Of a DNA stretch of 64,000 nucleotides, positions 1-64,000 are shown in pieces; the stretch's first letter is position 1, and every line of letters begins with the position of its first letter. Under the pieces are notes generated by a model. That model saw only the letters and a program-made list of their open reading frames with translations. It did not search any database and was not told the DNA's origin. Source of the DNA: an uncultured bacterium (GTDB lineage Bacteria > Bacillota_I > Bacilli_A > RFN20 > CAG-826); contig CASFCL010000004.1 in the NCBI GenBank assembly GCA_949293255.1, positions 1 to 64,000 on the forward strand, read 5' to 3'. Made by a program: the position numbers and the translations under genes.

Positions 1-3
1 TAC

Positions 4-33
4 AAAAAAAGTAGGTGGAAACCCACCTACTTT
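4..33 (-). terminator. Intrinsic terminator after the alcohol dehydrogenase gene
   Basis: An 11-bp perfect stem (8-18 with 23-33, arm AAAGTAGGTGG) has a 4-nt loop and is followed on the minus strand by a run of T. It lies downstream of the minus-strand alcohol dehydrogenase gene. Confidence 0.75.
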
Positions 34-96
34 ACGAAGCTTTTTGTATTTTAGGCTCTGGGTTAACCCACCCAAAACCCACCTATATTACGAAGC
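21..96. repeat. Two imperfect 20-bp direct repeats in the adh 3' region
   Basis: Positions 21-40 (ACCCACCTACTTTACGAAGC) and 77-96 (ACCCACCTATATTACGAAGC) differ at two bases. A 12-bp palindrome, TGGGTTAACCCA (59-70), lies between them. The first copy overlaps the 3' arm of the terminator at 8-33. Function is unknown; a duplicated terminator remnant is possible. Confidence 0.6.
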
Positions 97-127
97 CCCA
101 TTTTTGGAAATTTTTATTCTAGATTAA

Positions 128-1312
128 TTAGAATTTGTATGGTCTATTGTAGTAGCAGTGTACAAATAAGTCAGCCATCTTTTCATCATCGATTGGGTTT
201 GGGTTTGTACCTGTACATGCATCTAAGACTGCTTCATGAGCAAATTTTGGAAGTTTTTCGAAGAATTCTTTTTCATCAACACCAAATTCTTTCATTGAGT
301 GTGGAATTCCAAGAAGTGTATTTAATTCATGGATTCTATTGATTAAACCTTGAACTTGTTCATGTGCATCATGTCCTTGAATACCAAGTGATTGAGCAAT
401 TTGAGCATATCTTTCAAGAGCAACTTTGTTGTTTGCGTTATATTCGATAACGTGTGGAAGATACATAGCATTTGCACAACCGTGTGGGATATGACCTGTT
501 GAGAAAACCGCACCAGTTTTATGAGCCATTGAGTGGGTGATACCAAGTAAAGCATTTGAGAATGCCATACCTGCTAAACATTGAGCATAGTGCATTTCTT
601 CTCTACCTTTTCCACCTGGGTTATTGAATGATTCAACAAGATATGTATTTACCATTTGAATTGATTTAAGTGATAAACATTCTGTGAATGGAGTAGCAAC
701 TGTACCAACATAGCTTTCAACTGCGTGAGTTAAAGCATCCATACCGGTATAAGCAACTTGTTTTGCTGGAAGTGATCTGACGATTTCTGGATCGACGATA
801 GCAACATCTGGTGTAATTTCGAAGTCTGCAAGAGGATATTTGATACCTTTAGCATAATCGGTAATAACAGCAAATGCTGTTACTTCGGTTGCTGTACCAC
901 TGGTTGATGGGATAGCACAGAATTTAGCTTTTGTTCTAAGAGTTGGGAAGCTAAATGGTGTAATTAAATCTTCGAATTTTGAATTTGGATATTCATAGAA
1001 GACCCACATAGCTTTAGCAGCATCGATTGGTGAACCACCACCGATTGAAACGATCCAATCTGGTTCGAATTCTCTCATTGCTGCAGCACCTCTCATAACG
1101 GTTTCGATTGATGGATCTGGTTCAACACCATCAAAGATTCTGACTTTCATTCCTGCTTCTTTTAAGTATTCTTCTGTTTTTGCAAGGAATCCGCTAGTTT
1201 TCATTGAGTGACCGCCAGTAACGATAATAGCTTTTTTACCTTTTAAATTTTTTAATTCGCTTAATGATCCGTTTCCGTAGTAAACGTCTCTTGGTAAAGT
1301 AAATCTTGACAT
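128..1312 (-). CDS. Iron-containing alcohol dehydrogenase
   Basis: This 394-residue protein is a type III (iron-dependent) NAD(P)-linked alcohol dehydrogenase, related to the C-terminal half of AdhE. The N-terminal Rossmann-like half carries GGGSPIDAAKAMW and AIPSTSGTATEVTAF. The helical metal domain carries VDPEIV, GMDALTHAVESY, HSMAHKTGA and IPHGCANA, which supply the usual Asp/His metal ligands. Length is typical for the family. An AAAGGAG Shine-Dalgarno lies 8 nt before the ATG. The gene is monocistronic, with its own promoter (1359-1387) and a terminator at 8-33. It probably regenerates NAD+ by reducing an aldehyde to an alcohol, or handles a diol. The exact substrate cannot be read from the sequence. 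Confidence 0.93.
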   Translation of the reverse strand: MSRFTLPRDVYYGNGSLSELKNLKGKKAIIVTGGHSMKTSGFLAKTEEYLKEAGMKVRIFDGVEPDPSIETVMRGAAAMREFEPDWIVSIGGGSPIDAAKAMWVFYEYPNSKFEDLITPFSFPTLRTKAKFCAIPSTSGTATEVTAFAVITDYAKGIKYPLADFEITPDVAIVDPEIVRSLPAKQVAYTGMDALTHAVESYVGTVATPFTECLSLKSIQMVNTYLVESFNNPGGKGREEMHYAQCLAGMAFSNALLGITHSMAHKTGAVFSTGHIPHGCANAMYLPHVIEYNANNKVALERYAQIAQSLGIQGHDAHEQVQGLINRIHELNTLLGIPHSMKEFGVDEKEFFEKLPKFAHEAVLDACTGTNPNPIDDEKMADLFVHCYYNRPYKF

Positions 1313-1338
1313 AAAATCTCCTTTGATAAATTAATAAT

Positions 1339-1387
1339 AATGGCCTTAGCCATTTCAAAGTATAACAAAGGAAAAAAGGGTTGTAAA
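1339..1387 (-). promoter_or_regulatory. Promoter and palindrome upstream of the alcohol dehydrogenase gene
   Basis: A -35 TTTACA (1382-1387) and a -10 TATACT (1359-1364) are separated by 17 bp. Directly downstream, around the expected start site, is a 6-4-6 dyad (AATGGC at 1339-1344, GCCATT at 1349-1354) that could be an operator or a 5' hairpin. No regulator is identified. Confidence 0.6.
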
Positions 1388-1462
1388 CAACAATTTAGTA
1401 TTAAAATACTGGATTATGGTATTAAAAATAGTGAATTCAAAATTAAGAATTTAAAAATATAA

Positions 1463-1489
1463 AAAAGTATCGATATCATCGATACTTTT
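1463..1489 (-). terminator. Terminator after the macrodomain gene
   Basis: A 12-bp perfect stem (AAAAGTATCGAT at 1463-1474 with 1478-1489) has a 3-nt loop. The minus-strand 3' arm ends in T and continues into an AT-rich tract. It lies about 60 bp downstream of the macrodomain gene and could act in both directions. Confidence 0.65.
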
Positions 1490-1549
1490 ACTTTACTTAA
1501 TTTTGTATATTTTTTACTAAAATTAGGTATTTTAAGTTAAAAAAAATTT

Positions 1550-2470
1550 TTAAAAATCTGCTCCTAATGGGTTGCCATCATAAACAAATAAAGCGTTATT
1601 AATTTGATAAATATCATAGATTTTATTCTTAATAAAATAGGTTACTACTAAATCAAATAAGTTAGCATTTGTAAGAGAATATCCTAATGACTTTAATAAG
1701 ACTAAAGTTTCATCATAAGAAAGTTTCATAGCAATTGCGAAAGCTAAAACAACATTCTTAGTAGGAATATATGATGGATTAGAAACTAATTTATTAAATT
1801 CTTGATGAGATAAATTTCCAAGTAAAATTAATCCAACATCATCGGTATTAGTTTCTTTTTGGAATTTTCTAATTGTTTCAACAAGTTTTGAGTTGTTATC
1901 AGTTGTTGCAACATCTTTTACTTCGTTTTCTGGATTATATTTAGAAATATGAATAATAAATTTAGTTAATTCTTCTTGAAGTTTATCAGAGATAATATTT
2001 GGAATATTTTTATACATTACTAAATACACAACATCGTCTTTATTTTCTTTCAAATGTTCTAAAATAACATTTGAAGCAACTGCAAAAGCTTCTTTTTGAG
2101 GGTAATTGAATTCTCCACTAAGTAAAGGGAAGGCGATTGAATTATAATCATGTTCTTTTAAGATTTTAAAAGATTCTTTATAAGCGCTAATTAAATTCTT
2201 TTCTTCACCATGTTTACCATTAATATAATTTGGACCAACAGCGTGAATGATAATTTTGGCATTTTTAATATTAAAAGCTGGTGTTTCTACTGCTTTTCCT
2301 ACTTTACAACCACCAATTGCTTTACAAGCGTTATTCATTTCAAGATCTCCAGCTTTATGGAAGATAGCTCTTCCAACACCTTCAACCATCTTTAATCCGA
2401 CGTTAGCTGCATTGACAATTGCATCAACATTCATGCTAATAAGATCACCTTTAATTACGTAAAATGGCAT
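1550..2470 (-). CDS. Macrodomain (ADP-ribose-binding) protein with C-terminal helical domain
   Basis: This 306-residue protein begins with a macrodomain of about 155 residues. It shows the ADP-ribose-binding signatures GDLISMNVDAIVNAAN, EGVGRAIFHKAG and IIHAVGPNY, then FPLLSGEFNYP. Such domains bind or hydrolyse ADP-ribose derivatives. The C-terminal part (about 205-306) is a separate module with YIPTKNVVLAFAIAMKLSYD and IYDIYQINNALF. From memory, this pattern recurs beside macrodomains in Firmicutes, but its function is not known to me. An AAAGGGGG ribosome site precedes the ATG. The gene follows the nucleoside transporter operon but is separated from it by a terminator, so it is probably transcribed alone. 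Confidence 0.85.
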   Translation of the reverse strand: MPFYVIKGDLISMNVDAIVNAANVGLKMVEGVGRAIFHKAGDLEMNNACKAIGGCKVGKAVETPAFNIKNAKIIIHAVGPNYINGKHGEEKNLISAYKESFKILKEHDYNSIAFPLLSGEFNYPQKEAFAVASNVILEHLKENKDDVVYLVMYKNIPNIISDKLQEELTKFIIHISKYNPENEVKDVATTDNNSKLVETIRKFQKETNTDDVGLILLGNLSHQEFNKLVSNPSYIPTKNVVLAFAIAMKLSYDETLVLLKSLGYSLTNANLFDLVVTYFIKNKIYDIYQINNALFVYDGNPLGADF

Positions 2471-2521
2471 AACATCAACCCCCTTTTGTGTTATAGGACA
2501 AAATTATAGCAAATTTTTGAG

Positions 2522-2552
2522 AGAAAAAAGACTATTTACTATAAATAGTCTT
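2522..2552 (-). terminator. Terminator of the nucleoside transporter operon
   Basis: An 11-bp stem (AAGACTATTTA at 2528-2538 with 2542-2552) is followed on the minus strand by six T. It lies just after nupC. Confidence 0.85.
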
Positions 2553-2575
2553 CTTTTATGCATAAATTGTAGTTA

Positions 2576-3607
2576 TTAACTTCGAGAGGCCTTGTCGTAA
2601 GGAATACCTTCAGCTTTTGGTGCCCTCGACTTCTTCGAGATACCCATAAGTGCGATAAATGCGAGTAAATATGGAATAACTGAGTAAATTGCTTGAGTCT
2701 TCAATACTCCTGGAAGTCCTGAGTATTGTGGTAAAGATAGTAATGATGGGAAGACTCTTGAGAATGAGAAGAAGAATGCAAAGAATACGGTTCCAAAGAA
2801 GATTGGTAATGTTTTCCAGTTACCTAAAATTTCAATTGCGATAACGATGAAGCCAAATCCGAATGCATCGATTGTCCAAACAGCTGTTGACATACAAGTG
2901 AAAAGAATAAATCCACCAAGTCCTGCTGCTGCAGTACCAATCATTGTTCCAAGATATCTCATTTTACTAACATTGATACCAACACTATCGGCAGCTGCTG
3001 GATTTTCACCACAAGCTTTTAATCTTAAACCAAATCTAGTTCTATCGATTGCAAGCCATAAAACTACGATTGCAATGATTCCGATAATGACACCACAATG
3101 AAGATTTGAGAATGAATAGAATGCAAAATCACCCATGTTTCTATCAACAAGTAAGATTGTTGAGAAAACATTGTTTTCAATTTCAACTGTATCTTTACCA
3201 GTTAAAATTGTGTTGATAATTGCACCAACTGCTACTGCAACTGTATTTAAAGCAGTACCAACAACAGTTTGATTTGCTTTTAATTTAATAGAAACAAATG
3301 AAAGTAAGAATGAGAATAAAATTGAAGCAGCGATTGCAATTAAGCAACCAATAAAGTATAAAAGTTCAACGCCAGCCCTAGTTGAAGTTATCCAAACTCC
3401 TTCTGATCCAGGGAAAGCTCCAGCCATTGAGTTAATGAAGATGATTCCAGAGAAGCCTCCAACAACCATACCACCTTCAATGGCGATGTTGATAATACCT
3501 GACTTTTCAGAATATAAAGATCCGAATGCGCCTAAAGTAAAACCAACAAGGTAATAAATAAAACAGTTTAATAACATTCCAACTGAATTAATTGGCATGG
3601 TCTTCAT
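2576..3607 (-). CDS. nupC: Nucleoside ABC transporter permease (NupC-like)
   Basis: This 343-residue integral membrane protein is of the BPD_transp_2 family (branched-chain amino acid/ribose/nucleoside permeases). Segments such as EKSGIINIAIEGGMVVGG, FGLRLKACGENPAAADSVGI and FIVIAIEILGNW are typical. The motif RLKACGENPAAADS is the cytoplasmic loop that couples to the ATPase. It forms a heterodimer with the adjacent permease and imports nucleosides or related purines delivered by the BMP lipoprotein. It overlaps nupB by 20 bp, so translation is probably coupled. It is the last gene of the operon. Confidence 0.9.
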   Translation of the reverse strand: MKTMPINSVGMLLNCFIYYLVGFTLGAFGSLYSEKSGIINIAIEGGMVVGGFSGIIFINSMAGAFPGSEGVWITSTRAGVELLYFIGCLIAIAASILFSFLLSFVSIKLKANQTVVGTALNTVAVAVGAIINTILTGKDTVEIENNVFSTILLVDRNMGDFAFYSFSNLHCGVIIGIIAIVVLWLAIDRTRFGLRLKACGENPAAADSVGINVSKMRYLGTMIGTAAAGLGGFILFTCMSTAVWTIDAFGFGFIVIAIEILGNWKTLPIFFGTVFFAFFFSFSRVFPSLLSLPQYSGLPGVLKTQAIYSVIPYLLAFIALMGISKKSRAPKAEGIPYDKASRS

Positions 3608-4937
3608 CCTCCTTTATTTCACTTTTTACTCCATCTTCTTTAGATGGTTCGATAACATCTTTTGACTCTAAAACCTTGATATCATCGGATTTATCAACGT
3701 TTACTGGTCCTTCATCAGTAACAGGAATTTCTTTATGTTTAATCTTAAATAATGCTCTAGGATTAAAGAAATTCTTTAAATCATCACTTCCCCATTTCTT
3801 AAAGACAATGTTGAAGAATGACGAGAAGGAAGCAACATAAATAATTACAGCTTTAATAAGTTCTGTGTAATGAATATTATATAAAGGTGAAGCATTAATT
3901 AATGAAGTTTGTGCTTGAGTAATAAATGCGATAATAATTGATGAAAGAATACAACCTATTGGAGAATTTTGACCAATAAGGGAAACTGAAATTCCAGTAA
4001 ATCCATCAGCAAGTAATGTATTTGAATTCGAATTCCATAAGAAGTTAAGTGGGAAATCAGCGTTTGCATAAATGATATAACCAGCAAGTCCACCGATTGC
4101 TCCGGAAATTGTAAGAGCTAAAACGATAGATTTTGTTTGAGAAATACCAGCATATGAAGCGGCATGTTTATTTGCTCCACTTGCTCTTAATTCAAAACCA
4201 AATGTAGTTTTTGTCATGACAAATTGCATTACTATAATAAGGATAATAGCAATAATTAATCCATAAGTAACACCAGGTAAAATGTTTGAAGCAATTGATG
4301 GAACTCTTCCATCTACAGGAACTGTTGCGAAATAGTCCATTTGGTTTCTATCTTTAAAAGATGCAGGAATTAATCCAGTTGTTCCTGAAGAAAGAACACC
4401 AATTAAATAATAGACAATCCAGTTAAGCATAATACCTGAAAGAACTTCGTTAACATTTAATTTTGCTTTCATGATTCCACTGATAAATCCAATTAATCCA
4501 CCAGCGATAGCACCAAAAAGTAAACAAAAAAACCAGTTCCATCCAGATAAAGCAAGACAAATTCCAACAAATGCACCAGCTGTAACTTGTCCTGTGATAC
4601 CGATATTGAACATTCCAAGTTTATAAGAAATAGCAATTGATAAACCTGTAAGCATCATTGGAGTTGCGGCTCTTAAAACACTCGAAAAATCGTTCATGGA
4701 TGAGAATCCTTTTGAAAGTAAAATTCCTAATCCATTAAATGCGTTGCCAGGATCGACAGCAAGCATCATTATAAGTCCAAAAATAACACCTATAACGATA
4801 CAAACAAATGCTGAAACAAATGAATTGAATCCTTCTTTTGAGAATGGATTTTTAAAGAATTCAGTAAAGCAGGAAACAAAATTACCTTTTTTTGAGGCAA
4901 CAATTGCTTCGTTTTTATTGTTTTCCATATTATTCAC
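3588..4937 (-). CDS. nupB: Nucleoside ABC transporter permease (NupB-like)
   Basis: This 449-residue permease is the partner of nupC. The core (about residues 30-380) has many membrane segments, including MFNIGITGQVTAGAFVGI, LNVNEVLSGIMLNWI and FELRASGANKHAASYAGI, the last being the ATPase-coupling loop. It is longer than usual because of a charged tail of about 65 residues that ends in an acidic/lysine-rich stretch, presumably cytoplasmic. The start overlaps the nupA stop by 8 bp, and the gene overlaps nupC by 20 bp, so this is one translation-coupled operon. Substrate assignment to nucleosides rests on the operon context and the BMP partner. Confidence 0.9.
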   Translation of the reverse strand: MNNMENNKNEAIVASKKGNFVSCFTEFFKNPFSKEGFNSFVSAFVCIVIGVIFGLIMMLAVDPGNAFNGLGILLSKGFSSMNDFSSVLRAATPMMLTGLSIAISYKLGMFNIGITGQVTAGAFVGICLALSGWNWFFCLLFGAIAGGLIGFISGIMKAKLNVNEVLSGIMLNWIVYYLIGVLSSGTTGLIPASFKDRNQMDYFATVPVDGRVPSIASNILPGVTYGLIIAIILIIVMQFVMTKTTFGFELRASGANKHAASYAGISQTKSIVLALTISGAIGGLAGYIIYANADFPLNFLWNSNSNTLLADGFTGISVSLIGQNSPIGCILSSIIIAFITQAQTSLINASPLYNIHYTELIKAVIIYVASFSSFFNIVFKKWGSDDLKNFFNPRALFKIKHKEIPVTDEGPVNVDKSDDIKVLESKDVIEPSKEDGVKSEIKEDEDHAN

Positions 4938-6900
4938 CCTCCTTTACTTCTTCTTTTTTAGCGAAATCCATACGTTTTGCACCACTCATGTAAAGACCAA
5001 TTTCTTTTACATTTGTTTCTTTTGGATTGAGTTCTGCAGTGATTTCGCCGTTAAACATAACTAAAATTCTATCTGCAACATTCATAACTTCTTCAAGTTC
5101 AAAGGAAACTAACAAGACTGCTTTTCCCTCATCACGATAGTTAATTAATTTTCTATGAATGTATTCGATTGCACCAACATCAAGACCTCTTGTTGGTTGA
5201 ACTGCGATTAAAAGTGGGGTACCTCTATCTATTTCTCTAGCGATAATTACTTTTTGTTGGTTACCTCCAGACATGGATCCAACTGTAGTTCTTGCACCCT
5301 TACCACTTCTAATATCATATTCTTCAATTAATCTTTCAGCATATTCAACTTTAGCTTTATTTTTCATAACTCCAAATTTTTGGAATTGTGGTTCAAAGTA
5401 TTTTTGTAAAGTTAAATTGTCAGTTAAAGAGAAATCTAAAATTAAACCATGTTTATGTCTATCTTCTGGAATATGAGATACACCAGCAAGATTTCTTCTT
5501 CTAATACTTAAATCTTCAAGATGAACATCGATTTGATCTGGGAGTTCTTTTTCTTGTTTTGGAGTAAGAAGAGGCTTCTTTTTAGCAGGCATAAATTCTT
5601 TAACGTTATTAAGTGCTTCTACTTTTTCTAACTTAATTTGTTCTTTAATTGGTTCAAAAGTAGGTTTATCTTTGCCTTCAACTTTCTTTTTAAATAAGTT
5701 TTTAATTGAAAGACCAATTAAACTAAAGAATTCTTCAATTGCAAATTTGGTATGTAACCAACCTCTATTAATTTTATTAACACAATAATTAAAGGCATTA
5801 ATTAAAGCTCTCCCAACTGGTCTAAAGACAAATAAAAGTCCATATTTTACATAATCCCAGCTGTTTGCAAAAATTTCATCTACTGTTTTATCATTTCTAA
5901 TTGTTGGCTTTTTATAATAATTTTTATCAACATTATGAAGGATTGCTTCACCACCTCTAACATTTGTTAAACCTGTTAAAGCATAAATTAAATCTGATTG
6001 ACCATTTCCTTCAATACCAGCGATACAAACAATTTCTCCTTCTTTAACATCAAAAGAGACTCCATTAACTGTATCTTTTTTCTTTTCATCGTTATAAACG
6101 ACTAAATTATTGACTGATAAAATTGAATTACCAACTTTTGCTTCATCTTTTTCAATGGTTAATTTAACGTCTCTACCAACCATTAAATTAGATAATTTTT
6201 GAGGATTAGTGTCTTTTGTATTGACTGTAGCGATGAGTTTTCCTTTTCTTAAAACTGAGACTCGATCACTAACTTCCATAATCTCATTAAGTTTATGTGA
6301 GATAAATAAAATAGATTTACCTTCAGCAGCTAATTGTTTCATAGATTGCATTAAACTATCAATCTCTTGAGGTGTTAAAACTGCGGTTGGTTCGTCAAAA
6401 ATTAAAACCTCATTTTCTCTATATAACATCTTTAAGATTTCAACTTTTTGTTGTGCGCCAACAGGTAAATCTTCAACAACAGTATCGATATCTAAATCAA
6501 AATGATATTTTTCACATAAATCTTCGATTGATTTTCTTACCATTTTAGGTCTTAAAAATCCGAAATATTTTGTAGTAGGTTCAAAACCTAAAATGATATT
6601 CTCTAAGGCAGTGTAACATTCAACAAGTTTAAAGTGTTGATGGACCATACCTATTCCATATTTTGTAGCATCATTAGGATTTTTGATCTTTACTGGTTCT
6701 CCCCTGACAAATATTTCTCCTTCATCTGGAGAATACATTCCAAATAAAATGGACATAAGAGTTGATTTACCAGCACCATTTTCACCTAATAAAGCATGGA
6801 TTTCACCTTTTCTTAATGTAAGTGAGATGTCATCATTTGCTTTGATGCCTGGAAAGGATTTAGAGATATGGCTTAATTCGATTACGTTTGTCTCTTCCAT
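4930..6900 (-). CDS. nupA: Nucleoside ABC transporter ATPase (NupA-like) with large insertion
   Basis: This 656-residue tandem ABC ATPase contains two nucleotide-binding domains. Domain 1 has Walker A GENGAGKST (39-47), a Q-loop in MVHQHF and Walker B LIFDEPT (about 166-172). Domain 2 has the degenerate Walker A GIEGNGQSD (295-303), the signature MSGGNQQK (543-550) and the degenerate Walker B LIAVQPTRGLD, as usual for this subfamily. Family members are normally about 510 residues. The extra length is a block of about 130 residues (325-455) inside domain 2, between the Walker A strand region and HIPEDRHKHGL. The block contains hydrophobic, basic helices (about 348-405) and a lysine-rich linker. 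It powers import through NupB and NupC. Confidence 0.92.
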   Translation of the reverse strand: MEETNVIELSHISKSFPGIKANDDISLTLRKGEIHALLGENGAGKSTLMSILFGMYSPDEGEIFVRGEPVKIKNPNDATKYGIGMVHQHFKLVECYTALENIILGFEPTTKYFGFLRPKMVRKSIEDLCEKYHFDLDIDTVVEDLPVGAQQKVEILKMLYRENEVLIFDEPTAVLTPQEIDSLMQSMKQLAAEGKSILFISHKLNEIMEVSDRVSVLRKGKLIATVNTKDTNPQKLSNLMVGRDVKLTIEKDEAKVGNSILSVNNLVVYNDEKKKDTVNGVSFDVKEGEIVCIAGIEGNGQSDLIYALTGLTNVRGGEAILHNVDKNYYKKPTIRNDKTVDEIFANSWDYVKYGLLFVFRPVGRALINAFNYCVNKINRGWLHTKFAIEEFFSLIGLSIKNLFKKKVEGKDKPTFEPIKEQIKLEKVEALNNVKEFMPAKKKPLLTPKQEKELPDQIDVHLEDLSIRRRNLAGVSHIPEDRHKHGLILDFSLTDNLTLQKYFEPQFQKFGVMKNKAKVEYAERLIEEYDIRSGKGARTTVGSMSGGNQQKVIIAREIDRGTPLLIAVQPTRGLDVGAIEYIHRKLINYRDEGKAVLLVSFELEEVMNVADRILVMFNGEITAELNPKETNVKEIGLYMSGAKRMDFAKKEEVKEGE

Positions 6901-6931
6901 TCTTCTTCTCCTTTTTTGTTTTCTAAATATA

Positions 6932-6962
6932 GCAAAAGCTACGAATTAATCGTAGCTTTTGC
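6932..6962 (-). terminator. Internal hairpin between bmpA and nupA
   Basis: A 13-bp perfect stem (GCAAAAGCTACGA at 6932-6944 with 6950-6962) sits in the 80-bp gap between bmpA and nupA. The 3' side on the minus strand has only a weak T tract. It probably acts as a partial terminator or mRNA-stabilising hairpin, raising lipoprotein expression above that of the membrane parts. Confidence 0.6.
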
Positions 6963-6980
6963 ATTTATTGTATTTGTTAA

Positions 6981-8291
6981 TTACTGTTCGATATAGTTAA
7001 CAACGACTTTGTGAGTTCCGAAAGCGGCTGCAACGATTGCTGCGTTATCAGAGTTACCATTAACTTTGACTTCACCACTTTGAAGACCTTCCATTAAATC
7101 TTCATATTCAGCAACTGTGAAGTTTTTGAATCCCCAGCAGCCTTCATCACCTGATGATTCTGGAGTTGGTAAACAAACATTTAATGATTGTGCACCGACA
7201 GTAACAACTTCACCAGCAAGATCTTCTGTCCATGCTTCGTTGTTATTTCCATAGGTAGCAAGTAAAACTTGGGTAGCATCAGCTAAATTTTTCATAGCTG
7301 AAGTAATGCAGTAATTTTCCATTCCATCTGGAGAAATTTCTGAGTCAGCGTGTTGGTTAACGTCAACACCGATCCATGGTTTGTTACCTGCTCTTTGTGA
7401 AGCGGTTGTAACTGAGTTATAAACAGCACCACCACAAGCGAAGATAACTTCAGTACCATTGTTGTACCATGAAGTTGCATAGTTTGTTGCAGCTTCAGTA
7501 GCAGCAAATTCACCAGCATAGTAATATTGCATTTGAATTGAATCATCTGCTAATTCTAAATCTTGAGCAGCAGCATCAGCACCTTGGACATATCCATAAC
7601 CATAACGGATAACTGCAGGAACTGCCATACCACCGACGAAACCTAAGTTTCTGTATCCTTCTTTAACAGCAGCATAACCTGCAAGGTATCCTGCTTGTTC
7701 TTCTCTATAAATAACTGATGTGACTTTGTCATCAAATGTGAATGCAGCATAGTTGTTATCTGAATCTTCTGCAACACAGTCAAGAGCTAATAAAGCTGGC
7801 ATTTCGTCTCTATTATTAGCATATCTTTCTTGGAATCTTGCGATTGTTGATTGGAATAAGTAACCTGGAAGAACAATAACGTCTGCGTCCCAAGATGCTG
7901 CATCTAACATCGCATTTAATCTGGTACTGGTTGTGAAGTTTCCAGTTGGTTGATAATATTTGGTTTGAACTGAACCAGTTGAAACGACGTTTGCTGAACT
8001 AACTGTTCCGCCACCATTTGCGACTGCAAATGCGTTGACACCATTCCAAGCAGATTCGTTGAATGAGTGATCGTTTAATGTACCACTATCAGTAACAAGA
8101 GCAATTTTTAATGGGTTTGCTTCTGAGTAACGTGCTTTTGCTGTAGCATTTAATACTTTGACTGTACCGATATCTGTTTCTGAAAGTTCGACCATTTCAA
8201 CAGTACCGACGGTTCTACCACCGCCACATGCAACGACTGACATTAAAGTTGCAAAACTTAATGCGATAAAGCTTAGTTTGCTTTTTTTCAT
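6981..8291 (-). CDS. bmpA: BMP-family nucleoside-binding lipoprotein
   Basis: This 436-residue extracellular substrate-binding lipoprotein belongs to the BMP/PnrA/Med family, which bind purine and pyrimidine nucleosides. The signal peptide (1-21) ends in the lipobox VVAC with the lipidated Cys22. The mature domain has IALVTDSGTLNDHSFNES, the usual opening of the BMP fold, with ALLALDCVAED, LGFVGGMAVPAVIRYGYG and KPWIGVDVNQ in later strands. It is the first gene of the nup operon and is followed by a strong hairpin before nupA. The ATG has an AGGAGG site. The long structured leader upstream suggests ligand-controlled transcription. Exact ligand preference cannot be read from sequence. Confidence 0.92.
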   Translation of the reverse strand: MKKSKLSFIALSFATLMSVVACGGGRTVGTVEMVELSETDIGTVKVLNATAKARYSEANPLKIALVTDSGTLNDHSFNESAWNGVNAFAVANGGGTVSSANVVSTGSVQTKYYQPTGNFTTSTRLNAMLDAASWDADVIVLPGYLFQSTIARFQERYANNRDEMPALLALDCVAEDSDNNYAAFTFDDKVTSVIYREEQAGYLAGYAAVKEGYRNLGFVGGMAVPAVIRYGYGYVQGADAAAQDLELADDSIQMQYYYAGEFAATEAATNYATSWYNNGTEVIFACGGAVYNSVTTASQRAGNKPWIGVDVNQHADSEISPDGMENYCITSAMKNLADATQVLLATYGNNNEAWTEDLAGEVVTVGAQSLNVCLPTPESSGDEGCWGFKNFTVAEYEDLMEGLQSGEVKVNGNSDNAAIVAAAFGTHKVVVNYIEQ

Positions 8292-8350
8292 AAAATCTTA
8301 AATCCTCCTAATGTAAGTGCTTAAACTTAGAATACAATTAGGTCTATCAA

Positions 8351-8382
8351 AGAAAAAGTGGCTCTTTAGTTTTGCTAGCCAC
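8351..8382 (-). terminator. Leader terminator upstream of bmpA (candidate expression platform)
   Basis: The stem GTGGCT/AGCCAC (8358-8363 with 8377-8382) has a 13-nt loop and is followed on the minus strand by TTTTTCTTT. It lies about 60 nt before the bmpA start, in the untranslated leader. A terminator between promoter and gene is the layout expected for a transcriptional attenuator or riboswitch. Confidence 0.7.
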
Positions 8383-8419
8383 CCAAAATAATAATCAGTT
8401 CAATAATAATCTAATTAAT

Positions 8420-8507
8420 ATTAGGTAGCCCCTAAACTTTGGCTTCAGGCTAGTCGTGATTCACCATTTTGAATCGATATACCTAATGTCGTAAGTTATT
8501 AACTTAC
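8420..8507 (-). promoter_or_regulatory. Structured leader RNA, candidate purine-type riboswitch (divergent)
   Basis: On the minus strand a 7-bp hairpin (8491-8507) is followed by a three-way junction. P1 pairs 8480-8487 with 8420-8427 (ATTAGGTA/TACCTAAT). P2 pairs 8470-8475 with 8458-8463 (GATTCA/TGAATC), with loop AAATGG. A short P3 pairs AGCC at 8448-8451 with GGCT at 8427-8430; the shared base at 8427 can pair in only one of P1 or P3. The P1/P2/P3 order, the loop resembling ATATGG, a CTA in the second junction and TAC after P3 recall the guanine/2'-deoxyguanosine riboswitch fold. The canonical TTTCTACC is absent. Promoter upstream, terminator downstream and a nucleoside transporter as target all fit, but the class assignment is inference. 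Confidence 0.45.
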
Positions 8508-8515
8508 TCGTGAAT

Positions 8516-8545
8516 ATTTTATTTTTTTTGATCTTTGGTTTTCAA
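8516..8545 (-). promoter_or_regulatory. Promoter of the bmpA-nup operon
   Basis: The -35 TTGAAA (8540-8545) and -10 TAAAAT (8516-8521) are 18 bp apart. The expected start, near 8509, places the hairpin and three-way junction at the very 5' end of the transcript. Confidence 0.6.
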
Positions 8546-8741
8546 TCCCAAAAAAGCATTTTAATAAACATTTAATATATTGACTAATTAATCTAAGAAA
8601 ACGCTGCTTTTTAATTTTAAAAGTTTAGATTTTGAACAAAAAGCAAAAAAGTGTTGATAAATACGACATAATCTAGTAATTAATACCACATTTTCAAACA
8701 AAAATAATTAATTTATAATACCTACGCTTGGAGGAAAAAGT
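8546..8741. other. Intergenic region upstream of the first degV gene
   Basis: No ORF or RNA gene is recognised here. A TATAAT at about 8715-8720, about 30 bp before the degV ATG, is preceded by a weak -35 (TTTCAA) at a 16-bp spacing and is the likely degV promoter. A GGAGG ribosome site lies at about 8730. The rest is AT-rich, with GCTTTTT/AAAAAGC complementary stretches. Confidence 0.4.
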
Positions 8742-9605
8742 ATGAAAATTTGTATTATTGTTGACGATAACGCAGGCTATACACCAGAAGAAGCAAAGCA
8801 ATTTGGAATCAAAGTTGTAAGTATGCCTGTCATCATAGATGGAGAGACATATTTTGAATATAAAACAATTTCTCACGAAAATTATTATAAGAAAATGGCT
8901 GCTAACGCTGATATCTCCACTTCTCAACCTGCAATTGGTGAAATTTTAGAAATGTGGGATGAAACTTTAAAGGAATATGATCAAATCGTCCACATGCCAA
9001 TGAGTAGCGGTTTATCTGCAAGTTGCGAAACTGCAAAAGGTTTAGCAAAAGATTACGAAGGAAAAGTTTTCGTTGTTGATAATCATAGAATTTCAATTAC
9101 TTTAAAAAGTGCTGTAAGAGATGCTATTAAATTAATTGAACAAGGACATGATGGCGAATATATTAAAAATTATTTAGAAAAGACTGCTTATGAAAGCACT
9201 ATTTATATTATGGTTAACACTCTTAAATACCTTAGAAAAGGTGGAAGAGTTACTCCAGCTGGTGCAGTTTTAGGTGAAGCATTACATATCAAACCAGTTT
9301 TAACCATTTTAGGTGGTAAACTTGATGCTTTTGCAAAATGTATGGGTGTTAAAAAAGCTAAGAGAGTTATGATTGAAGCAATCAAAAAAGATATGACTGA
9401 AAAATTCCCAAATGTACCACTTGATCAATTAGATTTTGGTTTTGCATATACTGAAGATTTAGATGGAATCAAACAATTCATCGAAGAATCAAAAGCAGCA
9501 ATTGGATTTAAAGAAGCATCAAATTGTGATCCACTTTCACTTTCTGTTGCAACTCATATCGGTCCTGGTGCATTAGCAATTACTGTTACAAAAGTAATTA
9601 AATAA
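8742..9605 (+). CDS. DegV family protein (fatty-acid-binding, FakB-like), copy 1
   Basis: This 287-residue DegV-family protein belongs to the group that binds a fatty acid and, as FakB, presents it to fatty acid kinase FakA. Visible motifs are IIVDDNAGYTPEEA at the N terminus, STSQPAIGE, MPMSSGLSASCETA, VVDNHRIS, LKYLRKGGRVTPAGA and the C-terminal HIGPGALAI. The Ser/Thr-rich and GPG segments line the lipid carboxylate pocket in this family. Length is normal. The neighbouring gene is a close paralogue. No fakA is in the window, so a role in exogenous fatty acid use is inferred from family knowledge. It is probably monocistronic, as a compound terminator follows. Confidence 0.9.
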   Translation: MKICIIVDDNAGYTPEEAKQFGIKVVSMPVIIDGETYFEYKTISHENYYKKMAANADISTSQPAIGEILEMWDETLKEYDQIVHMPMSSGLSASCETAKGLAKDYEGKVFVVDNHRISITLKSAVRDAIKLIEQGHDGEYIKNYLEKTAYESTIYIMVNTLKYLRKGGRVTPAGAVLGEALHIKPVLTILGGKLDAFAKCMGVKKAKRVMIEAIKKDMTEKFPNVPLDQLDFGFAYTEDLDGIKQFIEESKAAIGFKEASNCDPLSLSVATHIGPGALAITVTKVIK

Positions 9606-9617
9606 ATCTAAAAATTT

Positions 9618-9683
9618 AAAAGGCTATGGACACTAAAAAGGTCGTAAAAATTTCAAAAACCTTGCAAATGTCCAAGCCTTTTT
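9618..9683 (+). terminator. Compound terminator after degV copy 1
   Basis: The outer stem AAAAGGCT/AGCCTTTT (9618-9625 with 9675-9682) continues, after a one-base bulge, into TGGACA/TGTCCA, with an inner AAGG/CCTT pairing. It ends in TTTTT. The interior is unusually long for a terminator (about 36 nt beyond the outer stems). Confidence 0.65.
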
Positions 9684-9700
9684 AAAAATTATTGATTTTT

Positions 9701-9760
9701 ATGAGAATTTTAATTTGATTATTTCGACCACAAATTAAGTGATTAAATTAAAATTCTCAT
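9701..9760. repeat. Long inverted repeat upstream of degV copy 2
   Basis: A 16-bp perfect inverted repeat (9701-9716 with 9745-9760, arm ATGAGAATTTTAATTT) extends to 20 bp when two G-U pairs are allowed. It encloses a 20-nt loop with CGACCAC. No T tract follows, so it is not a normal terminator. It ends about 60 bp before the second degV start and may be a leader hairpin or an operator. Confidence 0.65.
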
Positions 9761-9820
9761 CCTATTCAAATTAATTAAAAAGTTAAAAAAGTTACTTTCA
9801 AAAACAAGGAGTTAACTATT

Positions 9821-10684
9821 ATGAAAATTTGTATTGTCGTTGATGATAACGCAGGTTATACACCTGAAGAAGCATTAAAAGAAGGTATATATTTAGTAAG
9901 AATGCCAATCATTATTGATGGCGAAGAATATTATGAAAATCGTAATATTGATTATGATACTTTTTATAATAAATTAGAAAATGATGCTAATATTTCTACT
10001 TCTCAACCATCAATTGGTGAAATTTTAGAATTATGGAACGAATTATTAAAAGATTATGATCAAATTGTTCATATGCCTATGAGTAGCGGCTTATCTGCTA
10101 CTTGTGAAACCGCAAAAGGTTTAGCAAAAGCTTATGCAGGTAAAGTTTTTGTTGTAGATAATCATAGAATTAGCGTTACTTTAAAATCTGCAGTTAATGA
10201 TGCTAAAAAATTAATTGAAGAAGGCAAAAATGGACAAGAAATTAAAGAATATTTAGAAAAAACAGCCTATGAAAGTAAAATTTTCATCATGGTTAACACT
10301 TTAAAATATCTTAAAAAAGGTGGAAGAATCACCCCTGCTGCCGCTTTAGTTGGTGAAGCTCTTCATCTTAAACCAGTTTTAACAATAAATGGAGGAAAAT
10401 TAGATGCCTTTAAAAAATGTATTGGTGTTAAAAAATCTAAAAAAGCAATGATTGAAGCAATTAAAAAAGAACGTGAAACTACCTTTAAAGATGTACCTAA
10501 TGATAAGTTAGATTTAGCATTTGCATATACAAAAGACTATGATTTAGCACTTGAATTTGCTTTACAAGCTAAAAAGGAGCTTGGATTTGACACTCATCAA
10601 GCTATCGATCCACTATCACTTTCAGTTGCTACCCATACTGGTCCTGGAGTTATCGGAATTGGATTAACTAAAAAGATAAAATAG
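9821..10684 (+). CDS. DegV family protein (fatty-acid-binding, FakB-like), copy 2
   Basis: This is a tandem paralogue of the preceding gene. It has the same length (287 residues) and most motifs are preserved: IVVDDNAGYTPEEA, STSQPSIGE, MPMSSGLSATCETA, VVDNHRIS, KYLKKGGRITPAAA and HTGPGVIGIG. Differences are scattered and concentrate in segments that shape the lipid pocket entrance, fitting a pair of FakB proteins with different fatty-acid preference. AAGGAG precedes the ATG. It is expressed separately from copy 1 (a terminator lies between them) and is followed by its own strong terminator. Recent duplication is likely. Confidence 0.9.
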   Translation: MKICIVVDDNAGYTPEEALKEGIYLVRMPIIIDGEEYYENRNIDYDTFYNKLENDANISTSQPSIGEILELWNELLKDYDQIVHMPMSSGLSATCETAKGLAKAYAGKVFVVDNHRISVTLKSAVNDAKKLIEEGKNGQEIKEYLEKTAYESKIFIMVNTLKYLKKGGRITPAAALVGEALHLKPVLTINGGKLDAFKKCIGVKKSKKAMIEAIKKERETTFKDVPNDKLDLAFAYTKDYDLALEFALQAKKELGFDTHQAIDPLSLSVATHTGPGVIGIGLTKKIK

Positions 10685-10712
10685 TACATAAAGTCCACTT
10701 TTACGAACATAG

Positions 10713-10749
10713 AGATGTATTGATAAATATTTTATCGATACATCTTTTT
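10713..10749 (+). terminator. Terminator after degV copy 2
   Basis: A 15-bp stem with one G-U pair (10713-10727 with 10731-10745, outer arm AGATGTAT) has a 3-nt loop and ends in TTTTT. Its 3' arm also contains the apparent -35 box of the next gene. Confidence 0.85.
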
Positions 10750-10763
10750 AAATACTTTAAAAT
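10735..10763 (+). promoter_or_regulatory. Promoter of the YolD-like gene, apparently leaderless
   Basis: TCGATA (10735-10740), 17 bp, then TAAAAT (10758-10763). The ATG is only 6 nt after the -10 box and no ribosome site is present, so the transcript would start at or next to the start codon. Confidence 0.5.
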
Positions 10764-10769
10764 ATAACT

Positions 10770-11102
10770 ATGGCAGATAGAGGAATGAAGAAATTTTTAC
10801 CGTTTTCTAGCTTAGTTGAGCAAGAATCTTATTTAAAAAAGATGATTTATGAAAAAAATAAATCACCTAAACCAAAAGTTTCTACTGAACAAGCCGCAAA
10901 AATAGATAAGATCTTAAGAAATTATCTAAAAAGTGAGATTTATAACATAACTTTTTATTATGATGGTTATATTTACAAAGTTAGCTCACAAATTTTAAAC
11001 TTAGACTTAAATAAAAGATTGATTCATTTAGAAAATGCCACTATTCCAATCAACTCTTTAGTTGATATCGAAAATAACAATCCTTTTGATGAGATTTGTT
11101 AA
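10770..11102 (+). CDS. YolD-like protein
   Basis: This 110-residue protein matches the YolD-like family. It opens with DRGMKKFLPFSSL, the family hallmark DRG followed by K(F/W) and a proline. The C-terminal beta-rich part is ITFYYDGYIYKVSSQ and ATIPINSLVDIEN, where the motif of a G-containing strand followed by IP-strand-I is typical. YolD proteins often sit beside Y-family DNA polymerases (UmuC/DinB), and some are SOS regulated. No polymerase neighbours it here, so it is an orphan and its role is unclear. The ATG lies 6 nt after a -10 box without a Shine-Dalgarno. Its end overlaps the convergent membrane gene by 4 bp. Confidence 0.75.
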   Translation: MADRGMKKFLPFSSLVEQESYLKKMIYEKNKSPKPKVSTEQAAKIDKILRNYLKSEIYNITFYYDGYIYKVSSQILNLDLNKRLIHLENATIPINSLVDIENNNPFDEIC

Positions 11103-11776
11103 TAACCTCTAGTTCTAATTCTTTTTATATCAATTGCGTAAAGTAAATATAAAGATGCAAAAGCAAGTTCAATAACGCTACTTACAACCCATAAAATATT
11201 ATTTGTAATGTCTAAAGCATCTAATCTTGTAAAAATCATTGAATAATTAAACATACTTACAACAAAATTATAGCAAGCAATTCCACAAATTAATCCACCA
11301 ATTATTAAAAGTAATGTTTGATAGGTTCTTTTTTTGTTTTTAACTTCTAAAAGCATGAAAATAAAATATAAAATACCTAAAATTGCACTAATAATTGAAC
11401 CTACTAAAACTAATAAAGCTGTAAGTCCGCCGCCTTCTAACGAAACTGCAATTCCTTCAATAAATTGAAAGATAATTGGAATTATATAGGTAGAAACAGT
11501 AATTAAAATCATTGCATAATATGCATAAAAATAATTCTCACTTGCTTTTCTAAAATAATTACAAACAAGAAGATAAAAAACACAATCAATAATCAAATTA
11601 ATAAGAAGATACATAAAACTCGATTGGTTTAATGACATCCCATTAACTTGAAGTTGAATTAAATAAACAACAATATTTATTAAAGCAACAACTACATATG
11701 TTGCACAAGCGATTATTCCAATTGGAGGGGTTAAATCTTTTCGAAAAAATCGTTTAATTTTATCTAAAAACTTCAT
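11099..11776 (-). CDS. Hypothetical multi-pass membrane protein
   Basis: This is a 225-residue protein with about six hydrophobic segments, roughly residues 20-43, 53-73, 84-106, 115-143, 152-175 and 190-215. A basic N terminus (MKFLDKIKRFFRK) and a basic C terminus (IKRIRTRGY) both suggest a cytoplasmic location. I recognise no catalytic motif or family. It lies 23 bp downstream of cvpA on the same strand and may be cotranscribed with it. It is probably a real gene, given its hydrophobic periodicity and codon use like its neighbours. Confidence 0.7.
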   Translation of the reverse strand: MKFLDKIKRFFRKDLTPPIGIIACATYVVVALINIVVYLIQLQVNGMSLNQSSFMYLLINLIIDCVFYLLVCNYFRKASENYFYAYYAMILITVSTYIIPIIFQFIEGIAVSLEGGGLTALLVLVGSIISAILGILYFIFMLLEVKNKKRTYQTLLLIIGGLICGIACYNFVVSMFNYSMIFTRLDALDITNNILWVVSSVIELAFASLYLLYAIDIKRIRTRGY

Positions 11777-11799
11777 AAAAACCTAATATTTTTTAAAAA

Positions 11800-12354
11800 T
11801 TATTGAGGCATGACTTGTTCAACAGCATCTTTTGTAATACCTAATGCCCAGGTTGCAAAGCTATCTACAAATGTTGCTATTCCCATTGATTCATTAACTT
11901 GTTCTGTATACCAAGTTAGAATATCAGGAGAATAATCTCCAACTGCTTTGATAACAAATACAACAACTGCTGCAAGAACTAATCCACTAGCAAGTCCTAC
12001 AAAAGCACCTAATGTATGATCAACTAAAGCAAGGATCTTGGCTTTATCAATAATGGCTTTAAAGATTTTGAAAAGTATTCTACAAACAATATATAAAATA
12101 ATGAAACATCCAATCCAAATAACTCCAAGAGCGCACATTCCTGCAAGATTTTCATTTTCAATTGCATTTGTGAAAATTTCGTTATATCCAGTGTCGGCTA
12201 ACATCGCATTAACTGGAGAAGCAATAAAGAATGCTACTGTTGCTGCTACTATTAAGCTAACTAAGCCTGCCATTCTTTTGACAAGACCTGCAAATAATCC
12301 AGCTATACCGAATAAAGCTATGATTGCAATAATGATAATATCTAATAAAGCCAT
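11800..12354 (-). CDS. CvpA family membrane protein
   Basis: This 184-residue protein has four predicted membrane segments and fits the CvpA family (colicin V production/YshB-like). It opens with ALLDIIIIAIIALFGIAGLF, followed by AGLVKRMAGLVSLIVA and a second pair of helices around FIILYIVCRILFKIF. The segment VDHTLGAFVGLASGLVLA matches the conserved R/K-x-hydrophobic-G-x-x-x-G segment of the family. CvpA proteins influence envelope stress tolerance, but the molecular role is not settled. The gene has a GGAGGG site. It is probably cotranscribed with the downstream membrane gene. Confidence 0.8.
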   Translation of the reverse strand: MALLDIIIIAIIALFGIAGLFAGLVKRMAGLVSLIVAATVAFFIASPVNAMLADTGYNEIFTNAIENENLAGMCALGVIWIGCFIILYIVCRILFKIFKAIIDKAKILALVDHTLGAFVGLASGLVLAAVVVFVIKAVGDYSPDILTWYTEQVNESMGIATFVDSFATWALGITKDAVEQVMPQ

Positions 12355-12435
12355 ATTTTGAACCCTCCATTAAGAAATTAAAAATATATTACCACATTTA
12401 TTTTGAAATTATTATAGTTTTCTCTAAATAATTTA

Positions 12436-12462
12436 ACAAAAAGAGACCTTTAAGAGGTCTCT
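12436..12462 (-). terminator. Terminator after enolase
   Basis: An 8-bp stem AGAGACCT/AGGTCTCT (12442-12449 with 12455-12462) is followed on the minus strand by TTTTTGTT. It lies 30 bp after the eno stop. Confidence 0.88.
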
Positions 12463-12491
12463 AGTTTTGTATAGTTTTAATTTCTTAAAAA

Positions 12492-13846
<1,355 letters not shown>

Positions 13847-13937
13847 TTAAAATTGAATGAAAAATTTTAGATTATTTTTTATCAATTTTTTGATTCATCC
13901 CCCTTAGATTTTCAAAAAAATACATAATGCAAAATAA

Positions 13938-13977
13938 AAAGTGATGAACAATCACTTTAGGATTGATTCATCACTTT
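13938..13977 (-). terminator. Terminator after the 96-residue membrane protein gene
   Basis: A 10-bp stem AAAGTGATGA/TCATCACTTT (13938-13947 with 13968-13977), extendable by one pair, encloses a 20-nt loop that contains an internal complementary copy. It is followed on the minus strand by TTTATTTT. Confidence 0.7.
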
Positions 13978-14003
13978 AATTTTTCTTTAAATTTAAAAAT
14001 TAA

Positions 14004-14294
14004 TTAATTTTGAAATAAATCAATAAATAAAGAGACAATTTGCCAAATAATTACACCAAGCATTGCTAAGTCAATAACAATGAATAAAACAAAAATTCTA
14101 AAATTTGATTTTTTCTTAATCTCAATTTCTTCTTTTGATAAAGGCTGAGAATTATTTTGGTTTGTAGAAGAAAAATCATCTGTTCTATCGATATTTTGAA
14201 CCATTGGAGGGTTATCAAAAGAAGACGCTCTTGGAGCATGAAGATCGGTTTCTACACCTCTTGATATTTCGTAATTTCTATTTTCTTCTAACAT
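14004..14294 (-). CDS. Small single-pass membrane protein, unknown
   Basis: This 96-residue protein has a hydrophilic, Asn/Ser-rich N-terminal two-thirds and one membrane helix near the C terminus (about 68-92, FRIFVLFIVIDLAMLGVIIW). Lysines before the helix suggest the N terminus is cytoplasmic. No domain is recognised. It begins 17 bp downstream of asnS on the same strand and is followed by a terminator, so it is probably the second gene of an asnS operon. Confidence 0.6.
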   Translation of the reverse strand: MLEENRNYEISRGVETDLHAPRASSFDNPPMVQNIDRTDDFSSTNQNNSQPLSKEEIEIKKKSNFRIFVLFIVIDLAMLGVIIWQIVSLFIDLFQN

Positions 14295-14310
14295 AAACTT
14301 TTCTTTTTAA

Positions 14311-15699
14311 TTAATATTTTAAACTTCCTGGTGTACGTGGATATGGTTCAACATCTCTAATGTTTTGCATACCTGTAATATACATTAAAAGTCTGTCAAA
14401 TCCTAGTCCAAATCCTGAATGGATACATCCACCGAATTTTCTTAATTCAAGATACCATTCAAGTCCTTTATCATTACCCATCTCAACCATCTTTTTCTTT
14501 AAGACTTCATAGTTTTCTTCTCTTTGTGAACCACCACAAATTTCTCCAACTTGAGGGACGAGTAAATCGCATGCTGCAACAGTTTTTCCATCGCTATTTT
14601 GTTTCATATAAAATGCTTTAATATGTTTTGGAAAATCTATTAAGAACATTGGTCCTTTTACATGAACTTCGGTTAAGTATCTTTCGTGTTCGCTTTGAAG
14701 ATCCATACCCCATTCAATATTGTTATTTTCAAATTTATGTCCAGCTTTTACAGCGTTTTTTAAAATTTCAATGCCTTCTGTATAAGTCATTCTGACAAAA
14801 TTTGAATTGACAACATGATTGAGTTTATCAAGTAATCCTTTTTCAATCATGGTGTTGAAAAAGTTCATTTCATCTTCACAATTTTTCATTACATATTTGA
14901 TGATGTATTTAAGGAAATCTTCCATTAAATCCATATCATCTTCTAAATCAGCAAAAGCAATTTCAGGTTCAATCATCCAAAATTCTGATGCGTGTCTTGT
15001 TGTATTTGAATTTTCAGCTCTAAAGGTTGGTCCAAATGTATAAACATTTCTAAATGCTAAAGCAAAAGCTTCAACGTGAAGTTGTCCTGAAACTGTTAAA
15101 GAAGCACTACTTCCACCAAAGAAAGCAGTTGGATCTTTAAAGTCGCTAACTACATGGAAAACTTGACCTGCACCCTCAGCATCATTTGAAGTAATTTCAG
15201 GTGTATGAACATACATGAAATCTCTTTCTTGGAAATATTGATGAATTGCAAAAGCAAGTTTATTTCTTACTCTAAAGATTGCATTAAAGGTATTTGCTCT
15301 TGGTCTAAGATGAGCAATATCTCTTAAAAATTCAAAACTATGTCTTTTCTTTTGAATAGGATAATCTTCTGAACAATCTCCAAGTAAAAATGCATCGATT
15401 AAATGTATTTCAAAAGGTTGTTTATTTTCAGGAGTTAAAACAATTTTTCCTTCAATTTGGATTGTGCATCCAGTTCTAAAATGTACGATATTATCGTAGT
15501 TTTTTGTTTCTTTTGTATAAACTAATTGAACATTTTTAAAAGAGCTTCCATCATTAAATTCAATGAAGCCAATGCTTCCATTATTACGATTAGATCTAAC
15601 CCATCCTTCTAATTTAACTACTTCATCATTTTTTAATTGATCTTTGACTTTTAATCTTTCAAATAATAATTGGTTTGTAATCGATCTTTCTTGTGCCAT
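14311..15699 (-). CDS. asnS: Asparaginyl-tRNA synthetase
   Basis: This 462-residue class IIb synthetase charges tRNA-Asn. It has an N-terminal OB-fold anticodon-binding domain (about 10-110; VVKLEGWVRSNR, IGFIEFNDGSSF) and then the catalytic domain. Motif 2 is FGPTFRAENSNTTRHASEFW and motif 3 is GLGFDRLLMYITG, with HTPEITSNDAEGAGQVF before them, characteristic of AsnRS rather than AspRS. The start at 15699 (MAQERSITNQ) is chosen because an AAAGGAA site lies just upstream; an upstream in-frame ATG at 15723 has none. The 96-residue membrane gene follows closely. Confidence 0.96.
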   Translation of the reverse strand: MAQERSITNQLLFERLKVKDQLKNDEVVKLEGWVRSNRNNGSIGFIEFNDGSSFKNVQLVYTKETKNYDNIVHFRTGCTIQIEGKIVLTPENKQPFEIHLIDAFLLGDCSEDYPIQKKRHSFEFLRDIAHLRPRANTFNAIFRVRNKLAFAIHQYFQERDFMYVHTPEITSNDAEGAGQVFHVVSDFKDPTAFFGGSSASLTVSGQLHVEAFALAFRNVYTFGPTFRAENSNTTRHASEFWMIEPEIAFADLEDDMDLMEDFLKYIIKYVMKNCEDEMNFFNTMIEKGLLDKLNHVVNSNFVRMTYTEGIEILKNAVKAGHKFENNNIEWGMDLQSEHERYLTEVHVKGPMFLIDFPKHIKAFYMKQNSDGKTVAACDLLVPQVGEICGGSQREENYEVLKKKMVEMGNDKGLEWYLELRKFGGCIHSGFGLGFDRLLMYITGMQNIRDVEPYPRTPGSLKY

Positions 15700-15838
15700 A
15701 AAAACGTTCCTTTCAGTAAACATTATTATATAACTTTTTTAAAGTAATTCATTATTTAAGTTATCTTTTTTAGACATTAAATTAAATTAATGAAAAATCA
15801 ATGTCGCTACTTGCTAAATAATGCTATCATAAAGTTTG

Positions 15839-17311
15839 ATGGATAAGTTTAATCTATTTATTTCTAACATTTATGACGAGATTTTAAACGATTGTTTTTC
15901 AAGAACAAATCCTCCTTATAGACTTAGTATAAGAGAAGGTTTTAATGAAAATTCTTTCATCGCGACTTTATCTTTAAGAAGGTATTCACCACTTGATGAA
16001 GTCGTACTTTCTTTTGATGACAATAATAACCTTGTAAAACTTTCAACAAATAGACAAGAAATAATCGATATATTACCTCATTTAATAAAAGAGATTATTT
16101 TTACAAAAAGTAGAGAAATTTTGTTTAATTTCTCAAAACTAGACCTTACAAATGTTGATGATCAAGCAATTGAATTAATTTTAAATGAATTTTATTTCGC
16201 TTCTTTAAACGAAAATGCAAGCGGATTAATAATTCCTGTTTTATCCAATATTATTAAGCACTATCAATATGACTTAAAAAAGTTTTTTAGTGTTTACATT
16301 AAATTATTTTCTAAATATTGTTTTGAAATTAGAAAAGTATTTAATCCAATTTTTTATCTTTATGCTAAAAAGTTAATTAGTATAAAAGATTTATGTAGTT
16401 TCCTTGGCGTTTTATTTAAAGAATTATATAGTTATGAAAAAGATGTTATTGATAATTTAATTTACAAAGTTTTTGATTATTTAAATGAAAATAATCTTAT
16501 AAAAGATGTAGAAATATTGACCAAAAATCCTGATTTTATCGGTATAATTTCACAAAGATTTAATGAGATTAAACCAGCTTTAAGAAATCTAGCTGAAACA
16601 ATCGATGTAGATTATACAAGCTTAATAACTTCAGATGTTTATAAAGGTTTAAAACTTGATGAAACTATAGCTTTTGCTCTTTTATTTAAGGATGGTAAAA
16701 CTTTAAAAGAAGCTTTATTATCATCAATTCAAGACCAAAATCTTATTGATTCATATCAATTTTATAAATTAACATTTACCGATAAACTCATTGAATTTGC
16801 TAATTTAAATGATTCAATTGCTGAATTAATTACAGTTTATTTTATAACTTCCACTATTCAAGCTCATTATGTTTCATTTACAAATCTAGCAAGTTTCTTA
16901 ATAGATGAGCAAATTTTTAATCAAGTTAAAGAATTACTTCCTAATTCAGTAGGAATATATACAAAATATTTGTTTGATTTACCTTTATCTTCAAAAGAAT
17001 TAAATTCTTTTAATTTAGAAGAACTATTTGAAAAAGCAAAAGATGTAATTATCATGCCTTTGATATATAAAAAATTAGCTACTAATAATTTTGAAATATT
17101 TGATCAATATCTACGTAGAAAAGATGCTAACGAAGATATAAAAATGTTTGTTTTATTAAAATTAGATAAATTGGAAATAGACATAACTCCATATTTAAAA
17201 GATTTAGAACTTTCTAATTTTTCTAAAGATTATGGTATCTCTAATCTTTTGTTGTTATTTAAAAAATATAACCTTCTCAAAGAGAAAAATATTCAAGTGT
17301 ACGAGGTTTAA
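15839..17311 (+). CDS. Unknown helical protein paired with an SNF2 helicase
   Basis: This 490-residue protein is not recognised by motif. It is rich in Leu, Ile, Asn and Lys, mostly predicted alpha-helical, with a short beta-like N terminus (YRLSIREGFNENSF, DEVVLSFDDNNNLVKLS). It stops 3 bp before the SNF2 helicase start, so the two form an operon. In B. subtilis the helicase YwqA is preceded by the SWIM zinc-finger protein YwqB. Here the partner occupies the same place and size, but I find no CxC...CxH SWIM motif. The ATG lies 8 nt after an extended -10 (TGCTATCAT) with no ribosome site, so the mRNA may be leaderless. A TTG just upstream is less likely as the start. Confidence 0.7.
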   Translation: MDKFNLFISNIYDEILNDCFSRTNPPYRLSIREGFNENSFIATLSLRRYSPLDEVVLSFDDNNNLVKLSTNRQEIIDILPHLIKEIIFTKSREILFNFSKLDLTNVDDQAIELILNEFYFASLNENASGLIIPVLSNIIKHYQYDLKKFFSVYIKLFSKYCFEIRKVFNPIFYLYAKKLISIKDLCSFLGVLFKELYSYEKDVIDNLIYKVFDYLNENNLIKDVEILTKNPDFIGIISQRFNEIKPALRNLAETIDVDYTSLITSDVYKGLKLDETIAFALLFKDGKTLKEALLSSIQDQNLIDSYQFYKLTFTDKLIEFANLNDSIAELITVYFITSTIQAHYVSFTNLASFLIDEQIFNQVKELLPNSVGIYTKYLFDLPLSSKELNSFNLEELFEKAKDVIIMPLIYKKLATNNFEIFDQYLRRKDANEDIKMFVLLKLDKLEIDITPYLKDLELSNFSKDYGISNLLLLFKKYNLLKEKNIQVYEV

Positions 17312-17314
17312 TTT

Positions 17315-20300
17315 ATGTATTTAGATAAAGTTTATTCAAAAAACATAGATATTCAAAAAACTTTAACTGATCCTCAAGACAAGATTTATGGATCTGATAT
17401 TTTTCATGCATTTGAAAACAACGAATATACATTCTTCGTAACCTATAAAAACGAGATAATTCAATACTATGCAATATTAATAAATAAAAATAATAATGCC
17501 TTACCAAAATTATTAATTTTTTCAATTGATATTAATGGTGAACTTCTTGGAGTACCTTCTCAAGAAGAATTAGCTTTTTGTTTATATCTAATTAAAAAAG
17601 AGGAAGAAAACGAAGTTAATAATCCTGAAAAGGTTGAAAAACAATATGATTTCCTACCTCAATCCTTTAAAGAACTATCAAAATATTCTCCAAGCGAGTT
17701 AAAACTTCGCTCACAAGTTAGAGATGATTTTGCTTCTTTATTAGATGAGTTTAAAGATGCTAAAAACTTTGTTGATACTGAGATTACAACTTTTGGAAAT
17801 ATTGTTTGTGAAATTGAAATAATAAATGGCCTTAATCCAAAAGATTATTCTAATCGACTTTTTAAAATTAGAGTTGGTTCACCTGGTTCACTTTATGTTG
17901 TTAAAAATATCAAATTTTTCCTTAAATCTATCTACGAAAATCAAAGAGTTACTTTAGGAAAAAACTTTGATTATGTATTAAGTTCTTCTCTTTTCACTGA
18001 AAAAGCCCTGCAAATCCTTGATTTTTTTGAAAAAAAGTCAAGACAATCATATGATTATAACACCTGTGAGTTAGATGATAGAGACTTTGTAACTTTATTA
18101 GATTTATTAAAAGATGAAACCATTAAATATGATGAAAAATATTTTAAAGTTACTGATAAAGAAAAGGGTTCAATTGATATCGATGATTTAGGTAATTTTA
18201 CTATCTTCCCAGAAATTACCATACCTCAAAAGAAGAGTGATTCATTTTCTTATAAATCCACTTTTATATTTTTTGATCACGCAAATAAATGTCTTAGAAC
18301 AATCGAATTTAAAAACGCTGCATCTTTTAAATTTTATGACTTCCTTAATAAATATAAAAAATCATTTAAGAGTGAATATATCAGCGATTTAATTTCAGAA
18401 AATTTCAAAAAACAATTACCTCACATTGTCGAATATAGTAAAAATCCAAATGTTGAATCTAAATTTAGAATCGAATATTTCATTTCATTAGATACACAAA
18501 AGAATCCAGTCTTTGATGTTAAATATTTTTATGACGGCAACGAAGTTAAAGCTGATTTAGTTAGAGATGATTTCAATGTTTCATTTAAACTAACAAAATT
18601 TGAAAATTTAGTTAACTCTATACCACTTCTACTTAAAGGAAGAGGAAATAATGAAACTTTAGCTATGATTTTAATAACTGATTTTTCTATTTTTAGAGAT
18701 ATTGCAACTGTCTATATTGATAAAGGAATCAAAGATATAACTTTAAATAAAAGTGTTTCTATTAGCATCAATGTTCAATATGTTAGCGGTTGGCTTGATG
18801 TTAAAGTTGGTAGTGAAGATTATAATAATAAAGAAATCAACGATATTTTAAATTCTTATAAAAAGAAAAAGAAATTTATCTTAATCAATAATAAATTAAT
18901 TGATTTAAGAGAAAATACTGAGGTTAAAAAATTAAACGAATTACAAACTGAATTAGCTTTTAAAGAAGATAATTTCAATAACAAAATTCCATTTTATCAA
19001 TCTCTTAAACTTCAAAAATATATCGATATAAACGAAGAAAATAAAGATAAATTCAATGTTGAATTTGATTCAAAAATTCGTGATATTTTTGATCAAATTA
19101 AAGACTTCAAAAACGCAGACGTTTATATCAACCCATCTTTACAAAACACTTTAAGACCATATCAAATTGAAGGTATTAAATGGTTAGGTACTATTTATAA
19201 CACTGGTTTTTCAGGAATTTTAGGCGATGATATGGGTTTAGGTAAAACTTTAGAAATTATTTCTTTGATTGATTCTTTAGAAACTGAATTACCAATCATC
19301 ATTGTTTGCCCTAAATCTTTAATTTATAACTGGAAAGCCGAATTTAAAAAATGGGCACCACATTTAAAAACCGTTGTTATCGATGGAAACAGAACTCATC
19401 GTATGATCAAAATTAACGACATTAAAAAAGGAAGCAAAGTTAGTTACATCACAAGTTACGATTCTTTAAGAACCGATATCGACTTCTACTATATTAAAGA
19501 ATTCTCTTTAGCAATTGTTGATGAAGCTCAACATATTAAAAACGCATCAGCTGAAAAAACTAAAGCTGTTAAACAACTTAGAGCTGAAGGCAAGTTTGCT
19601 TTAACTGGTACTCCTATTGAAAATTCATTATTAGATTTATGGTCAATTTTTGATTTCTTGATGCCAAAATATTTAAATTCAAGGCAAAAATTCACAGAAG
19701 AATATTTAACTGCTTTCAATCCGGGAAGTTCTAACGCTGAAGCTAAAAAGAAACTTTTAGCAAAAGTTACTCCGTTTATTTTAAGAAGAACTAAAGAGCA
19801 AGTTTTAACTGAGCTTCCTCCAAAAACTGAACTCATTACAACTATCGATTTAACTGATAAACAAAAAGAACTTTATGAAGCATATAGACAAAAAGCGGTT
19901 AACTCATTTACAGACTTCAAAGCACAAAAAATGTCTATCCTTGCTACCATCAATAGACTCCGTCAAATTGCAGTTGATCCATCGTCTTTCCTTGAAAATT
20001 ATGACGAAATCGCTGCTAAACTCGACTATTCTTTAGAATTAATTCAAGAATCAATTGAGAATGGACATAAAGTTTTAGTCTTCTCTTTCTTTACTTCCGT
20101 CCTCACTCACCTTAAAGATTTATTACAAAAATTAGGTATTAAATCATATTATTTATCAGGTGATACTCCAGCTGAAGAAAGATTCAAAATGTCCAATGAT
20201 TTTAATACTTCAGACAATATTAAGGTATTCCTTGTTAGTTTAAAAGCAGGCGGAACTGGTCTTAATTTAATTGGTGCTGATACTGTAATTCATCTAGATC

Positions 20301-20527
20301 CTTGGTGGAATGTTGCCGCTGAAAACCAAGCTACAGATAGAGCACACCGTATTGGTCAAACTAGACCTGTTACAATTTATAAGTTAGTTTCTTATAACAC
20401 AGTTGAAGATAAAATCATTAAACTTCAAGAGCGAAAGAAAGCTCTTTATGACCAAGTCATTAGAAATGGCGGCGATTTCATCTCTTCAATGGACGATGAA
20501 GACTTTAAATATTTATTATCAAATTAA
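17315..20527 (+). CDS. SNF2-family DNA-dependent ATPase/helicase
   Basis: This 1070-residue Swi2/Snf2 ATPase is of the bacterial type. The N-terminal 600 residues include a region like the bacterial SNF2-associated domain (about 120-250, with LFKIRVGSPGSLYVVKNI). The ATPase core starts near residue 615. It carries ILGDDMGLGKTLEI (motif I, about 638-645), VDEAQHIKNA (motif II, about 734-737), FALTGTPIENSLLDLWSIFD (motif III), DRAHRIGQTRPV (motif VI, about 1007-1018) and the SNF2 C-terminal segment SLKAGGTGLNLIGADTVI. It translocates on DNA and may remodel protein-DNA complexes or stalled transcription. It follows the unknown partner gene by 3 bp and converges on tsaD with a 4-bp overlap. Confidence 0.93.
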   Translation: MYLDKVYSKNIDIQKTLTDPQDKIYGSDIFHAFENNEYTFFVTYKNEIIQYYAILINKNNNALPKLLIFSIDINGELLGVPSQEELAFCLYLIKKEEENEVNNPEKVEKQYDFLPQSFKELSKYSPSELKLRSQVRDDFASLLDEFKDAKNFVDTEITTFGNIVCEIEIINGLNPKDYSNRLFKIRVGSPGSLYVVKNIKFFLKSIYENQRVTLGKNFDYVLSSSLFTEKALQILDFFEKKSRQSYDYNTCELDDRDFVTLLDLLKDETIKYDEKYFKVTDKEKGSIDIDDLGNFTIFPEITIPQKKSDSFSYKSTFIFFDHANKCLRTIEFKNAASFKFYDFLNKYKKSFKSEYISDLISENFKKQLPHIVEYSKNPNVESKFRIEYFISLDTQKNPVFDVKYFYDGNEVKADLVRDDFNVSFKLTKFENLVNSIPLLLKGRGNNETLAMILITDFSIFRDIATVYIDKGIKDITLNKSVSISINVQYVSGWLDVKVGSEDYNNKEINDILNSYKKKKKFILINNKLIDLRENTEVKKLNELQTELAFKEDNFNNKIPFYQSLKLQKYIDINEENKDKFNVEFDSKIRDIFDQIKDFKNADVYINPSLQNTLRPYQIEGIKWLGTIYNTGFSGILGDDMGLGKTLEIISLIDSLETELPIIIVCPKSLIYNWKAEFKKWAPHLKTVVIDGNRTHRMIKINDIKKGSKVSYITSYDSLRTDIDFYYIKEFSLAIVDEAQHIKNASAEKTKAVKQLRAEGKFALTGTPIENSLLDLWSIFDFLMPKYLNSRQKFTEEYLTAFNPGSSNAEAKKKLLAKVTPFILRRTKEQVLTELPPKTELITTIDLTDKQKELYEAYRQKAVNSFTDFKAQKMSILATINRLRQIAVDPSSFLENYDEIAAKLDYSLELIQESIENGHKVLVFSFFTSVLTHLKDLLQKLGIKSYYLSGDTPAEERFKMSNDFNTSDNIKVFLVSLKAGGTGLNLIGADTVIHLDPWWNVAAENQATDRAHRIGQTRPVTIYKLVSYNTVEDKIIKLQERKKALYDQVIRNGGDFISSMDDEDFKYLLSN

Positions 20528-21540
20528 AATTTTAAATAATTTTCAATTTTCCAAGATGGATCAACACCTAAACTTAAATGTGCAAAGACTTTTTCGTCAT
20601 ATAAATAATCGCCAACTTTAGCAATCATTACTGCATTATCAGTTGTACACCATAAAGGTGGAATTATTACGTCTATAGCGGTATTTTTAAAGATTCTTTG
20701 AATCTCTGATCTTAAATATGAATTGGCACTTACTCCTCCAGCAAGTACTACTTGTTCTACTTTATATTGTTTTGTAGCTTTTTGAACTCTATCAATAATT
20801 AAGCCAACCGCAACATCTTGGAAAGATTTTGCCATATTCTTAATATCAACGGTTTCGCCTTTTTGTTCAATATTGTGTTTTAAATTAATTACTGCAGTTT
20901 TTAAACCACTATAAGATACATTTAAACTTCCATCATGCATTGGAATTGGAAGATGATAGGTGTGTTCACCTTCTTTTGCAAGTCGATCAATTTCTACTCC
21001 GCCTGGATAAGGAAGACCCATTACTCTAGCGACTTTATCAAAAGATTCACCGATTGCGTCATCTTTTGTCTCTCCAATAATCTTAAAATCCATATGTTTT
21101 TCCATATAAACTAGTTCTGTATTACCTCCACTAACAACAACTGCAAGTAAAGGAAATTTTAAAGGTTTAACAAATTCATTAGCATAAATATGACCAGCAA
21201 GATGATGAACAGGAATTAAAGGAATATTGTAAATTAAAGATAAAGTTTTAGCTGCTTGAAGTCCAACATGTAAAGCACCAATTAAACCTGGTCCACGAGT
21301 AACAGCAATTGCTGAAAGATCTTCAAATTGAACATTTGCTTTTTCCATAGCTTCTTTTATGACAACACCAATATTTTCAAGATGAAGTCTTGAAGCAATT
21401 TCAGGCATGACTCCACCATATTTTTTATGCATTTCAATTTGAGTAGAAATTACATTGGCAATAAGTTCACCATTTTTAATTATTGCGCATGCAGTTTCAT
21501 CACAGCTGCTTTCAATTCCTAAAATAATTCTATCTTTCAT
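20524..21540 (-). CDS. tsaD: tRNA N6-threonylcarbamoyladenosine transferase TsaD
   Basis: This 338-residue Kae1/TsaD protein is the catalytic subunit that transfers the threonylcarbamoyl group to A37 of ANN-decoding tRNAs. It contains ILGIESSCDETACA at the N terminus, VTRGPGLIGALHVGL, the metal-binding HHLAGHIYAN (HxxxH), VSGGNTELVYM, KTLDDAIGESFDK-like TKDDAIGESFDK and LAGGVSANSYLR. It is the last gene of the minus-strand cluster DUF402-tsaE-tsaB-rimI-tsaD, which brings together all three dedicated bacterial TsaBDE subunits. It needs TsaC/Sua5, which is not in this window. Confidence 0.97.
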   Translation of the reverse strand: MKDRIILGIESSCDETACAIIKNGELIANVISTQIEMHKKYGGVMPEIASRLHLENIGVVIKEAMEKANVQFEDLSAIAVTRGPGLIGALHVGLQAAKTLSLIYNIPLIPVHHLAGHIYANEFVKPLKFPLLAVVVSGGNTELVYMEKHMDFKIIGETKDDAIGESFDKVARVMGLPYPGGVEIDRLAKEGEHTYHLPIPMHDGSLNVSYSGLKTAVINLKHNIEQKGETVDIKNMAKSFQDVAVGLIIDRVQKATKQYKVEQVVLAGGVSANSYLRSEIQRIFKNTAIDVIIPPLWCTTDNAVMIAKVGDYLYDEKVFAHLSLGVDPSWKIENYLKF

Positions 21541-21542
21541 AC

Positions 21543-21983
21543 CTATATAAGTCCTTTCATCATATATATAGCATCTTCACCATCTTCATAATATTGCTTT
21601 TTAACTGTAATTTTCAAAAAGCCGTATTTTTCATATAAAGATATTGCAGGAATATTTGATGCTCTAACTTCTAAAGTTACCGTTTCTACATCATTTTCTT
21701 TCCACATTTTCTCTGCATTTTGAAGCAAAAACCCAGCAAAACCCCTATTTCTTTTATTTTTTCTTACTGCGATACGGTTTATGGTAGCACTATCAAATGT
21801 GATCCAAAAAATAATATAACCATAGATTTTTTTATCTTCATCTTCAATTACTAAAGTTTTAGAAAAAGGATTATTTTCAAGTTCATACAAAATATCATCC
21901 CTTTTAAAAGGAACACTAAAAGATTCTTCTTCTATTTCAACAATTGAATCTAAATCTAATTTTGATGCTACTCTAATTTCCAT
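21543..21983 (-). CDS. rimI: Ribosomal-protein-alanine N-acetyltransferase RimI-like
   Basis: This 146-residue GNAT acetyltransferase has EIEEESFSVPFKRDDI, the central strand INRIAVRKNKRNRGFAGFLL (acetyl-CoA pyrophosphate loop R-x-x-G-x-A/G) and ASNIPAISLYEKYGF, the RimI-type C-terminal motif. In bacteria RimI acetylates the N-terminal alanine of ribosomal protein S18, and the gene is often placed in the tsaB-tsaD cluster as here. It is separated from tsaD by 2 bp and from tsaB by 5 bp, so it is part of one operon. Substrate is inferred from genomic position. Confidence 0.9.
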   Translation of the reverse strand: MEIRVASKLDLDSIVEIEEESFSVPFKRDDILYELENNPFSKTLVIEDEDKKIYGYIIFWITFDSATINRIAVRKNKRNRGFAGFLLQNAEKMWKENDVETVTLEVRASNIPAISLYEKYGFLKITVKKQYYEDGEDAIYMMKGLI

Positions 21984-21988
21984 AACTA

Positions 21989-22573
21989 TTAATCTTTTAA
22001 ATAAACCGCGCTTAATGTAAGAATATCTTTTTGAAGATATTTTTCATCCTTTAATCTAAACATATTATGAAGAATTTCTTTATTTTGAGATTCAATTTCA
22101 AGATAATCAGTATCTCCACAAATAGCAAAATCCATATGTTTTTCAATATATTCTTTAACTTCTTCATTTTTCATTACTCGATCACTAAGAATTTCTTCGT
22201 TATTTTTATAAACACCAATATAACTTCTATTACTTCTAGCATTGATTAAGCAAATTGAAGGTTTATCAGCTAATTGAAGAACTTTTAAAGAACTTAAAAC
22301 ATAACAAGGAATATTTAGGGCTAAACAATAAATTTTAGCTATTGTTAAAGCAATTCTTACCCCTGTATAAGATCCTGGACCATTTGTAACGACAATTTCG
22401 TTAACAGTTTTTGGATCTACACTATTTCTTTTTAAAATATTTTCAAGTTCGCTCATCATATACTCTGATTGAGCTTGCCAACATTCATATTCAATAATAT
22501 CAACCATCTTATTATCAATTGCTAAACCAATTGATAAATTTTTATATGTTGAATCTAATAATAAAGTAATCAT
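21989..22573 (-). CDS. tsaB: tRNA threonylcarbamoyladenosine biosynthesis protein TsaB
   Basis: This 194-residue TsaB/YeaZ protein is the non-catalytic ASKHA-fold partner that activates TsaD and recruits TsaE. It begins with LLLDSTYKNLSIGL and carries VVTNGPGSYTGVRIALTIAK, the strongest family marker. The C-terminal half is short compared with the E. coli protein (231 residues) but typical of Firmicutes-like members. Its start codon overlaps the tsaE stop by 1 bp and it is followed by rimI. Confidence 0.93.
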   Translation of the reverse strand: MITLLLDSTYKNLSIGLAIDNKMVDIIEYECWQAQSEYMMSELENILKRNSVDPKTVNEIVVTNGPGSYTGVRIALTIAKIYCLALNIPCYVLSSLKVLQLADKPSICLINARSNRSYIGVYKNNEEILSDRVMKNEEVKEYIEKHMDFAICGDTDYLEIESQNKEILHNMFRLKDEKYLQKDILTLSAVYLKD

Positions 22574-23052
22574 TATTTTTGATACTCCTTTAAAAAATTC
22601 ATAATTTCATCATATATTTTTGAGTTACTAGAAAAAGTAAATTCTCTTGAGCCATCACTTAAAATATGAATATCAATATCTAAACTAAAATTTTGAGGAA
22701 TAAATTCTTCAATAAACATTGGCCATTCAATTAAACAGACTCCATCTCCTTCAATTACTTCTTCTAATCCGATGTTTTTATTTTCATCACTAACATCTTC
22801 AAGTCTATAAGCATCAATATGATATAAATTCATTGTTTTTTTATTAAAATAGCACTTTAAAATGTTAAAAGTTGGTGAATTTATCTCATCTTCAATTCCT
22901 AAGCCTTCTCCTACACCCTTAGTAAAAGTGGTTTTACCTGCTCCTAAATCTCCTCTTAAAGTAATAATAGAACCTTTAAAAAGATGTTTTGATAACTCTT
23001 TAGCTAATGAAATTGTTTCTTCTTTAGATTTTGTAATAACCTTAATTGCCAT
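22573..23052 (-). CDS. tsaE: tRNA threonylcarbamoyladenosine biosynthesis ATPase TsaE
   Basis: This 159-residue P-loop ATPase has Walker A LRGDLGAGKTTFTKGVGEGL, the switch-like SPTFNILKCY, the Walker B-like strand LYHIDAYRLEDVSD and LIEWPMFIEEFIP near the C terminus. TsaE hydrolyses ATP to reset the TsaBD complex during t6A synthesis. It overlaps the DUF402 gene by 11 bp and tsaB by 1 bp. Length and order of motifs are canonical. Confidence 0.95.
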   Translation of the reverse strand: MAIKVITKSKEETISLAKELSKHLFKGSIITLRGDLGAGKTTFTKGVGEGLGIEDEINSPTFNILKCYFNKKTMNLYHIDAYRLEDVSDENKNIGLEEVIEGDGVCLIEWPMFIEEFIPQNFSLDIDIHILSDGSREFTFSSNSKIYDEIMNFLKEYQK

Positions 23053-23584
23053 TTTTTACATTAGCCTCCTTTAAGAATGTTTCATAATACTCTTTAATTT
23101 TTTCGTCAATAAATGGGTAGCCGCCCTTACTCATCATTTGTTTAACTTCGTTGATGTTAAATTTTAAAATTTCATCAATTGTTTCACCATATTGGAATTT
23201 TTTACGATGATAACCATATTCTTTAACATCAATTAATCTAATATCATGATTTGGATATAACTTTATATCTAAATCATAATCAATATATTTAACTTTTTGT
23301 TTATCAATAATAAATGGTGAAGCAAGGTTAACATAATAAACAATGCCAGCATCCTTAATCATTGCAATTACATTCCACCATTTTTTCTTAGAAAAAACCA
23401 TAATTGCAGGTTCTTTTGTATGCCACATTCTATAATCGTGCTCAATTACTTTAGTTTTTTTAGATGCAACAACTATATATTCTTCATTTTCTTCAACAAC
23501 AAAAACAGGATCCCAGATTCTATGCATTCTCCCGTCATGTTTATATCCTTGGATTTCAATCCATTTTCCTTTTAATATAGCCAT
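23042..23584 (-). CDS. DUF402 nucleoside di/triphosphatase (Ntdp-like)
   Basis: This 180-residue protein of the DUF402 family is similar to the S. aureus nucleoside tri-/diphosphatase Ntdp. Typical segments are WIEIQGYKHDGRMHRIWD, AIMVFSKKKWWNVIAM, IVYYVNLASPFI and IKYIDYDLDIKLYPN-like KYIDYDLDIKLYPNHDIRL, where acidic residues coordinate divalent metals. It is the first gene of the tsaE-tsaB-rimI-tsaD operon and overlaps tsaE by 11 bp. TAGGA lies before the ATG. Activity on nucleotides is inferred from the family. Confidence 0.88.
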   Translation of the reverse strand: MAILKGKWIEIQGYKHDGRMHRIWDPVFVVEENEEYIVVASKKTKVIEHDYRMWHTKEPAIMVFSKKKWWNVIAMIKDAGIVYYVNLASPFIIDKQKVKYIDYDLDIKLYPNHDIRLIDVKEYGYHRKKFQYGETIDEILKFNINEVKQMMSKGGYPFIDEKIKEYYETFLKEANVKNGN

Positions 23585-23616
23585 AATTAAATCCTACCAA
23601 TATTAAAAAGAAATAT

Positions 23617-24744
23617 TTATTTGTTGATTGTATCAATAATATTTAAAACTTTCTTTAAATCTTCTTCAGTTCTTCTTAAATTATTAAATTTGAAATCAGA
23701 ATCAACAGGAATGTTGATATATTTATCCTCATAATCAATACCAACTGAAGTTTTACCTTTTCTAATAGATAAAATTACATCAATTAATGTTGAATCAATT
23801 CTAAATTTTCTAAGTTCATCAATAACCTTTTTATTAAGAACTTTTCTCCAATTTGGATCATTTGAATAAATTACATAAGTTGAGTTTCCTTCAACCATTT
23901 CTAAATCATCAGTGTCATCAATTGGTCTAGATAATTCTCCACCTTTAAGTTGGAAAAGAATATATTTATCTTCCTCTTCATAATTATTATCGCAAATATA
24001 ATATTTACCTAAAAACATAGGTGAGGTTCTATTTTTAATTAAAATACTTGCGGCTAAGTCAGCACTTGCAAAAGTTTTTCCATCATATTGAGCAATAAAT
24101 AAGTTTCTGGATTTTGTACTATGTAATCCTTTATAGAAATGTGCATTAAAGAATAATCCGCTATCCATTTGTTGACCGGATAAATATTGTTTTTCTGTAA
24201 ATTTTTCATTTGCGTATAAATACTCATTTTGAGTTTTAAACATGTTATCAATATATTCTTCAGCAGCTACACTTAATCTTTTCTTGAACATTTTTGAAAT
24301 AATAAAAGCTCCTGCAAGTGATACAGCTAAAACACCTAAACAGACATATAAAACCCAGCTATATTCGGTGCCAAAAATCATAATGAGGATAAAGCAAGCA
24401 ACTGCAACTGCTAAAATTGCACCTGAAGCAATTGAATTTAATAATTTTTGCTTCTTGGCATAGTCTAAATATTTCTTTCTATGTTCGTTTACTTTATCTT
24501 CGACAACTTTTTGAATTTCATCTAATGGTAATTTATTGAATTCATCTTCAAGTTTTGTGTTTTCTTGAATAAGTGTTTCAATCTCATTAACTTCTTTTTC
24601 TTCTTCAACCACTGCTTGATCTTGAGTTTCATTAACTTCAGTGTTTACAACTTTTTGCTCATCAGTAAATTCTGATTTTTCTTCTACATTTTCAACTGGC
24701 GAAGTATTTACTTCTTCAGTCTTTTTAAATTTCTTTAATCCCAT
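23617..24744 (-). CDS. Hypothetical membrane-anchored protein
   Basis: This 375-residue protein has a long acidic, low-complexity N terminus (residues 1-90, rich in Glu, Val, Asn and Thr), then two adjacent membrane helices (about 103-128 and 131-153). A cytoplasmic C-terminal domain of about 215 residues begins with KMFKKRLSVAAEEY. I do not recognise the C-terminal domain. The start at 24744 (MGLKKFKK) is preferred over an ATG 21 bp upstream because a TTAGGAG site lies between them at the right distance. It precedes the t6A operon by 32 bp and may be cotranscribed. Confidence 0.75.
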   Translation of the reverse strand: MGLKKFKKTEEVNTSPVENVEEKSEFTDEQKVVNTEVNETQDQAVVEEEKEVNEIETLIQENTKLEDEFNKLPLDEIQKVVEDKVNEHRKKYLDYAKKQKLLNSIASGAILAVAVACFILIMIFGTEYSWVLYVCLGVLAVSLAGAFIISKMFKKRLSVAAEEYIDNMFKTQNEYLYANEKFTEKQYLSGQQMDSGLFFNAHFYKGLHSTKSRNLFIAQYDGKTFASADLAASILIKNRTSPMFLGKYYICDNNYEEEDKYILFQLKGGELSRPIDDTDDLEMVEGNSTYVIYSNDPNWRKVLNKKVIDELRKFRIDSTLIDVILSIRKGKTSVGIDYEDKYINIPVDSDFKFNNLRRTEEDLKKVLNIIDTINK

Positions 24745-24793
24745 AATAATAAATTCTCCTAACAATTCTCGCTTAAAATTATAAACTATCTAG

Positions 24794-24817
24794 AAGATAA
24801 TTGTTATCAATTATCTT
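24794..24817. repeat. Perfect 10-bp hairpin at the end of the broken ABC gene
   Basis: AAGATAATTG (24794-24803) pairs with 24808-24817 across a 4-nt loop. It contains the stop codon of the shifted reading frame. No clear T tract follows on either strand, so terminator function is uncertain. Confidence 0.45.
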
Positions 24818-25627
24818 AAACAATTTAAAAAATATTTAATTTGTTTAAATTTTTTTAACAAAAAAGCAAGCAAAAACTCACTATTTTCAAGTAAAAACCC
24901 TGCAGAATTCTTATATTTTTCATTTTTCTTAATATTCAAATTACTATTTTCGCATGTTAATTTTGTATTTAATATTTCATCATTTAAAACTTCACCATTA
25001 TCAATTTCAATAACTCTGTCACCGTAAACACGAGCATTAATTGAGTCATGACTAACGATAATAACTAAGATTTCTTTAGATATCTCTTTTAATAATTCAA
25101 AAATGTGCTTTGATGTTTTTTTATCTAAAGAACCTGTTGGCTCATCAGCTAAAATTACTTTTGATTCTTTAGCAAGCGCTCTTGCAGTAGCAACACGTTG
25201 TTTCTGACCAGTACTTAATTCATAAACTTTTCTTTTTTCAAATCCTTCTAGCCCGACTTTTCTTAAAATTTCAGAAACTTTTTCATAACTTATTTTTTTC
25301 TAAACCAAAAAGAATGTTTTCTTTTATGTTAAAATCTACTAACAAATTGAAATCTTGAAAGATAATACTAAAATCATTCTTTCTAACATCATCCATGATT
25401 GAATTATTTATAGGATTAATAGTTTTGTTGTTATATTGAATTTCTCCAGAAGATACTTCTAATAAACCAGAAATTAAATTTAATAAAGTGGTTTTACCAC
25501 TACCAGATTTACCCAATATAAAAATTAACCTATTCTCGCCTAGCTTTAAATTAACATTTTTTAAGGCTGAAATAGTTTTTTCTTTTGAAAGATTGTAATT
25601 TTTAGAAACATTAATTAAATTGATCAT
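24811..25627 (-). pseudogene. ABC transporter ATPase (MacB/LolD type), frameshifted and truncated
   Basis: Reading from 25627, the first 114 codons encode a normal ABC ATPase N terminus with Walker A ILGKSGSGKTTLLNLISG and the Q-loop IIFQDFNLL, then end at a TGA (25283). Removing one base from a run of seven T (25293-25299) restores the frame. It then gives the signature ELSTGQKQRVATARAL, Walker B VILADEPTGSLD and the switch IVSHDS, on to a stop at 24811. The last 50 residues resemble the start of an FtsX-like permease fusion (SEFLLAFLLKKFKQIK), which is then cut off. So the gene looks like a truncated ABC-permease fusion with an additional 1-nt indel. A sequencing error in the homopolymer could explain the indel but not the missing permease. 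Confidence 0.8.
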
Positions 25628-25687
25628 TATATTAAATAATTCTTATTTAAAACTCTTTTAAATATGTTAAGCAGACAAAAGGATATA

Positions 25688-25738
25688 TTAATTCACTTCA
25701 GCACGTAAACTAGCCCCTATCGTAATTAAATCTGCCAT
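25688..25738 (-). CDS. Possible 16-residue peptide gene
   Basis: A 16-codon ORF encodes MADLITIGASLRAEVN and ends with TAA. It has a GGGAG site 6 nt before its ATG and TATAAT boxes further upstream (the nearer at about 25758-25763). Its codon use is less AT-biased than the surroundings. It precedes the broken ABC ATPase by 60 bp on the same strand. It could be a secreted or signalling peptide for the transporter, a leader peptide, or a remnant of a longer gene. I recognise no family. Confidence 0.4.
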   Translation of the reverse strand: MADLITIGASLRAEVN

Positions 25739-25807
25739 ACCAATCTCCCATTAATAATAAAAATTATAGACCAGTATTATAGCTAGATAAAGACTTAGAC
25801 ATTAATT

Positions 25808-26422
25808 TTAACAATCTTTCAAATTATAAATTAAAACACAAGTTCCTTTTGATATTTTAATTTCAGTTTCTTGTCCTATAAACTCATTATCAATCCCTAA
25901 AGGAAAGGAATTTTTTATTACTTTTTTATCAATTTCATACTTAGCATTTTTTATAGTTACAACACTTGAATTAGAAAAAGAAAATAAAGAAAAATATCCT
26001 TTATAAGATGAATCTAGAACAAATTTTTCGTTCTTTAAAACTCTGATAATTGTATTATTTTGAATCAAAAACCCTTCTAAACCTTTATTTTTTAAATAAA
26101 TTAGGTTTTGGATGTTAGCTAAGGAATGTTCAATTCTATTGCCTAAGCATCCATATAAATAAAATCTTTTATATCCTCTTTTGATACCTTCTTTAATACC
26201 TTCAAAGATATCCGTAGTGTCTTTAATTTTATTTAATTTTTTTATTTCAATATCATTAGGTAATGGACCATTAATACTATCAAAATCTCCAATTAATAAA
26301 TCTACTTTTAAGACTCCTCGATGATCGTAACCACCATCACAACAGATTAAAAAGTCACTTTCACTTTTTTCAATTTTATCGTTTTTATATTCTCCAGCAC
26401 CTAATAAAATACATTTATTCAT
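25808..26422 (-). CDS. thiN: Thiamine pyrophosphokinase
   Basis: This 204-residue enzyme phosphorylates thiamine with ATP to thiamine pyrophosphate. Family motifs are ICCDGGYDH, LLIGDFDSI (the acidic catalytic loop), NKIKDTTDIFEGI and YGCLGNRIEHSLANI (glycine-rich, Arg/His). The C-terminal beta domain ends in FPLGIDNEFIG and CVLIY, as expected for the thiamine-binding half. It overlaps the ThiT-like transporter gene by 8 bp, and both lie behind a TPP riboswitch, so uptake and activation of thiamine form one operon. Confidence 0.94.
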   Translation of the reverse strand: MNKCILLGAGEYKNDKIEKSESDFLICCDGGYDHRGVLKVDLLIGDFDSINGPLPNDIEIKKLNKIKDTTDIFEGIKEGIKRGYKRFYLYGCLGNRIEHSLANIQNLIYLKNKGLEGFLIQNNTIIRVLKNEKFVLDSSYKGYFSLFSFSNSSVVTIKNAKYEIDKKVIKNSFPLGIDNEFIGQETEIKISKGTCVLIYNLKDC

Positions 26423-27545
26423 TTGTTACAGTCTCAATATTTTCCTCTTCTTCAATTTTAACTATATTCCTTTTAACTGGGTATAATTTATTGATATACA
26501 TTACTGGTTCAAGTAAACAAATCATAATAACAGTAGAAATTAAAGCTGTTAAAGGAACATATGAAGTTTGATATAAGAAGTTTTCTAATAAACTCATTGT
26601 TGGATATAAAATATATCCACTAATCATATGACCAACATATCTAACAATCATTACTAATACGCCAGCAACAATTAAAGATGAAATATTACTAAAAATTATT
26701 TTATTTAATTTTGTTTCATTTTTACTTCTAATTTTTTGAAATAAATTAAAGAAAAATCCTACAAAACCATAGCCACTTAAAGCAACAAGGTAATCAAAAG
26801 GATAAGTTTGAATTCCATAACCATCAGCTAAACAAGTAATAAAACCAAAATAGAATGATGATGCTATAAATCCTTTTAATCCGCCATATCTAATTCCAAT
26901 AATAAATAAAGGAACAGGGCTAATTGAGATAGATCCACCATTACCTTGCATTTGAATTTTTGCAAATTGATCTAAAACTACAGCTATAGCAACTAAAATA
27001 GCAGTTTCACATAATTCTTTTATGCTATATTTATTTTCATCGAGTGTTTTTGATAAAAGAATAAACATCATAATAATTGAGCAAGATAATAAATAAGCAC
27101 CAAATTCTGTAGTTGTACTACCAGCATTTTCATCACCTATTGGCATACCAGTTGCAATAGGAATTAATAAACCACCTAAAGCATATATAATTGTTGTTAT
27201 TCCAAGTAAAATAATCGAGAAAACATATAGAATTGTGGAAATTTTCTTGTTATTTTTGAGATTTTGAAAGTAAAAACCAACTCCAAAAGTCGCTAAACTT
27301 ATAAAGTAGGAAGCAAGAGCAATAATAAATATAATTCCTGAATTCATTAATGAATAAGTTGTTCCATCAATATTTACACTGCATCCTAAGATACAATCAA
27401 ATAGATAAACTACTCTTTTGCTTCCATCTAATGTTGGAATTGTTGCAAAAGGAACAAAAATAATGAAGCATAAAGCTATAAATAAAATTAAGAAAATTTT
27501 GTCTAAATAATATTTCTTAAAAAAGTTTAGAGTTTTTTCTTTCAT
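26415..27545 (-). CDS. Thiamine ECF transporter S component (ThiT-like) with N-terminal extension
   Basis: This 376-residue membrane protein has a C-terminal portion (about 175-365) that fits the ThiT thiamine-binding S component. It contains ETAILVAIAVVLDQF, GGSISISPVPLFIIGIRYG and a tail of paired helices. ThiT is normally about 190 residues. The first 175 residues add about four extra hydrophobic helices, with VYLFDCILGCSVNIDG in between, that I do not recognise. TPP riboswitch control and overlap with thiN support thiamine as ligand. It would dock on the EcfA1A2T module encoded at 31.5-34.1 kb. Confidence 0.85.
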   Translation of the reverse strand: MKEKTLNFFKKYYLDKIFLILFIALCFIIFVPFATIPTLDGSKRVVYLFDCILGCSVNIDGTTYSLMNSGIIFIIALASYFISLATFGVGFYFQNLKNNKKISTILYVFSIILLGITTIIYALGGLLIPIATGMPIGDENAGSTTTEFGAYLLSCSIIMMFILLSKTLDENKYSIKELCETAILVAIAVVLDQFAKIQMQGNGGSISISPVPLFIIGIRYGGLKGFIASSFYFGFITCLADGYGIQTYPFDYLVALSGYGFVGFFFNLFQKIRSKNETKLNKIIFSNISSLIVAGVLVMIVRYVGHMISGYILYPTMSLLENFLYQTSYVPLTALISTVIMICLLEPVMYINKLYPVKRNIVKIEEEENIETVTNE

Positions 27546-27557
27546 ACGAATCTCCTA

Positions 27558-27589
27558 AAAATAAAAATCCTACATACTGCTATGTAGGA
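27558..27589 (-). terminator. Riboswitch expression-platform terminator
   Basis: A 9-bp perfect stem TCCTACATA/TATGTAGGA (27568-27576 with 27581-27589) has a CTGC loop and is followed on the minus strand by TTTTTATTTT. It lies between the TPP aptamer and the ThiT-like gene, so TPP binding presumably promotes termination. Confidence 0.85.
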
Positions 27590-27605
27590 CTTATTAATTG
27601 TAAAA

Positions 27606-27702
27606 CTAAACATTTTCCTACGCTAGCATTACCTAGATCAGGTTTAATGGTCAGATGAGTATCACATCTATCTCAGCCTATTCTTAAGCACCCAACAGCA
27701 AT
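27606..27702 (-). promoter_or_regulatory. TPP (THI-box) riboswitch
   Basis: On the minus strand the conserved aptamer segments appear in order: GGGTGC, then GGCTGAGA, then ACCTGATCTAGGTAATGC, then AGCGTAGGAAA. These are the pyrimidine- and pyrophosphate-sensing halves of the TPP aptamer. A terminator follows 20 nt downstream and then the thiamine transporter-kinase operon. High TPP should switch the operon off at the transcription level. Confidence 0.96.
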
Positions 27703-27731
27703 AATATATCACTTATCAATTTAAAATAACA

Positions 27732-28400
27732 CTATTTTGAGTTTAACCAATCAATTGGTTCTACTCCTTTTGATTTCAAAAATTGATTACATTTTAAGAA
27801 TACTCCACTATCAAACCACCCACCTTGATTAGCTGAAAGTGGCGATGGATGCGAAGTTTTTAATACCAAATGATTTTCGTTTGTTAACAATTTTTCGTAC
27901 TTTTTAGCATTATTTCCCCATAACATAAAAACTATAGGTTGATTTAAATTATTTAATAAATTCATGATGTCTTTAAATAAATAATCGTATTCTTTTATTT
28001 TATGAGAAAGTGGTTTATGTGCTTCGACAGTTAAAATTGGATTTAAAAGTAAAACTCCTTGTTTAGCTAAATAAGTTAAATCTCCTGAAGAAGAAAAACG
28101 TAATTCATTAAATTCGTTTTCTATTTCTTTAAAAATATTTCTTAAACTAGGAGGTAAGGTAACACCATCAGGTACTGAAAAAGCTAAACCCATTGCTTGA
28201 TTTGGGTTTGGGTATGGATCTTGACCTAAAATAACTACCTTAACTTCATTTAAAGGAGTTAAATCAAACGCATAAAAAATATTTTCTTTTGGTGGATAAA
28301 TTGTTTTCTTTTTATATTCGTTTTCTAAAAAATTATTTAACGATTTAAAATAATATTTATTAGAAATTTCTTCGAAAAAAATCTTCCAATTCTCGGTCAT
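27732..28400 (-). CDS. ung: Uracil-DNA glycosylase
   Basis: This 222-residue family-1 uracil-DNA glycosylase removes uracil from DNA. Its motifs are VVILGQDPYPNPNQAMGLAF (catalytic Asp and water-activating loop), PPSLRNIFKEIEN, LTYLAKQGVLLLNPILTVEA, PIVFMLWGNNAKKYE and the DNA-intercalating loop LKTSHPSPLSANQGGWF. Length and spacing are standard. It lies 26 bp upstream of, and on the opposite side from, the ureohydrolase stop on the same strand. The TPP riboswitch lies just beyond its 3' end. Confidence 0.97.
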   Translation of the reverse strand: MTENWKIFFEEISNKYYFKSLNNFLENEYKKKTIYPPKENIFYAFDLTPLNEVKVVILGQDPYPNPNQAMGLAFSVPDGVTLPPSLRNIFKEIENEFNELRFSSSGDLTYLAKQGVLLLNPILTVEAHKPLSHKIKEYDYLFKDIMNLLNNLNQPIVFMLWGNNAKKYEKLLTNENHLVLKTSHPSPLSANQGGWFDSGVFLKCNQFLKSKGVEPIDWLNSK

Positions 28401-28426
28401 TTCTTCAAAATCCCTGCAAAACTCAA

Positions 28427-29317
28427 TTATTTTTTTAATTTGTTAGTTTCGATTAAGCCTGCAAATATCTCGTAAAGTGTTTTTAAACCTAACCAACTTG
28501 TAATATTGTTTACATCTAAAGGTGGAGCGATTTCAACTAAATCCATTGTTGTTATATTTAAATTTTTAACAAGTTTTGTAACGATTTCCATAGTCTCATA
28601 ATTGGTAAGTCCAAAAGATTCTGGTGTTCCAGTTCCAGGAGCATAGGCAGGATCATTAGCATCAATATCATAACTTAAATAAATTTCATATTTTTCATCT
28701 TTATATTTATTTGTAATGATATTTATAAAATTCTCTACCCCTAACATTTTAATATCTTCGCATTTAAAGACATCGAGTTTAGGATGTTTCTTAAAAGTTC
28801 CAATTTCTTGAAGTTCAAAACCTCTTACACCCATGATTGTAATGTTTCTATCTTCATATCCATATTCTAAACTTCTAAAAATTGGACAAGCATGTGAATA
28901 TTTACTATTTTCATAAATATCACAAATATCAGGATGTGCATCTAAGTGTAAAATTACAGGAATTTTTCCATCTTTTTTTGCTTTATCAAAAAAAGCTCTT
29001 TCACTAGCAATTGCAATTGAATGATCTCCACCAAAGATAACTTTGAAACCATCATTTTTAAAGAAAACATCGAAATTCTTTTGAAGTTCATCAAAATCTT
29101 CAGTTACAAAATCACCTTCATCGTAAATTTTAACTTTTCTTAAATCTCTACCGATTCTATCAAGAGGTGGTAAATCTTTACTTAATTCTCTTAACACTTT
29201 AGGAGCTTCACTTGCTCCTTTTCCAATACTCGCGTTTTTATCAAAAGGGACGCCACAAATAAAAACATTAGCTTCTTTTTTATTATTTGTGGTTAAATCT
29301 CTAAATTCTTTACACAT
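28427..29317 (-). CDS. Ureohydrolase (arginase/agmatinase family)
   Basis: This 296-residue dimanganese ureohydrolase has all metal-binding motifs: FGGDHSIAIA, ILHLDAHPDICD and LSYDIDANDPAYAPGTGTPE. The last, with DPAYAPGTGTPESFGLT, is typical of the agmatinase/arginase group. It would release urea from agmatine, arginine or a related guanidino substrate; the exact one is not determined. The start at 29317 (MCKEFRDL) is chosen because AAAGGAG lies 12 nt upstream. An in-frame ATG at 29383 would lie inside the hydrogenase gene. It begins 2 nt after the hydrogenase stop, so the two are cotranscribed. Confidence 0.9.
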   Translation of the reverse strand: MCKEFRDLTTNNKKEANVFICGVPFDKNASIGKGASEAPKVLRELSKDLPPLDRIGRDLRKVKIYDEGDFVTEDFDELQKNFDVFFKNDGFKVIFGGDHSIAIASERAFFDKAKKDGKIPVILHLDAHPDICDIYENSKYSHACPIFRSLEYGYEDRNITIMGVRGFELQEIGTFKKHPKLDVFKCEDIKMLGVENFINIITNKYKDEKYEIYLSYDIDANDPAYAPGTGTPESFGLTNYETMEIVTKLVKNLNITTMDLVEIAPPLDVNNITSWLGLKTLYEIFAGLIETNKLKK

Positions 29318-29318
29318 T

Positions 29319-30737
29319 TTAAACTTTTGCTCCTTTTGTAGCCGTTTTAATTTCTTTAGTTGCTTCATTTGAATACTTATCAACTAAAACTTTATTTTTC
29401 ATATGATGTGTTAAATTACATGGACCACCAATACATCCTCCATCACACATCATTCCTTCGATGAAATTAAATTCTGATTTTCCTGATTTCATTGCATTAA
29501 GTGCTTTTTTGATGTTATCAACTCCATCTGCAACAATACCTTTTGCAATAAAATCGACATTTTGTTCTTCAAGAGCTTTGTTAACAGCACTTGTAAGACC
29601 ACCACATTTTGCAAAGCTTCTACCAAAACTTGAAGCAGGTGATTCAAACCTACTTTCTTCTAATTCACTGATATTAATATTGTTTGCATCAATTAATGCT
29701 TGAAGTTCTTCAAAAGTCATAACCGAATCAACATAAGGAGATACAGCATCTTCTTTTATCTCTTTCTTTTTAGCAGTACATGGTCCAATGAAAACAATTT
29801 TTGAGTTTGGATGATTTTCTTTAATTGCTTTTGAAATTGTTGCCATTGGTGAAAGTGAATGAGAGATCTTTGAAACCAATGTTGGATAGTTCTTTTCAAT
29901 ATAATATCTAAAAGCAGGACAGCATGAACTTGTAAGTTCTCCTTCTTCTGCAAGTTCTTTAGATTCGTTAAGTGCAACCATATCTGCACCCAATGCTGCT
30001 TCAAAAACCCCGCTAAACCCAAGTTTTTTTAAAGAAGTTATTACTTGTTCTAATTTATAGTCAGTAAAATTACCTGCAATTGAAGGAGCGACAACAGCAT
30101 AAACTTCTTTATCTTTACTAGTTAACATTCCAATAATATCGATGATATAGCATTCATCAACAATTGCTCCAAAAGGACACATATAAACACATGCACCACA
30201 GTGAATACATTTTTCATCATTTATTAATGCTGATTTAGTTTCTGGATCTTCACTGATTGCTTTATTCTTACATGCTCTTACACATGGTCTAACTCTATTT
30301 TCAATAGCATAATAAGGACATGCTTTTGCACATAATCCACAATTAATACATTGACTTTTATCAATGTGAGCTCTTAAGTTTTCATCAAAACTAATACATT
30401 TTTTAGGACATGCTTCGATACATCTATGAGCAATACATCCTCTACAAGCATCACTTACTTGATAACCACCTTGTGGACATTCATCACAAGCAATAGGGAT
30501 AACTTTAATAACGTTACCTTCTCCCTTACTTTTAGATTTAATAATAATTTTAATTCTTTCTCCAATGATTGCTCTTTCTTTATAGACACAGCACCTCATC
30601 GAAGGTTTTTTACCTGGAATAATTTCTTTTGGTATGTCATAAAAAGATTCCATCAAATCATTTTGATAGATATGTTTAGCAACTTCTTTTACTACTGTAT
30701 AACGTAATTCTTGAACTCTTGTATCAAATTTTGGCAT
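29319..30737 (-). CDS. [FeFe] hydrogenase, group-B-like, with N-terminal ferredoxin domain
   Basis: This 472-residue iron-sulfur protein contains a cysteine-rich N-terminal region with several 4Fe-4S motifs (CDECPQGG, CRGCIAHRCIEACP, CINCGLCAKACP, CIHCGACVYMCP) and a C-terminal H-cluster domain. The H-cluster signatures are variant: SSCCPAF (P1), IGPCTAKKKE (P2) and EGMMCDGGCIGG (P3), which fits the group B (Clostridium CpIII-like) hydrogenases rather than the group A TSCCPxW form. It probably evolves or oxidises hydrogen with ferredoxin from PFOR. Maturation genes hydEFG are not in the window. It is cotranscribed with the downstream ureohydrolase. Confidence 0.9.
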   Translation of the reverse strand: MPKFDTRVQELRYTVVKEVAKHIYQNDLMESFYDIPKEIIPGKKPSMRCCVYKERAIIGERIKIIIKSKSKGEGNVIKVIPIACDECPQGGYQVSDACRGCIAHRCIEACPKKCISFDENLRAHIDKSQCINCGLCAKACPYYAIENRVRPCVRACKNKAISEDPETKSALINDEKCIHCGACVYMCPFGAIVDECYIIDIIGMLTSKDKEVYAVVAPSIAGNFTDYKLEQVITSLKKLGFSGVFEAALGADMVALNESKELAEEGELTSSCCPAFRYYIEKNYPTLVSKISHSLSPMATISKAIKENHPNSKIVFIGPCTAKKKEIKEDAVSPYVDSVMTFEELQALIDANNINISELEESRFESPASSFGRSFAKCGGLTSAVNKALEEQNVDFIAKGIVADGVDNIKKALNAMKSGKSEFNFIEGMMCDGGCIGGPCNLTHHMKNKVLVDKYSNEATKEIKTATKGAKV

Positions 30738-30778
30738 GCCTTGTTTTCCTTTCTTTCAATGTTTTTATATTAAATGAT

Positions 30779-31504
30779 TTAATAATATACTTCAACTAAA
30801 TATAAAGCATTACTTGGAGCTGTATAATTTATGATATTTCTTGTATTAGAAGATAAATATTCATTAATTAAATCTTCATTTATCGTATGTTTTCCCACCT
30901 CAATTAATGTTCCAATAGTTTTTCTAACTTGATATCTCATAAATCCATTCCCATCAACTTCAATAATTAATCGACCATTTTCAATTTTGAATCTAAATTC
31001 ATAAACGGTTCTAACAAAATTATCTTGATCTTCTTCTTTCGAAGTGAAATTTTGAAAGTTATGAGTTCCAACAAATAATTTTGAAGCTTTTTCCATTAAA
31101 AGAACATCAAGTTTATTTAAATAAATCTCATAATTTCTTTTTAAAGGGTCATATTCACCTATATTAATAATGTATCGATAAGTTTTCTTTTTGGCTGAGA
31201 TTCTTGAAGAAAATTCATCATCAACTTGCTCGATACTTTTTAAATAAATATCTTTATTAACATATTTATTAAAATTATGCTTAAACTTTTGTAAATCTTT
31301 AATTTCTTCAGAAGTAAAATCAGCAACTTGATTTAAAGCATGTACTCCTCTATCGGTCCTACCACTAGCATAAATTGTAGTTTCTTTATGTAAAATTAAA
31401 GAAATAACGCGTTCAACTTCTTCTTGAACTGTTTTTACTCCAACTTGTTTTGCATACCCATAATATAAGGATCCATCATATGTAAAAATAATTTTATATT
31501 TCAT
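30779..31504 (-). CDS. truA: tRNA pseudouridine(38-40) synthase
   Basis: This 241-residue TruA modifies positions 38-40 of the tRNA anticodon stem. Motifs are IIFTYDGSLYYGYAKQ, ASGRTDRGVHALNQVADF (catalytic Asp in GRTDRGVHA), the beta-strand pair KKKTYRYII and the C-terminal GNGFMRYQVRKTIGTLIEVG. The start at 31504 (MKYKIIF) is chosen because it lies directly after the ecfT stop, and the upstream ATG at 31519 would add five uncharacteristic residues. The ecfA1-ecfA2-ecfT-truA order is the classic Firmicutes arrangement. Confidence 0.95.
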   Translation of the reverse strand: MKYKIIFTYDGSLYYGYAKQVGVKTVQEEVERVISLILHKETTIYASGRTDRGVHALNQVADFTSEEIKDLQKFKHNFNKYVNKDIYLKSIEQVDDEFSSRISAKKKTYRYIINIGEYDPLKRNYEIYLNKLDVLLMEKASKLFVGTHNFQNFTSKEEDQDNFVRTVYEFRFKIENGRLIIEVDGNGFMRYQVRKTIGTLIEVGKHTINEDLINEYLSSNTRNIINYTAPSNALYLVEVYY

Positions 31505-31505
31505 A

Positions 31506-32435
31506 TTACCAAGTTCCACTTACTCCAAATACTTCCCAGAAATTAATTTGATAGCTTTGTGCTAAAACGCATAAAGTTATAAATCCACCTAAAATTAAAA
31601 TTAACATAAATGAAGAAACACCATCTACAAATCTAAAAGTCAAAGTTTTGTATCTACTTCTTTTTCCATAAGGATCATAACCTCTAGCATCCATTGCAAA
31701 ACTTAAATCATCTGAAATTGAAAAACAACTAACAAGTAAAGGAATGATTAAAGTTGTAATAGATTTAATTTTTCCTCTTATAAATCCTTTATTATAGTCA
31801 ACACCTCTAGATTTTTGAGCTTTCATGATTCTTTGAGCATATTCAAGTAAAGTTGGAATAAATCTTAACGCCAAAGAAATAATCATTGAGATAATTTGAG
31901 TTGGGAATTTTATTAATCTTAATGGAGTTAAATACCGTTCAAGAGCAAAAGTTATATCCATTGGAGCGGTTGTTGAAGTTAAAATTAAAGTTAAAGCTAA
32001 CATTAAAACAATTCTTAAAATAACGTGGGCACATTGTAAAAACCCATCCCAATAAATCGTATAACCATTTGAAAATTCATAAATTGGATGCATTAACTCT
32101 GGATTTACTGGTTGAGATACAAAAACCATAAAAATAAGAAGGAAGATGATCATAAACCATAAACCAGCTAATGATTTTAAAAAGCTTAAAAAAGAAACTC
32201 TAGCCAAAATCATTATTATAAGAATGATTAAAGCCATAAATCCTAAAATTAAAAATTGATTTGCATAATATCCAAAAAATTCAGGAATTCCATCCGCATT
32301 AATAATTGCACTTCTTCCGTAAGGTAAAAAACAACAGACCATCAACGCAATAAGAGCAAACATCTTAATTCGAGAGTCCATTCTATGAATGAAAGTATCG
32401 TATGAAGTCAACTTACCAAATAAACTATTTGTCAT
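31506..32435 (-). CDS. ecfT: ECF transporter transmembrane component EcfT
   Basis: This 309-residue membrane scaffold of the energy-coupling-factor module connects the ATPases to exchangeable S components. It has several membrane helices and the coupling helices with the conserved motifs LAQRIMKAQKSRGVDYNKG (AxRSRG-type, here KSRG) and SFAMDARGYDPYGKRSR (second ARG motif). The start at 32435 (MTNSLFGK) is chosen because GAGG lies at the proper distance; it overlaps ecfA2 by 11 bp. It follows ecfA2 and precedes truA. Confidence 0.92.
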   Translation of the reverse strand: MTNSLFGKLTSYDTFIHRMDSRIKMFALIALMVCCFLPYGRSAIINADGIPEFFGYYANQFLILGFMALIILIIMILARVSFLSFLKSLAGLWFMIIFLLIFMVFVSQPVNPELMHPIYEFSNGYTIYWDGFLQCAHVILRIVLMLALTLILTSTTAPMDITFALERYLTPLRLIKFPTQIISMIISLALRFIPTLLEYAQRIMKAQKSRGVDYNKGFIRGKIKSITTLIIPLLVSCFSISDDLSFAMDARGYDPYGKRSRYKTLTFRFVDGVSSFMLILILGGFITLCVLAQSYQINFWEVFGVSGTW

Positions 32436-33330
32436 GTTTATAACCTCGATAAATCTCTTCAATTAACTCATTAAACTCGCTAATTTCATCTAAATTCCCT
32501 GCAAAACCACCATATTTCAAAAGTTTTTTGAATTTGTAGAAAGCAGGTTCTTCAAGTGATAAATCAGCTAAATCTATTTCAGAAAATAGTTCGTGTGGAG
32601 TAGAAACTTTGATTAATTTTCCATCACTCATAACAAAAACTTTCTTAGCATAGTTCATAACTATATTCATATCATGAGTAATAACAATAATAATTTTTCC
32701 TGAATCATGAAGTTTATTAAGTAAACCCATAATCATTTCTTTACCTTTACTATCTAATCCGGCTGTAGGTTCATCTAAAACTAAAACATCGGGATTAGAA
32801 GCTAAAATTCCTGCGATTGCAACGCGTCTTTTTTCTCCTCCACTTAATTCAAATGGAGATTGCTGATAGTAACTTTCATTTATTCCAACATCGTTTAATG
32901 CTTTTTTAGCAACTTCTTTAGCTTCTTCTTTACTTAAACCAAAATTTATTGGTCCAAACATAACATCGTCTAAAACACTCATTGAAAAAAGTTGATATTC
33001 AGGGAATTGGAAGACTAGTCCAATCTTTTTTCTTAACAATGTGTAACGTTTATTGTTCTTTTTTATCTCTTTTGATTTATCTTTTAATAAGCTTTTCTTT
33101 AATTTTTTATTTTCAGTAACATAAAAATCATCAACTTGAACATATCCATCAGTTGGTAAGATTAAAGCATTTAAAGTTTGAACTAAAGTTGATTTGCCGC
33201 TACCTGTTTTTCCAACAACACATAAAAAATCTTTTTCTTCAATTTCAAAAGAAACATCACTTAAGGCTGTGCATCTAGCAGGCTCTTTAGGGTTATAAAT
33301 GTATTTTACGTTATATCCTTTTATTGGCAT
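32425..33330 (-). CDS. ecfA2: ECF transporter ATPase EcfA2
   Basis: This 301-residue ABC ATPase of the ECF module has Walker A VVGKTGSGKSTLVQTL, the Q-loop in VFQFPEYQLF, the signature ELSGGEKRRVAIAGIL, Walker B VLVLDEPTAGLDS and the switch VITHDMNIV. An insertion of about 20 lysine-rich residues (near 85-105) precedes the Q-loop. The motif VFQFPEYQLF is typical for the second ECF ATPase. It overlaps ecfA1 by 10 bp and ecfT by 11 bp, giving a translation-coupled module. Confidence 0.94.
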   Translation of the reverse strand: MPIKGYNVKYIYNPKEPARCTALSDVSFEIEEKDFLCVVGKTGSGKSTLVQTLNALILPTDGYVQVDDFYVTENKKLKKSLLKDKSKEIKKNNKRYTLLRKKIGLVFQFPEYQLFSMSVLDDVMFGPINFGLSKEEAKEVAKKALNDVGINESYYQQSPFELSGGEKRRVAIAGILASNPDVLVLDEPTAGLDSKGKEMIMGLLNKLHDSGKIIIVITHDMNIVMNYAKKVFVMSDGKLIKVSTPHELFSEIDLADLSLEEPAFYKFKKLLKYGGFAGNLDEISEFNELIEEIYRGYKHDK

Positions 33331-34145
33331 AAAAACTTTGATAACTCCTCTATTGTTTTAATTTCAGCAGGGATTTCAATGCCTTTTTTACTCAAAGCGT
33401 TTTTAATTTTTAATACAAAAGGTATATCTAAACCGATTGATTTAATTTCTTCTTCGTCTTTAAAAACTTCGCTTGGTGTACCATCTTTAAATAGTTTTCC
33501 GTGGTTAATAATTAAAACTCTATCGCTTAAATAAGCCTCTTCCATATCATGAGTAATTGACATAAATGTTAAATCTTTGTCTTCTTCTTTCATTTTAAAG
33601 ATTAATTTTTTAATTTCTTCTACACCTTCAGGATCAAGCATTGATGTAGCTTCATCAAAAATAATAATTTTTAAACCTAAAGCTAAAATTCCTGCAATAG
33701 CAACTCTTTGTTTTTGCCCACCACTTAAATCGGATGGTTGTTTTGATAAATATCGTTCCATTCCAACTTTTTTAGAATATTCTTTAACAAGTTCAACCAT
33801 TTTATCATGTTCAATACTTCTATTTTCAAGACCAAAAGCAATATCGTCTTCAACAGTTGAACCGATGAATTGATTATCTGGATTTTGGAAGACAATTCCG
33901 ATTGTTTTTCTTATATCTTTGATGTTTTTATCATTTTCTAATATGCCATTTACATAAATTTCACCTTTTGAAGGCTCAATTAAGTAGCATAAAAGTTTTG
34001 CTATTGTTGATTTTCCACTTCCGTTATGTCCAATAATTGAAACATATTCGCCTTTATTAATAGCAAAAGATATATTTTCAAGAGTTAAATCTTGCTCATA
34101 AGAAAAAGAAACATTTTTTACTTCTATTGCAAAGTTTTTATCCAT
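33321..34145 (-). CDS. ecfA1: ECF transporter ATPase EcfA1
   Basis: This 274-residue ABC ATPase is the partner of EcfA2. Motifs are Walker A IIGHNGSGKSTIAKLL, the Q-loop IVFQNPDNQFIG, the signature DLSGGQKQRVAIAGIL, Walker B IIIFDEATSMLDPEG and SITHDMEEAYLSD. It is the first gene of ecfA1-ecfA2-ecfT-truA. The module would energise ECF S components anywhere in the genome, including the ThiT-like (26.4 kb) and folate-type (40.2 kb) proteins in this window. It lies directly after the dCMP deaminase gene. Confidence 0.95.
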   Translation of the reverse strand: MDKNFAIEVKNVSFSYEQDLTLENISFAINKGEYVSIIGHNGSGKSTIAKLLCYLIEPSKGEIYVNGILENDKNIKDIRKTIGIVFQNPDNQFIGSTVEDDIAFGLENRSIEHDKMVELVKEYSKKVGMERYLSKQPSDLSGGQKQRVAIAGILALGLKIIIFDEATSMLDPEGVEEIKKLIFKMKEEDKDLTFMSITHDMEEAYLSDRVLIINHGKLFKDGTPSEVFKDEEEIKSIGLDIPFVLKIKNALSKKGIEIPAEIKTIEELSKFLCQ

Positions 34146-34613
34146 TTATTTAATTTCCACTTCCTTATAGCGACCGTTATATTCTTCAATTTCAACTCCG
34201 GCTAAAGTTAAAATCTTGCGACTTGCTCTAGTTGATAAAGCATCTTTATATTTATTACTTAAATAAACAACTTTTTTAATTCCTGTTTGAATAATTGCTT
34301 TTGCACATTCATTACATGGGAAAAGAGTGACATATAAAGTGCACCCTTTTAAAGCACTACCATTTCTTGTATTTAAAATTGCATTAAATTCAGCATGACA
34401 AACATAAAGATATTTGCTATCTAAATCTTCGCCTTTATTCCATGTTAAATCTTTATCATCGATTCTTCGAGGCATTCCGTTATAACCAATTGAAACGACT
34501 TTATGGTCGTCATCAACGATACAAGCTCCAACTTGAGTAGATGGATCTTTGCTTCTTTTTGCGCTTAGAAGTGCGATAGTCATAAAATATTCATCCCAAG
34601 TAATGTGATTCAT
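34146..34613 (-). CDS. dCMP/cytidine deaminase family protein (ComEB-like)
   Basis: This 155-residue zinc deaminase converts dCMP to dUMP and so feeds thymidylate synthesis. Zinc ligands and catalytic Glu are in VCHAEFNAI (HAE) and LFPCNECAKAI (PCxxC). The family-specific MTIALLSAKRSKDPSTQVGA and DDKDLTWNKGEDL also match. Length is typical of ComEB/dCMP deaminases. GGAGAG lies before the ATG. It precedes ecfA1 with no gap. Its start is divergent from the CBS-domain gene. Confidence 0.93.
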   Translation of the reverse strand: MNHITWDEYFMTIALLSAKRSKDPSTQVGACIVDDDHKVVSIGYNGMPRRIDDKDLTWNKGEDLDSKYLYVCHAEFNAILNTRNGSALKGCTLYVTLFPCNECAKAIIQTGIKKVVYLSNKYKDALSTRASRKILTLAGVEIEEYNGRYKEVEIK

Positions 34614-34686
34614 CTTTCTCTCCTAAAAAACATCTAAAATATTTTACTACTTTTAATAATGTTTAAAAATCATTAAAATAGAATAC

Positions 34687-35088
34687 ATGAATGTATTATA
34701 TTTTTTAACACCAAAAAGTCAAATTAAGTGCGTAACAACCAATATGTCTTTAAGACAAGTATTAGAAGTTGTTGAACATTATCGATATACAGTTATTCCT
34801 CTTCTTGACGAAAATGGATTCTATGTTGGAGCAATTTCAGAAGGTGATTTACTATTTTATTTAAAAGAGCATCCATTCAAAACTCTCGATGAATTAAATA
34901 AAACTAACATTTTAGAAGTAAAAAGAAATAGAGACTATCTTCCTGTTAAAGCTAGTGTTCAAATGGATGAAATTATTCTTACAGCAACAAATCAAAACTT
35001 CGTTCCAATTTTAGATGATAGAAAACATTTTATTGGAATCATCACACGTAAAAAAATCATCAACTATTTATATTTAAATAAAAACTAA
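34687..35088 (+). CDS. Small CBS-pair protein
   Basis: This 133-residue protein consists almost wholly of two CBS motifs. The first is about residues 5-60 (RYTVIPLLDENGFYVGAISEGDLLFYL) and the second about 70-130 (QNFVPILDDRKHFIGIITRKKIINYL). CBS pairs bind adenosyl nucleotides and usually regulate other proteins. With no attached effector domain, the target is unknown. The ATG lies 7 nt after TAAAAT (34674-34679) without a ribosome site, so the mRNA is probably leaderless. A bidirectional terminator follows. Confidence 0.82.
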   Translation: MNVLYFLTPKSQIKCVTTNMSLRQVLEVVEHYRYTVIPLLDENGFYVGAISEGDLLFYLKEHPFKTLDELNKTNILEVKRNRDYLPVKASVQMDEIILTATNQNFVPILDDRKHFIGIITRKKIINYLYLNKN

Positions 35089-35091
35089 AAT

Positions 35092-35118
35092 AAATCCGCA
35101 TCTCGTAGATGCGGATTT
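35092..35118. terminator. Bidirectional terminator
   Basis: A 12-bp perfect stem AAATCCGCATCT/AGATGCGGATTT (35092-35103 with 35107-35118) has a 3-nt loop and a T run on the plus strand. It serves the convergent CBS gene and zinc-ribbon membrane gene. Confidence 0.9.
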
Positions 35119-35121
35119 TTA

Positions 35122-36261
35122 TTATTCTTCAACTTTAACTTCTTTAGGAGTTTCTTTTTCTTCTAATTTTTTCTTTTCTCTTTGTTTAAATAAATCGCAA
35201 ACAAAATATAAAACTCCGGCAATTAAGAACATGACAAGTGTTCCAACATATCCTCCAACAAATGGAAGTCTAATAAATTCTTCGTTGCTACAATTTATAC
35301 CAATTACAAGTCCAAGCATTACTGCTCCAGAAATAAATAATAAAATGTAAGAAACTTTATAATCTTTTGTATAAACTCCATACACTGTTGAAGCAAATAA
35401 ACCAATTAAACTTACTCCATAAAATACAAAACATAAAACAGCTACATTGCTACTCATACAAAAATATGGATAAATTCCATCATTAAATGTATTTAAATAA
35501 GGAACTCCGCCATTATAATAAGATACTAATGAAGTATTTAAGAAAGTAATTAATGATATAAAGATTAAAAATGCAGCAATTGATCGAATGATTTTATAAG
35601 CTAAGCCTTCTTGATGTAAAACTAAAACAAAAGCATATTTTAAGAAAGTATAAATAAATAAGAAAGCAAGTAAGGCTGCTGGAGCAACTCCAACTGCTCC
35701 ACTTATTCCAAAACTAACAACAATTAAAAATACATATGTAAAGATTTGGAAATCGACAAATTTAATATTTTCTTTTTTAAATAATGAAGTAACACCTTTT
35801 CCAAGCATTACAACACCATTAATAATGAATAAAACTTGAACAATTATAGTTAAAATAAAGATTCCATTAATTAGTTCACCATAAGTTCCTCTTGAAATTA
35901 AGTTACTTAAACCAATAATCGAACTATTATGTCCAAGTGAAAACCAATTTGCAAAAGGTAAAGAGATCGAAAGAATAGCTAAAATAATATAAATTAAACC
36001 CATGAAGTAAAGTTCAGTTAATTTAATAATTTCAGTATCTTTCTTATTTGCTTTTTCTTTATCTACTTTTTTTGTGAAAACTTTATGTTCAGCATCAAAT
36101 CCACATTTTGAACAAACTTGAGTGCCCTCAACTAATTTTTCACCACATTTAGGGCAAAATTTTGCAGGCTTTTTCTCAACTTCTTCAAATTTTTCTCCAC
36201 AATAAGAGCAAAATTTTGCATTTTCATTGTTCTCTTTCTTACATTTTGGACAATTTTTCAT
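35122..36261 (-). CDS. Zinc-ribbon multi-pass membrane protein
   Basis: This 379-residue protein starts with two zinc ribbons, NCPKCKKENNENAKFCSYCG and KFCPKCGEKLVEGTQVCSKC. They are followed by a basic linker and about nine or ten membrane helices (from about 85 to 362). It ends in a Lys/Glu-rich tail. The arrangement zinc-ribbon plus membrane domain is common in uncharacterised Firmicutes membrane proteins. Its function is not recognised. AAAGGAG lies before the ATG, and it overlaps pepT by 4 bp, so it is cotranscribed. Confidence 0.8.
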   Translation of the reverse strand: MKNCPKCKKENNENAKFCSYCGEKFEEVEKKPAKFCPKCGEKLVEGTQVCSKCGFDAEHKVFTKKVDKEKANKKDTEIIKLTELYFMGLIYIILAILSISLPFANWFSLGHNSSIIGLSNLISRGTYGELINGIFILTIIVQVLFIINGVVMLGKGVTSLFKKENIKFVDFQIFTYVFLIVVSFGISGAVGVAPAALLAFLFIYTFLKYAFVLVLHQEGLAYKIIRSIAAFLIFISLITFLNTSLVSYYNGGVPYLNTFNDGIYPYFCMSSNVAVLCFVFYGVSLIGLFASTVYGVYTKDYKVSYILLFISGAVMLGLVIGINCSNEEFIRLPFVGGYVGTLVMFLIAGVLYFVCDLFKQREKKKLEEKETPKEVKVEE

Positions 36262-37463
36262 AGAATGTCTCCTTTATAAAGTTCTTTAAGTATATCTACC
36301 ATCAGTTTCATTTGAGTTAATGAAACAAATTCAAATCTTCCATGAGGATTATAATCTCCGTTTCCTAAATTTGGACAAGGTAATCCCATATAAGTGATTC
36401 TTGCTCCATCAGTTCCTCCTCTAATTGGAGTGTATTTTAACTTTGTTTTTGTATTCATATAAGCAGAGTTAACCATTCTTATTGGAGTTGAATCATTTAA
36501 AAAATATGTATTCATATTTCTATATTCTTCTTTAATATTTATTAAAATATCGGCTTTTGGGAAGGTTTTTAGTACTAAATCACGAGTTTTCAACATTAAG
36601 TTTTCTTTTTCTTGAAGTAAAGAATAGTCGTGATCTCTAATAATAAATTCCATTTTTGCATATTCAACATTTCCTTTAATTGAGGATAAATGAATAAAGC
36701 CTTCATACTTTTCGGTCATGAATGGAGTTTTTGAAAGTGGTAATAAACTTGCATAATAAGCAGCAATTAATCCAGCATTTACCATTACATCTTTAGCATC
36801 TCCTGGATGAACTCCTAAACCTTTAACTTCAACAACTGCTGAAGAAGCATTGAAGTTTTCAAAATTTGCTTCATATATGCTTCCTCCATCAAGAGTATAT
36901 GCAACATCAGCTTTTATTTTTTTAACATCAATGTGGTCGGTTCCACATCCAATTTCTTCATCAATTGTAAAACAGATCGCTAAATTGTAATTAAATTCAT
37001 CTTTATGAGCGATATAGTATTTTAAAAATTCAAAAATTATGACAATTCCGGCTTTATCATCTCCACCAACTAAATGATCGCCATCACTAACAAGTAAATC
37101 TTCTCCAATTACTTCATTTAAACAAGGAAAATAGGATGGAGCAAGTTTATATTTGTCGTTTAAAACAATTTCTTTTCCATCATAATTTTCAATGATTTTT
37201 GGATTTTTTAAACCGCCATCTAAATCAGGAGAAGTGTCCATATGTGCGATTAATGCGATACTCTTTGACTTTTTATTATCAACAAAAGCATAGATATATC
37301 CACTTTTAGAATGTTCAATATCTTCTACTCCAAGTTCTTTTAAATCCTCAACAAGCATTTTTCCAAATTCAATTTGTGAAGCTGAACTTGGAACACTAGT
37401 TGATTCTTCATCTGATTTTGTATTGAATGCTATATATTTTTTAAATCTTTCAATAATATCCAT
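36258..37463 (-). CDS. pepT: Peptidase T (tripeptide aminopeptidase)
   Basis: This 401-residue M20B metallopeptidase releases N-terminal residues from tripeptides in the cytoplasm. Zinc ligands are visible in IALIAHMDTSPD (HxD), VGGDDKAGIVII (GGDDKAG) and FTIDEEIGCGTDHI (catalytic Glu and E ligand), then YTLDGGSIYEANFENF (DGG). The C-terminal HGRFEFVSLTQM supplies the final His ligand. Length and motif order are canonical. It ends overlapping the zinc-ribbon membrane gene and follows the hypothetical 37.5 kb gene by 1 bp. Confidence 0.96.
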   Translation of the reverse strand: MDIIERFKKYIAFNTKSDEESTSVPSSASQIEFGKMLVEDLKELGVEDIEHSKSGYIYAFVDNKKSKSIALIAHMDTSPDLDGGLKNPKIIENYDGKEIVLNDKYKLAPSYFPCLNEVIGEDLLVSDGDHLVGGDDKAGIVIIFEFLKYYIAHKDEFNYNLAICFTIDEEIGCGTDHIDVKKIKADVAYTLDGGSIYEANFENFNASSAVVEVKGLGVHPGDAKDVMVNAGLIAAYYASLLPLSKTPFMTEKYEGFIHLSSIKGNVEYAKMEFIIRDHDYSLLQEKENLMLKTRDLVLKTFPKADILINIKEEYRNMNTYFLNDSTPIRMVNSAYMNTKTKLKYTPIRGGTDGARITYMGLPCPNLGNGDYNPHGRFEFVSLTQMKLMVDILKELYKGDIL

Positions 37464-37464
37464 T

Positions 37465-38082
37465 TTAATATCCTAAAAACTCCAAATAAATGTTTCTAAA
37501 ATCATAGCTAAGGCCAGTGGCTGATGAACTTAATGATGCTCCTTTTGTTAATTTAAAAGTTAATAGTGAATTTGATTCAGAAATTTCAAATAATTCTCTA
37601 TAAACCATGATATAAAGAGAATAATATCCATAATTATCTAAAACATATTTTTCTTTTACTTCATCATCGATTGATAATTCAAATTCGGGGGTTCCTAAAA
37701 TTGAACTATCGTTAGCGTCTGTTCCTTTAACATCTATCGAAATGTAAAAAGAAAGTCTAACAGCATAGTGTTCTAATTGAATTTGATCATTATCAGCAAA
37801 AATATCAGATAAATTATATTCAAATTTGGCTTCGTCATCGGTATTGGCTGTAAAATTACTAATTACATAATATTTATCAGGATTAATCGTATTTTGATAA
37901 TCGTCAGTATAGTCACTTAATCCTGTGACATCTTGATTTCCTTTATACCGTCTATAATGAGGGGTGGATGCATAAAAAACAGAAAATAAAACAATTCCCA
38001 AAACAATAAATATTGCCCCAGCTGATATTGTTGCAATTAAAGGTATGTTTTTAAGATTAAATTTCTTATTTTCTTGTTCCAT
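37465..38082 (-). CDS. Hypothetical membrane-anchored extracellular protein
   Basis: This 205-residue protein has one N-terminal helix (about 15-38, PLIATISAGAIFIVLGIVLF) that follows a short basic cytoplasmic part. The rest is presumably extracellular, with a beta-rich region (YAVRLSFYISIDV, FELSIDDEVKEKYVLD). No cysteine or lipobox is seen, and it matches no family I recognise. GGAGAG lies before the ATG. It stands between the ATP-grasp gene and pepT on the same strand, separated by 18 bp and 1 bp. Confidence 0.7.
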   Translation of the reverse strand: MEQENKKFNLKNIPLIATISAGAIFIVLGIVLFSVFYASTPHYRRYKGNQDVTGLSDYTDDYQNTINPDKYYVISNFTANTDDEAKFEYNLSDIFADNDQIQLEHYAVRLSFYISIDVKGTDANDSSILGTPEFELSIDDEVKEKYVLDNYGYYSLYIMVYRELFEISESNSLLTFKLTKGASLSSSATGLSYDFRNIYLEFLGY

Positions 38083-38100
38083 AAATCTCTCCTTGCTTGT

Positions 38101-38982
38101 CTAAATTATAGCACTTATAAATTGAGCATACAATTTAGCGACATTTACCTCACTTACCTTTTCAATTTCTTGGAAGAAAGCATTACTATTAACTTCGCAA
38201 ATTAAATATTCACCATTTTTTATCAAAATATCGATTCCACAATAGTCTAAGCCTAAAATTTTTGTAACTTTTAAGGCAATTTCTTCAATTTTTTCATTAA
38301 TTTCATATTTATAGCCAATTCCACCATGACCAATATTACTTCTAAAGTCTTTTTCATTTTTTCTTAACATGCTAGCGATAACTTTATTGTTCAAAACAAT
38401 TACTCTAATGTCGGTTCCACTACTTTCTTTAATATATTCTTGAATTAAAAATGATTGATCTTTGTACTTTTCAATATATTCTAAAAGCATCTTATGGTCT
38501 TCAATTAAATATACATTTGCACCTAAAGACCCATAATTCAACTTAAAAACACATGGAAAAACAATAGTTTTTTCAATTTTTTCGATATATTTTTCATCAA
38601 TTCCTCTATCTTTTGAATAACATAAAAGAGATGGGAAAGTTATTGGCATTTTTATTCCGTTTTCGCTTAAAAGAAGATGAGTTAAAAATTTATTATCGCA
38701 AGCTTCAATTGCTTTTGATGAATTTTTAACTCTTACTCCAGATTTTTCGATCATTCTTGAAATTAAAGTATCTTTATCATTAAAAATAACCAAATCATAT
38801 TTCTTAATTTCATCATTGTTAATGTGATCGCCATCAATATAAATAAAAAGTTCGCTAGTTTTTTTAATATCGACATCAATATTTAAATTTTTTAGCTCTT
38901 CTTTTAGTCTATTTCCTTGATAAAGATATGATTCTCTATCATTAAAGCTATTTATTACGATTAAAACTTTGCCCTTTTTCAT
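38101..38982 (-). CDS. ATP-grasp protein, RimK-like
   Basis: This 293-residue ATP-grasp enzyme of the RimK/alpha-L-glutamate ligase type has an N-terminal preATP domain (MKKGKVLIVINS). ATP-grasp motifs include FPCVFKLNYGSLGANVYLI (P-loop-like), FLIQEYIKESSGTDIRVIVL, RSNIGHGGIGYKYE and the metal-binding YCGIDILIKNGEYLICEVN. RimK-type enzymes ligate amino acids to carboxylates of proteins or small molecules (ribosomal S6 glutamylation, cofactors, peptides). The acceptor is not evident from neighbours. Confidence 0.88.
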   Translation of the reverse strand: MKKGKVLIVINSFNDRESYLYQGNRLKEELKNLNIDVDIKKTSELFIYIDGDHINNDEIKKYDLVIFNDKDTLISRMIEKSGVRVKNSSKAIEACDNKFLTHLLLSENGIKMPITFPSLLCYSKDRGIDEKYIEKIEKTIVFPCVFKLNYGSLGANVYLIEDHKMLLEYIEKYKDQSFLIQEYIKESSGTDIRVIVLNNKVIASMLRKNEKDFRSNIGHGGIGYKYEINEKIEEIALKVTKILGLDYCGIDILIKNGEYLICEVNSNAFFQEIEKVSEVNVAKLYAQFISAII

Positions 38983-39055
38983 AAACTCTAAATATTATAC
39001 ATAAAATATTTACTAAATGAGTTAAAACTTCTTAAAAGATATATAATATTAAGGT

Positions 39056-39862
39056 ATGAAACTTAAATATCTTATCGATGCTCACGCCCATTTAGGATAT
39101 TGGCCCACTTTAAAAGAAGCTAAACATAATTTATTAGCTTCAACCAAGAGACATCATGTTAATTTTTGTCTTGTAAGTTTTGATGGTAGCGAATTTAAAA
39201 ATAACAAAAGAGATAAGCATATTGATCCTGTTATTCAAGGTTCCAAAAAATGTTTAAATTTTTGTAAAAAACATAAAGGCTTTGGAATGCTAGTTTGGAT
39301 CAAACCTCGATTTGAAAACCCAATTCAAGAAATCGATAAATTCATTGAGGAAAATAGAGAATATATTTATGGGATAAAATTTCATCCCACAACCTCCAAA
39401 TTAAGAATCACTTCAAAGAAGTTAATTCCTTATTTTAATGTTGCTGAAAAATACAATTTACCTATCCTTGTTCACACTGCAATGGATGAGTATTCTTCCA
39501 TTATTTATCTCAAAAAGGCTGCAGAACTCCATCCAAATTTAATTTTTGTTGCTGCACACATGGAATTATTTTCAGATAATAAATACACATTAAATATTAT
39601 GAGAAATCAAAAAAATATTTATGTTGATACCGCTTGGGTTGATATGAAGATAGTTAGACTTATGAAAAAATATAACTTAATGGATCGAATTATGTTTGGA
39701 ACCGATAATCCAATTGATGGATTATATACATTAGAAAACCCAACTTATATAAAATACTATCGAAATTACATAAAGTTGGGTTATAACGACTATCAAAAAT
39801 TAATGTATCTTAACGCAATGAATGTTTATAAAATTCCTTTAGAAAAATTGACCAAAAAATAA
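39056..39862 (+). CDS. Amidohydrolase family protein (TIM-barrel metal-dependent hydrolase)
   Basis: This 268-residue protein has the amidohydrolase_2 (COG2159) fold. The metal motif DAHAHLGYW (HxH) is near the N terminus, GIKFHPTTSKL is in the middle, ILVHTAMDEYS supplies a further His, VAAHMELF another, and FGTDNPIDG the final catalytic Asp. Family members are decarboxylases or hydrolases of small cyclic or aromatic compounds, or of unknown substrates. The ATG is 8 nt after TATAAT (39042-39047), and no usable ribosome site is seen, so the mRNA is probably leaderless. It overlaps the convergent gene by 24 bp. Confidence 0.83.
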   Translation: MKLKYLIDAHAHLGYWPTLKEAKHNLLASTKRHHVNFCLVSFDGSEFKNNKRDKHIDPVIQGSKKCLNFCKKHKGFGMLVWIKPRFENPIQEIDKFIEENREYIYGIKFHPTTSKLRITSKKLIPYFNVAEKYNLPILVHTAMDEYSSIIYLKKAAELHPNLIFVAAHMELFSDNKYTLNIMRNQKNIYVDTAWVDMKIVRLMKKYNLMDRIMFGTDNPIDGLYTLENPTYIKYYRNYIKLGYNDYQKLMYLNAMNVYKIPLEKLTKK

Positions 39863-40123
39863 TTTTAAATAATGGATTCCAGAGCAACTATCTCCACAGG
39901 CTCCGCCTCCATCACTATTTCCTTGTAAAGCATTTAAAATAATTACAACAACAGCTAATATAACAACAAGAGCAAGTAAAACAATTAAAGTAATTGTCAT
40001 TGCTTTTGAAGGTTTATCTTTTTCTACGACTGGTTCGGTATTTTCAAGTTTTTCTTCATTATTTTCAGCACTTATTTCTTCTACTTTTTCTTCTTCTACT
40101 ACATCAATCTTTTTTTCTTCCAT
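39839..40123 (-). CDS. Small membrane protein with acidic N terminus
   Basis: This 94-residue protein has a strongly acidic N-terminal segment (about 1-38, Glu/Val/Asn-rich), then one membrane helix (about 43-66, MTITLIVLLALVVILAVVVI). A glycine/cysteine tail (GGGACGDSCSG) and a hydrophobic C terminus (IHYLKLFFGQFF) follow. The two cysteines of CGDSC could form a disulfide or metal site. No family is recognised. AGAGG lies at the proper distance from the ATG. Its 3' end overlaps the amidohydrolase gene by 24 bp. Confidence 0.6.
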   Translation of the reverse strand: MEEKKIDVVEEEKVEEISAENNEEKLENTEPVVEKDKPSKAMTITLIVLLALVVILAVVVIILNALQGNSDGGGACGDSCSGIHYLKLFFGQFF

Positions 40124-40158
40124 AATGACCTCTATAAAAAATAATAAATAATTATATA

Positions 40159-40989
40159 CTACTCAGGAATTTTGTCTTCACTAATTTTTTTCGGTTTTTC
40201 AATTAAAGATATATCCTTATTCATCGCTGCACCTCTTACAGGGAATTTTAAGGATAAAGATAAGGCAACTAAGACAATTAAAGCATCAGTAAACGAATCA
40301 AAAAATCCTAAAAGGTTTCTACATGTATAAACTAAAACAAAGTCAATTTGATAAACAAAAGTAAAAACTAAACTTGAAATTGGAATTTTAAATAAAAAAT
40401 ATGTAAGGAATACTGAAGTAATAATACTTGTAATATTATAAGAATTATTTAATTTATTCTTATTAAATTTATATTTAACAATAAATATTCCCGAAATGAA
40501 CGCAATTGATATAACCCAAATTGCAACTATTAAAGTAATTCTTACCCATGGCTCAAGATGATAAATTCTTCCTGAATAATAACTTGGTAATTGATCGTTT
40601 AATCCTAAAAATATAGTAAGTCCAATTGATAAAGCAGCTAAAATAACTGACAAAACAACAGGATATTTCACTTCTACCTTAGTTTTTGTAAGAATTTTAT
40701 AAATTAAATAAGGCATTAATCCACCTAAAGATGAAGCAATTGTAAATAAAATATTAAATTCGCCTTGAGGGAAAGCTAAAGCTCCAATTATATCTCCAAA
40801 AGTTCCTACAATAAGACCAAAAATAGGACCTAAATAGAAACTTGAAAAAGCTACTACACTACTTGCTAATGAGAGTTTTAAAAAAGGAACTCCTCCAAAA
40901 TAAGGAATCGATAAAAATCTAGAAAGAATGATAAATATTGCAATCATCAAGCTAGAAAAAGAAATTTTATAAAGTAACGACATTTTCAT
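40159..40989 (-). CDS. ECF transporter S component, folate family-like
   Basis: This 276-residue membrane protein has about six to eight helices. The region FSSLMIAIFIILSRF followed by VPFLKLSLASSVVAFSSF and LGPIFGLIVGTFGDIIGALA matches the substrate-binding fold of folate-type S components (FolT family), where the first loop and helix 3 bind the vitamin. It is longer than typical FolT (about 180-230 residues) because of a cytoplasmic tail of about 30 residues. It would use the EcfA1A2T module encoded upstream. No riboswitch is seen. The ligand is not proven. Confidence 0.82.
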   Translation of the reverse strand: MKMSLLYKISFSSLMIAIFIILSRFLSIPYFGGVPFLKLSLASSVVAFSSFYLGPIFGLIVGTFGDIIGALAFPQGEFNILFTIASSLGGLMPYLIYKILTKTKVEVKYPVVLSVILAALSIGLTIFLGLNDQLPSYYSGRIYHLEPWVRITLIVAIWVISIAFISGIFIVKYKFNKNKLNNSYNITSIITSVFLTYFLFKIPISSLVFTFVYQIDFVLVYTCRNLLGFFDSFTDALIVLVALSLSLKFPVRGAAMNKDISLIEKPKKISEDKIPE

Positions 40990-40994
40990 CTTTT

Positions 40995-41450
40995 TTACCT
41001 CTTTGTAACTTTTGCAACCTCTCTTTCAACATCTCTTTTCTTAATAGTTTCTCTTTTATCGAAATTTTTCTTACCTTTAGCTAAAGCAATTTCAACTTTA
41101 CAGAAACCTTTTTTTAAATAAAGTTTTGTTGGAATAATTGTGTAACCATCTTTGATTATTCTTTGTTCATATTTTCTGATTTCTTGTTTATGCATTAAAA
41201 GTTTTCTTTTTCTTAACTCATCATGATTAAAAACTGTACCTTTATCATATTGAGCAATGTTCATGTTGATAATAAAGGCTTCGCCATCTCTAATTACTAC
41301 ATAAGCATCGTTAAGATTTACATTATTTAAACGAACTGATTTAATTTCAGTTCCCGTTAATTCAATTCCACATTCTAAAAAATCACTTAAGAAGTAATTA
41401 AATCCTGCTTTTCTGTTATTTGTTACAACTTTTATTCCTTTTTGCTCCAT
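40995..41450 (-). CDS. smpB: SsrA-binding protein SmpB
   Basis: This 151-residue partner of tmRNA is needed for trans-translation and ribosome rescue. The beta-barrel segments VVTNNRKAGFNYFLSDFLEC, IELTGTEIKSVRLNNVNLND and DGEAFIINMNIAQYDKG are canonical. So are the C-terminal KGFCKVEIALAKGKKNFDKR and the basic helix RETIKKRDVERE. The start at 41450 is chosen because it gives the usual N terminus; an upstream TTG adds eight residues. No clear ribosome site precedes it. It follows the flavodoxin gene by 10 bp. Confidence 0.96.
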   Translation of the reverse strand: MEQKGIKVVTNNRKAGFNYFLSDFLECGIELTGTEIKSVRLNNVNLNDAYVVIRDGEAFIINMNIAQYDKGTVFNHDELRKRKLLMHKQEIRKYEQRIIKDGYTIIPTKLYLKKGFCKVEIALAKGKKNFDKRETIKKRDVEREVAKVTKR

Positions 41451-41460
41451 ATATAAATAA

Positions 41461-42009
41461 TTAAGAGTTAACAATAGTTTTTCTATTTAAAATTACTCTA
41501 TGATAAACATCGACCATTCGATCAAGATTTGATGAGCTAACAAAATTAAGTGGGGTTGATAATCTTTCTTTTAAAAGTTCAACATCGACACCTTGATTTT
41601 GTTTTGAAGCCATTTTCAATCCTAACATCATCATTTTTCTTTGAAGTGGTTTCATTCTTTGAAGATCCATACCTCCTTGGAGGAAGTAAAGTCTCACATG
41701 ATAAAATTCAAGACCATTTGCTGCGATAACATTTTCTCTTTTTTCATCGTCGAGAGGTTGAATTCCGACTGCAAAGATAAAAACATCTTTATCTTCCATT
41801 AAATCATAATGTTTTAAAAATTTATTTAATCCTAAAATGACATTATTTCTTAAAGGTCCACCATAAAAAATTATGTCAGATTCTTTAATAAGTTTTTTAT
41901 TTAACTTTTCGATAGGAACGACTGTTGCATCGTTAACTCTTCTATTTAAAATATCGGCATATTCTTTAGTAAAACCTGTGTTTGTTTTATATACAATAAG
42001 TGTTTTCAT
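41461..42009 (-). CDS. Flavodoxin-like protein (protoporphyrinogen-oxidase-like fold)
   Basis: This 182-residue protein opens with the flavodoxin FMN-binding signature TLIVYKTNTGFTKEYADILN and contains DIIFYGGPLRNNVILGLN and DVFIFAVGIQP, typical of the flavodoxin_5/HemG-like group. It is probably a small FMN electron carrier. The start at 42009 lies 10 nt after TATAAT (42020-42025), leaving a leader of only about 3 nt. It is divergent from the metal-efflux operon, sharing the 42.0-42.1 kb region. Physiological partner is unknown. Confidence 0.8.
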   Translation of the reverse strand: MKTLIVYKTNTGFTKEYADILNRRVNDATVVPIEKLNKKLIKESDIIFYGGPLRNNVILGLNKFLKHYDLMEDKDVFIFAVGIQPLDDEKRENVIAANGLEFYHVRLYFLQGGMDLQRMKPLQRKMMMLGLKMASKQNQGVDVELLKERLSTPLNFVSSSNLDRMVDVYHRVILNRKTIVNS

Positions 42010-42062
42010 ACTGCTCAAGATTATATCATTAATAATTTTTAAAAAAAATAATATATTACCTC

Positions 42063-42092
42063 TTGTCAGTTGAATAGTTGTTCAACTATAAT
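42063..42092 (+). promoter_or_regulatory. Promoter and ArsR-type operator of the metal efflux operon
   Basis: TTGTCA (-35, 42063-42068) and TATAAT (-10, 42087-42092) are separated by 18 bp. The spacer is occupied by the dyad AGTTGAA-6-TTCAACT (42068-42087) and the nested ATAGTT-4-AACTAT (42074-42089), typical of SmtB/ArsR operators. Metal-free ArsR should sit across the promoter and block transcription. Confidence 0.85.
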
Positions 42093-42115
42093 ATTTATCG
42101 TTAGGAGGAGAAATT

Positions 42116-42463
42116 ATGTTTACAGACATTCCAACAATTCTAAACGAACAAGAAGTTAAATTGGCTAAAAAGCAATTATTAAAGGATGAATTAATTTATC
42201 AAATTAGTGATTTCTTTAAAATTTTTGGTGATTCAACAAGACTCAAATTACTTTGGGCACTTGATAGTAAAGAATTATGTGTTGGTGATTTATGCAATGT
42301 CCTTAATATGACAAAGTCAGCAATATCTCATCAGCTCAAATCCTTAAAAGCGGCTAACTTAGTTAAATATAGAAAAGTTGGAAAAAATGTTTTGTATTCT
42401 CTTTCTGATAACCACGTGAGAATTATTATTGAAACAGCAAGAGAACATTTAGAGGAGAAATAA
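42116..42463 (+). CDS. ArsR/SmtB-family metal sensor repressor (CadC-like)
   Basis: This 115-residue winged-helix repressor contains DSTRLKLLWALDSKELCVGDL. ELCVGDL keeps the first cysteine of the CadC alpha-3 site but has Gly in place of the second, so only one Cys remains there. The C-terminal helix SDNHVRIIIETAREHLEE has D-x-H-x10-H-x2-E spacing, matching the zinc sensor alpha-5 site of CzrA/SmtB. This suggests Zn(II) or Co(II) as inducer rather than Cd/Pb. It is the first gene of the operon and is autoregulated by the operator just upstream. AGGAGGAG precedes the ATG. Confidence 0.93.
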   Translation: MFTDIPTILNEQEVKLAKKQLLKDELIYQISDFFKIFGDSTRLKLLWALDSKELCVGDLCNVLNMTKSAISHQLKSLKAANLVKYRKVGKNVLYSLSDNHVRIIIETAREHLEEK

Positions 42464-42466
42464 TTT

Positions 42467-42679
42467 ATGGTACTTAGATTTAAATTTGAAGGAATCGACT
42501 GTGCAAATTGTGCACAACAATTAGAAACAAAAATTAATAACCTTGAATTTGTTAATAACTGCAAGATTAATTTCTTTACAGAAAAAATGATTTTAGACAT
42601 CAAAGAAGAAGACAAATTACAAAAAATAGTTAAGATTTGCAAGGATTTTGAAGACGGAGTAACTTTAACAAAGTTATAA
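42467..42679 (+). CDS. Heavy-metal-associated (HMA) domain protein
   Basis: This 70-residue single-domain protein of the ferredoxin-like HMA fold carries the metal-binding loop GIDCANCAQQLE (CxxC). It binds soft metal ions and in many organisms is fused as the N-terminal domain of P1B ATPases. Here it is a free protein encoded between the repressor and the ATPase, 3 bp after the former and 4 bp before the latter. It probably acts as the detached metal chaperone or regulatory domain of the pump. Confidence 0.9.
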   Translation: MVLRFKFEGIDCANCAQQLETKINNLEFVNNCKINFFTEKMILDIKEEDKLQKIVKICKDFEDGVTLTKL

Positions 42680-42683
42680 ACCT

Positions 42684-44597
42684 ATGAAAAAGAAGTTTAA
42701 AATAGCCAAGATTATATTGGCTTTAATTATTGTAATTGTCTTATTGTGTCTTCATTTTACAATCGGTGAAAATGAGCTTGGACCATCCAATATCAACACA
42801 CTCATTATTTTACCTATATCTTTAGTAACCTATTTATTAATCTCTTATAACCTTTATATAAAGATGTTTAAAAAACTCAAAAAAGGGCAAATCTTTGATG
42901 AAGTTTTCTTAACACTTGTTGCAACAATCGCTGCTTTTTGTATTCAAGAATATGTTGAGGCTTTAGCTGTTGTTGTTTTCTTCCAAATTGGAGAAATGTT
43001 TGAAGAATATGCACTCAATAAATCTCGTTCATCAATAAAATCAATCTTATCTCTCAGACCAGATGTCGTAAATGTAATTGAGGGAGACGAAATTATTGCA
43101 AAAGATCCTGATGAAGTTGAAAAAGATACTGTTTTCCTAGTTAAACCAGGTGAAAGAGTACCTTTAGATGGTATTATCATCGAAGGAAATTCAACTTTTG
43201 ATTATTCTTCAATGACTGGTGAATCAATTCCTGTTTCATTAAATGAAAATAGTGAAATTATAAGTGGTGTTATTAACTTAACAAGTCCTATTAAAGTTAA
43301 ATCAACAAAAGAATTTTATAACTCTACTATCGCTAAGATTCTTGATGTTGTTGAAAACGCTACTAACGTGAAAACAAATTCTGAAAAATTTATCACAAAA
43401 TTTTCAAAAATTTACACTCCAATCGTTTGTTTATTAGCTTTATTATTTTCAGTTATCCCACCATTATTTTTAGGAATTGATAATCCAGAAGTTTGGTCAT
43501 CTTGGATTCTTACTGGAGCTTCATTTTTAGTTGTTTCTTGTCCATGTGCTTTAGTTTTATCTGTTCCAATGGCCTATTTTGTCGGAATCGGACAAGCAAG
43601 TAAATATAAAGTTTTAGTAAAAGGATCAAATTTCTTAGAATTAATCAATAAAGCCGATACAATCGTCTTTGATAAAACAGGTACATTAACTAAAGGTAAC
43701 TTTGAAGTTACAAATGTCGATGTAAACGAAGAAAATTGTTCTTATGACAAGTTATCTGAATTAGCAATTTATGCTGAAAGTTATTCAAATCACCCAATAG
43801 CTCAAGCAATTAAAAAAGTTAAAAATATTGAAGTAGATAAAGATAGTTTAAAAGATTATAAAGAAATTTCAGGTAAAGGAATTATAGTAACTTATCAAAA
43901 CAAATCATTAATTGCTGGTAATGATAAACTTTTAGAAGACAACGGAATTGAATTTAATAAATCAAAGAATATTGGAACTATTATCTATATTGCCTTTGAT
44001 AATGAATACTGTGGTTCATTTACCATTAAAGACACTATCAAACCAACTACAAAATCAGCACTTGTTGAACTTAAAAAACAAGGTTTTAAAAACACTTATA
44101 TGTTAAGTGGAGATAACGCTTTAATTGCTGAAGAAGTAGGTAAAGAATGTGGTATAGATCATGTAAAAGCAAACCTTCTTCCACTTGATAAAACCACTAT
44201 TTTGGAGAAAATCCTAGCAGAATCTAAACAAAATGTTGTTTTTGTTGGAGACGGAGTTAATGATTCCCCTTCACTTATTATGGCAGATGTAGGAATTTCA
44301 ATGGGCGGAATTGGTAGCGATGCAGCCATTGAAGCAAGTGATGTAGTCATCATGGATGATGATTTAAATAGAATCGTTTCAACTAAAAAAATTGCAAAGA
44401 GCACTATTTATAAAGTCTATCAAAATATCTTCTTTGCAATTGGAGTAAAAATAGCTATTCTTGCTCTTAATGTATTAGACTCATTCTTCCACTTTGGATT
44501 AGGAAGTTACATTATGTGGTTAGCAATATTTGGTGATGTTGGTGTTACAGTTTTATGTACATTAAATTCTATTAGAATTATGCTTAAAAAATATTAA
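42684..44597 (+). CDS. P1B-type heavy-metal efflux ATPase (Zn/Cd/Pb, ZntA/CadA-like)
   Basis: This 637-residue cation pump contains the transport-site motif VVSCPCALVLSVP (CPC), the phosphorylated Asp in VFDKTGTLTKG, SNHPIAQAI (HP motif), MLSGDNALIA and FVGDGVNDSPSLIMADVGIS. The final helices contain KIAILALNVL and WLAIFGDVGVTVL, with the Lys and Asp that define the P1B-2 zinc/cadmium/lead group. It lacks the usual N-terminal HMA domain, which is supplied by the preceding gene. About 8 membrane helices are visible. It is the last gene of the arsR-HMA-ATPase operon. Confidence 0.95.
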   Translation: MKKKFKIAKIILALIIVIVLLCLHFTIGENELGPSNINTLIILPISLVTYLLISYNLYIKMFKKLKKGQIFDEVFLTLVATIAAFCIQEYVEALAVVVFFQIGEMFEEYALNKSRSSIKSILSLRPDVVNVIEGDEIIAKDPDEVEKDTVFLVKPGERVPLDGIIIEGNSTFDYSSMTGESIPVSLNENSEIISGVINLTSPIKVKSTKEFYNSTIAKILDVVENATNVKTNSEKFITKFSKIYTPIVCLLALLFSVIPPLFLGIDNPEVWSSWILTGASFLVVSCPCALVLSVPMAYFVGIGQASKYKVLVKGSNFLELINKADTIVFDKTGTLTKGNFEVTNVDVNEENCSYDKLSELAIYAESYSNHPIAQAIKKVKNIEVDKDSLKDYKEISGKGIIVTYQNKSLIAGNDKLLEDNGIEFNKSKNIGTIIYIAFDNEYCGSFTIKDTIKPTTKSALVELKKQGFKNTYMLSGDNALIAEEVGKECGIDHVKANLLPLDKTTILEKILAESKQNVVFVGDGVNDSPSLIMADVGISMGGIGSDAAIEASDVVIMDDDLNRIVSTKKIAKSTIYKVYQNIFFAIGVKIAILALNVLDSFFHFGLGSYIMWLAIFGDVGVTVLCTLNSIRIMLKKY

Positions 44598-44613
44598 AAA
44601 ACAATACGTTTTC

Positions 44614-44709
44614 TTAACTAAAATAGAAAATAAAGAAAAATATAACATAAAATATATCCAAACAAACAAAAGCAGCTAATATATACCAAATACCCTTAAT
44701 GTGTTTCAT
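44614..44709 (-). CDS. 31-residue membrane mini-protein, ATGA-coupled to the upstream gene
   Basis: This short ORF starts with an ATG that overlaps the TGA stop of the upstream gene (ATGA, positions 44709-44706). It encodes 31 residues with one hydrophobic helix (IWYILAAFVCLDIFYVIFFF) after a short basic start, ending in TAA. The 4-nt overlap strongly suggests coupled translation. It is not a known family. A weak stem (AAAAC/GTTTT) with T run follows. Confidence 0.55.
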   Translation of the reverse strand: MKHIKGIWYILAAFVCLDIFYVIFFFIFYFS

Positions 44710-45785
44710 TTTTCTAAAGTCCCTGCAAGTAAAGTATAGTCGACTTGTTCTTCTAAAGAAGGCAAGTCGCTATTTAAATTGTAATCAAAAACAAGTCTTG
44801 ATGATGCGTTAGTATCAGCTTTTGCTAAAGCTGCATTAACTACGTAATCTTCATCAATTCTTCCATTAATCATATTTAAAGAAGCATCTAAATTAAGTGA
44901 CATTCCAACATTTTTAAATTCAGGTGCACTAATCATTTTTGCTAAAGCAAAATCTTCTGTAGTTGTCATCATAAATCTAGCATATGATTCTGTTGCTACA
45001 CTATTCATAAGTAAATTTAATGTATAAGTTCCGTCACTATTTCTTAAAAATTCAGATTTATATGTAAATTGTGATTGATCTAAAACAGATGTATATCTTT
45101 TTGACTCTTCTAAAACAATTGATTCATCACTAAATGAATAATTACATGGATATTTTGCATTTAAAGCAAATCTTGTAACAAAAGATTCTTCAGTTCTTTT
45201 ACTTTCTATAGCATTTCCATAATTTATTTGAGAAGCAAAAGTTTCCGTATTAATTGAAACATTATCTTCTCCAATTACATGGTATGTGTCGAACTGATTT
45301 AAATAAGCATCTCCATCAGATTCTACATTATAGTTATAGGTTCGATCTCCGAAATAGACAAATCCAGATTGAGAAGTTGCTTCTTTGAAAACTTTATTTT
45401 CTCTTTTTTGCCATGAAGTTAAGGTATATTGAACATTTATTCCCATAGAATCTGCTCTACAAAGAGAATAAAGTGTGGAATTTTCGTTTACATAAGAAAA
45501 TTTATACCATGCAATGTTAGCAACATCAGCTAAAGTTAAATCTTCTGAGGTAAAATCTATTTCGTTTACGTTTTTTCCTTCAGTAATTTCTAAATACTTA
45601 TCATAAGCTTCACTATTTACAGTAATTTCTTCACCTTGAGTTAAAACAACTGGTTTAAAATAATTTCCAATAAACCATCCACCTACTCCTCCAACTGCTG
45701 AAGCAATTATACAGGTGATAGTCATATAAATGGCAGGTCTATATTTTAAAACTGTATCTAGACACTTTTTAAACGAAATACTCAT
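44706..45785 (-). CDS. Hypothetical membrane-anchored secreted protein
   Basis: This 359-residue protein has one N-terminal helix (about 19-43, IYMTITCIIASAVGGVGGWF) followed by a long extracellular region. It is rich in Ser, Thr, Asn and Tyr and mostly predicted beta. No catalytic motif or lipobox is seen. The start at 45785 (MSISFKK) is preferred because a basic segment precedes the helix, but an upstream ATG at 45803 is possible. It ends in TGA, which overlaps the mini-protein start by ATGA. It could be an envelope component; its function is unknown. Confidence 0.72.
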   Translation of the reverse strand: MSISFKKCLDTVLKYRPAIYMTITCIIASAVGGVGGWFIGNYFKPVVLTQGEEITVNSEAYDKYLEITEGKNVNEIDFTSEDLTLADVANIAWYKFSYVNENSTLYSLCRADSMGINVQYTLTSWQKRENKVFKEATSQSGFVYFGDRTYNYNVESDGDAYLNQFDTYHVIGEDNVSINTETFASQINYGNAIESKRTEESFVTRFALNAKYPCNYSFSDESIVLEESKRYTSVLDQSQFTYKSEFLRNSDGTYTLNLLMNSVATESYARFMMTTTEDFALAKMISAPEFKNVGMSLNLDASLNMINGRIDEDYVVNAALAKADTNASSRLVFDYNLNSDLPSLEEQVDYTLLAGTLEK

Positions 45786-45850
45786 GGTAAATATATTAAA
45801 CATTTAAGGCTTAAAAGTCAAATAATGAACAAAACGCCTTAACTTGTTGA

Positions 45851-46090
45851 TTAATTATTACCTCCTAAACCAAAAAATAGCTCGGTTAACTTAATTTCGA
45901 GGCCTTCAGCAAGTTTTTCAATGCCTTTTAAAGTTGGATTTCTTGTTCCTCTTTCAATATCACTTATGTAATTTTTATTGAGATTGCATCTAAAAGCTAA
46001 TTCTTCCTGGGAAATTCTCTTTTTTTCTCTTAAATATCTAATTCTTTTTCCAAATTCAACTTGAATTGAAATTTCATCGTTTTTAATCAC
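45851..46090 (-). CDS. Small Cro/CI-type HTH regulator
   Basis: This 79-residue XRE-family DNA-binding protein consists of one helix-turn-helix domain: FGKRIRYLREKKRISQEELA followed by FRCNLNKNYISDIERGTRNP and an effector-free C terminus. It overlaps the end of whiA by 8 bp on the same strand, so it is translated with whiA. Stand-alone domains of this type often control restriction-modification or cell-cycle genes. The target is unknown. Confidence 0.85.
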   Translation of the reverse strand: MIKNDEISIQVEFGKRIRYLREKKRISQEELAFRCNLNKNYISDIERGTRNPTLKGIEKLAEGLEIKLTELFFGLGGNN

Positions 46091-47045
46091 GTCTATAATC
46101 CTCTGCCATTTGTTTAATTTTTCTTATAAGATGACTTATATTTGATTTTGATACATTTTTTTCTAATTTTTCAGTTAATAAACTAGCTAAATCATCATAA
46201 CTAGCTTCAGGATTTTCTTTTTTAAGAATACAAAGTTCTCTTACCTTTTCATTACTTATAACTTGAAGTCCGCCAAGGGCATTTTCAATGGTTTGAATAT
46301 CTTCTAAAATTTCTTTAGATTTATTAATTGACTTATTGTAATTATAAACATCACAATTTAATAATCTATTTGCACTATTCGAAAAATCACGATCAACTCT
46401 AATATTTTCAAATTCAATACAACAATCATTAGCATTAATATAGGCCAAAAACATTGAAATTAAATCACTTCTTTTTAAATATAAGACTGTACGATTTCTT
46501 CTATTTATAGGTTTAAAATCAAATCTTGCACTTTTGATTTTATTCATCATTTTTAAAATTGCTTTTGCATGACCTTCATCTCTAACAGAAAATTCTAAAT
46601 GATAATTTGAGGTTTCAGGAGAGTTGCAACTACCTGTTCCTAAGAACAATCCGGTCATGAAAGATCTAATTTTTTCTTCAGAATTCTGGATTTCTGCAGG
46701 GATTTTGGTAGAAAGAATGTCAAATTGCAATTCATTTAAGAACTCTTCTCCACCCTCAATTATATTTAATTTGAACTCTGTAGCTTTATATAATTTCATT
46801 TGTTTAACAAAAGAAAAAGAAGTTTCAACATAAGGAAAATATTCTTTAATTAATTTATAAATAAATTTTATAACATTGGCAATTTCAGTTTTAAACGAAA
46901 CATTATTGTTACCACCAATACTTATCGTTCCGTTGGTAGATAAAAAAGCGTATAACAAAGAAATGGTTTCTTCTTTTGAAAAAGTATCTGTCAAACCACA
47001 TAATTCTTCCTTAACTTTTCTTGTAAACGATTCTTTATCTTTCAT
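46083..47045 (-). CDS. whiA: DNA-binding protein WhiA
   Basis: This 320-residue WhiA protein has an N-terminal LAGLIDADG-like domain (about 1-190; SFTRKVKEELCGL opening, FMTGLFLGTGSCNSPETSNY, LEFSVRDEGHAKAILKMM) and a C-terminal HTH (ENALGGLQVISNEKVRELCI and LASLLTEKLEKNVSKSNISH). WhiA is a conserved Gram-positive regulator of division and chromosome segregation. In Bacilli it normally follows rapZ and yvcK, which are absent here. Instead it is paired with a small HTH regulator. Its presence is a good phylum marker. Confidence 0.95.
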   Translation of the reverse strand: MKDKESFTRKVKEELCGLTDTFSKEETISLLYAFLSTNGTISIGGNNNVSFKTEIANVIKFIYKLIKEYFPYVETSFSFVKQMKLYKATEFKLNIIEGGEEFLNELQFDILSTKIPAEIQNSEEKIRSFMTGLFLGTGSCNSPETSNYHLEFSVRDEGHAKAILKMMNKIKSARFDFKPINRRNRTVLYLKRSDLISMFLAYINANDCCIEFENIRVDRDFSNSANRLLNCDVYNYNKSINKSKEILEDIQTIENALGGLQVISNEKVRELCILKKENPEASYDDLASLLTEKLEKNVSKSNISHLIRKIKQMAEDYRRD

Positions 47046-47140
47046 GGGTTTTAATGATAATATTTTAACCCAAAAATTCCAAGTATTTTAGTATCTTTGA
47101 TAATTTAAAAAAGGTTTAATTAAAGTAAAATATAAAAGTT

Positions 47141-48363
47141 ATGAAAAAATTAGTGAAAAAGAGAAACATATTACTTATTTTAGTATTAATTTTTGCAATT
47201 ACTTTCCTTGTATTAGCAATTTGTTTCCCTTTTGTTGATATAGATGAAAAATCATTATACATTTTTCATATTTTTAATCCATCTAACGTTCCTTTTTTAG
47301 GTGATATCGATAATTTTTACGCTTTTCCGCTTCTAGCATTAACTTTTGTTTCATTAATTTCGATATTTTATTTAATTTTCAAAAACGATAATCGATTAAG
47401 AGTCTATGTAACTGCTACTATGGTTACTGTCGTTATCTCTTTTATTTTTTCGATTTCAAATTATTTTAAAGTCATTTATCCTGAAGGATTTTTAAAATCA
47501 GGTGATGTTAGTATTTTACTTTCTGGATTTTATAGTTTTGTATCTTTTTTGATCTTCTATTTTGTTTTAATTATTTACAATACCTATTTGATTAGAAAAC
47601 ACTACTTTGAATACGTAGAAGAAACAAGAGAAACTAACCAAGTAATCGTTAGACAATATCGATTAAATTTAGTTTTATTTATTCTTCTTTTAGTTACTGC
47701 ATTCGTATTAATTTCATTTTTATTCGTTCCTTTTATAAGAAATTATCAAAATTACATGCCCGAAAGTGGTTTTGAACATATTTTAGATAAAATAACCAGT
47801 GTCGATTTCTTTATTTTATGTTGTTTCAATAGAAACTATAACTATTCATTTAACAGTTTCTTACTTATTTTCTTTAATGTTGTTTCTTAAATCGTCTTAA
47901 TTTATTCAAAATCTAGAAGATATTTGATTTGGATTATCATTTTAACCGCTTTAAATATTGGTTTATATATCGAAGCTATAGTAACTGGAATTATTAATAT
48001 GTCATTAATCGATACTACTAATTCTGTCGCTCTTGAAGTCGATGAAGTTGCAATTGCGTTATTAGTTATAAATTTTGCTGTTCAATTAACAATAATTGTC
48101 ATATCTTCATATTTATTTATTAAAACTCATAAGGATGGATTACCAGATGCTACACATACTAACTAATTTGAATCCATACCCATGGCCAGTTACTGAACAA
48201 GTTAAACCTTGGTCGATTGAAATCATCATCATGTTTGTGATTTTTTTGGTATCTGTTTTTCCTTTATCTTATTATTTTGGCAAAAAATCACAAACAAGCA
48301 GAAAAACAATATATTATTGACTATAAAAAGAAGAAATCTACTTCAAAGAATTCAGATATTTAA
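47141..48363 (+). pseudogene. Multi-pass membrane protein gene broken by several frameshifts
   Basis: An ORF from 47141 runs 249 codons with about five membrane helices and stops at 47890. A sensible helix (LFYVVSIETITIHLTVSYLF) appears only in the +1 frame at about 47815-47905. The original frame resumes with RRYLIWIIILTALNIGLYIE and ends at 48166. A third frame then gives PWPVTEQVKPWSIEIIIMF and PLSYYF, and another gives a hydrophilic C terminus ending at 48363. About four indels are needed to make one protein of roughly 400 residues. No family is recognised. The end overlaps trxB by 26 bp. Decay or an accumulation of assembly errors in homopolymers are both possible. Confidence 0.6.
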
Positions 48364-49261
48364 TAGTACTTGTTGCAGCAATTGCTCCATCATTACAAGC
48401 TGTAACAACTTGATTTAAGTTTTTATCGATAATATCTCCTGCTGCAAAAATTCCTGGATTATCACCTTTACTTAAACATTTTTCATCAACAACAATTCGA
48501 TCTCTATTTTTAACTAAAGATAACTTGTTTAAAAAATATGTAGGTGGAACTTCACCAATAAGAGGGAAACATCCGTCTACATCGATGGTTTTTCTTTCTT
48601 TTGTTTCAATATTTTCAATTTCTACAGATGTTAAATAATCTTCTCCATTAAATTTTGTAATTTTATAAGGGGAAATAAATTCAACATTTTCCAATGATTT
48701 TAATTTAGATAAATTGTTTTCTAAATCATCTTGATCTTTATCTGAAACTAAATAAACTTTTCCAACAACTTGTGATAAATATAAAGATTCTAAATATCCT
48801 TTTCTTTCATTTGCAAAAACTAAAACGTTTTTGCCTCTAAAGAAAAATGCATCGCAAACTGCGCAATAAGAAATTCCTTTCCCTACTAATATATCTTCGT
48901 TTGAGATTCCGATTTTTTTAGTTTCAGTACCCGTTGCAACAATTATTGCTTTGACTAAATATTGCTCATTTTTTGTAAAAACCTTGTAAAACCCATCTTT
49001 TTCTTTTGAAATATCAATTACTTCATCAATTTTAACTTTAATATTAAAGCTTTCTAATTGCTTTTTCATTGTATCAGCTAAAGTGAATCCATCCGTGCTA
49101 GGAACACCAGGATAATTATCAATTCTTGTGGTGATATTTAATTTTCCACCAATCATATTTTTTTCTACAATTTCAAAAGAATATTTACTTCTAGCTAAAT
49201 ATAAAGCTGCACTCATTCCTGCAGGACCAGCTCCAATAATTAAGACGTCTTTATTTATCAT
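48338..49261 (-). CDS. trxB: Thioredoxin-reductase-like flavoprotein lacking NADPH motifs
   Basis: This 307-residue protein has the FAD-binding GAGPAGMSAA (about 10-19), the redox-active disulfide CAVC (133-136) and the second FAD motif GIFAAGDIIDKNLNQVVTA. However, the NADPH domain is altered. Where GxGxxA and HRRxxxR should be (about 147-180), the sequence reads VFANERKGYLESLY and LVSDKDQDDLE. In Clostridium, ferredoxin-dependent flavin thioredoxin reductases lack the same two motifs. PFOR and an [FeFe] hydrogenase in the same window make ferredoxin a plausible donor. It lies in the order lgt-HAD-trxB and overlaps the HAD gene by 11 bp. trxB is used in the broad sense. Confidence 0.88.
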   Translation of the reverse strand: MINKDVLIIGAGPAGMSAALYLARSKYSFEIVEKNMIGGKLNITTRIDNYPGVPSTDGFTLADTMKKQLESFNIKVKIDEVIDISKEKDGFYKVFTKNEQYLVKAIIVATGTETKKIGISNEDILVGKGISYCAVCDAFFFRGKNVLVFANERKGYLESLYLSQVVGKVYLVSDKDQDDLENNLSKLKSLENVEFISPYKITKFNGEDYLTSVEIENIETKERKTIDVDGCFPLIGEVPPTYFLNKLSLVKNRDRIVVDEKCLSKGDNPGIFAAGDIIDKNLNQVVTACNDGAIAATSTIKYLNSLK

Positions 49262-49895
49262 AATCTTTAATCTCCTTATAAAGTTCTAAATAACTTTTAC
49301 AATATTTTAAAGGATTTACATCATTTTCATGAAGTCTTATGCACATTGACATTAAAATTGAAGGAATATTTGCATTTTTTGCTGCGTAGTAATCATAATC
49401 ACTATCACCAACACTTATTGCTTCTTCTGGTTTAATATTAAAATGACTTAAAACCAAATTCATTCCTTCTGGATCAGGTTTAGTAGATTTTACGCTATCA
49501 CAAGTTACGATAAATTCAAAAAGATTAAAAATTTCAAATCTTTCTAAGCTCTTTTTTGTCATTTCGAAGTTTTTTGAGGTAACAATCGCTAATTTATATC
49601 CATCATTATAAAGTTTAGTTAAAACTTCTTTGCAATCATCAAAAAGTTTTAAATCTTTATAATACTTTTTTGTTCTTGTTCGATATTCATTCAATATAAA
49701 ATCTCTATCCATTTCTGGAAATAAATCTTTAATTGAATAATCTACAGGAGGTCCTGAATAAGTTCTTAATCTATCAACAGAAACTTTAAAATCTTTTGGT
49801 TTATAAAGAGAAATTAACTCTTTCCACGAATTGATAATAATATCATCACTATCAATTATTGTCCCATCCATGTCAAAAATTAAAACTTTAATCAT
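49251..49895 (-). CDS. HAD-superfamily hydrolase, PpaX/phosphoglycolate phosphatase-like
   Basis: This 214-residue HAD phosphatase contains FDMDGTIIDSDDII (nucleophile and acid/base Asp), the cap domain, IVTSKNFEMTKKSLERF (motif II Thr/Ser-Lys), KPDPEGMNLVLSHF (motif III Lys) and GDSDYDYYAAKNA (motif IV Asp pair). In Firmicutes ppaX follows lgt and hydrolyses pyrophosphate or phosphoglycolate-like substrates. The same place here supports that assignment, but the substrate remains unproven. It overlaps lgt by 8 bp and trxB by 11 bp. Confidence 0.88.
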   Translation of the reverse strand: MIKVLIFDMDGTIIDSDDIIINSWKELISLYKPKDFKVSVDRLRTYSGPPVDYSIKDLFPEMDRDFILNEYRTRTKKYYKDLKLFDDCKEVLTKLYNDGYKLAIVTSKNFEMTKKSLERFEIFNLFEFIVTCDSVKSTKPDPEGMNLVLSHFNIKPEEAISVGDSDYDYYAAKNANIPSILMSMCIRLHENDVNPLKYCKSYLELYKEIKDYDK

Positions 49896-51360
49896 TTGTT
49901 GGTGTCTCTTCTTCCTCTTTTTTGTTTTCTAATTCAGCAATTTTTGCATTATAGGTATCCCATTGAAGTTTTAAGATGCCTTTTTCTTTTAAAACTTTTA
50001 ATACAATAAATACTAAAACAACAAATAAACCAATACCAATCATGTAATATGCACTAACAATTGACCAATTTCCATCATCGCCCATGTTATATGAACTATA
50101 TCTCATAGGTTCCAAGATGGCTCTTGTTGCTCCATACCATGCAATATACCATCCAGCTAAACTGCCGTTAGCATGATAATCGTGCTTAAGAAGTTTGTTT
50201 AATCCAAACATATGGCGAATTCCATATTCAATAATGAAGTATCCGCTTAAATTAACAATTGCTTCAACAAGGAAAAGAGGAACATAAATTTGTCCAGTTC
50301 CGACTAAACTTCTGGCAGTTGAAGAAAATTGCATATTTGTTTTTATAAAAGTTGGAAGCCATTCCCAAGCAGCAATATCGACTGCGTTTCCATGAACTTC
50401 GTTATTGAAGAAGTTTCCAGTTCTTCCAATTGCTTGAGCAACTAAAATTGTTGGAACAATAAAATCTGCAATTAAGAAATAATCTAATTTTTTATATCTT
50501 TCATTGATAAATTTTTCAACAATCATGAAACTAACACCAGCAATAATACCAAAAATTGCTCCGCCCATGATCGCAAGTCCACCATCCCAGATATAAAGTG
50601 CTCTAATTGGATCATCAGCAAATCGATACCAATCACCAATTACATACCAAGCTCTTGCTCCAATAATTCCTGCTGGGAAAGCAATAAAGAAACATGATGT
50701 GATTAATCCATGGTCTCCATATTTTTTCCAAATTTGATAGTCGCAAATATATAAAACTAAGCAAGCACCAAATAAAATAAATATTGCATAAAAAGCAATT
50801 GAGAAGGACCAACCCTCATCTGCTCCACTTGCTCTACCATTACTATGAACAAGTTCAATTCCATTTGATGAAATTAAAATTTGATTTGCTAAAGGATATT
50901 GAAGATAAGGTGCAATACCTTCTTCAAATAGTAAGAAAAATAAAATAGTTAAAGGAATTAATCCCCACATTGTCCATTTTACATATTTTCTATATTTATC
51001 TAATAAACCTTTATTTATGTATAAAACATACATAATGGAAGTTAATAATGACATTAAAAATAAACCAAAAACTATGATACCTATATATGTCATAACCCCA
51101 CTAATTGGTTCAAAAACTATGCTATTCTCAGCTAAATATTCAATTGTTGCATTATCATTAAGATAACCTGCCGCTAAAAAAGTTAATCCTAAGACCACTC
51201 CAATAGAGCTTCCTAAAATGATAATTCCATTTTTAATTAACTCTTTTAATTCAATGGTTTCTTGTTTTTTGATTACTTGGCGTAAAAAATAAACATAAGA
51301 GACTGCTCCACCAAGAATAAAGATCCATCCAAATATCGCTAATATTAATCCAGGGTTCAT
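49888..51360 (-). CDS. lgt: Prolipoprotein diacylglyceryl transferase with N-terminal membrane extension
   Basis: This 490-residue membrane enzyme transfers diacylglyceryl to the lipobox cysteine of prolipoproteins, the first step of lipoprotein maturation. The Lgt core (about 165-455) contains IIGARAWYVI, IWDGGLAIMGGAIFGI, AIGRTGNFFNNEVHG (the Lgt signature) and GATRAILEPMRYS. The core is usually about 280 residues. The first 165 residues add about four membrane helices of unknown function. The His of the HGG segment in other Lgt proteins is Met here (IMGG). It overlaps the HAD gene by 8 bp and lies 12 bp after uvrA. AAGGAGG precedes the ATG. Confidence 0.93.
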   Translation of the reverse strand: MNPGLILAIFGWIFILGGAVSYVYFLRQVIKKQETIELKELIKNGIIILGSSIGVVLGLTFLAAGYLNDNATIEYLAENSIVFEPISGVMTYIGIIVFGLFLMSLLTSIMYVLYINKGLLDKYRKYVKWTMWGLIPLTILFFLLFEEGIAPYLQYPLANQILISSNGIELVHSNGRASGADEGWSFSIAFYAIFILFGACLVLYICDYQIWKKYGDHGLITSCFFIAFPAGIIGARAWYVIGDWYRFADDPIRALYIWDGGLAIMGGAIFGIIAGVSFMIVEKFINERYKKLDYFLIADFIVPTILVAQAIGRTGNFFNNEVHGNAVDIAAWEWLPTFIKTNMQFSSTARSLVGTGQIYVPLFLVEAIVNLSGYFIIEYGIRHMFGLNKLLKHDYHANGSLAGWYIAWYGATRAILEPMRYSSYNMGDDGNWSIVSAYYMIGIGLFVVLVFIVLKVLKEKGILKLQWDTYNAKIAELENKKEEEETPTND

Positions 51361-51372
51361 AACTTTGCCTCC

Positions 51373-54204
51373 TTAATTATTTCCTTTTAAAGCTCTTTTT
51401 AAATAGTAACCAGTGTAGGAATTTGGATTGTTTGCAACCTCTTCTGGAGTACCGGTTGCAACAATTTCTCCTCCTCCATCTCCACCATTTGGTCCTAAAT
51501 CTATAATGTAATCGGCAACTTTAATAACTTCTAAGTTATGCTCGATTACTAATACTGTATCACCATTATTAACAATTGTTTCTAAAACATTTAATAATCT
51601 TGAAACATCATCAACATGTAAACCAGTTGTAGGTTCATCTAAAATATATAATGTTTTCCCGGTTGGTCTTTTTTGAAGATGATATGCAAGTTTAACTCTT
51701 TGAGCTTCACCACCAGATAAAGTTGTGGCTGGTTGGCCAACTTTTACATATCCTAAACCAACATCACAAAGGGTTTTTAATTTCCTAGAAAGTGCGACAT
51801 TGTTTTTAAAAAAGTTATAACCTTCTTCAATTGTCATTTCTAAAACATCATAAATATTTTTACCTTTATAAGTACACATTAAGGTTTCTTCGTTATATCT
51901 TTTACCATCACATTCATCACATTTAACATAAACATCAGGTAAAAAGTTCATTGGAATTCTTGTTACACCTGCTCCATAACAATGTTCACATCTTCCTCCA
52001 GGCATATTAAAAGAAAATCTTCCTTTATTATAACCATGAGCTTTTGCTTCTATTGTATTAGCAAAAATATCTCTAATATCATCAAAAGCCTTAACATATG
52101 TTGCGGGATTACTTCTAGGAGTTCTTCCAATTGGTTCTTGAGAAATATTAATAACCTTATCAACATTTTCTAAACCTTTTAATTTTTTATAAGGTCCAAC
52201 TTCACAATTTACTTTATCAAGTTCTTTATGAATTGCATTATATAAAGTTTCATTAACCAATGAAGATTTTCCACTTCCAGAAACTCCGGTAACACAGACA
52301 AAGCAGCCTAAAGGTACCTTAAAATCGACATTTTTTAAGTTATTTAATGTACATCCGCTAATTTCGACAAATTTTCCATTACCTTTTCTTCTCATTAAAG
52401 GTACTGGAATAAATTTTTCACCTTTTAAATATTGACCAGTAATTGATCGAGGTTCTTTTTCTATATCTTCTAAAGTTCCACTAGCAACAATTTCACCACC
52501 ATGCTCACCAGCACCAGGTCCAACATCGACAATAAAATCAGCACTTCTAATCATGTCTTCGTCGTGTTCAACAACAATTAAAGTGTTTCCTAAATCTCTC
52601 ATTTCTTTTAATGAATTGATTAATTTTTCACTATCTCTTTGATGTAAACCGATTGATGGTTCATCTAAAACATATAAAATTCCACTTAATTTTGATCCAA
52701 TTTGTGTAGCTAATCTGATTCTTTGAGATTCTCCGCCTGATAAAGTCATCGAAAGTCTTGCTAAAGTTAAATATTCAAGACCAACATCGACTAAAAATTG
52801 AACTCTATTAATAATTTCATGAATAATTTGGCTTGCGACTTGATTTTGATAATCAGTTAAATGATTTGATAAATCTTTTATAAATGCTAATAATTTTGAT
52901 AAAGGCAAAAGACACATTTCATAAATGTTTAAGCCATTAACTTTTACTGCTAAAACTTGTTCATTAAGTCTAGCTCCCTGACAAGTTTGACATTCTTTAT
53001 CTCTTAAAAATTTTGAATAGTATTCTCTATTAAATTCACTTGTGGTTTCAGTATATAATCTTTCAATTTTTTGTTTAACACCTTCACAAAATCCATTTTT
53101 CTTATTTACATTTCCACTAACTGATACAACTGTATAAGAAATTGGCTCTCTTGAACCATTCATGATGATGTCAATTTGATCATCAGTTAAGCAAGAAAAA
53201 GGAATATCGGTTCTAATTTTATAATGATCAAGTAAAGCTTTAAAATTTTGCCAATCTAAATTGGTCGTATTAACAGTATTTTTATAATAAAGAATTGCTC
53301 CATCATCAATTGATAAATTTTTATCAGGAACAAGTAAATCAATATCAACTTCTTGTTTAATACCTAAACCATTACAAGATGGACAACATCCTAAAGGTGA
53401 GTTAAAAGAAAATAATCTTGGTTCTAATTTTGGAACTGTGAATCCGCAAATTGGACAAGCATTATGTTCTGAATATAAGGTTTCGTTATCATTAATTAAA
53501 ACTAAAACATAACCATTTGCCCATTCACTAGCAAGTTCGCAAGCTTGATAGACTCTAGCTCTACTTTCTTCTTTTATTGAAATTCTATCGATAACGATAT
53601 CAATATTGTGTCTTTTTGTCTTTTCAAGAGCAGGAATTTCATCGATTAAATAGTTTTCTCCATCAATTCTTAAACGGACAAAACCATTTTTCTTAATTTT
53701 TTCTAATGTATCTTTATGTGTTCCTTTTTCGTTTCTAATAATTGGTGCAAGAATTTGAACTCTAGTGTTCAAAGGATTTTGCATAATGATATTTGTAATT
53801 TTTTGAATTGAAAAAGCGACGATTGGTTCGCCGTGATTTGGACAATAAGGAACACCAACTCTTGAAAATAATAATCTTAAATAATCATAAATTTCAGTTA
53901 CGGTTCCTACTGTTGATCTTGGGTTATGTGAAACTGATTTTTGATCAATTGAAATTGCAGGAGAAAGTCCTTCAATACTTTCAACATCAGGTTTTTCGAA
54001 ATTTCCTAAAAACATTCTTGCATAACTTGATAAGGATTCTACATATCTTCTTTGACCTTCTGCAAAGATAGTATCGAAAGCTAATGTAGATTTTCCGCTT
54101 CCACTTAATCCTGTAAAAACGATTAATTTGTTTTTAGGAATAGTAACACTAACGTTCTTAAGGTTGTTTTCTTTTGCTTCTCTTACAACAATTTCGTTTA
54201 ACAT
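51373..54204 (-). CDS. uvrA: Excinuclease ABC subunit A
   Basis: This 943-residue DNA damage recognition ATPase of nucleotide excision repair has two ABC modules. The first opens with FTGLSGSGKSTLAFDTIFAE and carries two zinc fingers, CPICGFTVPKL...CCPSC and, in the second half, GGRCEHCYGAGVTRI...CDEC. The signatures TLSGGESQRIRLA and TLSGGEAQRVKLA and the DEPSIGLH/DEPTTGLH Walker B segments are canonical. The ATG lies 7 nt after TATAAT (54212-54217) and no ribosome site is seen, so the mRNA may be leaderless. lgt follows 12 bp downstream. Confidence 0.97.
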   Translation of the reverse strand: MLNEIVVREAKENNLKNVSVTIPKNKLIVFTGLSGSGKSTLAFDTIFAEGQRRYVESLSSYARMFLGNFEKPDVESIEGLSPAISIDQKSVSHNPRSTVGTVTEIYDYLRLLFSRVGVPYCPNHGEPIVAFSIQKITNIIMQNPLNTRVQILAPIIRNEKGTHKDTLEKIKKNGFVRLRIDGENYLIDEIPALEKTKRHNIDIVIDRISIKEESRARVYQACELASEWANGYVLVLINDNETLYSEHNACPICGFTVPKLEPRLFSFNSPLGCCPSCNGLGIKQEVDIDLLVPDKNLSIDDGAILYYKNTVNTTNLDWQNFKALLDHYKIRTDIPFSCLTDDQIDIIMNGSREPISYTVVSVSGNVNKKNGFCEGVKQKIERLYTETTSEFNREYYSKFLRDKECQTCQGARLNEQVLAVKVNGLNIYEMCLLPLSKLLAFIKDLSNHLTDYQNQVASQIIHEIINRVQFLVDVGLEYLTLARLSMTLSGGESQRIRLATQIGSKLSGILYVLDEPSIGLHQRDSEKLINSLKEMRDLGNTLIVVEHDEDMIRSADFIVDVGPGAGEHGGEIVASGTLEDIEKEPRSITGQYLKGEKFIPVPLMRRKGNGKFVEISGCTLNNLKNVDFKVPLGCFVCVTGVSGSGKSSLVNETLYNAIHKELDKVNCEVGPYKKLKGLENVDKVINISQEPIGRTPRSNPATYVKAFDDIRDIFANTIEAKAHGYNKGRFSFNMPGGRCEHCYGAGVTRIPMNFLPDVYVKCDECDGKRYNEETLMCTYKGKNIYDVLEMTIEEGYNFFKNNVALSRKLKTLCDVGLGYVKVGQPATTLSGGEAQRVKLAYHLQKRPTGKTLYILDEPTTGLHVDDVSRLLNVLETIVNNGDTVLVIEHNLEVIKVADYIIDLGPNGGDGGGEIVATGTPEEVANNPNSYTGYYLKRALKGNN

Positions 54205-54218
54205 GTGTAAAATTATAT

Positions 54219-54249
54219 AAAAAAAATTATATTACTTAAAGTAATATAA
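54219..54249 (-). terminator. Terminator of the hemolysin III gene
   Basis: A 9-bp stem TTATATTAC/GTAATATAA (54227-54235 with 54241-54249) has a 5-nt loop and is followed on the minus strand by eight T. It lies about 20 bp after the hemolysin III gene and just before the uvrA promoter. Confidence 0.75.
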
Positions 54250-54272
54250 CTTGAAAGCATTGTTATTAAATT

Positions 54273-54986
54273 TTATAAAACGTAAAGATAAACTGACAAG
54301 AATTGGAGAATTGCCCCTGCTAAAACAAAGAAATGGAAGACTGTATGCCACCAAACACTATGTTTTTTACCTAAACCATATAAAATTGCACCTATTGTAA
54401 AGCTTACGCCACCAAAAAGTAGTAATAAAAATCCATTTAATGAGATCGTATTAAAGATTCCATCACAAACTAATAAGATTGACCAACCAGCAAAAACATA
54501 AATTATCATGGATAAAACACCAAATTTTTTAATATTTACTGAGTTCATTGTGATTCCAAAAGCAATTAAGCTCCAAACAAGAGTGAAAATTATCAATCCT
54601 GAATATGGTAAAACCCCACCCCATGCACTTTCTTCTCTAATACAAGTTAGACAATACATTGAATAAGTACATCCAACAAGAACAAATACAAAGTCATGAT
54701 CAATTACTCTAAAAACTCTTTTACCATTATTTTTAGCAAGAGCGTGATATAAACAAGAAATTGTCATACATGAAATTATTCCAAAAGAATAAATACATGC
54801 AGCTACAATTTTATAAACAAAGTCAGCATCAATAACTACTTCTTGATTTGGATAAACACCACAAATTTTAAGAAGCATTAAAATTAAGGCAACTATTCCA
54901 AATAGCCCACCCAACCCATGACTTATAGAATTCCATAATTCATGTCTTAATCTGTAATTTGGTAACTCAATCTCGTGAACGCTCAT
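54273..54986 (-). CDS. Hemolysin III family membrane protein (TrhA/YqfA-like)
   Basis: This 237-residue protein has seven predicted membrane segments and belongs to the PAQR/HlyIII superfamily. Characteristic segments are RHELWNSISHGLGGLFGIVALIL (HxxxxH-type N-terminal segment), SCLYHAL (metal-binding His), RVFRVIDHDFVFVLVG (RxxDH), and HSVWWHTVFHFFVLAGAILQF (HxxWHxxxH) at the C terminus. These residues form the presumed metal site. Some TrhA proteins link membrane lipid composition to fatty acid synthesis. It is monocistronic. Confidence 0.9.
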   Translation of the reverse strand: MSVHEIELPNYRLRHELWNSISHGLGGLFGIVALILMLLKICGVYPNQEVVIDADFVYKIVAACIYSFGIISCMTISCLYHALAKNNGKRVFRVIDHDFVFVLVGCTYSMYCLTCIREESAWGGVLPYSGLIIFTLVWSLIAFGITMNSVNIKKFGVLSMIIYVFAGWSILLVCDGIFNTISLNGFLLLLFGGVSFTIGAILYGLGKKHSVWWHTVFHFFVLAGAILQFLSVYLYVL

Positions 54987-55053
54987 ATCTAGTATTGATT
55001 ACTAGAATATATCATTTTCTAAAATCTGTAAAGTAATATTTAATAAAAATGAA

Positions 55054-55097
55054 AAAATCTTGTTTTTGTAGAGTTTTTTATCAAAAAACAAGATTTT
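55054..55097. terminator. Second hairpin between hsp20 and hemolysin III genes
   Basis: A 14-bp perfect stem (AAAATCTTGTTTTT at 55054-55067 with 55084-55097) has a 16-nt loop and is followed on the minus strand by T-rich DNA. It backs up the terminator at 55110-55125. Confidence 0.6.
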
Positions 55098-55100
55098 CCA

Positions 55101-55125
55101 AAAAGAAAAGCTCCTTTTTAGGAGC
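55101..55125 (-). terminator. Terminator after hsp20
   Basis: A 5-bp GC-rich stem GCTCC/GGAGC (55110-55114 with 55121-55125) is followed on the minus strand by TTTTCTTTTT. Confidence 0.75.
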
Positions 55126-55153
55126 AATTCTAGGAAGGAGAGACAAATTGGTT

Positions 55154-55582
55154 CTAGTTAATTTGGATATATTTTCTTTCGTTTTCTTTCTTTTCTTCAG
55201 GGATTGGCTTCTTAAGGTTTAAGGTTAAGACACCATCTTGAAGAGTAGCTGATACATCTTCGAATTTAAATTCATCGCCTACATAGTAACTACGTTTAAA
55301 TTCTCCAAAGTATCTTTCTTTATGAATCACTTTACCGTGATTATCTTTATTAACTTCATTATTTTTCTTTTCTACTGAAACAGTTAAGTAACCATTTTCT
55401 AAAGAAACTTTAATATCTTCTTTTTTAACAGAAGGTACTTCAATTCTTAATTCATATGCATTTTCTAATTCTTCAATATCAGTTTTCATAAGTTCTCTTG
55501 AACTTGTGCTTTCTGTGAAGAATGGAAAATCGAATAAGTCTCCGAAAAATGGATCATAATTTCTTCTAATAATATTACTCAT
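55154..55582 (-). CDS. Small heat shock protein, Hsp20/alpha-crystallin family
   Basis: This 142-residue chaperone prevents aggregation of unfolded proteins. The alpha-crystallin domain spans about residues 33-130, with ELRIEVPSVKKEDIKVSLEN, YLTVSVEKK and ATLQDGVLTLNLKKPIP (A-x-x-x-x-GVL). The C-terminal IXI-like tail is YIQIN, for oligomer contacts. The N-terminal arm (MSNIIRRNYDPFFGDLFDF) has the F-rich motif typical of bacterial sHsps. Transcription is under HrcA-type CIRCE control just upstream. It is monocistronic. Confidence 0.95.
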   Translation of the reverse strand: MSNIIRRNYDPFFGDLFDFPFFTESTSSRELMKTDIEELENAYELRIEVPSVKKEDIKVSLENGYLTVSVEKKNNEVNKDNHGKVIHKERYFGEFKRSYYVGDEFKFEDVSATLQDGVLTLNLKKPIPEEKKENERKYIQIN

Positions 55583-55605
55583 AAATAATACCTCCTAAAT
55601 ACTTT

Positions 55606-55632
55606 TTAGCACTCTCACTCTTCAAGTGCTAA
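55606..55632 (-). promoter_or_regulatory. CIRCE operator (HrcA binding site)
   Basis: TTAGCACTC (55606-55614), a 9-nt spacer, then AAGTGCTAA (55624-55632). This is one base from the perfect CIRCE consensus TTAGCACTC-N9-GAGTGCTAA. It lies between the -10 box and the hsp20 start. Confidence 0.93.
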
Positions 55633-55636
55633 CTAT

Positions 55637-55664
55637 ATTTTACTAGGTTTTAGCACTCTGTCAA
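55637..55664 (-). promoter_or_regulatory. Promoter of hsp20
   Basis: TTGACA (-35, 55659-55664) and TAAAAT (-10, 55637-55642) are 16 bp apart. It is flanked and overlapped by two CIRCE elements. Confidence 0.8.
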
Positions 55665-55676
55665 GGGGTTTGCTAA
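55650..55676 (-). promoter_or_regulatory. Second, degenerate CIRCE element
   Basis: TTAGCACTC (55650-55658), a 9-nt spacer, then GTTTGCTAA (55668-55676). The first half-site is perfect, the second differs at two positions. It overlaps the -35 box. Two CIRCE copies would allow tight HrcA repression. Confidence 0.7.
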
Positions 55677-55695
55677 AATTTTTTAATTTTTTTAA

Positions 55696-55727
55696 AAGAA
55701 AAATAAAAAGGGCTAATTTTTGCCCTT
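55696..55727 (-). terminator. Terminator after the XRE membrane regulator gene
   Basis: A 6-bp stem AAGGGC/GCCCTT (55708-55713 with 55722-55727) has an 8-nt loop and is followed on the minus strand by TTTATTTTTCTTTT. Confidence 0.7.
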
Positions 55728-55768
55728 AATTAATGTTATTTATTAGAATCTAAAATCTAAATTCATGT

Positions 55769-56548
55769 TTATTCGTTATCGATAATATTTTCTTTAATAT
55801 ATTTTTCATCTTTAGAAACTCTTAAGAGATTTTTAATAGCTCCAACAAGTGAATAATATAAAGGTATGGCAACAAACATCACTGCTGGAATGCCCCATCC
55901 ATTAAATGTTTCTAAGTGATTTCCTAACATTCCAACGAATAAATATGTTCCTAAAACGGTAAAAATTATATTAAATTTTCCTGCATCTTTCTTTCCGATA
56001 GCCTTTACTAAGCTTCCTGGAACTAAAGCAAAGAAGAATATTGGCCAAAAAACAGACCAACCAAAACCGCTTTCAGTTAATACAAAACCTAAAGTTAAAT
56101 AAGTTACTAAACATAAAATCATTGATATAATTGTCACTAAATCAGCAATTTTATCTACTTTATCATTATTTCTTTTAAATATTACTTGATCAGCTTCATC
56201 ATTATCTACTACTTGCATTCCATCAAGACCAATATGAACTTCTTCTCCTTCTTCACCTTTTACATGAATACCTGATTTATTAATTTTTACAAATGGTTTT
56301 CCTTCTTCAGTATTTTTCTCTTTAAATAAAGATTCAATAAGAACTTCTTCGTTCATTAAATCGTCCATAGTAATTTTAAAAATATCCGCAATCTTTTTAA
56401 TAAATTCAACTGATGGCCATGATTCGCCTTGTTCCCATTTAATCAAAGCTTGTCTAGTAACTCCAATTTTGCTTGCTAATTCTTCTTGAGAATAACTATA
56501 AAATTTTCTTAATGCAGAAATTCTTAATCCCAAAATTTCTTTTTTCAT
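55769..56548 (-). CDS. XRE-family HTH regulator with membrane domain
   Basis: This 259-residue protein has an N-terminal Cro/CI helix-turn-helix (LRISALRKFYSYSQEELASK, then IGVTRQALIKWEQGESWPS), a charged linker (about 70-130) and a C-terminal region with about three to four membrane helices (about 140-235). Membrane-tethered XRE regulators of this kind often sense envelope signals or control the local membrane protein set. Start at 56548 (MKKEILG) is chosen over an ATG 24 bp upstream because AAAGGAG lies between. No cotranscribed target gene is apparent. Confidence 0.82.
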   Translation of the reverse strand: MKKEILGLRISALRKFYSYSQEELASKIGVTRQALIKWEQGESWPSVEFIKKIADIFKITMDDLMNEEVLIESLFKEKNTEEGKPFVKINKSGIHVKGEEGEEVHIGLDGMQVVDNDEADQVIFKRNNDKVDKIADLVTIISMILCLVTYLTLGFVLTESGFGWSVFWPIFFFALVPGSLVKAIGKKDAGKFNIIFTVLGTYLFVGMLGNHLETFNGWGIPAVMFVAIPLYYSLVGAIKNLLRVSKDEKYIKENIIDNE

Positions 56549-56708
56549 AATTTGTTGCTCCTTTGCTTTCAATTAAATCATCTTGAGCATTAATTAAAAG
56601 ATAAAAGTTAATAACAATTTAAAAATTTTGCTTAACTTTTGATGTAAAGAATTGTTTACATCAACAATTTTATAAAAAATATATGATTTTTCCTATGTTT
56701 TTTGCATT

Positions 56709-56735
56709 AAAAAAGAGAGACCCAAAGGGTCTCTC
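56709..56735 (-). terminator. Terminator after nifJ
   Basis: A 9-bp stem GAGAGACCC/GGGTCTCTC (56715-56723 with 56727-56735) has a 3-nt loop and is followed on the minus strand by six T. Confidence 0.92.
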
Positions 56736-56763
56736 AATAATTTTTAGATGTTAATTTGAAAGA

Positions 56764-59700
56764 TTATAAGCCAAATTTCTTAATTCTTTCCCATCTTTCC
56801 TTAGCACATCTTTCATTCTTTTCGAATAATTCTTCATAGTGTTCAGGATTGACTTTTGGAAGTTGAGAATATCTGGTTTCTCTCATAATGAAGCTTCTAA
56901 GTTTTGTGAAGTCTGGTTCTTTACAATCAAGTTGAAGACCTGGTTTACCTTCAGCGACTAATCTTGGATCATATCTGAATGTTGTGAAGTAACCACATTC
57001 AACAGCATCTTTTTCTGTTTGAATTGAGTTAACAAGTCCACCTTTAATACCTTGGTTAACACATGGTGCGTAACAAATAATTAAGGATGGTCCATTGTAG
57101 CTTTCAGCTTCTTTTAATGCTTTGATTGCTGCAACTGGGTTTGCACCTAAAGCAATTTGAGCAACATAGACATTACCATAAGTCATAGCCATTAAAGCAA
57201 GGTTCTTCTTAGCTTGACGTTTTCCACTAGCAGTAAATTGGGCGATACTACCAGTTTGTGATGATTTAGATGATTGTCCACCAGTATTTGAATAGACTTC
57301 GGTATCTAAACATAAGACATTGACGTCATCTTCACTTGCGATAACGTGATCAAGTCCGCCGTATCCGATATCGTATGCCCAACCATCACCACCGATGATC
57401 CATACTGATTTATCAAGTAAATCTTCTTTATAGTTAAGAACTTCTTTGACATCTTTATTCTTGCTTGCTTCGACAAGTCTAACAAGTTCAGGAATAATCT
57501 TTCTTGCTTCATCTTTATTTTTGATGTTTGCAAGGTAGTTAATAATAACTTCTTTAAGTTCTTTTTCGACACTTCTTGCACCAAGAGCTCTTGTTAAGAT
57601 AGTTGAAATTGCAGCAAGTTTATAATCTGTTGCAAGTCTCATACCATAACCGTATTCAGCATTATCTTCAAATAATGAGTTAGCCCATGCAGGTCCGTTC
57701 TTTTGTTTATCATTAACAAATGGAGTTAATGGAGTTGAACCACAATAGATGGATGAGCATCCAGTTGCGTTAGCAACCATCATATCTCTACCAAATAATT
57801 GTGATAATAATTTATAGTATGGAGTTTCTCCACAACCAGCACATGCACCACTGATTTCCATGTAAGGCATTAAGAATCCAACACCTTTTACAGTTGTAAG
57901 TGGGAATTTGTCTGTTTTATATTCGACATGTTTATATAAATATTCAGCATATTTTTCATTGTCAAATTGTGATTTAGCTTCAACAAGTTCAAGTGCTTTC
58001 TTACCGCTTCCAGTTTTTTCAGCAGTCTTGTTAGCCATACATTCTTTAACACAAAGTCCGCATCCGACACAGTTCTTTGGTGAAATTTGAATTACATATT
58101 TCATTCCTGCGACTGTTGGTCCCATTGCTGGTTTGACATTGTCTGCTAAACCTTCTGGTCCGTTAGCAACTTCTTCATCTGTAAGTAAGAATGGTCTAAT
58201 TGTTGCGTGTGGACAGACAAATGCACATTGATTACATTGGATACAGTTTTCTTTGTGCCATACTGGAACTCTGTCAGCAATACTTCTTTGTTCTTTATAT
58301 GTAATATCTTCTCTCATTGTTCCATCGAGAAGTTCATATTGAGTAAATGTTGAAGTTGGAAGATCGTTTCCATCAAGAGTATTGATATGATCGACATAAT
58401 TATCGAAGTAGTCGTCTCCAAGAGTAACTCTTTCTCTTACTGGAGGAAGATTTGCCCATTCTGGATTAACTTTAACTTCTCTTAAACCTTCTGTACCTTT
58501 ATCGATAGCGACAAAGTTTAATTTAACAACTTCTTCACCTTTTTTAGCATAGGTTTTTTCTGCTAATTTCTTCATCCACTTATTTGCTTCATCATAAGGC
58601 ATAATTTGTGGGTTTAAATAGAAGAATGCAGATTGAAGAATTGTATTGGTGTGTCTACCCATACCAATTTCAAGAGCAATCTTGTTAGCATCGATGACAT
58701 AGAATTTTGCATTCTTTGTTGCTAATTGATATTTAACTCTGTTTGGTAATGATTTTTCTAATTGTTCATCACTCATATCAGTATTAAGTAAGAATGTTCC
58801 ACCTTCTTTAAGGTTCTTTAACATATCAAACTTAAATACATATGTATCAAGAGAACATGAGATGAAATCTGCGTGTTCAACATAATATGTTGAGTGAATT
58901 GGTTCTTTACCAAATCTTAAGTGGGATCTTGTAACACCACCTGATTTTCTTGAGTCATAAGCAAAATATGCTTGTGCATATTGGTGAGTTGCATCACCAA
59001 TAATCTTAACTGATGATTTATTTGCACCAACGGTACCATCTGAACCTAAACCATAGAATAAGCAAGCGGTACAATTGTGGTGAATTTCATAATGATCATC
59101 TACTGGAATTGATAAATGTGTAACATCATCAACGATCCCGACTACGAAATTGTGATGTTCATTACCACTTAACATCCAATCAAAGACAGCTTTGATGTGT
59201 TTTGGTTGAGTATCTTTACTTGAAAGACCATATCTTCCACCGATAACTCTAATTCTCGTTTTACCCATTAAATCGAGTGCGGAGCAAACATCTTCATATA
59301 ATGCTTCACCAACGCTACCTAATTCTTTGGTTCTATCTAAAACAGCGATTTCTTTAACTGTTCTTGGAAGAGCTCTAACTAAATGTCTTGCCGAGAATGG
59401 TCTGTAAAGGTGGACTCTAATCATACCAACTTTTTCACCTTTAGCCATTAAATCAGTGACGACTTCATAAGCAGTTTCATTAACGCTACCCATAGCAATA
59501 ATAACTTTAGTAGCATCTTTTGCACCATAATAGACAAATGGAGCATATTCTCTTCCGGTTAATTTTGAAACTTTCTTGAAATATTTTTCAGCGATAGGAA
59601 GAACGTTATCGAAATGAGCGTTTTGAGCTTCTCTACCTTGGAAATAAATATCATCATTTTCAGCTCCACCACGGGTAACTGCGTGACCATGTGGATTTAA

Positions 59701-60330
59701 AGCTCTTGCTCTAAATTTTTCTACCTTATCCCATGGTACTAATTTCTTCCATTCTTCATCTGCTAAGAATTCAACGTTTTGAATTTCGTGTGAAGTTCTA
59801 AAACCATCGAAGAAATGGCAGACTGGATATTCAGCATCAATTGCAACTAAGTGTGCCATTGAAGCAAGATCAGCAACTTCTTGAACAGAATCACTACAAA
59901 TCATTGCGATTCCGGATTGTCTGATTGCGTATACGTCTTGGTGGTCTCCAAAAATTGATAATGATCTTGTTGCTAAGCTTCTCGCACTAACATGCATAAC
60001 AGCAGGAAGTAATTCACCACACCATTTGTATACATTTGGAATCATAAGAAGTAAACCTTGTGATGCGGTATAAGTTGTAGCAAATGCTCCACCTTGTAAT
60101 GCTCCATGTACTGCACCTGAGGCGCCTCCTTCTGATTGCATTTCACATACTTTTACAGGATTTCCAAAGAAATTTTTCTTTCCTTGAACAGAATAAATAT
60201 CGACATAATTTGCCATTGGTGATGATGGAGTAATTGGGAAAATTGCAGCAACTTCAGTAAAGTTATAACTCATTAAGGCAGCAGCTGTATTACCATCAAC
60301 ACTTAACATTGTCTTTTTGACTTCAGCCAT
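56764..60330 (-). CDS. nifJ: Pyruvate:ferredoxin (flavodoxin) oxidoreductase
   Basis: This 1188-residue PFOR oxidises pyruvate to acetyl-CoA and CO2, passing electrons to ferredoxin. It is a single polypeptide with the domain order expected for NifJ. The pyruvate-binding domain opens with TAAALMSYNFTEVAAIFPIT. The central region has two 4Fe-4S motifs, CIQCNQCAFVCP and CVGCGLCVKECM. The C-terminal TPP-binding domain has GACAGCGETPYYKLLSQL, ATGCSSIYCGSTPLTPF and GDGWAYDIGYGGLDHV. AAAGGAG lies before the ATG. It is monocistronic, with a promoter overlapping a palindrome. It probably supplies reduced ferredoxin to the hydrogenase. Confidence 0.97.
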   Translation of the reverse strand: MAEVKKTMLSVDGNTAAALMSYNFTEVAAIFPITPSSPMANYVDIYSVQGKKNFFGNPVKVCEMQSEGGASGAVHGALQGGAFATTYTASQGLLLMIPNVYKWCGELLPAVMHVSARSLATRSLSIFGDHQDVYAIRQSGIAMICSDSVQEVADLASMAHLVAIDAEYPVCHFFDGFRTSHEIQNVEFLADEEWKKLVPWDKVEKFRARALNPHGHAVTRGGAENDDIYFQGREAQNAHFDNVLPIAEKYFKKVSKLTGREYAPFVYYGAKDATKVIIAMGSVNETAYEVVTDLMAKGEKVGMIRVHLYRPFSARHLVRALPRTVKEIAVLDRTKELGSVGEALYEDVCSALDLMGKTRIRVIGGRYGLSSKDTQPKHIKAVFDWMLSGNEHHNFVVGIVDDVTHLSIPVDDHYEIHHNCTACLFYGLGSDGTVGANKSSVKIIGDATHQYAQAYFAYDSRKSGGVTRSHLRFGKEPIHSTYYVEHADFISCSLDTYVFKFDMLKNLKEGGTFLLNTDMSDEQLEKSLPNRVKYQLATKNAKFYVIDANKIALEIGMGRHTNTILQSAFFYLNPQIMPYDEANKWMKKLAEKTYAKKGEEVVKLNFVAIDKGTEGLREVKVNPEWANLPPVRERVTLGDDYFDNYVDHINTLDGNDLPTSTFTQYELLDGTMREDITYKEQRSIADRVPVWHKENCIQCNQCAFVCPHATIRPFLLTDEEVANGPEGLADNVKPAMGPTVAGMKYVIQISPKNCVGCGLCVKECMANKTAEKTGSGKKALELVEAKSQFDNEKYAEYLYKHVEYKTDKFPLTTVKGVGFLMPYMEISGACAGCGETPYYKLLSQLFGRDMMVANATGCSSIYCGSTPLTPFVNDKQKNGPAWANSLFEDNAEYGYGMRLATDYKLAAISTILTRALGARSVEKELKEVIINYLANIKNKDEARKIIPELVRLVEASKNKDVKEVLNYKEDLLDKSVWIIGGDGWAYDIGYGGLDHVIASEDDVNVLCLDTEVYSNTGGQSSKSSQTGSIAQFTASGKRQAKKNLALMAMTYGNVYVAQIALGANPVAAIKALKEAESYNGPSLIICYAPCVNQGIKGGLVNSIQTEKDAVECGYFTTFRYDPRLVAEGKPGLQLDCKEPDFTKLRSFIMRETRYSQLPKVNPEHYEELFEKNERCAKERWERIKKFGL

Positions 60331-60353
60331 TTAAAAATATCTCCTTTAATAAC

Positions 60354-60389
60354 AAGAATAATTTTATTATTCTTACTATCAATATTCAA
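60354..60389 (-). promoter_or_regulatory. nifJ promoter with palindrome over the -10 box
   Basis: TTGAAT (-35, 60384-60389) and TAAAAT (-10, 60361-60366) are 17 bp apart. A perfect 9-3-9 palindrome, AAGAATAAT-3-ATTATTCTT (60354-60374), covers the -10 and start region. It is a candidate operator. Confidence 0.65.
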
Positions 60390-60421
60390 TGATTAAATGG
60401 CCTATTTTTAGAAAATTATAA

Positions 60422-60847
60422 TTATTTTTTACGCTTTTTATAAAGTTTATCGTATTCGCTTTTAACTAATTTTTTTAATATTTTGACGTCTCGTTTTGAA
60501 ATAATGTATCCAGTATTTAAAAGTCCACCAGCAAAAGTCATGTTTTGATAGATATAATCAATTATTCCTTTATATCTATCAGCTTCGTTTCTTTTTAAAA
60601 TTCTTTCGTTTGTTTTAACTGGATTTTGTTTTTCTAAAATTTCTAATTTTTCTGCTAAATTTTGCTCAATATCTTTGATGTTAAAATCAGGATCAAAATT
60701 AATAAGAGGATAAAATAAAGATAAGTCGTCTTTAATTTTTTCCATCTTCGTTCCAGTGACCTCGACCAAATCTTCACAGGTCATAACTTTTTGATTCCAT
60801 TTTTTTATTGCTCGAAGGTATTTTTTGAGATTTGTTTTATTAATCAT
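60422..60847 (-). CDS. Hypothetical basic helical protein
   Basis: This 141-residue lysine-rich protein is predicted to be largely alpha-helical. The N-terminal part (LKKYLRAIKKWNQKVMTCED and VTGTKMEKIKDDLSLF) could form a winged-helix-like DNA-binding domain, but no motif is clear. The C terminus is highly basic (KSEYDKLYKKRKK). The ATG lies 6 nt after TATAAT (60854-60859) without a ribosome site, suggesting a leaderless mRNA. It is divergent from the isomerase-like genes. Confidence 0.65.
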   Translation of the reverse strand: MINKTNLKKYLRAIKKWNQKVMTCEDLVEVTGTKMEKIKDDLSLFYPLINFDPDFNIKDIEQNLAEKLEILEKQNPVKTNERILKRNEADRYKGIIDYIYQNMTFAGGLLNTGYIISKRDVKILKKLVKSEYDKLYKKRKK

Positions 60848-60905
60848 AAATTAATTATATATTTCTAGAGCAATTATTTAAAATATTTATTGTAAGGAGA
60901 CAAGT

Positions 60906-61289
60906 ATGAAAGTCAAAATTTTTCCATTAACAAGCTCTCTTCATAACTATGAAGCCGTAAAATCAGAAACCGAGGAATTTTTATCAGATATTAAGAAAAT
61001 TTCGGGTTGTGAATTTGAAATTATTCAAGATGCTAAAGAGTTTTATGAAGACTGCGATTTATCATTAATTTTAGTAAGAACAGGGGGTTCTGAAGGGATT
61101 TTCTTAAAAAATATAGAAAATTTACATGAACCATATTACCTTTTAACTTATGGTTTTTCTAATTCGTTAGCTGCTAGTTTAGAAATCTTAACCTACTTAA
61201 ATTTAAATAATTTAAAAGGTGAAGTTATCCACGGAAGTAACGAATACGTTGGTAATAGAATTAAAGAATTAATTGAGGAGAAAAAATAA
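60906..61289 (+). CDS. Sugar-isomerase-like protein, N-terminal half (split gene)
   Basis: This 127-residue protein has alternating strands and helices (VKIFPLTSSLHNYEAVKSET, LSLILVRTGGSEGIFLKNI, PYYLLTYGFSNSLAASLEIL), as in the N-terminal Rossmann-like domain of the L-fucose/L-arabinose isomerase-like family (COG2407). It ends in TAA, which shares its last base with the ATG of the next gene. The two products together (127 + 277 residues) have the normal size of one family member, so this looks like a split enzyme. AAGGAG precedes the start. Confidence 0.65.
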   Translation: MKVKIFPLTSSLHNYEAVKSETEEFLSDIKKISGCEFEIIQDAKEFYEDCDLSLILVRTGGSEGIFLKNIENLHEPYYLLTYGFSNSLAASLEILTYLNLNNLKGEVIHGSNEYVGNRIKELIEEKK

Positions 61290-62122
61290 TGAGTAAAGTT
61301 AAATTAGGTTTAATTGGTGCACCATCAGACTGGCTTATTTCATGTAATGTTGATAGAAACAAATTAAGTGACCAACTTGATATTGAATTAGTTGATGTCC
61401 CAGTTTTAGAATTAGAAGAAAACTATCATAAAGTCGAAGTATCTAAAGAATTAATCGAAGAATATAAACATCTTTTTGATGAAGATGAGTTAGTAAAAGC
61501 ATTAAAAATCTATCTTGGAATCAAAATTATCGTCGAAAAATATGATTTAAAAGGATTCGCAATTAGATGTTTTGATCTTTTATCATCAATTAAAAGTACT
61601 GCTTGTTTAGCTCTTGCTATTTTTAATAAAGATGGAATTATTGGAACATGTGAAGGTGATGTTCCTGCACTTATTTCAATGTATTTAGTTAAAAAGATGA
61701 ATGATGAACCAACATTCCAAGCAAATCCATCTCAAATTGATGTTGAGAAAAATGAAATTATCCTTGCTCATTGCACTCTTCCACTCTCAATGTGTACAAG
61801 TTATAAATTAACTACTCATTTTGAAAGCGGAATTGGTGTCGCAATTAAAGGTGAATTAGAAGAAAAGAATATTTCTATCGTAAGAATTGCATCAACTCTT
61901 GATAAATACGTTATGCTCCACGGAAAAATTGTAGAAAATTTAAAATTTGGAAACTTATGTAGAACACAAGTTAGAATTAAAATGGATGATGACTCATCAG
62001 TTTCATATTTCTTAAAGAAACCTTTAGGAAATCATCACATAATTTTCTATGGAAACGACACTAAAAACCTTGAAGCTTATTTAGAAGCTCATGGTTTAGT
62101 TAGAGTTGATAGTTCTAGATAA
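61289..62122 (+). CDS. Sugar-isomerase-like protein, C-terminal half (split gene)
   Basis: This 277-residue protein begins with KLGLIGAPSDWLISCNVD, a segment that in full-length COG2407 (fucose isomerase-like) proteins is internal. It continues with FAIRCFDLLSSIKSTACLAL and GTCEGDVPALISMYL (a family-typical Glu-Gly-Asp that could bind metal), LAHCTLPLSMC and a beta-rich C terminus. Its own GAGGAG ribosome site lies 8 nt before the ATG, within the 3' end of the first gene, so both parts are probably made separately in equal amounts. The substrate is unknown. It ends 1 bp before the convergent psuK stop. Confidence 0.75.
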   Translation: MSKVKLGLIGAPSDWLISCNVDRNKLSDQLDIELVDVPVLELEENYHKVEVSKELIEEYKHLFDEDELVKALKIYLGIKIIVEKYDLKGFAIRCFDLLSSIKSTACLALAIFNKDGIIGTCEGDVPALISMYLVKKMNDEPTFQANPSQIDVEKNEIILAHCTLPLSMCTSYKLTTHFESGIGVAIKGELEEKNISIVRIASTLDKYVMLHGKIVENLKFGNLCRTQVRIKMDDDSSVSYFLKKPLGNHHIIFYGNDTKNLEAYLEAHGLVRVDSSR

Positions 62123-62123
62123 T

Positions 62124-63017
62124 TTATTCGTGTTTATAGGCAAGTTTTGAAATTTCTGGAGAAACCGCACTATCACTCATTAAGGTCATTGAAGCCATCA
62201 TGTTACCAAACTCGATGGCTTTTTTTAATGATTTCCCTTGTAAAACGTGATCGATTACACCTGAGAATAATGCATCACCACAACCAGTTGTATTTTTAAA
62301 TTCTTTAATTTCTTCAACTTTAACAATTCCAATATCTCTAAGATTTGAACCAAAATAGATATCGTTACTCTTGTTAGAGACAACAACGTTTTTAATTCCT
62401 CTTGCTAAAAGACTTTTGACTAATGCTTTTTCAACTAATTGAATGTCAATTAATGATTGAGCTTCAAACATATTGCATTTTAATAAGTAAATTTCACTTA
62501 AATGTTTGCGATATTTTTTAACTTTTTCAGGAGAAATTGCTTCGCAAATAATCTTTTTGTCTTTATAGGTTTCAAAAATATAATCAATTGTTTCTTCATC
62601 TAAATTAGAATCAATAATTATATATTCGTGTTCTTTGATTAATTTATCATAGCTTTTAATAAATTTAATATTTAAATCATTTAAAATACGATTATCACAA
62701 ATTCCAACATATAAATCGTGATTAGAATCATTAATTGCTACATATGTGGAAGATGGATAATTAGTAACAGGAGTATAAACAGTAATTCCTAATGATATGA
62801 GATTTTCTCTCATTTTTGCTCCGTTATTATCATTACCAATTGCAGTTAATAAAGTACATTTATTACCAAGTCGAGCAAGATTTTCGACTGTGTTTCTAAT
62901 TACCCCTCCATAAGATACAGAAAGTTGTCCAATATTAGAAACTCCTTTTGCAAGTTTTTTGTCGCTTGTGGCAATATAATCAATATTTGAACCACCAATT
63001 AAAATAATGTCTTCCAT
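62124..63017 (-). CDS. psuK: PfkB-family kinase, probable pseudouridine kinase
   Basis: This 297-residue ribokinase-fold sugar kinase has the N-terminal GGSNIDYIATSDKKL and SYGGVIRNTVENLARLG and the anion-hole/catalytic-base motif NTTGCGDALFSGVIDHV (Asp in GCGDA). It is encoded 13 bp after psuG in the same orientation, which supports the assignment to pseudouridine kinase, making pseudouridine 5'-phosphate for PsuG. It converges with the split isomerase genes with a 1-bp gap. Confidence 0.88.
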   Translation of the reverse strand: MEDIILIGGSNIDYIATSDKKLAKGVSNIGQLSVSYGGVIRNTVENLARLGNKCTLLTAIGNDNNGAKMRENLISLGITVYTPVTNYPSSTYVAINDSNHDLYVGICDNRILNDLNIKFIKSYDKLIKEHEYIIIDSNLDEETIDYIFETYKDKKIICEAISPEKVKKYRKHLSEIYLLKCNMFEAQSLIDIQLVEKALVKSLLARGIKNVVVSNKSNDIYFGSNLRDIGIVKVEEIKEFKNTTGCGDALFSGVIDHVLQGKSLKKAIEFGNMMASMTLMSDSAVSPEISKLAYKHE

Positions 63018-63030
63018 AAATTCATCCTCT

Positions 63031-63933
63031 TTATTTTATTTTAGAATATTCGACTGCTATTTTTGCACCTAATTTTGCATTATTTAATATTAATTGAATA
63101 TTTGTATTCAAGGAATCGCCTTTTGTAAGCTCAACAATTCTACTTAAAAGGAATGGAGTTTCATCTTTTCCTTTGATTCCTTTTTCTTCCATTTCTTTTT
63201 GAGCTTGATTAATTACATCAGAAATAACTTTTTCATCCATTGCAAATTCTTTTGGAACTGGATTACAAACTAAAATTCCTCCATCAAGTTTATATTCTCT
63301 TTTTGCTTTATTGATTAAAGCGATGTCGAGAGGAGTTTTTGCATTATAATCGACTCTATATGGTGAAGTTCTAGTATAAAAAGCTGGTAAGCAATCACTA
63401 TTATAAGCAATTACAGGGACACCTTTTGTTTCTAAAATTTCCATTGTAAGACCTAAATCTAAAATAGCTTTTGGTCCTGCACAAATAACTGTAACATTAG
63501 TTTTTCCTAATTCATCTAAATCAGCAGAAATATCAAAAGTGCTTTGGGCTCCCTTTTGTGCTCCACCAATTCCACCAGTTACAAAAAACTCAATTCCAGC
63601 ACGTTCAGCTAAAATCATAGTTGCACTTACAGTGGTTGCTCCCCACATCTTTTTAGCTACAACAATTGGTAAATCTCTTCTAGAAACCTTGCTAATTCCC
63701 TGTTTTTTTCCAAATTCTTCAATTTCTTGAGGTGTCATTCCAACAATTGGTTCACCATCAATAATACCAATTGTTGCTGGAATTGCACCATTGTCTCTTA
63801 TTATTTTTTCGACTGCTAAAGCACATTCAACGTTTCTTGGATATGGCATTCCATGAGAAATAATTGTTGATTCAAGAGCGATTACAGGTTTTCCTTCTTC
63901 AATTGCTTTTTTTACTTCTGCATTAATAATCAT
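63031..63933 (-). CDS. psuG: Pseudouridine-5'-phosphate glycosidase
   Basis: This 300-residue enzyme cleaves pseudouridine 5'-phosphate to uracil and ribose 5-phosphate. Family motifs are IALESTIISHGMPYPRNVE, the catalytic lysine region SRRDLPIVVAKKMWGATTVS, FVTGGIGGAQKGAQSTFDIS, VICAGPKAILDLGLTMEIL and GGILVCNPVPKEFAM. Length is typical of PsuG. AGGAG lies before the ATG. It is the first gene of a psuG-psuK operon. Together they recycle modified nucleosides from RNA turnover. Confidence 0.95.
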   Translation of the reverse strand: MIINAEVKKAIEEGKPVIALESTIISHGMPYPRNVECALAVEKIIRDNGAIPATIGIIDGEPIVGMTPQEIEEFGKKQGISKVSRRDLPIVVAKKMWGATTVSATMILAERAGIEFFVTGGIGGAQKGAQSTFDISADLDELGKTNVTVICAGPKAILDLGLTMEILETKGVPVIAYNSDCLPAFYTRTSPYRVDYNAKTPLDIALINKAKREYKLDGGILVCNPVPKEFAMDEKVISDVINQAQKEMEEKGIKGKDETPFLLSRIVELTKGDSLNTNIQLILNNAKLGAKIAVEYSKIK

Positions 63934-64000
63934 ATTTATAACTCCTATTTAATATGTAACTTTCATATAAAATCTTAATTCATCATTACAATATCCAAAT

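Follow-up and report, generated by a model that had tools for sequence, protein, structure and literature searches.

A genus-specific variant of the purine riboswitch scaffold is predicted to switch off a nucleoside importer operon in uncultured Bacilli

The bmpA leader in a 64,000-nucleotide stretch of DNA from an uncultured bacterium of the Bacilli (the window) quite probably contains a cis-acting riboswitch on the purine scaffold, a genus-specific variant that would turn the nucleoside importer operon behind it off. Judged from its sequence, the element is a new form of the purine-riboswitch scaffold whose ligand is predicted, and it belongs to the guanine-I family RF00167 neither by score nor by the universal junction bases. 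It likely works like a purine riboswitch, and in our model of the switch it is a likely attenuator that, on binding its ligand, would turn nucleoside import off in purine auxotrophs.

The importer operon and its leader

The gene bmpA (6981-8291, minus strand) encodes a PnrA-like nucleoside-binding lipoprotein (PF02608, E 7.5e-30). Genes for an ABC ATPase (4930-6900) and two permeases (3588-4937 and 2576-3607) lie on the same strand, assigned with the PF00005/PF02653 profile set for importer genes; by these profile matches, the four genes are a complete nucleoside-type ABC importer. A Macro-domain protein gene (1550-2470, minus strand, PF01661) is located directly 3' of the importer genes, and two adjacent DegV-family genes lie on the plus strand (8742-9605 and 9821-10684), the first divergent from bmpA. 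PurH was found in 0 of 26 genomes of the genus versus 12 of 14 control genomes. Purine import would therefore matter to members of the genus, which probably lack de novo purine synthesis. Our literature search found no report of a guanine riboswitch linked with BmpA.

Within 250 bases before the bmpA AUG, the minus strand carries, in order, a promoter-like site, a 5' hairpin, a three-stem junction, a linker hairpin, a terminator and a ribosome-binding site. The promoter-like site (TTGAAA-18-TAAAAT, 8516-8545) matches 10 of 12 positions in a consensus scan; region-wide the scan gave six sites with 2.8 expected, and a match of this quality is weak taken alone. As judged by eye, a -10-like stretch rich in A and T lies at a similar distance from the 5' hairpin in the relatives. 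This hairpin (GTAAGTT-AAT-AACTTAC, 8491-8507) presumably begins the transcript and occupies the same place in the relatives with other sequences, for example GTTAAAGAA-GTTAA-TTCTTTAAC or GTAAAC-GGA-GTTTAC. The initial annotation had described the promoter, the 5' hairpin, the P1-P2-P3 junction and the terminator, and we find all four where it placed them on the minus strand before bmpA; TTTCTACC is missing from the leader, as it also stated.

Junction positions are numbered as in the B. subtilis xpt aptamer, through alignment with canonical elements. The 5' strand of P1 (ATTAGGTA, 8480-8487) forms eight perfect pairs with TACCTAAT (8427-8420). J1/2 (TATC, 8476-8479) retains U22 and A23 and is invariant in all aligned variant elements. 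P2 (GATTCA-AAATGG-TGAATC, 8458-8475) pairs 8475-8470 with 8463-8458. J2/3 and the start of P3 (ACGACTAGCC, 8448-8457) hold C46 (8456), a G (8455) and an A (8454) in the 47-49 stretch, C50 (8453), U51 (8452), A52 (8451) and G53 (8450). P3 (CCTGAA-GCCAAAG-TTTAGG, 8431-8449) is predicted to pair 8449-8444 with 8436-8431, and GG in L2 and CC in L3 would supply the bases for the two G-C pairs of the kissing loop. J3/1 contributes GG and C74 and is followed by the 3' strand of P1 (8420-8430).

A conserved linker hairpin (AGATTAnTA...AACt, 8393-8416) connects the aptamer to the terminator. Its stem is weak, and 11 positions of its block AGATTAnTAnnnAAC are invariant in nine of nine variant leaders despite diverged surroundings. 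The intrinsic-terminator-like hairpin (GTGGCT...AGCCAC followed by TTTTTCTTT, 8349-8382) has its stem at about 8382-8358, and its U-rich tail, TTTTTCTTT, ends at 8349. The hairpin alone amounts to -9.1 kcal/mol and was not picked up by a simple terminator scan because its loop has 13 nt. Duplex energy (-14.2 kcal/mol) points to ATTTTGGGTGGC (8378-8389) as the putative antiterminator partner of GCTACCTAAT (8429-8420). The ribosome-binding site AGGAGG follows at 8304-8309. Of 200 dinucleotide shuffles, 199 fold less well than the leader (z -2.96), which is modest evidence by itself.

The predicted switching is of the OFF type, like that of classical guanine riboswitches. A guanine-type purine, read by C74, would fill the junction and lock P1 and P3. 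With P1 locked, GCTACCTAAT would be barred from ATTTTGGGTGGC, the terminator hairpin would form and transcription would halt before bmpA. In the ligand-free state, GCTACCTAAT, which spans P1 and J3/1, would instead form an antiterminator with ATTTTGGGTGGC in the terminator arm, and the importer would be made. The antiterminator state is calculated at -41.8 kcal/mol, versus -35.8 kcal/mol for aptamer plus terminator with ligand and kissing loop left out, and ligand binding could plausibly close this gap. The predicted mutually exclusive pairing tied to P1 is strong in the window; in a cross-species test the fit of each antiterminator arm to its own terminator ranked 201 of 720, which is not significant, and we dropped species-matched arms as proof of the expression platform.

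Conservation and descent from purine riboswitches

As a DNA query, the minus-strand leader matched eight other congeneric genomes (E 6.6e-14 to 6.5e-19), in every case just before a bmp gene. Our alignment A1 comprises the window and seven of these relatives; the eighth (G003) has the same core. Common to the aligned sequences are GTATATC, the P2 hairpin and an identical 27-base block, AGCCTGAAGCCAAAGTTTAGGGGCTAC. All 160 cells over 20 tested pairs are canonical, compared with 27-44% paired in slid-partner controls. Both sides have changed in three of the six P2 pairs and in one P1 pair (G-C to A-U against the relatives), so the three-stem junction shows compensatory pairing in P1 and P2; the sequence of P3 is identical in all variant elements, and its pairing is therefore found without covariation within the variant. 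L2 GG and L3 CC are invariant in all nine elements while the neighbouring bases of L2 vary. Conservation and covariation together rule out a chance structure. Nearly identical variant leaders also stand before bmp genes that are 59% (L021, in G023) and 38% (L036, in G002) identical to that of the window, a contrast that hints at gene replacement behind a kept leader.

A search of 279 genomes of the order with a covariance model of the variant (R1) gave nine strong matches (93-104 bits), every one of them in this genus; scores then fall to 34 bits, with nothing comparable outside the genus. The window's own genome has no second copy (best score 15 bits, E 1.5). A pattern scan of 85,000 genomes returned 20 matches, eight of them on the same Bacilli contigs. 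The other 12 are chance matches that lack P1, as do all four matches in viral contigs, and we reject a wider spread of the variant.

In nine further genomes of the genus, a purine riboswitch occupies the same position before bmp. Scores with RF00167 are 41-58 bits for L022, L030, L016, L017 and L029 (45-58 bits for the first four alone) and 36-52 bits for the elements of G001, G010, G012 and G014. RF00167 matched in 11 of the 26 genomes of the genus, none of which is among the nine variant carriers. Conversely, R1 picks up the canonical element L019 (34.3 bits, E 5e-7) and three further canonical elements at E 2.2e-4 or better. Sequence comparison thus supports descent of the variant from purine riboswitches, as an orthologous replacement of RF00167 elements before bmp, and the variant shares common descent with accepted RF00167 members.

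The initial annotation had proposed a divergent purine riboswitch or a new RNA. The former is right for descent and architecture, because the element is conserved before bmp, covaries, replaces RF00167, has L2 GG and L3 CC and yields a model that finds L019. The latter holds in the sense of a new variant and not beyond it, the ligand being a prediction. Two outcomes had been named there as counting against the proposal, namely a lack of covariation in related leaders and a lack of conservation upstream of bmpA. The contrary was found in both cases, with compensatory changes in P1 and P2 of the relatives and the element placed before bmp in nine genomes of the genus.

An enolase tree divides the genus into two well-supported clades. 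The window genome falls in one of them among canonical carriers, and the species closest to it have canonical elements or none. The remaining variant carriers that the tree includes fall in the second clade, together with two canonical carriers. On this single-gene tree, the distribution of the variant could possibly reflect transfer or repeated loss.

Further leaders before bmp genes in the genus are purine-like (L041:1269-1345 and L026:1207-1279, plus strand; L014:2888-2961, minus strand). The first two combine a C46-G53 pair with U51 and a canonical J3/1, and L014 has A53; none of the three gave a purine match in the Rfam scan at E<=10. Reading by eye, we also noted a conserved hairpin GTATTCGTYKGNAATAC after the aptamer in four canonical leaders (L024, L029, L031 and L035), and in the same leaders an ATAAATC 5' of the aptamer that is complementary to GATTTAT near the ribosome-binding site.

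The ligand pocket and known riboswitch classes

In the guanine riboswitch, G46, U47, C50, U51, A52 and C53 are universal junction bases, and the G46-C53 pair is part of the fully conserved triple A23-G46-C53 in the pocket (PMC3764141). The window has C46, G at 47, C50, U51, A52 and G53 and so departs from this set. The swap from G46-C53 to C46-G53 is compensatory in the variant. It also occurs in L041 (G018) and L026 (G055), both of which have, by eye, the canonical GACTA in J3/1, and C46-G53 therefore tolerates a purine pocket. J3/1 itself reads GGGCTAC in the variant versus GACTAC in canonical relatives, one extra G.

All eight relatives have C at position 51, against U in the approximately 39 canonical elements that we read; alone among the variant copies, the window has U51. 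The relatives' J2/3 reads AC-[TTT, TCT, TT or TC]-CCAGCC with C51, and where they have two or three pyrimidines between C46 and C50, the window has G-A. Three of the four variable positions of J2/3 set the window apart from every relative; this is one sequence from a draft genome, in which AGCCTGAAGCCAAAGTTTAGGGGCTAC (27 of 27 bases) and J1/2 are unchanged. N9 is the atom that bears the sugar in a nucleoside. In the guanine aptamer, the O2 of U47 adjoins N9 of the ligand (PMC7287874). Both 2'-deoxyguanosine classes with solved structures are marked by C at position 51, and the single change U51C turns a guanine aptamer to 2'-deoxyguanosine preference (PMC8872408). On account of C51, the eight relatives most likely sense 2'-deoxyguanosine or guanosine. 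The predicted ligand of the window copy is the least certain of the set, because U51 points to guanine, yet the N9-adjoining position 47 has also changed. The distribution of deoxynucleoside kinases showed no pattern with riboswitch type, and we discarded it as a ligand hint.

The covariance search with purine and 2'-dG models that the initial annotation had suggested matched the leader to no Rfam model. RF00167 gave no match up to E 10 in either window positions 8405-8500 (96 bases) or L004, and in the 96-base search, run up to E 10, no Rfam model scores the leader at threshold; we regard sub-threshold matches to sau-41 and sR30 as chance. At threshold, Rfam matches the window only once, at a TPP riboswitch that is unrelated to the leader (RF00059, 27598-27704, minus strand, 63 bits).

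The variant resembles RF00167 guanine-I in its three-way junction, J1/2 UA, C50, A52, C74, P1-closing A-U and L2 GG/L3 CC, and in its place before a purine-import operon with a terminator downstream, the same site that RF00167 elements occupy in sister species. It differs in C46-G53 for G46-C53, in C51 (relatives), in the extra J3/1 G and in falling below detection by the Rfam model; in the window, the 47-49 stretch also contains G and A, and J2/3 is shorter by one base.

With 2'-dG-II (RF03165), the eight relatives share first-shell U22, C51 and C74, and the window U22 and C74 only, since it has U51 (8452) where the relatives have C51. 2'-dG-II features a G-C pair at the top of P1 and a U75-C76 insertion in J3/1 (PMC8872408), unlike the variant with its A21-U75-type closing pair and GGCTAC in J3/1, which RF03165 in Rfam does not match. 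RF03165 produced no match above its cut-off in 346 genomes of the class and no match in the window's genome; weaker matches are taken as other purine riboswitches. The cytosine at 51 of the relatives also recalls 2'-dG-I of Mesoplasma florum (RF01510), where it is C58. That class has C31 at position 22, C58 at 51, G59 at 52 and a short L3 (PMC8872408), in contrast to U22, A52 and a 7-nt L3 in the variant. As published features of both classes fail, we reject membership in 2'-dG-I or 2'-dG-II.

Guanine-II, xanthine-II and 2'-dG-III come from Paenibacillus, Propionispira, Clostridium and Bacillus and switch in the ON direction, xanthine-II and guanine-II with insertions in J2/3 (PMC9295807). Like our element, they are natural variants of the scaffold with altered J2/3 and J3/1 and terminator-type platforms (PMC9295807). 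By these descriptions they would differ from the present variant, which lacks such insertions, has a J2/3 of unchanged or shorter length and is predicted to switch OFF.

Alternative readings and implications

The reading that we rate highest among the alternatives, though at somewhat short of even chances, is that the relatives form a separate 2'-deoxyguanosine or guanine-nucleoside class and that the window copy has been re-switched to guanine or another purine through J2/3 (G and A at 47-49, U51). C51 is present in every relative and in none of the canonical sequences read, this base alone redirects a guanine aptamer (PMC8872408), and the downstream gene belongs to a nucleoside importer; a second change in the window would fit the unchanged AGCCTGAAGCCAAAGTTTAGGGGCTAC and J1/2 beside three altered J2/3 bases of four. 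Against it, the ligand is deduced from a single base, just one sequence shows the window variant, and 2'-dG-III is a case in which specificity cannot safely be read from J2/3 (PMC9295807). About one chance in three, by our estimate, falls to a variant that still senses guanine in a rearranged but equivalent pocket, for which guanine-II, keeping guanine despite many junction changes, provides a precedent (PMC9295807). Gene, place, C74 and U22 are the same as in canonical elements of sister genomes and the window has U51; the C51 of all eight relatives and the change at 47, the base contacting N9 (PMC7287874), argue against guanine.

It is improbable that purine binding has been lost, with an extended P3 (AGCCU/GGGCU) closing the junction of a plain structured attenuator or protein-binding site. 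This helix is the minimum-energy fold in all five variant aptamers folded, where it would bury C74, and is more stable by 1.6 kcal/mol in a nearest-neighbour model that ignores tertiary contacts and the kissing loop; P3, J3/1 and the linker block are also sequence-invariant beyond the needs of pairing. However, L2 GG and L3 CC, which the purine kissing loop needs, persist amid varying loop bases, the C46-G53 swap recurs by eye in purine-like L026 and L041 with canonical GACTA, and the element is directly orthologous to RF00167 elements. The invariance of L2 GG amid changing neighbours argues for the purine fold, and the AGCCU/GGGCU helix could also be the ligand-free form. We give very little weight to decay of the window copy into a non-functional relic, even though no other copy has so deviant a J2/3 and the species nearest to it by enolase are canonical or lack the element. 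P1 has lengthened to eight perfect pairs, P1 and P2 show compensatory changes, terminator and antiterminator are well formed and the P3-J3/1 block is intact at 27 of 27 bases.

The broadest interpretation, which we put forward only tentatively, is that the nine elements constitute a new riboswitch class, built on the purine scaffold, in which sensing of a guanine nucleoside shuts off nucleoside import in purine auxotrophs, with the ligand of the window copy changed again. If true, a single genus would have three kinds of switch in front of this operon, namely a guanine sensor, a sensor with C51 and a U51/G47 variant arising in a second step. To our knowledge, few riboswitch scaffolds have a natural change of ligand, and the intermediate steps are usually lost. 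Rfam-based annotation misses such purine-class regulators in uncultured Bacilli. With ordinary, C51 pocket-swapped and third (window) pockets before one importer gene across sister species, the path of specificity change would be testable with short RNAs.
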